Shown here: piece after piece, positions 1 to 21,029 of the stretch
Layout: each line of letters begins with the position of its first letter
Position numbering within the stretch: the first letter of the stretch is position 1
Origin: a virus
Virus record (IMG/VR): IMGVR_UViG_3300017772_000173
Coordinates: 1-21,029 of that record
Reading direction: 5' to 3' (one strand)
Length of the DNA: 21,029 nucleotides
Position numbers and translations under genes: made by a program
The notes under the pieces: generated by a model
Told to the model about the DNA's origin: nothing
Seen by the model: only the letters and a program-made list of their open reading frames with translations
Database searches by the model: none

Positions 1-938
1 CTAACTATGGTGTGGGCTACGAATGGGACAATCTTCCTACGGGGGTGACTACTGTAGAAGGTAACATAAGGAAGATCATAGGAGGAAGTGACCTTCCCGT
101 GGGCACATACACTCCTACTATGAGAGCCGTTAACTACAATGGTCAAGACTCAGAGACACTGACAATCACGGTAGCTTCTACTCCCTACAGCAACACACGT
201 AGCGTAGTTTTTAATAACAATGAGTACGTAGATGCTACGGCCAACACTTCCCACCCTCTGTACCGAGCAGCTAATGGGTCAGGCTCAGGTGACGCATGGA
301 CTCTTATGCTTTGGGTAAAGCCCGGATCTAGTAACAATCAAAACCAGACCTTGTTTTACTTTGGGGGAGATACTACCTCAGAGGCGGGTGTTGCCCTTCA
401 CTACAAAGGAAATTCTGATGGTATCAAACTGACCTACGGTAGTTCCTTTAACTATCTACAACTAATCACCCCTACTAATTCTCTTACTGTAGGGAACTGG
501 CACCAGATTGTGGTAACCTATGATGGAGGAACTACTGGAGTTGCTTCAAATGCTATCAGTAATTACTATGGTAGGTTCCAAATATGGATTGATGGAGTAC
601 CCCAGAGTACTACTAACAGCCATGCCAACTACGGGAATAGCTCAAGCGTCCCTGCGAATCTTTTTAGAATTGGTAGAGAGCGTACGGGACAATACCTTAG
701 GAATGATACTAGGATTGACGAAGTAGCTATATGGTCCTCAGACGAGACAACCAACGTGGCTTCTATCTATAACTCAGGAACTACTCATGACTTGACAGCT
801 TTAGGTAGCTCTCCTGCTCATTATTGGAGAATGGGGGATGGGGATACGTACCCTACGCTTCAGGACAACGTTGGCTCCTTAGACCTAACTATGAATAACA
901 TGTCGTCTAATGATATTTCTAATGATGTACCCTCGTAA
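1..938 (+). CDS. Tail fibre / structural protein, C-terminal part (5' end outside window)
   Basis: The frame is open to the left edge, through AAC TAT GGT before the GTG at 12, so this is the 3' part of a longer gene. The first ~50 residues look like the end of an Ig-like or cadherin-like beta domain (PVGTYTPTMRAVNYNG followed by ETLTITV). From about residue 63 to 300 there is a concanavalin A/LamG-type beta-sandwich: a WTLMLWVKPG strand, GNWHQIVVTYDG, a strand ending WIDGVPQ, and RIDEVAIWS near the end. In phages such C-terminal lectin-like domains sit on fibres or decoration proteins and bind host surface glycans. The protein is rich in Asn, Ser, Thr and Tyr, as adhesins often are. It lies just upstream of the holin candidate on the same strand. 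The domain call is by pattern; exact virion location is inference. Confidence 0.72.
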   Translation, partial: NYGVGYEWDNLPTGVTTVEGNIRKIIGGSDLPVGTYTPTMRAVNYNGQDSETLTITVASTPYSNTRSVVFNNNEYVDATANTSHPLYRAANGSGSGDAWTLMLWVKPGSSNNQNQTLFYFGGDTTSEAGVALHYKGNSDGIKLTYGSSFNYLQLITPTNSLTVGNWHQIVVTYDGGTTGVASNAISNYYGRFQIWIDGVPQSTTNSHANYGNSSSVPANLFRIGRERTGQYLRNDTRIDEVAIWSSDETTNVASIYNSGTTHDLTALGSSPAHYWRMGDGDTYPTLQDNVGSLDLTMNNMSSNDISNDVPS

Positions 939-953
939 TCAAGGAGACATAGT

Positions 954-1277
954 ATGTTAAGTGCAATCTTAGGGCCACTAGGGTCCATAGTGGGGTCTTG
1001 GGTGACCTCAAGGAACAAGGTTAGCGAGGCAAAAGCAGAAGCCAAGGTAGCTAGGTTACAGAATGGTATTCCGGGTTACTCTGACGAAGTTCTTGTTTTT
1101 ATATGGTCAGCGCCATTTGTCATGAGTTTCATACCTTCTTTGCAACCCTACGCTACACAGGGCTTCCAAATCTTAGATACCCTGCCCGAGTGGTACATGG
1201 GAGGGTTCCTAAGCATTACTATGTCTGTCTTTGGTATTGACAAGCTTCTTATGTACAAGGGGACTAAGCGACCTTAA
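954..1277 (+). CDS. Putative holin (3TM/GTA-type holin family)
   Basis: A 107-residue protein with an N-terminal hydrophobic or amphipathic stretch (residues 2-16, ILGPLGSIVGSW), a charged linker rich in Lys, Ala and Glu (20-34), a hydrophobic segment at about 46-63 and a second at about 82-101, then a basic tail. This order, including the PEWYMGG motif before the last hydrophobic segment, matches my memory of the small GTA/3TM-type holins of marine podoviruses. Such proteins open the inner membrane for lysis. An AAGGAG site lies seven bases before the ATG. The gene follows the fibre gene by 15 bases. Its last 14 bases overlap the 3' end of the minus-strand GIY-YIG gene. No endolysin is visible in the window. 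Confidence 0.6.
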   Translation: MLSAILGPLGSIVGSWVTSRNKVSEAKAEAKVARLQNGIPGYSDEVLVFIWSAPFVMSFIPSLQPYATQGFQILDTLPEWYMGGFLSITMSVFGIDKLLMYKGTKRP

Positions 1278-1713
1278 GCTCCTTCTCAAGGACAGCCTCA
1301 GCTAACTCAGGCGTAATCTTAAACCATTCCCCTCTACGATCAAACTTAGCCCCTAGGATACTGTGGGCCTTGTGTTCACTTAGTGAGGAATCCTCAGTAG
1401 GTAGGAACCAATGTAACTCATAGTCCCTGAAGGGGCTCGACGTCTGATAGGATCTAAGTCTATCAGAGGCATCATAGGCTCTGCCTACTTTGACCCATCC
1501 GGGGAACGCAGGATTACTAATGATGTACACTTGGCCCGACTTAGTTTGAAAGAGACCCTTGGCCTCCTCAGACAACCTACGGGCCTTGAGTGTACGCATA
1601 CGCTCCTTAGCTAATTTACGATCGCACTCAGAGCAGTAGACTCCATGGGCACCCTTAGCACCCACGGTCTGTACTGGCTCACCGCATCCTTTGGTTTTAC
1701 AGATAGTTCTCAT
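1264..1713 (-). CDS. Zinc-finger plus GIY-YIG (T5orf172/MUG113-like) protein
   Basis: A 149-residue protein. Residues 1-30 hold four cysteines (C5, C10, C27, C30) that could bind zinc. Residues 61-140 fit a T5orf172/MUG113-type GIY-YIG domain: VYIISN for the first strand, WVKVGRA for the second, R85 in the helix, E113 in SEHKAH as the metal-binding glutamate, and a closing GEWF at 128-131. GIY-YIG domains cut DNA; many phage members are stand-alone and of unknown target. An AGGAG site stands five bases before the ATG. It is the last gene of the leftward block and converges on the holin gene with a 14-base overlap. It could be a homing-type nuclease or a DNA-processing enzyme; I see no flanking intron or intein. 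Confidence 0.7.
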   Translation of the reverse strand: MRTICKTKGCGEPVQTVGAKGAHGVYCSECDRKLAKERMRTLKARRLSEEAKGLFQTKSGQVYIISNPAFPGWVKVGRAYDASDRLRSYQTSSPFRDYELHWFLPTEDSSLSEHKAHSILGAKFDRRGEWFKITPELAEAVLEKELKVA

Positions 1714-1725
1714 AGTCTCTCCTAG

Positions 1726-1998
1726 TTATAGACCCTCGAATACATTCATATGTTTAGTGTGAGCAGGGTAGTAGTCCTCATACTTACCTCCGTATTCACC
1801 TTCACCATCCCAACCTACTAGCACCAGATCAAAGTCTTCACCGTACCATTCTTCAGGCGGCGCTTCAGCGGTTATGTTGTTTTTAACTACGAAGTTATGG
1901 CATTCCTCCATAGTGCCTTTAAACAAGGTATTATAAGGAAACGAAGCTGATACTCCGTCACCACAGTATCTATGCTCACATTCGTATACTGCATACAT
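1726..1998 (-). CDS. Hypothetical acidic protein
   Basis: A 90-residue protein I do not recognise. It is strongly acidic and rich in Tyr, Gly and Glu (EAPPEEWYGEDFDLVLVGWDGEGEY), with three Cys near the N-terminus (C7, C12, C33) and no membrane segment. An AAGGAG site lies nine bases before the ATG. The gene contains no CTTAG or CTAAG, a word common in most neighbouring genes, so it may be a more recent arrival. Its place between the reductase cluster and the end of the leftward block gives no functional clue. Confidence 0.6.
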   Translation of the reverse strand: MYAVYECEHRYCGDGVSASFPYNTLFKGTMEECHNFVVKNNITAEAPPEEWYGEDFDLVLVGWDGEGEYGGKYEDYYPAHTKHMNVFEGL

Positions 1999-2011
1999 AA
2001 GTTAGTTCTCC

Positions 2012-2212
2012 TTAGTTTATCTCATGAGGGTCTTTATGGTACGCTATTAGCATATCACGAGCTTTCTCAAAGTCAACCCTTGCCTCTTCCTCAGTATCAT
2101 AGTAAGCATAGAAGCAGTGGCCTGAGACTGCGGTGACGTTTATCTGGTTCCCGAGCAACTGGAGGCCGTAGATCTTTTCTGGATGTACTAGGGTATTCTT
2201 AAGGTCTATCAT
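2012..2212 (-). CDS. Hypothetical protein overlapping the ribonucleotide reductase stop
   Basis: A 66-residue protein of unknown function, with a predicted mixed alpha/beta fold (ALIYGLQLLG-type strands and a charged helix TEEEARVDFEKARDMLIAYH near the C-terminus). Its ATG overlaps the TGA of the upstream reductase gene as ATGA, so translation is probably coupled to the reductase. The sequence resembles short phage proteins with a strand-strand-helix pattern, but I cannot name a family. Confidence 0.6.
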   Translation of the reverse strand: MIDLKNTLVHPEKIYGLQLLGNQINVTAVSGHCFYAYYDTEEEARVDFEKARDMLIAYHKDPHEIN

Positions 2213-4101
2213 ATCTCACACACCCCCGAAACACAGGCTAAGTTCTGGACACCCTCAGTTACGTCAGTCTCCTCCTTGACTTCCCAAGATACTTCCTTAG
2301 GCATTGCCTTAAGTAGCTCTTTGTAAGTCTCAGAGTCCACAGGCTCATAAGGTGCCTGAGCGTACACGTGGCCGTCATAGGGTAGGAAAGATACCCCGGA
2401 CACTTCGTCAAAGTTATTGTACAGCCACTGACCAGCCTCTAGGAAGTCTTCGTCCCTGTAGTAACAGGTCATGGAAGGCTTATGCTCACACCAATGTTCT
2501 TGGTACACTTTCCATAACTCAAGCTGTTCTAGGGCCCCGAGGGAGGCTGCTGTAGGCCCCTTTGGACTCTTTATAGGGAAACTAAAGATAGCTGCGGAAC
2601 CCATCTGAGCAGGCTCGTAAGGCACCTTAGCGTCCTTCATTATCTGTGCCATGGGGTCTTTCTCGTCACAACGGACTCTGCGGATATAGTGCTCACTGTA
2701 GCGGGGGTGGATACCTGAGGCTGCGTTAACAAGCTGAGACACAGTACCACTGGGTTTGACACAAGTGATGGCAACACTTTGACTAACTCCAAGTTTACTT
2801 GCCCACTTCTTGTTGACACTAATCGCCACGGTCCTAAGCTCGTCCAACCATCGGCCAAGTTCCTTGCTTCCTTTGTCTCCACGGAGGACAGGGTGATCCA
2901 TGATACCCGTGATTGAAACTCCAAGCAATGCCTCCTCTTCAGTGTTTTTCTTCCATACATTCCTCAGGTATCTGAAGTCGGTAAGGGTGCTTTGGAGAGT
3001 TCCAAGGATAGCCGCAACCTCGCACTTTCGCTTGAGATTGTCCAGTGCATCTCCCGGTCTTGCAACAATTTCTGATAGGTTACAGAACTGGTTGGGCCTG
3101 AGGATGATTTCACTGCAAGGATTTGTTCCAAAATCTTGTTCATGGTCCCGTCTGCCGTTTCTTGCAGCGACTTTCTGAGACGCAACACGGCTAAAGAAGC
3201 CTCGTTCTCCTGCTCTTGATTCATACATTGTTCTCCATTCGTTAAGGAATGCCTCAAAGTCAGGCTTCTCTGTGTAACATGCGCTATTGTTAGCTAAGGC
3301 TCTGTAGGGAGCTTGGTCTTCTCGGTACCACTCACCTGTCTTAGCCCTACGCATTCTGTCGTCAGTAAGGTTACTAAGGGAGATAAGGGCACTACGTCTA
3401 ACTCCGCCCACTACGACAATCTCAGCAATCTTACAGCATATGTCATGGGCTTCGAGGGAACTCAGTTTCCTACCCTTAGCGTCTTGGAACGTACGGCATA
3501 GGAACTTGAATAAGTCAACCAAGGGCTCAGGCCCTGAGGCCCTGCCTCCAAAGGTCTTCAAAGGAGCACCTGAGGGGCGTACTTTAGATACATCAAAGTC
3601 AGGTACTTGCCCTGAGTACAGTAAGCTAATGACTTCTCTGATGGCCTTGGCCCAGCCAATCTTAGAGTCCACTACATGCACTGTTGTCTCAGTCTTAAAG
3701 AAGTCCTCAGCAACCTCAGGGAGCTTCTGTATGTACTGACGTTCCACTGAGTAACCTACGCCCGTACCGCACATTAGAATGTACAGTAGTTCGTCAAAGG
3801 CCCTAGGGTGATCAATGGGTAGGTAGCTACAGTTAAACCCGGCTACGTTGTCCCTGTCCAATGCTTCCCCTGCCGTCATGAGACAACGCATGGAAGGCAT
3901 TACGTCCATGTTTAGTATGCTTTCACGTACCTCAGTGGCCTCTTGTTTACCTAGGGAGTTACCCCAATAGTTGACATAGCGGTCTACGGTCTCAGGCCAA
4001 GACTCCCGACGTTGTTCCTCGGGTAAGTACCTAGCGTACCTAGTCTTATGTATGAATTCTTGGTAAAGGCTCATTGTGTTCTGTGTGTCTGTCTTTGTCA
4101 A
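2209..4101 (-). CDS. nrdJ: Adenosylcobalamin-dependent (class II) ribonucleoside-triphosphate reductase
   Basis: Converts ribonucleotides to deoxyribonucleotides using a thiyl radical generated from adenosylcobalamin, so it needs no oxygen and no second subunit. Numbered from the in-frame ATG at 4125, the first redox cysteine is in FNCSY (C99), the active-site loop is NPCSEI (335-340, with C337 and E339), the partner cysteine is in QFCNLSE (C348), and a KPSGT turn lies at 457-461. The C-terminus ends in the shuttle pair CVSGVC (C631, C636). This matches the monomeric Lactobacillus leichmannii type, which is longer (739 residues). I place the start at TTG 4101 because AGGAGG precedes it by six bases; the ATG at 4125 would put translation inside the upstream gene, and ATG 4071 has no comparable site. 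Marine podoviruses often carry class II reductases with ThyX, as here. Confidence 0.93.
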   Translation of the reverse strand: MTKTDTQNTMSLYQEFIHKTRYARYLPEEQRRESWPETVDRYVNYWGNSLGKQEATEVRESILNMDVMPSMRCLMTAGEALDRDNVAGFNCSYLPIDHPRAFDELLYILMCGTGVGYSVERQYIQKLPEVAEDFFKTETTVHVVDSKIGWAKAIREVISLLYSGQVPDFDVSKVRPSGAPLKTFGGRASGPEPLVDLFKFLCRTFQDAKGRKLSSLEAHDICCKIAEIVVVGGVRRSALISLSNLTDDRMRRAKTGEWYREDQAPYRALANNSACYTEKPDFEAFLNEWRTMYESRAGERGFFSRVASQKVAARNGRRDHEQDFGTNPCSEIILRPNQFCNLSEIVARPGDALDNLKRKCEVAAILGTLQSTLTDFRYLRNVWKKNTEEEALLGVSITGIMDHPVLRGDKGSKELGRWLDELRTVAISVNKKWASKLGVSQSVAITCVKPSGTVSQLVNAASGIHPRYSEHYIRRVRCDEKDPMAQIMKDAKVPYEPAQMGSAAIFSFPIKSPKGPTAASLGALEQLELWKVYQEHWCEHKPSMTCYYRDEDFLEAGQWLYNNFDEVSGVSFLPYDGHVYAQAPYEPVDSETYKELLKAMPKEVSWEVKEETDVTEGVQNLACVSGVCEI

Positions 4102-4113
4102 CTTAGTCCTCCT
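4099..4113 (-). promoter_or_regulatory. Ribosome-binding site selecting a TTG start for the reductase
   Basis: On the minus strand AGGAGG (4108-4113) is followed by ACTAAG and then TTG at 4101-4099. The spacing is six bases, and the TAA of the upstream gene lies within the spacer. The same GGAG...ACTAAGTTG arrangement precedes the DNA polymerase gene. Confidence 0.7.
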
Positions 4114-4384
4114 CATCCATAGCACCGTAGTACATCCAAGGTGCTAATACCATCTGTTGTGCCATTGAGAACGCGAAGTGTGCGTCTGCTTGGCTGTCGT
4201 AGTTAGTTAGTACAAAAGTCTCCGTAGGGGACTCAATCAACATAGCAAACTCTGTAGGCGTTCTGTCAGGGTCAGTAGATAACTCATCCTCAACCATGTC
4301 AATGATTGACTGGAGTGACTCAACTAAGGTCTGTTTCTTAGGCCCTTCGTTCTGAGGGAATGTTAGTACCTTTGGTCTATCCAT
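4103..4384 (-). CDS. Hypothetical protein upstream of the reductase
   Basis: A 93-residue acidic protein of unknown function. The centre (TEFAMLIESPTETFVLTNYDSQADAHFAFSMAQQMV, read in parts) suggests strand-strand-helix, and the C-terminus is acidic (MDEED). The codons for this tail, GATGAGGAGGAC, also form the ribosome-binding site of the reductase gene, so the two genes share sequence and are probably translated together. A GAGGAG site lies seven bases before its own ATG, inside the end of the DUF3310-type gene, which it overlaps by eight bases. Confidence 0.65.
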   Translation of the reverse strand: MDRPKVLTFPQNEGPKKQTLVESLQSIIDMVEDELSTDPDRTPTEFAMLIESPTETFVLTNYDSQADAHFAFSMAQQMVLAPWMYYGAMDEED

Positions 4385-4745
4385 GCTTAAGCTCCTCGAT
4401 AAGTTTCTTTAGGTACCACTCAGACTTCTCTAAGTCCTGCACGCCCCCTTTGTACCTAAACCTGTGTGCGTACTTCTTGACATTACCTTCTAAGTAACCT
4501 CGGAACCCTTCGGGGCTTAGGTTATCCTTAAGGTAGTCTATGCACTCTATGTCACCTTGGTTGTAGTGGGGTGGTCGGTTTACTAGGTCGGCCGAGTTGG
4601 GGGTGACTATGCGTCTGTAATCCTGAGACCCCTCATAACCCGGGGCTCCTTTAACCCAAAGGGCCTCACTGGGCTTTGTACTTACTGGCTGATTAGACCC
4701 TACGTAGGCGCCAAGCGAATCGTACTCTTCCTGAGTCCCCGGCAT
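4377..4745 (-). CDS. DUF3310-type protein (often annotated nucleotide kinase-like)
   Basis: A 122-residue protein whose residues ~53-120 fit DUF3310: a VNRPPHYNQGDIECIDYL start, a middle with YLEGNVKKYAHRFRYKGG, and a closing DLEKSEWYLKKLIEEL. This domain is very common in phages and is often labelled nucleotide kinase, without firm biochemical proof. Residues 1-50 are low in secondary structure and rich in Gly, Ser and Pro. A GAGGAG site lies seven bases before the ATG, within the 3' end of the next upstream gene. The position next to the reductase is consistent with a role in nucleotide metabolism, but that is inference. Confidence 0.8.
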   Translation of the reverse strand: MPGTQEEYDSLGAYVGSNQPVSTKPSEALWVKGAPGYEGSQDYRRIVTPNSADLVNRPPHYNQGDIECIDYLKDNLSPEGFRGYLEGNVKKYAHRFRYKGGVQDLEKSEWYLKKLIEELKHG

Positions 4746-4746
4746 C

Positions 4747-4953
4747 TTAAGACTCCTCAGTGTCTAAGTCCAGATCAAGCTGCTCAGAGCCCTCTGCTTC
4801 ACTGATAGCACCTAGGATATTCTCAAGCTCACCTAGGGTAGCTAGGAGTGCCTGAGCCTCCTGAGCATTCTGTGTAGGTACTCGTTGTAAGAATACAAAG
4901 ATGTTCTGTGCAAACTCAGTGCGTAGTTCAATTGTTTTATTACTCATAGTCAT
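4747..4953 (-). CDS. Hypothetical small acidic helical protein
   Basis: A 68-residue protein, predicted mostly helical (FAQNIFVFLQRVP, then AQEAQALLATLGELENILGAISE) with an acidic tail (LDLDLDTEES). No family recognised. Two starts are possible, ATG 4953 and ATG 4947; a GAGGAG site lies four bases before the first and ten before the second, so the second is also reasonable. It overlaps the 3' end of the small gene at 4940-5107 by 14 bases. Confidence 0.55.
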   Translation of the reverse strand: MTMSNKTIELRTEFAQNIFVFLQRVPTQNAQEAQALLATLGELENILGAISEAEGSEQLDLDLDTEES

Positions 4954-5107
4954 TATTCTCCTCGGTGAACTTATGTAGGTTCAGTATTAGTTTGTCTTCA
5001 AAGCGGTCTAAGAGTTCTTCTATGTCAATCTCTAGTGCCTCTAGGACTAGATCAGGATCGTACTCTTGTTTAATCTTTTCAATTACTTCTTCTAGGATCA
5101 TTGACAT
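4940..5107 (-). CDS. Small acidic protein (55 aa), overlaps both neighbours
   Basis: An open frame of 55 codons filling what otherwise would be a 125-base gap. The product begins MSMILEEVIEKIKQEYDPD and continues LVLEALEIDIEELLDRFEDKL, ending NNDYE. It is acidic and amphipathic, probably a helical hairpin. The start (ATG 5107, or ATG 5101 two codons later) lies inside the end of the endonuclease I gene, with a GAGGAG sequence ten bases upstream. It ends inside the start of the next gene. Overlap on both sides, acidic codon pattern and strand agree with a real gene. Function unknown. Confidence 0.6.
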   Translation of the reverse strand: MSMILEEVIEKIKQEYDPDLVLEALEIDIEELLDRFEDKLILNLHKFTEENNDYE

Positions 5108-5492
5108 ACTCTAGCAACTCCTCTACCTCCTCAAGTGTGAAATAAGCAAAGCCTTCCTTTTTGCACCACTGGCCCATGGTCATCTTTGCTCCCTTACGGA
5201 TCTTCTTGTTAGGGTCACTAAGTACAAAGATCAACTCCTCGCCTGTCTCGGCTAAGGTGTCTCTGATAGCTTTGTACTTCTGTGTATCCCCTTCACGGAA
5301 GAACCCTTTACACTCTATTATACGCTCATTCACAACGAAGTCAACTAAATACGTTCTATGCGTTGTGTAGGGTATCTTAAGTGACTCGTACTCATATGAA
5401 CCTCGGGGCAGTGCCTCAGCAAACTTAGCCTCTAAGCCACTACGGTAACGACCGTAGGACTTAGAACGTGGCTTCTTAGTCTTTGCTTTCAT
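5079..5492 (-). CDS. T7 endonuclease I-like Holliday-junction nuclease
   Basis: A 137-residue protein of the PD-(D/E)XK class that matches phage T7 gp3 along its length. The catalytic set is E21 in SGLEAKF, D51 in LVDFVV, and E60/K62 in IIECKG. The C-terminal part KIRKGAKMTMGQWCKKEGF mirrors the T7 segment that follows the last core strand. T7 endonuclease I works as a dimer, resolves four-way junctions and helps break down host DNA. The N-terminus is strongly basic (MKAKTKKPRSKSYGRYR). The ATG overlaps the stop of the upstream gene as ATGA. Position within the replication block agrees with this role. Confidence 0.9.
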   Translation of the reverse strand: MKAKTKKPRSKSYGRYRSGLEAKFAEALPRGSYEYESLKIPYTTHRTYLVDFVVNERIIECKGFFREGDTQKYKAIRDTLAETGEELIFVLSDPNKKIRKGAKMTMGQWCKKEGFAYFTLEEVEELLEYVNDPRRSN

Positions 5493-5695
5493 ACTTCGTC
5501 CTCCTCAGCAATTCTGTAATCAATGTCACTTTCCCACAAGGGGACCTCAGTCCTAACCCAGACACCTGTGTCCCATTCGTACCATTCCACAGGCCTGTCA
5601 TGCTTGAGGTAGGCCTCCATGACTGCGTGGTGCTTCCTGTACCTAGTCAGGAGGTCCTGTGTAAAACGCTTAGTGTCTCTGTTACTACAGTTCAT
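5489..5695 (-). CDS. Hypothetical protein between nuclease genes
   Basis: A 68-residue protein without a recognised family. The N-terminal half is basic and helical (RDTKRFTQDLLTRYRKHHAVMEAYL); the C-terminal half is rich in Trp and acidic residues (EWYEWDTGVWVRTE, ending AEEDEV). It overlaps the Fe-S nuclease gene upstream by 11 bases and the endonuclease I gene downstream by an ATGA, so it is sandwiched and probably co-translated with two nucleases. Confidence 0.65.
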   Translation of the reverse strand: MNCSNRDTKRFTQDLLTRYRKHHAVMEAYLKHDRPVEWYEWDTGVWVRTEVPLWESDIDYRIAEEDEV

Positions 5696-6572
5696 CGTCA
5701 GTAATCTCCGTAACTCTCGGAACCTTTACCACAGTAGTCAAGTACTTTGTCCCGTGTGCGTAGGAGAAAGACCTGAGCCCTTCGTAGCATTGGAACTTGT
5801 GTGGGCAGAAGGTACAGGCTGCTGAGAGTGCGTAGTTGCCTCCCGACCCATCGGGAATAGGCTCCTCGCACACCGCTAACGGACGAGTACTGAGCCCTAC
5901 TAGCTTTTTTATGTGTTTAACCCTGTCTTCAATGTTGTAAGACACTGCCTCATGGTACGGAGCACCCTCAAGTGTCTCATCGTACTCTAAGTAAACAATG
6001 TCTCCATTGACTTTGTTAAACGCAAGCCAACCGTACTTAGTCTCACCTTCGGCAAAAGCATAGGCCTTGTTCTGACCTACGTACCCGAAGGGGTCGTCCT
6101 TGTACAGAGTACCCTTCTCAAACTTACGGAAACCATGGGGACTAGCTGACTTAACGTCAACAATAACACCATTGATCTTACAGTCCATGTGCCCTGAGAC
6201 CCCGGCTACTTTGACTTTCTTCTGCTCATCCGTGACTTCATTGCCACTGAGTTTAACTAAGGCTAACATCATTTCCTCAGTCAGGTGACCATAGAGAAAC
6301 TTAGTGTAGTCAGCGGCTGTGAATGACTGCTCAGAAGCATCAGGGTTATGGTAGTCCATCCATAGCTTACGGTCGTCATAGCCTACCCGTGATAGTCTTA
6401 GCTTCCTATTGTCTCTCTTAGTCTTAGTCATTGCTTCGTCCATGATACTACGACAGTTAGAGGCAAAGGTATCTAGGATCTCTTCACGTTGTTTCTTGGT
6501 TACGCCCAAGTCCTTAGTTACTAGCATTCGTTGTATCTCTGCAACCAGAGAGGCATTAGAGTTAGTTGGCAT
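5685..6572 (-). CDS. Cas4/RecB-like PD-(D/E)XK nuclease with Fe-S cysteines
   Basis: A 295-residue nuclease-like protein. The PD-(D/E)XK core reads: E99/E100 in YGHLTEEMM, D130 in VSGHMDC, D139 and K141 in IVDVKSA, then Q167 and Y171 in GQNKAYAF, the QxxxY motif of RecB/Cas4-type enzymes. Four cysteines (C235 in VCEEP, C253, C256 and C262 in ACTFCPHKFQC) are placed like the Fe-S ligands of Cas4 and AddB. Such enzymes degrade or trim DNA ends; in a lytic phage the likely roles are host-DNA breakdown or recombination with the nearby SSB and endonuclease I. No CRISPR array or cas1/cas2 is present, so a CRISPR role is unlikely. The start has a GGGAG site seven bases upstream. Confidence 0.85.
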   Translation of the reverse strand: MPTNSNASLVAEIQRMLVTKDLGVTKKQREEILDTFASNCRSIMDEAMTKTKRDNRKLRLSRVGYDDRKLWMDYHNPDASEQSFTAADYTKFLYGHLTEEMMLALVKLSGNEVTDEQKKVKVAGVSGHMDCKINGVIVDVKSASPHGFRKFEKGTLYKDDPFGYVGQNKAYAFAEGETKYGWLAFNKVNGDIVYLEYDETLEGAPYHEAVSYNIEDRVKHIKKLVGLSTRPLAVCEEPIPDGSGGNYALSAACTFCPHKFQCYEGLRSFSYAHGTKYLTTVVKVPRVTEITDDEL

Positions 6573-6573
6573 G

Positions 6574-6744
6574 CTAGTCTCCCTTGACCTCAGTCACTGA
6601 GAATACCTGCTCCCTTGGGAACTTCATTTTAGTACCGTCTTGGAAAACAATAAGTAATTCATTATCCCCTAGATTGTATTCAGAGACACCTGAGTACTCA
6701 GTGCCTACGCCGCCTTGTTTTCCTGTTCTAACCCATAGTTTCAT
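6574..6744 (-). CDS. Hypothetical small beta-rich protein
   Basis: A protein of 56 residues from MKLWVRTGKQGG to EVKGD, probably a small beta barrel (LWVRTGK, GVSEYNLGDNELLIVFQDG, KMKFPREQVFSV). I chose ATG 6744 because GGAGGA lies six bases upstream; an in-frame ATG at 6780 would add 12 residues but has only a weak site. It ends one base before the Fe-S nuclease gene. Few CTTAG words occur in it and the next gene, unlike their flanks. Function unknown. Confidence 0.6.
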   Translation of the reverse strand: MKLWVRTGKQGGVGTEYSGVSEYNLGDNELLIVFQDGTKMKFPREQVFSVTEVKGD

Positions 6745-6781
6745 GTTTGCTCCTCCGTCAACGTTCTTAATATATGCCATG

Positions 6782-7084
6782 TTACTTACCCGCCCCTTGT
6801 TTTACACCGCCTTTATAGCTTACATCGACCTCGCCCCATACGCCTGAGTTCCACTCCATAAAAGAACCATCGTCATTGAAACTAAAGCTCATCCAAGGGA
6901 AAGGCCCCCAATCGGATACCTTATCGTCTTGGTAGTTAGGCCCAATACAAACTTCGTATCCTTCACCATCGGCTTCAGAACCATTACTTAGCCACTCTCC
7001 CTGCTCATATATAGTATGTGGGCCGAACTCAGCTTTTATGTCAGTTCTCTTAAGGAACCCTAGGAATATCTCATAGTCTGTCAT
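6782..7084 (-). CDS. Hypothetical acidic protein downstream of DNA polymerase
   Basis: A 100-residue acidic protein, rich in Trp, Gly and Asp (DWGPFPWMSFSFNDDGSFMEW). No family recognised and no membrane segment. The ATG has AAGGAG eight bases upstream. The gene follows the polymerase gene by 12 bases, so it is in the same transcript. Its composition (one CTTAG in 300 bases) resembles that of other small accessory genes in the window, such as the one at 1726-1998. Confidence 0.6.
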   Translation of the reverse strand: MTDYEIFLGFLKRTDIKAEFGPHTIYEQGEWLSNGSEADGEGYEVCIGPNYQDDKVSDWGPFPWMSFSFNDDGSFMEWNSGVWGEVDVSYKGGVKQGAGK

Positions 7085-7096
7085 GCTCTGTTCTCC

Positions 7097-8848
7097 TTAG
7101 TGTGTCTCAGCCCAACTAGAGCCTACTTTGTATTCTCCGTCCAGAGGACAACGCATGTTAAGCTGTGTCCCTGCTGCTTTGATGCTTTCTACCATAAGGT
7201 AACCAGCTTTCTTAGCGTCCTTGATTAGCACTTGGTCTTGCATCTCATCATGAATATTACCGACCCTATGTGCGTCCAATGACCATAGTCTACTGTATTC
7301 ATCATAGATTGTCAACGCCTTCTTCATAACGATGGCACCACCGCCCTGTAACAAGCGATTCAAGGCACTGTGTAGACTATCGACAGGGATTCTACGTCCG
7401 TCTAAGCCGGGCACAGACCCTGAGTTACTGGCTATACGTTGTACCTTAGTTATCAAGGCCCCTAGTGCAGGGACACCCTCTAGGAACTTAGCCTTAAGGT
7501 CCTTTCCGTCTGAGGCGTTGCCACCTACGATACTACCTATCTTAGCGTCTCCTGCTCCGTAGAGGAAGGCATAGATAAAGGTCTTAGCCTCAGAACGTTT
7601 ACTAAGCCCCGCAGCATGCTGGTTCAGGGTATGAATGTCGTCACCGTTCTCCTGAGATCCTTCACAGACTGCCTTGATGTACTCAGGCTCGTCCATGTAG
7701 TGAGCAAGCATCCTAAGCTCTAAGCCTGAGGCATCGGCACCTACGATACAGTACCCATCAGGGGCTATCCATAGGCTGCGGCACCCATGACCCCATGGAG
7801 CATCACAGGAAGGCACCTGAGCCACATTAGGGCTGTTGTGCGTCATACGTCCTGTCACTGCTCCCATGGGGTCAACGCGGCCATGTACTCTGTTGTCAGG
7901 GCCTAGATAGTGAATCCACTGTTCCACCTGTGACCTACGCTTGTCCAGTAGCAGGAAGTCGTAGATAGCTTTGGCCTCAGGGATAGCCTCCGAAGCCTCC
8001 TCTAAGGTCTCGTAGTTAACCACAGGGACCCTAGTCTTCTCAGTGAACTCAGTAGGCTTCCAACCTGCGGTAACCAGTCTCTCAGCCACCTGAGGTCCTG
8101 ACCCTAAGTTTAACTCTTGCCATTCAATGCGGCTAAAGGGGCCACCGACAATCTTAGTCGCATGTTCCCCGTAGCACTTTAAACCTACGACACTGAGTGT
8201 TCCGTCCTTTTTAACTTTTGGTGTAATCTCTTTAACCAAGGTAGCTTTTGGCCTAAACGTACTATGAACAATCTCCGTTGCGTCATTGATCCTCTCCTTT
8301 AATGTTCCAAGCAATTCATGGGCTCCCTTTGCGTCCAAGAGCCACCCATTCAATTCCTGTTGATAAATAATCTCAGCTACCTTATGTTCTAAGTCAACTG
8401 AGTCCTCTGAGAACTGCCTTAGTTCCCTATGCAGCAGAGAGACTACAGCCCCAAGTACCTTACAGTCCTGACGTAAGTACTCAGACATCTCGGGTGTGTA
8501 CCTTGAGTAGTCATGGAAGTCAATCTTCCTATGTCCTACCAAAGCACCCAAGTTGTCCAAAGAGTGACCTCCGTCCCTACGGGGTGTAGCTAACTTAGAC
8601 ATAACTATGGTATCCCTTTGGATACCATAGTGACTAATGTCTATGTCCCATAGGTTTCTGAGTACAGGGTAGTCAAACTTAATCCCATTGTGAGCGTACC
8701 AAGTACCTGAGGAAACTGAGGAGGCATAGTCCCTAAGTGACTTAGCGTCCCTAAACTCCTCGTAGTTACCCTCTGAGTCCTCGACACCTACGCACCAAAT
8801 AACTTTGGGGCTCAGTGACTCAGTTTCTATGTCAACGTAGTACTCCAA
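7097..8848 (-). CDS. DNA polymerase, family A, T7 gp5-like, with 3'-5' exonuclease
   Basis: Replicative polymerase of 583 residues. Exonuclease motifs: D6/E8 in VDIETE, N54 and D59 in AHNGIKFDY, Y124 and D128 in YLRQD. Polymerase motifs: A, D372 in ADASGLELR; B, R418, K422, Y426 and Y430-G431 in KRSEAKTFIYAFLYGAG; C, H533-D534-E535 in NIHDEMQD. The AKTFIY.FLYGAGD.KIG string is nearly that of T7 gp5. Y426 matches the T7 tyrosine (Y526) linked to acceptance of dideoxynucleotides. The protein is about 120 residues shorter than T7 gp5, and the thumb region (about 200-255), where T7 has its thioredoxin-binding insert, looks reduced. The start is TTG 8848, chosen because AGGAG lies six bases upstream and the protein then begins right at the exonuclease strand. 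It follows the primase-helicase by 24 bases. Confidence 0.95.
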   Translation of the reverse strand: MEYYVDIETESLSPKVIWCVGVEDSEGNYEEFRDAKSLRDYASSVSSGTWYAHNGIKFDYPVLRNLWDIDISHYGIQRDTIVMSKLATPRRDGGHSLDNLGALVGHRKIDFHDYSRYTPEMSEYLRQDCKVLGAVVSLLHRELRQFSEDSVDLEHKVAEIIYQQELNGWLLDAKGAHELLGTLKERINDATEIVHSTFRPKATLVKEITPKVKKDGTLSVVGLKCYGEHATKIVGGPFSRIEWQELNLGSGPQVAERLVTAGWKPTEFTEKTRVPVVNYETLEEASEAIPEAKAIYDFLLLDKRRSQVEQWIHYLGPDNRVHGRVDPMGAVTGRMTHNSPNVAQVPSCDAPWGHGCRSLWIAPDGYCIVGADASGLELRMLAHYMDEPEYIKAVCEGSQENGDDIHTLNQHAAGLSKRSEAKTFIYAFLYGAGDAKIGSIVGGNASDGKDLKAKFLEGVPALGALITKVQRIASNSGSVPGLDGRRIPVDSLHSALNRLLQGGGAIVMKKALTIYDEYSRLWSLDAHRVGNIHDEMQDQVLIKDAKKAGYLMVESIKAAGTQLNMRCPLDGEYKVGSSWAETH

Positions 8849-8859
8849 CTTAGTCTCCT
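8846..8859 (-). promoter_or_regulatory. Ribosome-binding site selecting a TTG start for DNA polymerase
   Basis: AGGAG (8855-8859, minus strand) is followed by ACTAAG and TTG at 8848-8846, six bases away. No ATG or GTG lies near the start of the exonuclease motif. The arrangement copies that of the reductase gene. Confidence 0.7.
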
Positions 8860-8872
8860 ATGTAGCCTTTGA

Positions 8873-10498
8873 TCATAGTTCCTCGCCTCCTTCAAACTCA
8901 GGCATCTCAGTCATACGTCCTGTGTTTTTATCATATAGCAACCTAGTGGCTACCCCTGTCTCACCTGTCCAACGGTTCTTAAGTACCCTGACTGTGCTTA
9001 GGTTACGTTCGTTAATGTCCTCTGCCTGTTGATTACGTTCAAAGGCTACTACGAAGTCACTAAGCTGTGCAATGGAGCCTGAGCCTCTAAGCTGACCTAA
9101 TGTAACTCGGCCACCTTCCTCATGGTTCTTACCCTCAGGTCTCTTAAGGTGAACTACGACAAAGATAGTAGCCCCTGTCTCCTCAGCCAGAGTACGTATC
9201 TTAGTCATGATTGCGTCAATGTTCTTACGTTCATCACCGCCCTCTTGGTCAGATACTACGATACTGAGGTGGTCTAGGAATATCCATTTGCACCCACAAC
9301 CTTTGATCATAAATCTTAGTCGATTCATAATGTTGTCTTCGGACGTAGACCCAAAGTGATCAAATAGATAGAACCTACGTGTACCTAAAGTCTTATCAAA
9401 GAAACCTTGTATCTCGGACTTAGGTACGTCTCGGTCAACATGGAGTCTTTGGTTAGCCTCAATACTCATAATACCTAGCCCTGTAATGGCCTTGGATTCC
9501 TCTAAGGCCAGTACCCCTATCTTGTCATCAGTGGTACTGAACAACCAGTGCTCCATCTCACGGATAAACTGAGACTTCCCCATCCCTGAGCCTGAGGTTA
9601 CAGTGATCACAGTACCCTGTTGTAGGCCCTTGGTTAGCTCATTTAAGCCCTCATAAGGGTAAGGTACTGACTCCACGTCCAGCCTGTTTATGATGTCTTC
9701 CCAAATGTCACCACCGTTAACAATGCCGTCCGGTGTGTACACCTCAGCAGCCCACCATGCACTTTTGAACTCCTTGATCCTGTTCGCCATGAGCATTGCG
9801 TTAGCGTCCTTGAGAGGCAGACGTACCCTCAGGGCCTTGCCCGGCTCTAGGATGTCCTTAACTGCGTCCCATGCTTTATCACCATGCTCATCCATGTCAA
9901 AGCAGAAGCGTACTTCGTCGTACTTCTCAATGTAGTCAAGCATTTCCCTGAGTTCCTGAGCAGCACCTTGAGCACCGTTGTTCAGGGACATTACGTCCCA
10001 CTGCTTACCATTCATCTCAGCAACAGCCATAGCGTCCAGCTCACCCTCAGTGATCGTAAGCCTACCTTTGCCTTTGCACTTGTTGTACCCAAACATGGCT
10101 ACGTCTTCCTTAGTGCCCGTGCTGTAGAAGCCCTTAGTCTGAACTAAGCGGATCTTAGTACTACACAGTTTCTTGTCGGCTTTAGTGTACCTAGGATAGT
10201 AGTGCTTATCTATGCTTCCGGCTTGATCATAGGTGACTAGGACTCCGAAGTGTTCACAGATAGACTTAGGAATCTTACGATCCCCTAAGTCCGATAAGAC
10301 ACCTGTGAACTCTACTGGTGTGCTTTGTGTCATAGTATTATGTCCCCTAGTTTCCCTTACTTCGTCATTGTAGCTGCTGGAGTGGACGTGGTAATCACAG
10401 TTGGGTGTCCAACAGTGTTTACCTCCGTCCTCATACACAGCTACGTTATCACGAGAGCCACACGAAGGGCATGGCTCTCTGTTGACAACTCTGGACAC
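8873..10498 (-). CDS. Primase-helicase, T7 gp4-like
   Basis: A 541-residue bifunctional replication protein. Residues 10-34 form a zinc ribbon (C10, C13, C29, C34) that reads primer sites. The TOPRIM primase core has E151 in TITEGELDA and D201/D203 in CFDMDEHGD. The helicase half has Walker A in SGSGMGKS (302-309), Walker B in WIFLDHLS (D409), RGSGSIAQLSD (471-481) and NRWTGETG (508-515), which matches the arginine-finger region of T7 gp4. It unwinds DNA as a hexamer and lays primers for the polymerase encoded next. The start is GTG 10498, directly abutting the SSB stop, and SSB's final codons (GAGGA) supply the ribosome-binding site. An internal ATG (residue 56) could give a form without the zinc ribbon, as in T7 gp4B. 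Confidence 0.95.
   Translation of the reverse strand: MSRVVNREPCPSCGSRDNVAVYEDGGKHCWTPNCDYHVHSSSYNDEVRETRGHNTMTQSTPVEFTGVLSDLGDRKIPKSICEHFGVLVTYDQAGSIDKHYYPRYTKADKKLCSTKIRLVQTKGFYSTGTKEDVAMFGYNKCKGKGRLTITEGELDAMAVAEMNGKQWDVMSLNNGAQGAAQELREMLDYIEKYDEVRFCFDMDEHGDKAWDAVKDILEPGKALRVRLPLKDANAMLMANRIKEFKSAWWAAEVYTPDGIVNGGDIWEDIINRLDVESVPYPYEGLNELTKGLQQGTVITVTSGSGMGKSQFIREMEHWLFSTTDDKIGVLALEESKAITGLGIMSIEANQRLHVDRDVPKSEIQGFFDKTLGTRRFYLFDHFGSTSEDNIMNRLRFMIKGCGCKWIFLDHLSIVVSDQEGGDERKNIDAIMTKIRTLAEETGATIFVVVHLKRPEGKNHEEGGRVTLGQLRGSGSIAQLSDFVVAFERNQQAEDINERNLSTVRVLKNRWTGETGVATRLLYDKNTGRMTEMPEFEGGEEL
10331..10348 (-). promoter_or_regulatory. Possible internal translation start in the primase-helicase gene
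   Basis: AGGGGA (10343-10348, minus strand) lies nine bases before an in-frame ATG (10333-10331) that encodes M56, between the zinc ribbon and the TOPRIM domain. T7 gene 4 uses an internal start at a similar place (residue 64) to make the helicase-only 4B form. Confidence 0.4.
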
Positions 10499-10894
10499 TT
10501 AGAGGTTTTCCTCGTCCTCAAGGCTGTCCACAGCTTCCCCTAGGGAAACAATACGGATCTTGTCCATGTAGCACGGGACACCATGTGCAGGGTGTGGGTT
10601 GCCGAACTTGTACGCAATACGTACTACGGAACCTCGGGGGAGCTCACCTGCAAAAGGAGTCTTTCCGTCAGTGTCCACTACAGGCACGTTAAACGTAGTA
10701 GTGAACTTACGTTGCGGAGTACCTTCGTACTCTTTGATCTTAACACCCTTGGCTTCCATCTCGGACGAAGTGACAACCTTGTCGGCTGTGTCGTCTAGTA
10801 GAAGCACCAGTTGATAAGTTCCTGTGTCCTTACCTGCGTAAACATTAGTGCTCTTGATTGAACCTAATGATACCTTACCTTGTGCAATTGGCAT
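10499..10894 (-). CDS. ssb: Single-stranded DNA-binding protein (T7 gp2.5-like role)
   Basis: A 131-residue protein, mostly predicted beta strands as in an OB fold (GKVSLGSIKSTNVYAGKDTG at the start, then FTTTFNVPVVD and GSVVRIAYKFG), with aromatic and basic residues in the strands. It ends in an acidic tail, SLEDEENL, with a final hydrophobic residue; such tails in SSB and T7 gp2.5 contact the polymerase and helicase. It is the first gene after a strong promoter and lies directly before the primase-helicase, which supports the assignment. It coats unwound strands and aids annealing. The ATG has AGGAG nine bases upstream. The OB-fold call is by pattern and position; the family name is not certain. 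Confidence 0.8.
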   Translation of the reverse strand: MPIAQGKVSLGSIKSTNVYAGKDTGTYQLVLLLDDTADKVVTSSEMEAKGVKIKEYEGTPQRKFTTTFNVPVVDTDGKTPFAGELPRGSVVRIAYKFGNPHPAHGVPCYMDKIRIVSLGEAVDSLEDEENL

Positions 10895-10983
10895 AATAAA
10901 AGTCTCCTGTGACTTTGTGGGTAACTTAGTACCCTTTAGTTTAACTTTGTGGGACTTGTTTGTCCCTCAACCTTTCAATACTT

Positions 10984-11012
10984 AGTTTAACTGAGTTAAT
11001 AGTGATTGTCAA
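10984..11012 (-). promoter_or_regulatory. Leftward sigma70-type promoter for the SSB-primase-polymerase operon
   Basis: On the minus strand TTGACA (11012-11007), a 17-base spacer and TAAACT (10989-10984). The -35 is perfect and the -10 matches four of six. A 13-bp palindrome, TTAACT-C-AGTTAA (10987-10999), overlaps the -10 and spacer and could be an operator. A GGGAC/GTCCC inverted repeat and three ACTTTGTG words lie nearby. The leader to the SSB start is about 85 bases. Confidence 0.65.
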
Positions 11013-11179
11013 GAAACTTTGTGATCGTTAGACTCTAAGCTCCTGACTCTGTCAGCTAAGTGATCAGTCCGTCTGTTAAGGAAGTCAATCCTTGAGTCAG
11101 CTAAGGCTATGTCGTCCAACGCAGCCCATAGGATTACCCCTAGTACAACTATGCTTACAGCTAAGAATGTTACTACCAT
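11009..11179 (-). CDS. Small membrane-anchored protein with coiled-coil tail
   Basis: A 56-residue protein starting MVVTFLAVSIVVLGVILWAAL, a clear transmembrane helix or signal anchor at residues 2-21, then a charged helix (ADSRIDFLNRRTDHLADRVRSLE) that could form a coiled coil. I chose ATG 11179 because GGGGA lies six bases upstream, just after the ThyX stop; a longer frame from 11215 would lie within thyX. Its layout is like that of small phage spanin-like or membrane-attached proteins, but no family is recognised. The last codons overlap the -35 of the SSB promoter. Confidence 0.6.
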   Translation of the reverse strand: MVVTFLAVSIVVLGVILWAALDDIALADSRIDFLNRRTDHLADRVRSLESNDHKVS

Positions 11180-11181
11180 TG

Positions 11182-11889
11182 TTAGTCCCCTTTCTCTATT
11201 TCCATGATGTCCCAAATGATTGCCTTAACTTTCTCAGCAACCTCCCTGTGTTCCTTCTGTGTACTAGGGTCTGTACGTACGTCACAGAAGTGTATCCAAG
11301 ACCGCATTGACCCTGAGACAAACATACGGGACATAGTAAGGCCCTCAGGTAGTACTACTCTGGCAACTTCCTTAGCTACTTCTCGGTTTATCAGTATCCC
11401 ATACTCAGCCACAGAAGTGGTGAGAACATGGTGCATGGCTTCCTCAGATCTTTCTCGGGTCCAGTCGCTTACGTCCTCTAGGGAATTCTGACGGTTCTCA
11501 GTGTCCTGCATCCTAACCTGTCTTAAGCTCCAAAGTGCGCCCATGTCTTTTAATGGGTTCGCGTACCTTTGTGAGAACTCTTGGAAGTGTAGGCTTCGGT
11601 GCCTAAGTAGCTGTCTGGATATGTCCCTAGGGGTCTCTATTAGGAACCCCGCAGTCACCATCTCAAAAGGTGACCAATGCTTATGCTCCGATAAGTAGTC
11701 CATAAGAGCTCCCGACTTACCCTTAGCAATCTCAGGGGGCACAGATACTCTAGCTCTCTCGCTAATAAGGTCCCTAGGTGCCTGTGGGTTCCAGCTTAGG
11801 CCTGCTTCCTTAGTGTAGGTAACCGGGCAGCTAAGATCCAGTAGCTCGACCTTAGATATTTCTTGATATTCGTTGTTAGCTTTGTGCAT
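11182..11889 (-). CDS. thyX: Flavin-dependent thymidylate synthase ThyX
   Basis: Makes dTMP from dUMP using methylene-tetrahydrofolate and FAD. The 235-residue protein carries the ThyX signature: R96-H97-R98 followed by S106 and R108 in RHRSLHFQEFSQR, a close form of RHRxxSxNExSxR in which the usual Asn-Glu is Gln-Glu. HWSPFEM (71-77) is the conserved segment after the substrate helix, and the LPEGLTMSRMFVSGSMRSW stretch supplies the C-terminal substrate contacts. Length is typical for the family. The ATG has AGGGGAAGAG just upstream and overlaps the preceding gene by 14 bases. With the class II reductase it gives the phage its own route to dTTP. It has the usual CTTAG density, unlike the gene cluster directly upstream. 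Confidence 0.95.
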   Translation of the reverse strand: MHKANNEYQEISKVELLDLSCPVTYTKEAGLSWNPQAPRDLISERARVSVPPEIAKGKSGALMDYLSEHKHWSPFEMVTAGFLIETPRDISRQLLRHRSLHFQEFSQRYANPLKDMGALWSLRQVRMQDTENRQNSLEDVSDWTRERSEEAMHHVLTTSVAEYGILINREVAKEVARVVLPEGLTMSRMFVSGSMRSWIHFCDVRTDPSTQKEHREVAEKVKAIIWDIMEIEKGD

Positions 11890-12187
11890 AAATCTCTTCC
11901 CCTAGTTGTAGAATCTCTTCTTTACTGGCACCTGCCTTTTCAGCGTAGTAAGCAGCATTAGCGGCAGCATAAACAGCATCATAAACAGCATAAGTAGCAG
12001 CATAAGCGGCAGCATCATCATGTGATTTGTTTTTAGCGGCTTCGATGGCTAGTCTTGGCCTATTATCATCAGGGTATTTTTCCTCAAAGATTGGTAGTAC
12101 TAACTCCGCACAAGCAACCGCCCATAAACGGTTTTGATCTGGTGTCAGTTTTTCTGCTAGTTTTTTAAACTTGTCCTCTCTGTTCAT
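11876..12187 (-). CDS. Hypothetical Ala/Tyr-rich helical protein
   Basis: A 103-residue protein with a low-complexity helix, HDDAAAYAATYAVYDAVYA then AANAAYYAEKAGASKEE, preceded by a charged N-terminus (MNREDKFKKLAEKLT). Proteins with this Ala-Tyr repeat pattern occur in phages and are sometimes called putative immunity-like, but I cannot assign a function. ATG 12187 is preferred over the longer frame because it forms an ATGA overlap with the upstream stop and has GTGAAGGA directly before it. It is the last of six overlapping genes with nearly no CTTAG, and its 3' end overlaps thyX. Confidence 0.6.
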   Translation of the reverse strand: MNREDKFKKLAEKLTPDQNRLWAVACAELVLPIFEEKYPDDNRPRLAIEAAKNKSHDDAAAYAATYAVYDAVYAAANAAYYAEKAGASKEEILQLGEEIYAQS

Positions 12188-12480
12188 TCCTTCACCCCTC
12201 TCCATTCGTTGATTATCTCTCTTGCTTTACTGACTCTGACTACAGCATCTGTCCTTATGTCTGGCCCTCGTACTGTGGCTTCTTCATTGGTAATGATTTC
12301 AGGCATTGGATTAAGTGCTAGGTCCAGCTCCTTGATTACCCCCCTCATCTTCTGTACCTCCTCACTGGCTTTGCGGATGTAAGGGGCGGGGTTTCTCTCT
12401 ATCTCCCTGCGTTGCTGCTCAGACATGTTTCGTAGTGTCTTGAAGATAAACCGAGATGATAGGTCTATTACGTTAGCCAT
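12184..12480 (-). CDS. Hypothetical basic helical protein
   Basis: A 98-residue protein from MANVIDLSSRFIFKTLRNM onward, with a charged central helix (SEQQRREIERNPAPYIRKASEE, read in parts) and a basic C-terminus. The start at ATG 12480 is chosen because AGGA lies five bases upstream and the overlap with the preceding gene then falls to eight bases; the longer frame from 12537 would overlap by 65. No family recognised. It is part of the six-gene cluster of foreign-looking composition. Confidence 0.6.
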   Translation of the reverse strand: MANVIDLSSRFIFKTLRNMSEQQRREIERNPAPYIRKASEEVQKMRGVIKELDLALNPMPEIITNEEATVRGPDIRTDAVVRVSKAREIINEWRGVKE

Positions 12481-12664
12481 ATTTTTCCTCGCGTGCTCTG
12501 CTAAATTCTTCCGCCTCTTCCTGTAGGAAGTATCCAATACAGTCCATCACGGCCTCCTCTAGTTGGTCCGGGGTCATTTTTATCCAGTCATTCTTTGCGC
12601 CGGTTCTGTCGTCACCGTCGTTAAAGTTTGCATCAATCCAATCCTTTACTCGTTTGATGTTCAT
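12473..12664 (-). CDS. Hypothetical acidic protein
   Basis: A 63-residue acidic protein (DANFNDGDDRTGAKNDW, then TPDQLEEAVMDCIGYFLQEE). The C-terminal helix is Glu-rich. The ATG overlaps the upstream stop as ATGA, with GAGGTGAGGGA before it. No family recognised. It belongs to the six-gene cluster 11876-13539. Confidence 0.6.
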   Translation of the reverse strand: MNIKRVKDWIDANFNDGDDRTGAKNDWIKMTPDQLEEAVMDCIGYFLQEEAEEFSRAREEKYG

Positions 12665-12885
12665 TCCCTCACCTCGCTGTCTACTGGTGGTATGAAAGTT
12701 ACTGTGAAACCGTTTTCTTCAAGCGTTTCTTTTGCCATCGCAGCGTGAGCTACTGCTGTTTCTAGCCGCTCTTTAAGCTCGGCGTTCTCACGTTGTAGGG
12801 CTTCGATCAGCAGCCAAGCTTTCATTAGATCAGCGCCGTCATACTCGCCGGACTTCAGTTTTACGACTAATGGGTGTCTAGGCAT
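12661..12885 (-). CDS. Hypothetical coiled-coil protein
   Basis: A 74-residue protein with a heptad-like central helix (LLIEALQRENAELKERLETA), which suggests a short coiled coil and dimer formation, flanked by a basic N-terminus (MPRHPLVVKLKSGEY) and a beta-like tail (GFTVTFIPPVDS). It overlaps the upstream gene by eight bases and the downstream gene by ATGA. Phage genomes often carry short coiled-coil proteins of this type with no known role. Confidence 0.6.
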   Translation of the reverse strand: MPRHPLVVKLKSGEYDGADLMKAWLLIEALQRENAELKERLETAVAHAAMAKETLEENGFTVTFIPPVDSEVRE

Positions 12886-13336
12886 CTTTATTCCCCTCTA
12901 GGTAGTCTGCTGCTTTGATTGCATCGAATAATTTACTATCGGCGTCTAGACTTCGTTTATTAAGGCATTCAGCCCTAGCCTCCACAATCGCTTTGAGCAG
13001 TGATTCTAGGTGCTGGATTTCCCCGCGATACTCATTCTTAGCCATGTCGTGACCATCCATTAGCGCAGAGGCCAACTGAGCCTTCAAAGCTGCAATCTTC
13101 GCGTCATCGGACTTGCCTATTAGATATTCAGGCATCATTGTCTTTTGTAGTGCTAGAACGTCTTGTGCCTTCCCGCATTTAGGGCATTCGCAAACGTCCA
13201 TACAGCCCAACCAAATAACTCGACAATCAACACAGCGTAGCTCTACCGCTCGATCTGCCGGTGTTGCTGATAAGTTTCCGTAGTGCGACCAGTCACCTTC
13301 TGGCGAACCTAGATCAAAGCCAATATGTTTACTCAT
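12878..13336 (-). CDS. Hypothetical zinc-ribbon and coiled-coil protein
   Basis: A 152-residue protein. Residues 35-54 contain C35, C38, C45, C49, C51 and C54 (CVDC, then CECPKC), enough for a zinc ribbon. Residues ~78-125 form a charged helix likely to be a coiled coil (AALKAQLASALMDGHDMAKNE and on). The C-terminal helix DSKLFDAIKAADYLEGNKDA follows. No catalytic motif is visible. It overlaps both neighbours by four and eight bases. A DNA- or protein-binding adaptor role is possible but unproven. Confidence 0.62.
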   Translation of the reverse strand: MSKHIGFDLGSPEGDWSHYGNLSATPADRAVELRCVDCRVIWLGCMDVCECPKCGKAQDVLALQKTMMPEYLIGKSDDAKIAALKAQLASALMDGHDMAKNEYRGEIQHLESLLKAIVEARAECLNKRSLDADSKLFDAIKAADYLEGNKDA

Positions 13337-13539
13337 CCTTCACCCCCTGTAAGTTGCTCGACTCGCAGACTTTCTAGGCCAGCTTTATCGAAGGCATCAT
13401 AGAAGTAACCTCGTGCAGTCTCTTCTATTGTTTCTACTTTGCGACCTTCGTACCACCACTCTTCAAGCTCGGCAGTAAGCGTTACCATTACCCCGTTCCT
13501 TAAAGCTGTCCCAGTACATAAATACTTACGGGGCGTCAT
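13333..13539 (-). CDS. Hypothetical protein, first gene of the foreign-looking cluster
   Basis: A 68-residue protein with a beta-rich N-terminus (KYLCTGTALRNGVMVTLTAELEEW) and a helix (ETIEETARGYFYDAFDKAG), the layout of a small strand-strand-helix domain. It is the promoter-proximal member of the six-gene cluster; an AGGAG site lies ten bases before the ATG, and the TGA overlaps the next ATG as ATGA. Its leader runs into the AT-rich region with a candidate promoter at 13695-13723. Function unknown. Confidence 0.6.
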   Translation of the reverse strand: MTPRKYLCTGTALRNGVMVTLTAELEEWWYEGRKVETIEETARGYFYDAFDKAGLESLRVEQLTGGEG

Positions 13540-13587
13540 TCGGCTTCTCCTGTAATCTTCATTTCTTAGTCCCTATAACTTAGTTCC

Positions 13588-13601
13588 CTAAGTTAACTTA
13601 G
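13588..13601. repeat. 14-bp palindrome in the leader of the six-gene cluster
   Basis: CTAAGTTAACTTAG is a perfect palindrome about 50 bases upstream of the first gene's start. It is built from two CTAAG words in inverted order, within an AT-rich stretch (13560-13720) otherwise free of genes. Confidence 0.5.
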
Positions 13602-13694
13602 TTTACCTTACTTAACCTAAGTTTTAATCATTAGTTATTAAACATAGATAATAAACTTAGATAACTTAATCTCTGTCCTCTTTGTATACTAAGT

Positions 13695-13723
13695 ATTATA
13701 CACTGTATTACTCAATATACAAA
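13695..13723 (-). promoter_or_regulatory. Candidate leftward promoter for the six-gene cluster
   Basis: A perfect -10, TATAAT (minus strand, 13700-13695), lies 17 bases from a poor -35, TTTGTA (13723-13718). The region is AT-rich. The -35 is weak, so the site may need an activator or may be false. The transcript would start about 150 bases before the first gene. Confidence 0.4.
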
Positions 13724-13735
13724 CTTTTAGCCAAG

Positions 13736-13764
13736 GGTTCTTAGAATGCTTAGTAATAAGAACC
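13736..13764. repeat. Inverted repeat, 8-bp arms
   Basis: GGTTCTTA and TAAGAACC are separated by 13 bases. The right arm is shared with the 27-bp element at 13754-13780. There is no T-run after it on either strand, so it does not look like an intrinsic terminator. Confidence 0.5.
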
Positions 13765-13780
13765 GGGGCCCTTAGTACCT
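13754..13780. repeat. 27-bp element, copy 1 (copy 2 at 17789-17815)
   Basis: The two copies match at 23 of 27 positions by eye. Both contain ATAAGAACC near one end and CTTAGTACCT at the other. Each lies upstream (for leftward transcription) of genes almost free of CTTAG. Copy 1 also includes GGGGCCC, related to the promoter-spacer palindromes at 16957 and 17435. Confidence 0.6.
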
Positions 13781-13786
13781 AAACCT

Positions 13787-13978
13787 CTAAGCACCTTCGT
13801 TCAGTAATGGGTCTAGGTACTCTTCTAGGGATATATCAGAATCACTATAGAAGCCTACCCTAACGTCCTCTGAGACGTAGTAACAAGCCCCACATAGATC
13901 TACATAGTCCCCTGTCTCTTTCTCTTTACGTCGTGCCTCAGCGTCACTGAGTAATGAATTACAAGCTTTACATCGCAT
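13787..13978 (-). CDS. Small zinc-finger protein
   Basis: A 63-residue protein with two CxxC pairs: C3/C6 in RCKACNSLL and C29/C32 in LCGACYY. The spacing and the segment LLSDAEARRKEKETGDY fit a small zinc-ribbon protein that is widespread in tailed phages. The C-terminal half is acidic (SDSDISLEEYLDP). It probably binds zinc; its partner is unknown. It starts two bases before the end of the small gene at 13981-14130. Confidence 0.7.
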   Translation of the reverse strand: MRCKACNSLLSDAEARRKEKETGDYVDLCGACYYVSEDVRVGFYSDSDISLEEYLDPLLNEGA

Positions 13979-13980
13979 AT

Positions 13981-14130
13981 TTAGTCCTCTTTGTCCTTAG
14001 TTTCCATAGATACGTTTACTAATGTACTATTGTACTCCCTAGAAATTAGTTCGATTAGTCGGCTTAAGTGGGCAGGGAGCCCTGTCTTATTATGTACCTC
14101 AAAAGATAGCTGTACTTTAGTTATAGCCAT
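13981..14130 (-). CDS. Small hypothetical protein (49 aa)
   Basis: An open frame of 49 codons with a strong site, AAGGAGG, ten bases before ATG 14130. The product begins MAITKVQLSFEVHN, continues LPAHLSRLIELISREYN and ends METKDKED. Strand-helix-strand is likely. The codons for the last residues of the upstream gene (ACTAAGGAGGACTAA) make its ribosome-binding site, and its own last codons are similar. It fills a 157-base gap exactly between two genes on the same strand. Function unknown. Confidence 0.65.
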   Translation of the reverse strand: MAITKVQLSFEVHNKTGLPAHLSRLIELISREYNSTLVNVSMETKDKED

Positions 14131-14135
14131 TGTTC

Positions 14136-14366
14136 TTAGTCCTCCTTAGTTTCATCGTTAGTGTTCTTAAGCGCCTCGTTAGCACTAGGTCTGCTATGTT
14201 CAGTTACCAGTGCCATAATTTCAGAGGCATACCTTAGGTCCTGATGGCTCTTACATGTTTCTCTGGCTCCTCTGTCCTTAGCTATCCATAGGCTAGGTGC
14301 CTGTACTTCCACTACCTTGCCGTTGCGTTTGTTGCGTAGCGTGTACTTAGTGTCTGAGTTATTCAT
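14136..14366 (-). CDS. Hypothetical protein
   Basis: A 76-residue basic protein (KYTLRNKRNGKVVEVQAPSL, then helix DRGARETCKSHQDLRYASEI) with an acidic tail (NDETKED). It overlaps the hexapeptide-repeat gene by eight bases. The N-terminal beta hairpin followed by a helix is reminiscent of small DNA-mimic or regulator proteins, but no family is recognised. Its last codons double as the ribosome-binding site of the next gene. Confidence 0.6.
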   Translation of the reverse strand: MNNSDTKYTLRNKRNGKVVEVQAPSLWIAKDRGARETCKSHQDLRYASEIMALVTEHSRPSANEALKNTNDETKED

Positions 14367-15084
14367 AGTATGCCCTCACTGCATTTTCCAAAAAATCTAA
14401 TATTAACATAGTTTCATCGCCTAGCTTAGTACCACTTCGAGTCTTTGTCCAGTGTTCCCTTGCTTCTTGCATTGTAAAGTACCTACAGCCCGCACTTACT
14501 CTGAATACCCCATCAGAGCATTGGCAATAGGTGAATACGTAGCCATCGCTACGCTTAATCTGTGGCAAGTCTCTATCGTATAACATTGTGCCTGTTATAA
14601 TACCCGCCTTTAGATAGACACCCCCATAGACCCTAGCATCCCCATAGACCCTAGCATCCCCAGAGATCTGAGAATTCCCATAGACCCTAGCATTATCAGA
14701 GACCTTAGCATCCCCATAGACTTTAGCATCCCCAAAGACCCTAGCATTCTCAAAGACCCTAGCATTCTCATAGACTTTAGCATCCCCAAAGACCCTAGCA
14801 TCCCCAAAGACCCTAGCATTCCCAAAGACCGTAGCATACCCAAAGACCGTAGCATTCCCAAAGACCCTAGCATTCTCAGAGACCGTGGCATTCCCATAGA
14901 CCCTAGCATCCTCATAGACTTCAGCATTCCAAGAGACGGTAGCATTATCAGAGACCGTGGCATTATCAGAGACCGTGGCATTATCAGAGACCTTAGCATT
15001 CTCAGAGACCCTAGCATTCCCATAGACCCTAGCATCCCTAGAGACCGTAGCATTATCAGAGACCCTAGCATTCCTCGTTATCAT
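14359..15084 (-). CDS. Hexapeptide-repeat (left-handed beta-helix) protein
   Basis: A 241-residue protein. Residues 5-154 are about 25 consecutive hexapeptides of the form [ND]-A-x-V-x-x (NARVSD, NATVFG, DARVYG and so on), the pattern of a left-handed beta-helix in which every third turn face stacks the Val. Such folds occur in acyltransferases and in many phage proteins labelled polymer-forming. Residues 155-241 form a separate domain with FTYCQCSDG, VSAGCRYFTMQEAREHW and LDFLENAVRAYYE, which matches my memory of the C-terminal domain that follows such helices in phage proteins. I see no loop or histidine arrangement typical of an acyltransferase active site, so enzyme activity is doubtful. 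A GGAGTGA site precedes ATG 15084. Repeat number is likely to vary between relatives. Confidence 0.8.
   Translation of the reverse strand: MITRNARVSDNATVSRDARVYGNARVSENAKVSDNATVSDNATVSDNATVSWNAEVYEDARVYGNATVSENARVFGNATVFGYATVFGNARVFGDARVFGDAKVYENARVFENARVFGDAKVYGDAKVSDNARVYGNSQISGDARVYGDARVYGGVYLKAGIITGTMLYDRDLPQIKRSDGYVFTYCQCSDGVFRVSAGCRYFTMQEAREHWTKTRSGTKLGDETMLILDFLENAVRAYYE
14623..15072 (-). repeat. 18-bp tandem repeats within the beta-helix gene
   Basis: About 25 imperfect 18-bp units encode the hexapeptides. On the plus strand they appear as phrases such as AGACCCTAGCATTCCCA. Several adjacent units are almost identical (for example the run at about 14935-14995), which would allow gain or loss by slippage. 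The repeats keep a second minus frame open for 153 codons. Confidence 0.85.
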
Positions 15085-15086
15085 AA

Positions 15087-15245
15087 TTATTCACTCCAAC
15101 CTGTTTTATGTTTAGTGTACCCTGTCTTTTGTTTACGCTTACGATCTACGAACGTAGTCGCTTTGCTGACTTTGTGCGCGTGCTTAGCTACAAAGTTTCT
15201 ATTGCTGTGTTTCTTACTGTCACCTTGTTTTCTAGTCCAACTCAT
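15087..15245 (-). CDS. Small basic protein (52 aa, DUF7230-like)
   Basis: An open frame of 52 codons between the beta-helix gene and 15242-15472. The product has NRNFVAKHAHKVSKATTFVD and then RKRKQKTGYTKHKTGW; it is strongly basic. The NRNFVAKHA...KA...DRK pattern resembles short phage proteins grouped as DUF7230, from memory. The ATG overlaps the upstream stop as ATGA. It may bind nucleic acid, judging by charge only. Confidence 0.65.
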   Translation of the reverse strand: MSWTRKQGDSKKHSNRNFVAKHAHKVSKATTFVDRKRKQKTGYTKHKTGWSE

Positions 15246-15472
15246 TTCCCGTATTCCCTTAGTTCCAATGCTTCTAAGATGCTTTCTAATGTGCTGTGAC
15301 CTTCCTCTACTTTCCTACACGGCACAGTCCCTATGTCATATGCGTTATAATAAGGCTTAGTGGGCGCTTGCTTGTAGTATTCAAGCTCCATTATGAAGTA
15401 TCTCCCGTCGTCAGTAACCCATTGTGATGGGTGTGTGGCCCCATTGCTTAAGTACATATTATAGGTCTTCAT
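15242..15472 (-). CDS. Hypothetical protein
   Basis: A 76-residue protein (MKTYNMYLSNGATHPSQWVT, then YFIMELEYYKQAPTKPYY, and a C-terminal helix TLESILEALELREYGK). No family recognised. AGGAG lies eight bases before the ATG, and the gene couples to the next by ATGA. It follows the methyltransferase-like gene by 22 bases. Confidence 0.6.
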   Translation of the reverse strand: MKTYNMYLSNGATHPSQWVTDDGRYFIMELEYYKQAPTKPYYNAYDIGTVPCRKVEEGHSTLESILEALELREYGK

Positions 15473-15494
15473 TTCCTCTGCTCCTTACGCTAAC

Positions 15495-16172
15495 TCAGGT
15501 AATTATGTGCTCGTTAGCTCTACAAAGAGCCTCCATAAATCCCCTAGGCGTGGTGCTACGGATCTTCTTAGTCTTAGCTCCTTTGCCTCCTAGCTTCTTA
15601 TGCTGTCTACTATACTGGCTCTCTGGCTCCACGGGAGCCACGGGAGGTTTAACTACGTCGGGAGTACACCATATGCCAGTCTTTTTAGTGTATGCGTCCC
15701 TAGGGGCGATGTGGTCTGGAAATTCTGGATGCTCTGCCTCCGCTATAGGTATGTACTGACCATAGTCACACGGATTAAAGTAGAAGTTAGGTTTGCGCCA
15801 TAGAGAAGCCAATACGCTTACAGGGTTCTCTAGGATTACAGGCACGCCTTTAGGTGCGTAGTGGTCATACGCGAGCCGGCATAGAGCCGCGGCATCATCC
15901 TGAAACTTAGGATTCTTTAGCCTTTTGGAGGCGAAGTGAGCCGCCCCAGAGACTGCTAGGTCTGTACAGGGTGGGAAGCCTATTACTAGCCTAGGCTTTA
16001 AAGCCCCTAGTAATTCCTTGGATACAGAAGCTCCCAGTTTTAGGTATTGAGGATGCCCCGTTAAACCTTTGGGGTGCTGAGTATCAACGGCTAAGACACT
16101 ATAGCCACGGTCTAACCATGGTTGTGCCGCGTAATCAGTGACGTTGAACAGTAGGAGAATATCGACTTTCAT
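15495..16172 (-). CDS. Cytosine methyltransferase-like protein without a target-recognition domain
   Basis: A 225-residue protein with a SAM-methyltransferase layout of the C5-cytosine type. From M1 (ATG 16172): a first strand DILLLFNVTDYAAQPW in place of the usual FxGxGG, an acidic end VDTQH (30-33), IGFPPCT (65-70) with C69 at the place of the catalytic Cys, LENPVS (114-119) like the ENV motif, YTKKTGIW (161-168) and TPRGFMEAL near the end. This order matches a family of short phage proteins that have PPC, ENP and TKxT motifs but little room for a separate target-recognition domain. It could modify DNA or be a catalytically changed relative. ATG 16172 is preferred to the GTG at 16214 because AAGGT lies upstream of it. 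It has its own promoter candidate and lies next to the Gp88-family gene. Confidence 0.7.
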   Translation of the reverse strand: MKVDILLLFNVTDYAAQPWLDRGYSVLAVDTQHPKGLTGHPQYLKLGASVSKELLGALKPRLVIGFPPCTDLAVSGAAHFASKRLKNPKFQDDAAALCRLAYDHYAPKGVPVILENPVSVLASLWRKPNFYFNPCDYGQYIPIAEAEHPEFPDHIAPRDAYTKKTGIWCTPDVVKPPVAPVEPESQYSRQHKKLGGKGAKTKKIRSTTPRGFMEALCRANEHIIT

Positions 16173-16232
16173 GGTGGTACTACCTTTAGTTAATTGAAGT
16201 TGAACTATAGACACCTTAAGTTTAAATGCCTA

Positions 16233-16261
16233 ATAATATTTAGTTATAAAAATCCTGTCCT
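16233..16261 (-). promoter_or_regulatory. Candidate leftward promoter for the methyltransferase-like gene
   Basis: On the minus strand AGGACA (16261-16256), a 17-base AT-rich spacer and TATTAT (16238-16233). The -10 matches five of six and the -35 four of six. The -35 begins two bases after the stop codon of the Gp88-family gene. The start codon lies about 55 bases downstream. Confidence 0.5.
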
Positions 16262-16263
16262 TC

Positions 16264-16920
16264 TTATCCTTTGGCTATAATGCCTAATTCTTTGATTTGT
16301 TTGCCCATCTTAGCACCATGGGCGAGGTATGCGATAACTTTTACATCTTTATTCCAACATTGTCTACAGGTTAGGCATTTACCTTCTTGTTCATATGCTC
16401 TGCATAGTGACATACCTTTAGCGGCATGGTCTACAGTGGGAACTATGGTACTCTGATTCCCTTTGTGACTCAGTGTTTCACCTGTAATGGAATCACTGGA
16501 ATACCTTACCACTACGTTAGGTAGCGCCTCAAGTTCACTGAGTACCTTTGCAAACTTAGTAAACTTGTGCATCCTTGTGGGTATCCAATGGTTACAATGT
16601 GGCGTGTTACGTGCTACCTCTAGGATCTTAGTAGCTAAGCCCAAAGAGTACATATCGCCAGAATCAAACCACCTAAAATACCTGTCGTTGTCTAACTCTG
16701 CTACCATGTCCTGAGTCCATTGTTCCCGTTGCCAGTCCTCCTTATTGTGTACCCTAGGGGCCTTAACATTAGGGAATCTATAGTTTCCAGTGGTAGCGTA
16801 GCATCCTTTGCAGGCTGGCACTAGGTTACCTTGTGAGTCCTTGGAGGCTGGGCAGGTGCTTAGTGCTTCAAGAGACCATGATCTACACGACATTTTAGAT
16901 GCTTTAGATAGCTTTAACAT
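16264..16920 (-). CDS. Gp88-family protein with cysteine clusters
   Basis: A 218-residue protein of the phage Gp88 type. From M1 (ATG 16920): C23, C37 and C40 (STCPAS, ACKGCYATTG), FRWFDSGDMYS (82-92), WIPTRMHKF (112-120), and a C-terminal group C173, C182, C185 and C188 (CRAYEQEGKCLTCRQCWN) with VKVIAYLAHG after it. The cysteines suggest metal or Fe-S binding. The family is common in phages and mobile elements and its role is unknown. I chose ATG 16920 over the longer TTG frame because the promoter -10 at 16951-16956 lies inside the longer frame and AAGGA stands before this ATG. Confidence 0.78.
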   Translation of the reverse strand: MLKLSKASKMSCRSWSLEALSTCPASKDSQGNLVPACKGCYATTGNYRFPNVKAPRVHNKEDWQREQWTQDMVAELDNDRYFRWFDSGDMYSLGLATKILEVARNTPHCNHWIPTRMHKFTKFAKVLSELEALPNVVVRYSSDSITGETLSHKGNQSTIVPTVDHAAKGMSLCRAYEQEGKCLTCRQCWNKDVKVIAYLAHGAKMGKQIKELGIIAKG

Positions 16921-16950
16921 TGTTCTCAGATCCTTAGTTGTTATGGACCC

Positions 16951-16979
16951 ATGGTAAACCAAGGGCCCTTGGTTGTCAA
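16951..16979 (-). promoter_or_regulatory. Leftward promoter with an 18-bp palindrome filling the spacer (Gp88 gene)
   Basis: On the minus strand TTGACA (16979-16974), then 17 bases, then TACCAT (16956-16951). The spacer, with one further base, is the perfect palindrome AACCAAGGGCCCTTGGTT (16957-16974). A near-palindrome ATGGACCCAT overlaps the -10 and start site. A protein bound to the palindrome would sit between the -35 and -10, as a repressor does at an operator. Confidence 0.7.
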
Positions 16980-16983
16980 GTAC

Positions 16984-17193
16984 TTAATACTCTTTGTTGT
17001 CTAGGTGCTCAACCAGCTCACTGTTTAACTCGTTGATTCTAGGTAGTATGTGATTGTGTATCAGTCGCAGAGTGTACCTATCGTTCTTCATAAGTAGGTC
17101 GCATACCTTAGCACTACCGTATAGGCCCGCGGCTAGTTCTGTTAAAATGAAGTTTAAAGGGGTTAGCTTGTTTACGTTTGGGTGTTTGATCAT
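16984..17193 (-). CDS. Hypothetical protein
   Basis: A 69-residue protein, predicted helical (NFILTELAAGLYGSAKVC, then RYTLRLIHNHILPRINELNSEL) with a basic N-terminus. AGGAG lies eight bases before ATG 17193. No family recognised. It ends four bases before the -35 of the Gp88 promoter. Confidence 0.55.
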   Translation of the reverse strand: MIKHPNVNKLTPLNFILTELAAGLYGSAKVCDLLMKNDRYTLRLIHNHILPRINELNSELVEHLDNKEY

Positions 17194-17204
17194 CGTTTAT
17201 TCTC

Positions 17205-17393
17205 CTATCGTTCGTTGAAGTGACTGGCTACGGCAAGGATGGTTGTCATTATGGTCAAGGGTATCGCCATTAGTAGCAACGTCTGTTGGTTTTGAGTGCT
17301 TCCTATTGATGCCAGTACAGCATTGAACATTACGACCATGAAGATTGTAAGCTCAACAGTAAGATATTCCACGTTATCCGGCATTAGTTTCAT
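17205..17393 (-). CDS. Small membrane protein with two transmembrane helices
   Basis: A 62-residue protein with hydrophobic segments at about residues 9-30 (YLTVELTIFMVVMFNAVLASI) and 38-57 (TLLLMAIPLTIMTTILAVAS), separated by a polar turn STQNQQ, and a short basic C-terminus. It is likely an inner-membrane hairpin. AAGGA lies nine bases before the ATG, and the promoter at 17429-17457 drives it. A holin-like or membrane-modifying role is possible but not shown; no lysis gene adjoins it. Confidence 0.62.
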   Translation of the reverse strand: MKLMPDNVEYLTVELTIFMVVMFNAVLASIGSTQNQQTLLLMAIPLTIMTTILAVASHFNER

Positions 17394-17428
17394 TGTGCTT
17401 AGTCCTTAGTTACTTAGTTGATGGGCCC

Positions 17429-17457
17429 ATGGTAAACCTAGGGCCCTAATTTGTCAA
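17429..17457 (-). promoter_or_regulatory. Leftward promoter with GGGCCC palindrome in the spacer (membrane-protein gene)
   Basis: On the minus strand TTGACA (17457-17452), 17 bases, TACCAT (17434-17429). The spacer contains the perfect palindrome TAGGGCCCTA (17439-17448). A second palindrome, ATGGGCCCAT (17421-17430), overlaps the -10. This copies the architecture of the promoter at 16951-16979. The -35 overlaps the last codons of the upstream gene. Confidence 0.7.
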
Positions 17458-17694
17458 ATGATTATCGTGAATCACGTCATCAAATGTTGCTGCGAAGTAG
17501 CTGTATTCAGCCTCCTCTTGAGACTTAAATTGATTCCGCGCGTCGTTTCTGTCCGCGTCCCAGTCATTCAATCCGTTTTCCGCTGCCATTCCCATTGCGT
17601 CTATTTCTTCCAGAGTGAAATCTTCTATTTTTGCAAGGTTGTCAATAGCAAGTAGCTGAATTACCCACTCTTGATATCCGCTAGTTTTGATCAT
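17446..17694 (-). CDS. Hypothetical acidic protein, first leftward gene
   Basis: An 82-residue acidic protein starting MIKTSGYQEWVIQLLAI, with a helix rich in Glu, Asn and Asp (AAENGLNDWDADRNDARNQF) and ending DDVIHDNHLTN. I chose ATG 17694 because GGAG lies nine bases upstream; the longer frame from 17739 has no clear site. It is the first gene of the leftward block and probably early expressed. It has no CTTAG, although its flanks are full of the word. Small acidic early phage proteins often inhibit host enzymes, but nothing here shows that. Confidence 0.55.
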   Translation of the reverse strand: MIKTSGYQEWVIQLLAIDNLAKIEDFTLEEIDAMGMAAENGLNDWDADRNDARNQFKSQEEAEYSYFAATFDDVIHDNHLTN

Positions 17695-17788
17695 TTTGTT
17701 CTGCTCCGTTTGGTGCGTTGCTTGATTTGATGAGTACATTGTACACTACTGGGTCCCTATGTCTACTACCGTTCGTCGGGACAATAAG

Positions 17789-17815
17789 TTATAAGAACCA
17801 GGGTGCTTAGTACCT
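17789..17815. repeat. 27-bp element, copy 2 (copy 1 at 13754-13780)
   Basis: Shares ATAAGAACC and CTTAGTACCT with copy 1, with four mismatches in 27. It lies about 95 bases upstream of the first leftward gene. Confidence 0.6.
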
Positions 17816-17866
17816 TAGGGTATTGGTGCTCTTTATATGCCTAGCCAGCATAGACCATAGTTCACC

Positions 17867-18068
17867 TAGCATACTGAGTGCACTAAGTCAACAGGGGGCT
17901 AAGGCCTTAGCATACTGAGTGCACTATGTCAACCATGGGCTAAGGCCTTAGCATACTGAGTGCACGTTGTCAACACAGTACGTGCGCTAGCATACTGAGT
18001 ACACTGTGTCAACCATGGTCTAAGGCCTTAGCATACTGAGTGCACGTTGTCAACATAGTCCTTAGTGG
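17867..18068. repeat. Five iteron-like direct repeats of about 41 bp
   Basis: Copies start at 17867, 17908, 17949, 17988 and 18029, spaced 41, 41, 39 and 41 bases, close to four helical turns. Each has TAGCATACTGAGTGCAC (one G-to-A change in copy 4), three variable bases, then GTCAAC. The remainder is partly shared: copies 1, 2 and 4 end with CTAAGGCCT; copies 3 and 5 share GTT in the variable position. On the minus strand every copy has TTGAC[AT], but the sequence 17 bases on is not a good -10. Same-face binding sites for an initiator or regulator fit best. Confidence 0.85.
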
Positions 18069-18123
18069 TACCCTAAGCAGCCCTCGCTGTCCAATGTTTT
18101 CTAAGTTATCCGATGAACGGTCA

Positions 18124-18233
18124 CCTAGCACAATGGCCCTAAGTTGTCTAAGATTACTTTGGACTAAGGCCCTTGGCCCTAAGTACCTAAGGGACTAAGG
18201 CCCCTAGCACAATGGCCCCTAGTTGTCTAAGAT
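18124..18233. repeat. Two 31-bp direct repeats 79 bp apart
   Basis: The copies at 18124-18154 and 18203-18233 share CCTAGCACAATGGCCC and AGTTGTCTAAGAT, 29 of 31 bases in all. Both are followed within about 10 bases by TTGG and ACTAAGG. They lie between the 41-bp repeats and the G-tracts. Confidence 0.75.
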
Positions 18234-18276
18234 CCTTTGGTACTAAGGGAGCCGGGCTTAGAACCTTAGGGACTAA

Positions 18277-18314
18277 GGGCTGAGGGGCTGAGGGACAAGG
18301 GGGCCGGGGTGGGG
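18277..18314 (+). other. G-tract cluster with G-quadruplex potential
   Basis: Six runs of three to five G (18277, 18284, 18292, 18299, 18306 and 18311) are separated by one to four bases on the plus strand. This meets the usual G3+ with loops of 1-7 rule. Three further GGG runs lie just upstream (18247, 18254, 18269). Confidence 0.6.
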
Positions 18315-18619
18315 ATTGGATCTTGGTTTACTTAGGGGTAGGCTACCAAGTTTACAAAAGAGTAAAACTAGGAACTAGGCCCTTAGACCCTTGGTTTAAC
18401 TAGGTACTAAGGCCCTAAGAACTAGGTAAACTAACCATAATGTAGTCAATGTGACCAATGTAACTAAGTACTTGAATACTAAGGGACTTTGAGCTAAGAA
18501 ACTTAGTAAATAACTAAGAAAAACCTTGACATTTAGGGTCAACTCGGGCATCATAGTTAACTAAGGGAAACTAAGCTAAGATTACTATGTAAAAACTAAG
18601 GTTTTAGGCCCTTAGGGTA

Positions 18620-18648
18620 TTGACTTTTGCTTAGATACATGTTATAAT
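18620..18648 (+). promoter_or_regulatory. Strong rightward promoter for the terminase genes
   Basis: TTGACT (18620-18625), 17 bases, then TATAAT (18643-18648), preceded by TGT, which makes an extended -10. The -35 matches five of six and the -10 all six. Transcription would start near 18655 and give a leader of about 230 bases before the small terminase gene. Confidence 0.8.
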
Positions 18649-18688
18649 ATTAACATAGTTCAAACAAAGATTAGTACACTAAGGTCTA

Positions 18689-18810
18689 AGGCTCTTAAGT
18701 TTAGCAAGTGTATTATCTTATGTATATAACTATAATAAAAAACTAAGGTTTCTGAGTAACTTAAGAGCCTCAGCTTACTAAAGCTAAGGTCCTGAGTAAC
18801 TTAAGAGCCT
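18689..18810 (+). repeat. One 12-bp arm with two alternative partners in the terminase leader
   Basis: AGGCTCTTAAGT (18689-18700) is exactly complementary to ACTTAAGAGCCT at 18759-18770 and again at 18799-18810. The partners lie in a direct repeat with a 40-base period (shared CTGAGTAACTTAAGAGCCT). In RNA the first arm could pair with one or the other, not both. Confidence 0.7.
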
Positions 18811-18849
18811 AAGGCTAAGTTTACTAAGCAATCACTTGCACCCATAGTG

Positions 18850-18867
18850 AACTTAGTTCACTAAGTT
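18850..18867 (+). promoter_or_regulatory. Hairpin just upstream of the small-terminase ribosome-binding site
   Basis: AACTTAG and CTAAGTT are separated by TTCA, a 7-bp stem with a 4-base loop, ending five bases before AAGGAG. It could affect access to the ribosome-binding site. Confidence 0.5.
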
Positions 18868-18872
18868 AACCT

Positions 18873-18886
18873 AAGGAGAAACTTTG
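18873..18886 (+). promoter_or_regulatory. Ribosome-binding site selecting a TTG start for the small terminase gene
   Basis: AAGGAG (18873-18878) lies five bases before TTG 18884. No ATG occurs in frame until well inside the reading frame. Confidence 0.7.
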
Positions 18887-19348
18887 AGTACCAAAGAACC
18901 TGAGGACACCACAAAGCCTACTAAGGCTAAGGATACTAAGCTAAGTAAACCTAAGGGTCGCGTAGGTAGACCTAAGAAGGCTGACGTATCTAAGAAAAAG
19001 CAGGGTAACCGAGGGGCTGTAGGTAGGCCTAAGGGCGATGCAGCCATAATGAATGAGTATAAATCAAGGATGTTGACTTCACCTAAGTCACGCAAAGTCC
19101 TTGACAGTATATTCAATGCAGCCTTGGATGATGAACATAAGAACCAAGCAGCAGCATGGAAACTGGTGATGGACAGAGTAGCTCCCAGCGCCATGTTTGA
19201 ACAAGAGGTTACTAAGGGCCAAGGTAAGAACTCAATACAAATCAATATCACTGGACTTACTGCCAATGTACCCCAAGACATAGGGGATGCAGAGTTTACC
19301 GAAGTAACTGAGGACCTAGGTGCCTCAGACTCTGAGCTAGGAGCCTAG
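18884..19348 (+). CDS. Putative terminase small subunit
   Basis: A 154-residue protein placed directly before the large terminase, as small subunits usually are. Residues 1-50 are highly basic and disordered, with two AT-hook-like motifs, RVGRPKK (26-32) and AVGRPKG (45-51), which could grip AT-rich DNA. Residues ~55-100 are helical (NEYKSRMLTSPKSRKVLDS, then AAWKLVMDRVAP), the likely oligomer core, and the C-terminus is acidic. Small terminases recognise the packaging site and feed DNA to the large subunit. The start is TTG at 18884. The last codon is followed by the large terminase start after two bases. Ten CTAAG words occur within the gene, mostly as NCT-AAG codon pairs. The role rests on position and charge rather than a signature motif. 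Confidence 0.75.
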   Translation: MSTKEPEDTTKPTKAKDTKLSKPKGRVGRPKKADVSKKKQGNRGAVGRPKGDAAIMNEYKSRMLTSPKSRKVLDSIFNAALDDEHKNQAAAWKLVMDRVAPSAMFEQEVTKGQGKNSIQINITGLTANVPQDIGDAEFTEVTEDLGASDSELGA

Positions 19349-19350
19349 GG

Positions 19351-20610
19351 ATGTCCTTAGAGTTTAATGTCGAACTTCTACCGTGGCAACAAGAGGTCTT
19401 TGTAGACCCCAGCAGGTTCAAGGTCATAGCAGCAGGGAGACGGTGTGGCAAAAGCCGCCTTGCAGCAATTACTTTGCTCCTGAAGGCCCTAGAGGACTCA
19501 CCGGGCCAAGTATACTATGTAGCCCCTACACAGGGACAGGCTAGGGACATTATGTGGGATACCCTAGGTGAACTAGGCCATTCCTTTATCCAAAGTAAAC
19601 ATATTAACAATCTACAGATAACCCTGATCAATGGGGCTAAGATAAGCCTCAAAGGGGCTGACAGACCAGACACTATGCGAGGTGTGGCCCTTAAGCACTT
19701 AGTCATGGATGAGTACGCAGATATGAAGCCTGAGGTCTTTGAACAGATCCTCAGACCTGCACTTAGTGACCACAAAGGTTCCTGTATTTTTATTGGTACA
19801 CCTATGGGTCGTAATCATTTCTATGAAATATACACCAAGGCATACCTAGGGGAGCTACCGGACACTAAGGCTTGGCACTTTACCTCAGCAGATAACCCCC
19901 TCATGGACCCTAATGAGATCCAAGCTGCTAAGGAAACCCTAAGCTCCTTTGCCTTTAGACAAGAGTACGAGGCTTCCTTTGAAGCCCGTGGCTCAGAGAT
20001 GTTTAAGGAGGATTGGGCTAAGTTCTCAGAGGAGGAACCTAAGGGTGGTCAATGGCTCATAGCAATAGACTTAGCTGGTTTTGAGGAAGTAGCAAAGGGT
20101 GCTAAGGCATCCAAGCACTTAGATGACACAGCTATAGCCATAGTAAAAGTATCCCCAGAGGGATGGTGGGTCAAGGACATCATAGCAGGACGTTGGACTC
20201 TTAAGGAGACTGCGGCTAAGATATTCCAAGTAGTCAGAGACTACAGACCTACAGCTATGGGAATAGAGAAGGGGATAGCTAAACAGGCAGTTATGAGCCC
20301 TTTAGAGGACTTACAGAGGCAGTACGGTAGATTCTTTAATGTACAGGAACTTACCCACGGTAATCGTAAGAAAACTGACCGTATCATGTGGGCTTTGCAA
20401 GGAAGGTTTGAGAATGGCCTAGTTACCCTGAACAAAGGTGAGTGGAACACTAAGTTCCTAGATCAACTATTTCAATTCCCTGACCCTCTGACCCATGACG
20501 ACATGGTGGATTCACTAGCGTACATAGACCAGTTGTCCGAAGTCATCTACATCGACGAAGGATTCTACGAAACATACGATGAGCCCCTAGACGAAATAGC
20601 AGGATACTAG
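19351..20610 (+). CDS. terL: Terminase large subunit (ATPase and nuclease)
   Basis: The DNA-packaging motor, 419 residues. ATPase part: Walker A in AAGRRCGKS (27-35), a Q-rich adenine-contact segment in PWQQEV (11-16), Walker B in LVMDE (117-121) with the catalytic E121, and the coupling motif IFIGTP (146-151). Nuclease part (RNase H-like fold): D240 in IAIDLAG, E306 in GIEKG, and D383/D384/D387 in THDDMVDSLAY. The nuclease cuts concatemers while the ATPase drives DNA into the capsid through the portal encoded next. The length is on the short side for a full motor-nuclease but both domains are complete. It directly follows the small subunit and shares its transcript. Confidence 0.95.
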   Translation: MSLEFNVELLPWQQEVFVDPSRFKVIAAGRRCGKSRLAAITLLLKALEDSPGQVYYVAPTQGQARDIMWDTLGELGHSFIQSKHINNLQITLINGAKISLKGADRPDTMRGVALKHLVMDEYADMKPEVFEQILRPALSDHKGSCIFIGTPMGRNHFYEIYTKAYLGELPDTKAWHFTSADNPLMDPNEIQAAKETLSSFAFRQEYEASFEARGSEMFKEDWAKFSEEEPKGGQWLIAIDLAGFEEVAKGAKASKHLDDTAIAIVKVSPEGWWVKDIIAGRWTLKETAAKIFQVVRDYRPTAMGIEKGIAKQAVMSPLEDLQRQYGRFFNVQELTHGNRKKTDRIMWALQGRFENGLVTLNKGEWNTKFLDQLFQFPDPLTHDDMVDSLAYIDQLSEVIYIDEGFYETYDEPLDEIAGY

Positions 20611-20639
20611 GTGACAAACACTAAGGAACTAAGAATACT

Positions 20640-21029
20640 ATGCCAATCGAGATTCTAAATACAGTTGAGGAAGAGTTTGATACACTTACTGACGGAGGTA
20701 AGTTAGAGGACTGGGTTCAGGCTAAGATGAATGAGTGGTCTGACTTCTACACAACTAACTATGAGCAAAAGGACGATGAGTACTATCGTATCTGGCGTGG
20801 AATATGGGCCAAGGAGGACGTAGAACGTCAAAGTGAACGCAGTCGCTTAGTCTCACCACATACCCAACAAGCCGTAGAGTCCGCAGTAGCCGAGGTGGAG
20901 GAAGCTACCTTTGGCAGAGGTAAGGCCTTTAGAATTGATGACGACGTAGCTGACCAAAACCCTCAGGACCTAGCTAATCTAGAAAAACTCCTAGAGGAAA
21001 GGTTCTCGGACGCTAAAGTACGTAGGTCA
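20640..21029 (+). CDS. Portal protein, N-terminal part (3' end outside window)
   Basis: An open frame of 130 codons running off the right edge. It begins MPIEILNTVEEEFDTL and has a conserved-looking segment RIWRGIWAKEDVERQSERS, then LVSPHTQQAVESAVAEVEEATFG, characteristic of podovirus portal proteins in which this region precedes the stem. It follows the large terminase by 29 bases, where portals normally lie. An AAGGA sequence lies 12 bases before ATG 20640, somewhat far, so initiation may be helped by coupling to the terminase stop. The portal forms the dodecameric ring at the capsid vertex. Confidence 0.8.
   Translation, partial: MPIEILNTVEEEFDTLTDGGKLEDWVQAKMNEWSDFYTTNYEQKDDEYYRIWRGIWAKEDVERQSERSRLVSPHTQQAVESAVAEVEEATFGRGKAFRIDDDVADQNPQDLANLEKLLEERFSDAKVRRS

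Follow-up and report, generated by a model that had tools for sequence, protein, structure and literature searches.

The 21,029-base stretch analysed here (the window, which is an entire IMG/VR record and a linear fragment from an uncultured virus of bacteria) is enriched throughout its coding and noncoding DNA in the gapped palindrome CTNAG, with no positional conservation of the sites beyond background. Tentatively, and with a little less than even confidence, this is attributed to a directional pressure acting on the word's density rather than its positions, exerted by a DNA-acting factor possibly supplied by the host, similar to that behind the highly iterated palindromes (HIPs) of cyanobacteria.

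The preliminary description counted by hand about 48 copies of CTAAG or CTTAG (together, CTWAG) between positions 17740 and 18883, where about two would be expected by chance. The exact count is indeed 48 (34 CTAAG and 14 CTTAG), and the expectation holds under an order-0 simulation (2.2), but rises to 3.8 and 4.8 under order-1 and order-2 models of the rest of the window. Even when the order-2 model is built from 17740–18883 alone, it predicts 13 copies, with a maximum of 22 in 300 runs. In the full window, 207 copies are observed, compared to 76 (order 1), 96 (order 2), and 144 (maximal order) expected. The last of these, a 5-mer test on both strands corrected for tetranucleotide composition, had been named beforehand as the one that could refute the excess; it gives a z of 5.2 in its favour, and the proposed genome-wide preference thus survives all the composition controls run.

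The excess of CTAAG and CTTAG is therefore real, but the proper unit is the gapped palindrome CTNAG. CTCAG and CTGAG (CTSAG) amount to 140 copies, against 84 under the maximal-order model (z 6.1) and 60 by another estimate; their enrichment in genes is about equal to that of CTWAG, while the A/T centre is strongest in noncoding DNA. When all 16 gapped dyads of the form XYNY'X' are compared, CTNAG alone is strongly in excess (347 vs. 152, z 15.8), and 284 copies vs. 136 expected are found outside 17740–18883 and the solenoid repeats. More weakly, C-N-W-N-G pentamers are enriched in general, and the spacing of C...G pairs peaks at four bases. The solenoid repeats belong to a gene at 14605–15084 with 18-bp tandem repeats, which encodes a YdcK-like beta-solenoid and has a homologue in the related contig L249.

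The window holds a leftward replication module (RNR, an endonuclease, a Cas4-type exonuclease, DNA polymerase A, a primase-helicase, an SSB-like protein, ThyX, and GP88) and rightward genes for the small terminase, the large terminase, and the portal. The genes called are open reading frames, and these calls determine how the noncoding stretches are tallied (a short gene near 13990–14132, for example, is placed only roughly). The features relevant to the distribution of the word are the following:

7097–10498, minus strand: DNA polymerase A and primase-helicase genes, with 30 CTWAG vs. about 10 expected
11876–13539, minus strand: six small genes forming a block of 1.66 kb that holds a single CTWAG, without homologues in the relatives fetched
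13540–13786, no strand: second noncoding stretch, with 10 CTWAG in 247 bp (40 per kb)
15495–16214, minus strand: DNA methyltransferase-like gene (PHROG 757)
17394–17445, minus strand: three CTAAG, 8–9 bp apart, in the leader directly before the start codon of a leftward gene
17740–18883, no strand: divergent intergenic control region upstream of terS, the largest noncoding stretch of the fragment, with 48 CTWAG (42 per kb)
18884–19348, plus strand: small terminase gene (terS), with a TTG start and 10 CTWAG (21.5 per kb)
19351–20610, plus strand: large terminase gene (terL), with 14 CTWAG vs. 4.8 expected

Noncoding DNA as a whole carries 34 copies per kb, 18-fold over base composition. The saturation originally ascribed to the control region stands as a count, but its density is not special, with 40 per kb at 13540–13786 and 58 per kb in the leader at 17394–17445. 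Because distant noncoding stretches are equally dense, 17740–18883 is better described as the longest noncoding stretch than as a special cluster. A few short noncoding stretches are sparse, such as 4954–5078 (8 per kb) and 15085–15241 (6 per kb).

In coding DNA, a synonymous-codon shuffle leaves all four forms of the word approximately 2- to 3-fold above expectation (CTAAG 85 vs. 43, CTTAG 48 vs. 17, CTCAG 63 vs. 20, and CTGAG 62 vs. 32; z 6 to 10), and in more than one reading phase. The NCT-AAG codon pairs to which the genic copies had been linked are in excess (70 vs. 32 in the shuffle), but the enrichment extends to CTTAG and to other phases. The excess over the shuffle, together with the noncoding density, rules out a codon or codon-pair effect as the sole cause. 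The word was also said to be dense in the terminase genes and most replication genes, which is the case for terS, terL (11.1 per kb), the polymerase (9.7 per kb), and the primase-helicase (8.0 per kb), but less so for RNR (5.2 per kb), and not at all for the SSB-like gene (0). The nearly word-free block at 11876–13539 was probably inserted recently and has yet to gain the word.

The control region has an architecture of its own, whose main elements are:

17867–18060, no strand: repeat array (family D2), with five copies of TAGCATACTGAGT at a spacing near 40 bp
18124–18248, no strand: 46-nt repeat (CCTAGCACAATGGCCC..., family D12), with two copies 79 bp apart
18285–18374, plus strand: G-tract element (GGGGGCCGGGGTGGGG ... 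ACTTAGGGGTAGG ... TTTACAAAAGAG), common to relatives
18620–18648, plus strand: TTGACT-N17-TATAAT, a sigma-70-like promoter for the terminase operon, also conserved among the relatives

Four to five copies of the TAGCATACTGAGT array end in GTGCAC or GTACAC followed by GTCAAC, and the palindrome CTAAGGCCTTAG precedes three of them. The G-tract element (18290–18374) shares 79% DNA identity with L004 and L249, and no exact repeat from 17740–18883 was found in other viral contigs. The CTWAG words show no helical phasing at 10–11 bp; their spacing tends to multiples of about 8 bp (cosine sum of 38 vs. a 99th percentile of 36.5 for random placements), a marginal signal inflated by the duplications in the region. 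A homologous intergenic region sits before terS in the relatives, where at least two DnaA boxes occur within the 1.2 kb preceding terS in 56 of 164 cases. These boxes are about 30-fold denser there (308 in 217 kb) than elsewhere (67 in 1408 kb). Clusters of up to 11 DnaA boxes (TTATNCACA), as in L188, L191, L281, L165, L009, L055, and others, mark a candidate origin of replication for the family, which is uncultured. No DnaA box is present in the 17740–18883 region of the window; its probable role, by analogy with these clusters, is that of a replication origin or control region.

No close isolate was found among phage records, which give no DNA match, the best terL hit reaching about 44% identity over half its length. 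Viral metagenomes contain hundreds of relatives with a terminase identity of about 70%, the closest being L004 (85%). These contigs are fragments of uncultured viruses; a host assignment through bacterial genomes was dropped, as the matches were three unrelated MAG bins and not informative. Among 318 related contigs, the window shows the highest CTWAG excess (2.7-fold; median 0.86). When the same word was sought in relatives, as had been proposed, the excess was missing from most of them and present in two separated lineages. One comprises the window, L004, and L249, which is syntenic with the window, and the other L319, L370, and L350. L350 and L370 were picked up independently, by a scan for DNA patterns; GP88 places both in the family, as do terminase, polymerase, and primase for L370. 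In the terminase tree, the window groups with L004 and L015 (support 0.99), with L015 as sister to the other two, while L319 and L370 form the other lineage, 0.69 substitutions per site away, whose own nearest other relatives show no excess.

The genes of L249, L004, L015, L319, L370, and L350 exceed synonymous expectation (z 2.1 to 6.3, with open frames chosen greedily), unlike those of L016 and L025 (z 0.9 and 0.7), whose DNA outside open frames holds 1.2–1.3 copies per kb. In L015 the excess is confined to genes (22 vs. 8), with 3.8 copies per kb in intergenic DNA. The intensity of the word also differs between close relatives, since the terL of L004 has just 3 copies vs. 14 in the window.

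Individual sites are not retained. In codon alignments with L249, L004, and L319, 12 of 67 CTWAG sites of the window are identical in the relative, when arbitrary 5-mers in that phase would give 11.9, so fixed protein-binding sites—one of the origins initially suggested—are an unlikely source of the genome-wide part. One-base variants in relatives become the word at positions 1, 2, 4, and 5 in similar numbers, through transitions in both directions and transversions. Although this spectrum is indicative only, as the relatives are not independent, it implies that a single mutational class, such as deamination, is insufficient, and a mutation bias of that type, also considered at the outset, is unlikely.

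A small subset of copies lies at translation starts. The earlier claim that the word forms the spacer of ribosome-binding sites is borne out by GGAGGACTAAG, found before a leftward start at about 14136–14146 on the minus strand. In the 30 bases before 36 starts, CTAAG occurs 12 times and CTTAG twice in sense, so that the word is oriented with transcription, which suggests that some CTAAG copies also serve as ribosome-binding-site extensions. These 14 start-proximal words are a minor part of the 207. The leader at 17394–17445 is preceded by a promoter-like sequence:

17457–17429, minus strand: TTGACA-N17-TACCAT

A 44-nt repeat, 82% identical between its copies at 16943–16986 and 17421–17464, lies before the leaders of leftward genes, and the second copy contains this promoter-like sequence.

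Under the favoured explanation, a directional pressure on DNA would raise CTNAG density everywhere in this phage lineage, with unconstrained DNA reaching 30–40 copies per kb and genes settling 2- to 3-fold above synonymous expectation. Copies would come and go, the density being kept and the position not, and 17740–18883, the family's control region before terS, would look saturated as the longest unconstrained DNA. The agent would be a protein that acts in trans and recognises the site as a dyad; it may be a DNA methyltransferase working together with biased mismatch repair, on the model put forward for cyanobacterial HIPs, or a protein of DNA binding or repair that profits from the density. 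It would perhaps come from the host, or from a gene on the unsequenced part of the genome; a host supply is suggested because no gene common to the word-rich lineages only was found in the available fragments. The methyltransferase of the phage itself is disfavoured as the agent, since its gene, present in 6 of about 320 relatives, is missing from the word-rich L249 and present in word-poor relatives, and thus does not track the word. The excess in both coding and noncoding DNA, the centre-degenerate palindrome, its recurrence in two lineages, the free turnover of its sites, the variety of substitutions that create it, the word-poor insert, and the HIP precedent all count in favour of this explanation. 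Against it count the orientation bias in leaders, which a symmetric process at the DNA level does not predict, the lack of excess in the intergenic DNA of L015, and the scarcity of copies in the terL of L004.

Other explanations have to be weighed against this one. A cluster of binding sites for a regulator or a replication initiator (an iteron-like or operator array), with the genic copies as spill-over or extra sites, would fit the conserved position of the control region, the DnaA-box clusters of the relatives, the true repeats at 17867–18060 and 18124–18248, and the 8-bp spacing tendency, weak as the latter is. It is nevertheless considered unlikely, because other noncoding stretches are equally dense, genes show a strong excess as well, the sites are neither conserved nor restricted to the control region, and the density seems far above the need of a regulator. 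A shade less probable still is a mutation bias that depends on sequence context, arises from polymerase or repair in the phage or the host, and operates without selection. The gradient from noncoding DNA, the most affected, through synonymous positions to the probable recent insert, which is not affected at all, agrees with it, as does the free turnover of sites; however, no one class of substitution suffices to produce the mixed changes observed, and the 18-fold noncoding excess would need a context effect extending over five bases.

A Chi-like role, as a protective sequence or a recombination hotspot for an end-processing nuclease of the host, is very improbable. The word is short, genome-wide, and present on both strands, and replication through linear ends would profit from such sites in a phage that encodes a Cas4/RecB-type exonuclease, but CTNAG is a dyad with no dominant orientation in genes after codon use (CTAAG 2.0-fold, CTTAG 2.9-fold), and CTCAG/CTGAG are equally enriched. 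An RNA-level role, in which CTAAGG would act as an extended Shine-Dalgarno or leader element resembling the start-associated sequences of mycobacteriophages, appears just as improbable: it would account for the sense bias before starts, with several words running into the ribosome-binding site (CTAAGGAGA), and for the three tandem words of the 17394–17445 leader, but not for the remaining copies, most of which are within genes or far from starts, nor for CTTAG being enriched in genes at least as much as CTAAG. Finally, loss of CCWGG restriction sites by a double C-to-T/G-to-A change would yield CTWAG, and the window has a single CCWGG where 50 are expected. This origin is scarcely credible and largely refuted, since CCWGG is equally missing from most relatives, in which CTWAG is not in excess (rank correlation 0.12, p 0.12), L015 keeps CCWGG (8 vs. 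10) yet shows the excess, and T-to-C, A-to-G, and transversion changes also yield the word. CCWGG (CCAGG/CCTGG) is near zero in most relatives, as well as in the Lentibacter phage ICBM1 (2 vs. 57 expected), which suggests that marine phages strongly avoid a restriction site of the EcoRII type. CCTGG and CTTAGG words were also seen densely intermixed in one noncoding-looking stretch (2061–2960) of L389, a contig in which none of the window genes tested had a match.

The directional pressure on CTNAG might be one case of a wider, genome-wide word drive, a possible but doubtful generalization in which each lineage fills the terS-upstream region with its own word, favours it throughout its genes, and switches it between lineages. 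The dominant words by lineage are CTNAG, CACAGG with DnaA boxes, CAGGC/AGCCT, and ACACA/GTCAA. In 104 contigs, several of them near-duplicates, the dominant words of the region exceed synonymous expectation in coding DNA chosen by greedy open frames (mean centred z of 0.81 vs. 0.00 ± 0.07 for swapped words). With trinucleotide correction, the coupling is 0.34 for the region, about twice the 0.16–0.20 of ordinary segments, which therefore show about half of it. This coupling is a lead, not proof. Genome-wide favoured palindromes are an old puzzle in cyanobacteria, and similar behaviour is seen here in a phage genome small enough to dissect, where the contrast between two separated word-rich lineages and many word-poor close relatives lends itself to a search for the agent. 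Should the agent prove to be a protein of the host, the word would act as a host signature in the sequence, of possible use in linking uncultured phages to their hosts.

A search of the literature on overrepresented phage pentanucleotides, CTTAG, podovirus DnaA boxes, and CCWGG avoidance gave nothing relevant. Chi sites, which serve RecBCD or AddAB, are asymmetric, strand-biased, and read as one strand. CTNAG is also short and overrepresented genome-wide, but it is a dyad with both strand forms enriched in genes. The DnaA-box clusters of the relatives share with the CTNAG-rich region of the window the intergenic location, the downstream gene, and the use of a lineage-specific repeated word, the difference being the DnaA boxes themselves. 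The start-associated sequences of cluster K mycobacteriophages are asymmetric 13-bp elements located at starts, with 11–19 copies per genome (PMC3203893). Like them, CTNAG is a short repeated phage word with some sense-oriented copies just upstream of starts, but it is a 5-bp palindrome with 347 copies in 21 kb, mostly inside genes.

The HIPs of cyanobacteria (HIP1, GCGATCGC, and alternate HIPs) are lineage-specific overrepresented palindromes associated with methyltransferases, proposed to be caused by biased mismatch repair without selection for function, possibly as a by-product (PMC4390886). CTNAG differs from them in being a phage word of 5 bp with a free centre and an A+T-rich core, densest in noncoding DNA, in recurring within a single phage family in two lineages, and in not being tracked by the methyltransferase-like gene of the window. 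Moreover, the one-off variants of HIP1 are biased to particular positions, while those of CTNAG fall similarly on positions 1, 2, 4, and 5, among relatives that are not independent. Like the HIPs, however, CTNAG is a palindromic word far above expectation over the whole genome, in coding and noncoding DNA alike, and in both cases the words are lineage-specific and possibly the by-product of a process acting on DNA rather than a set of functional sites.
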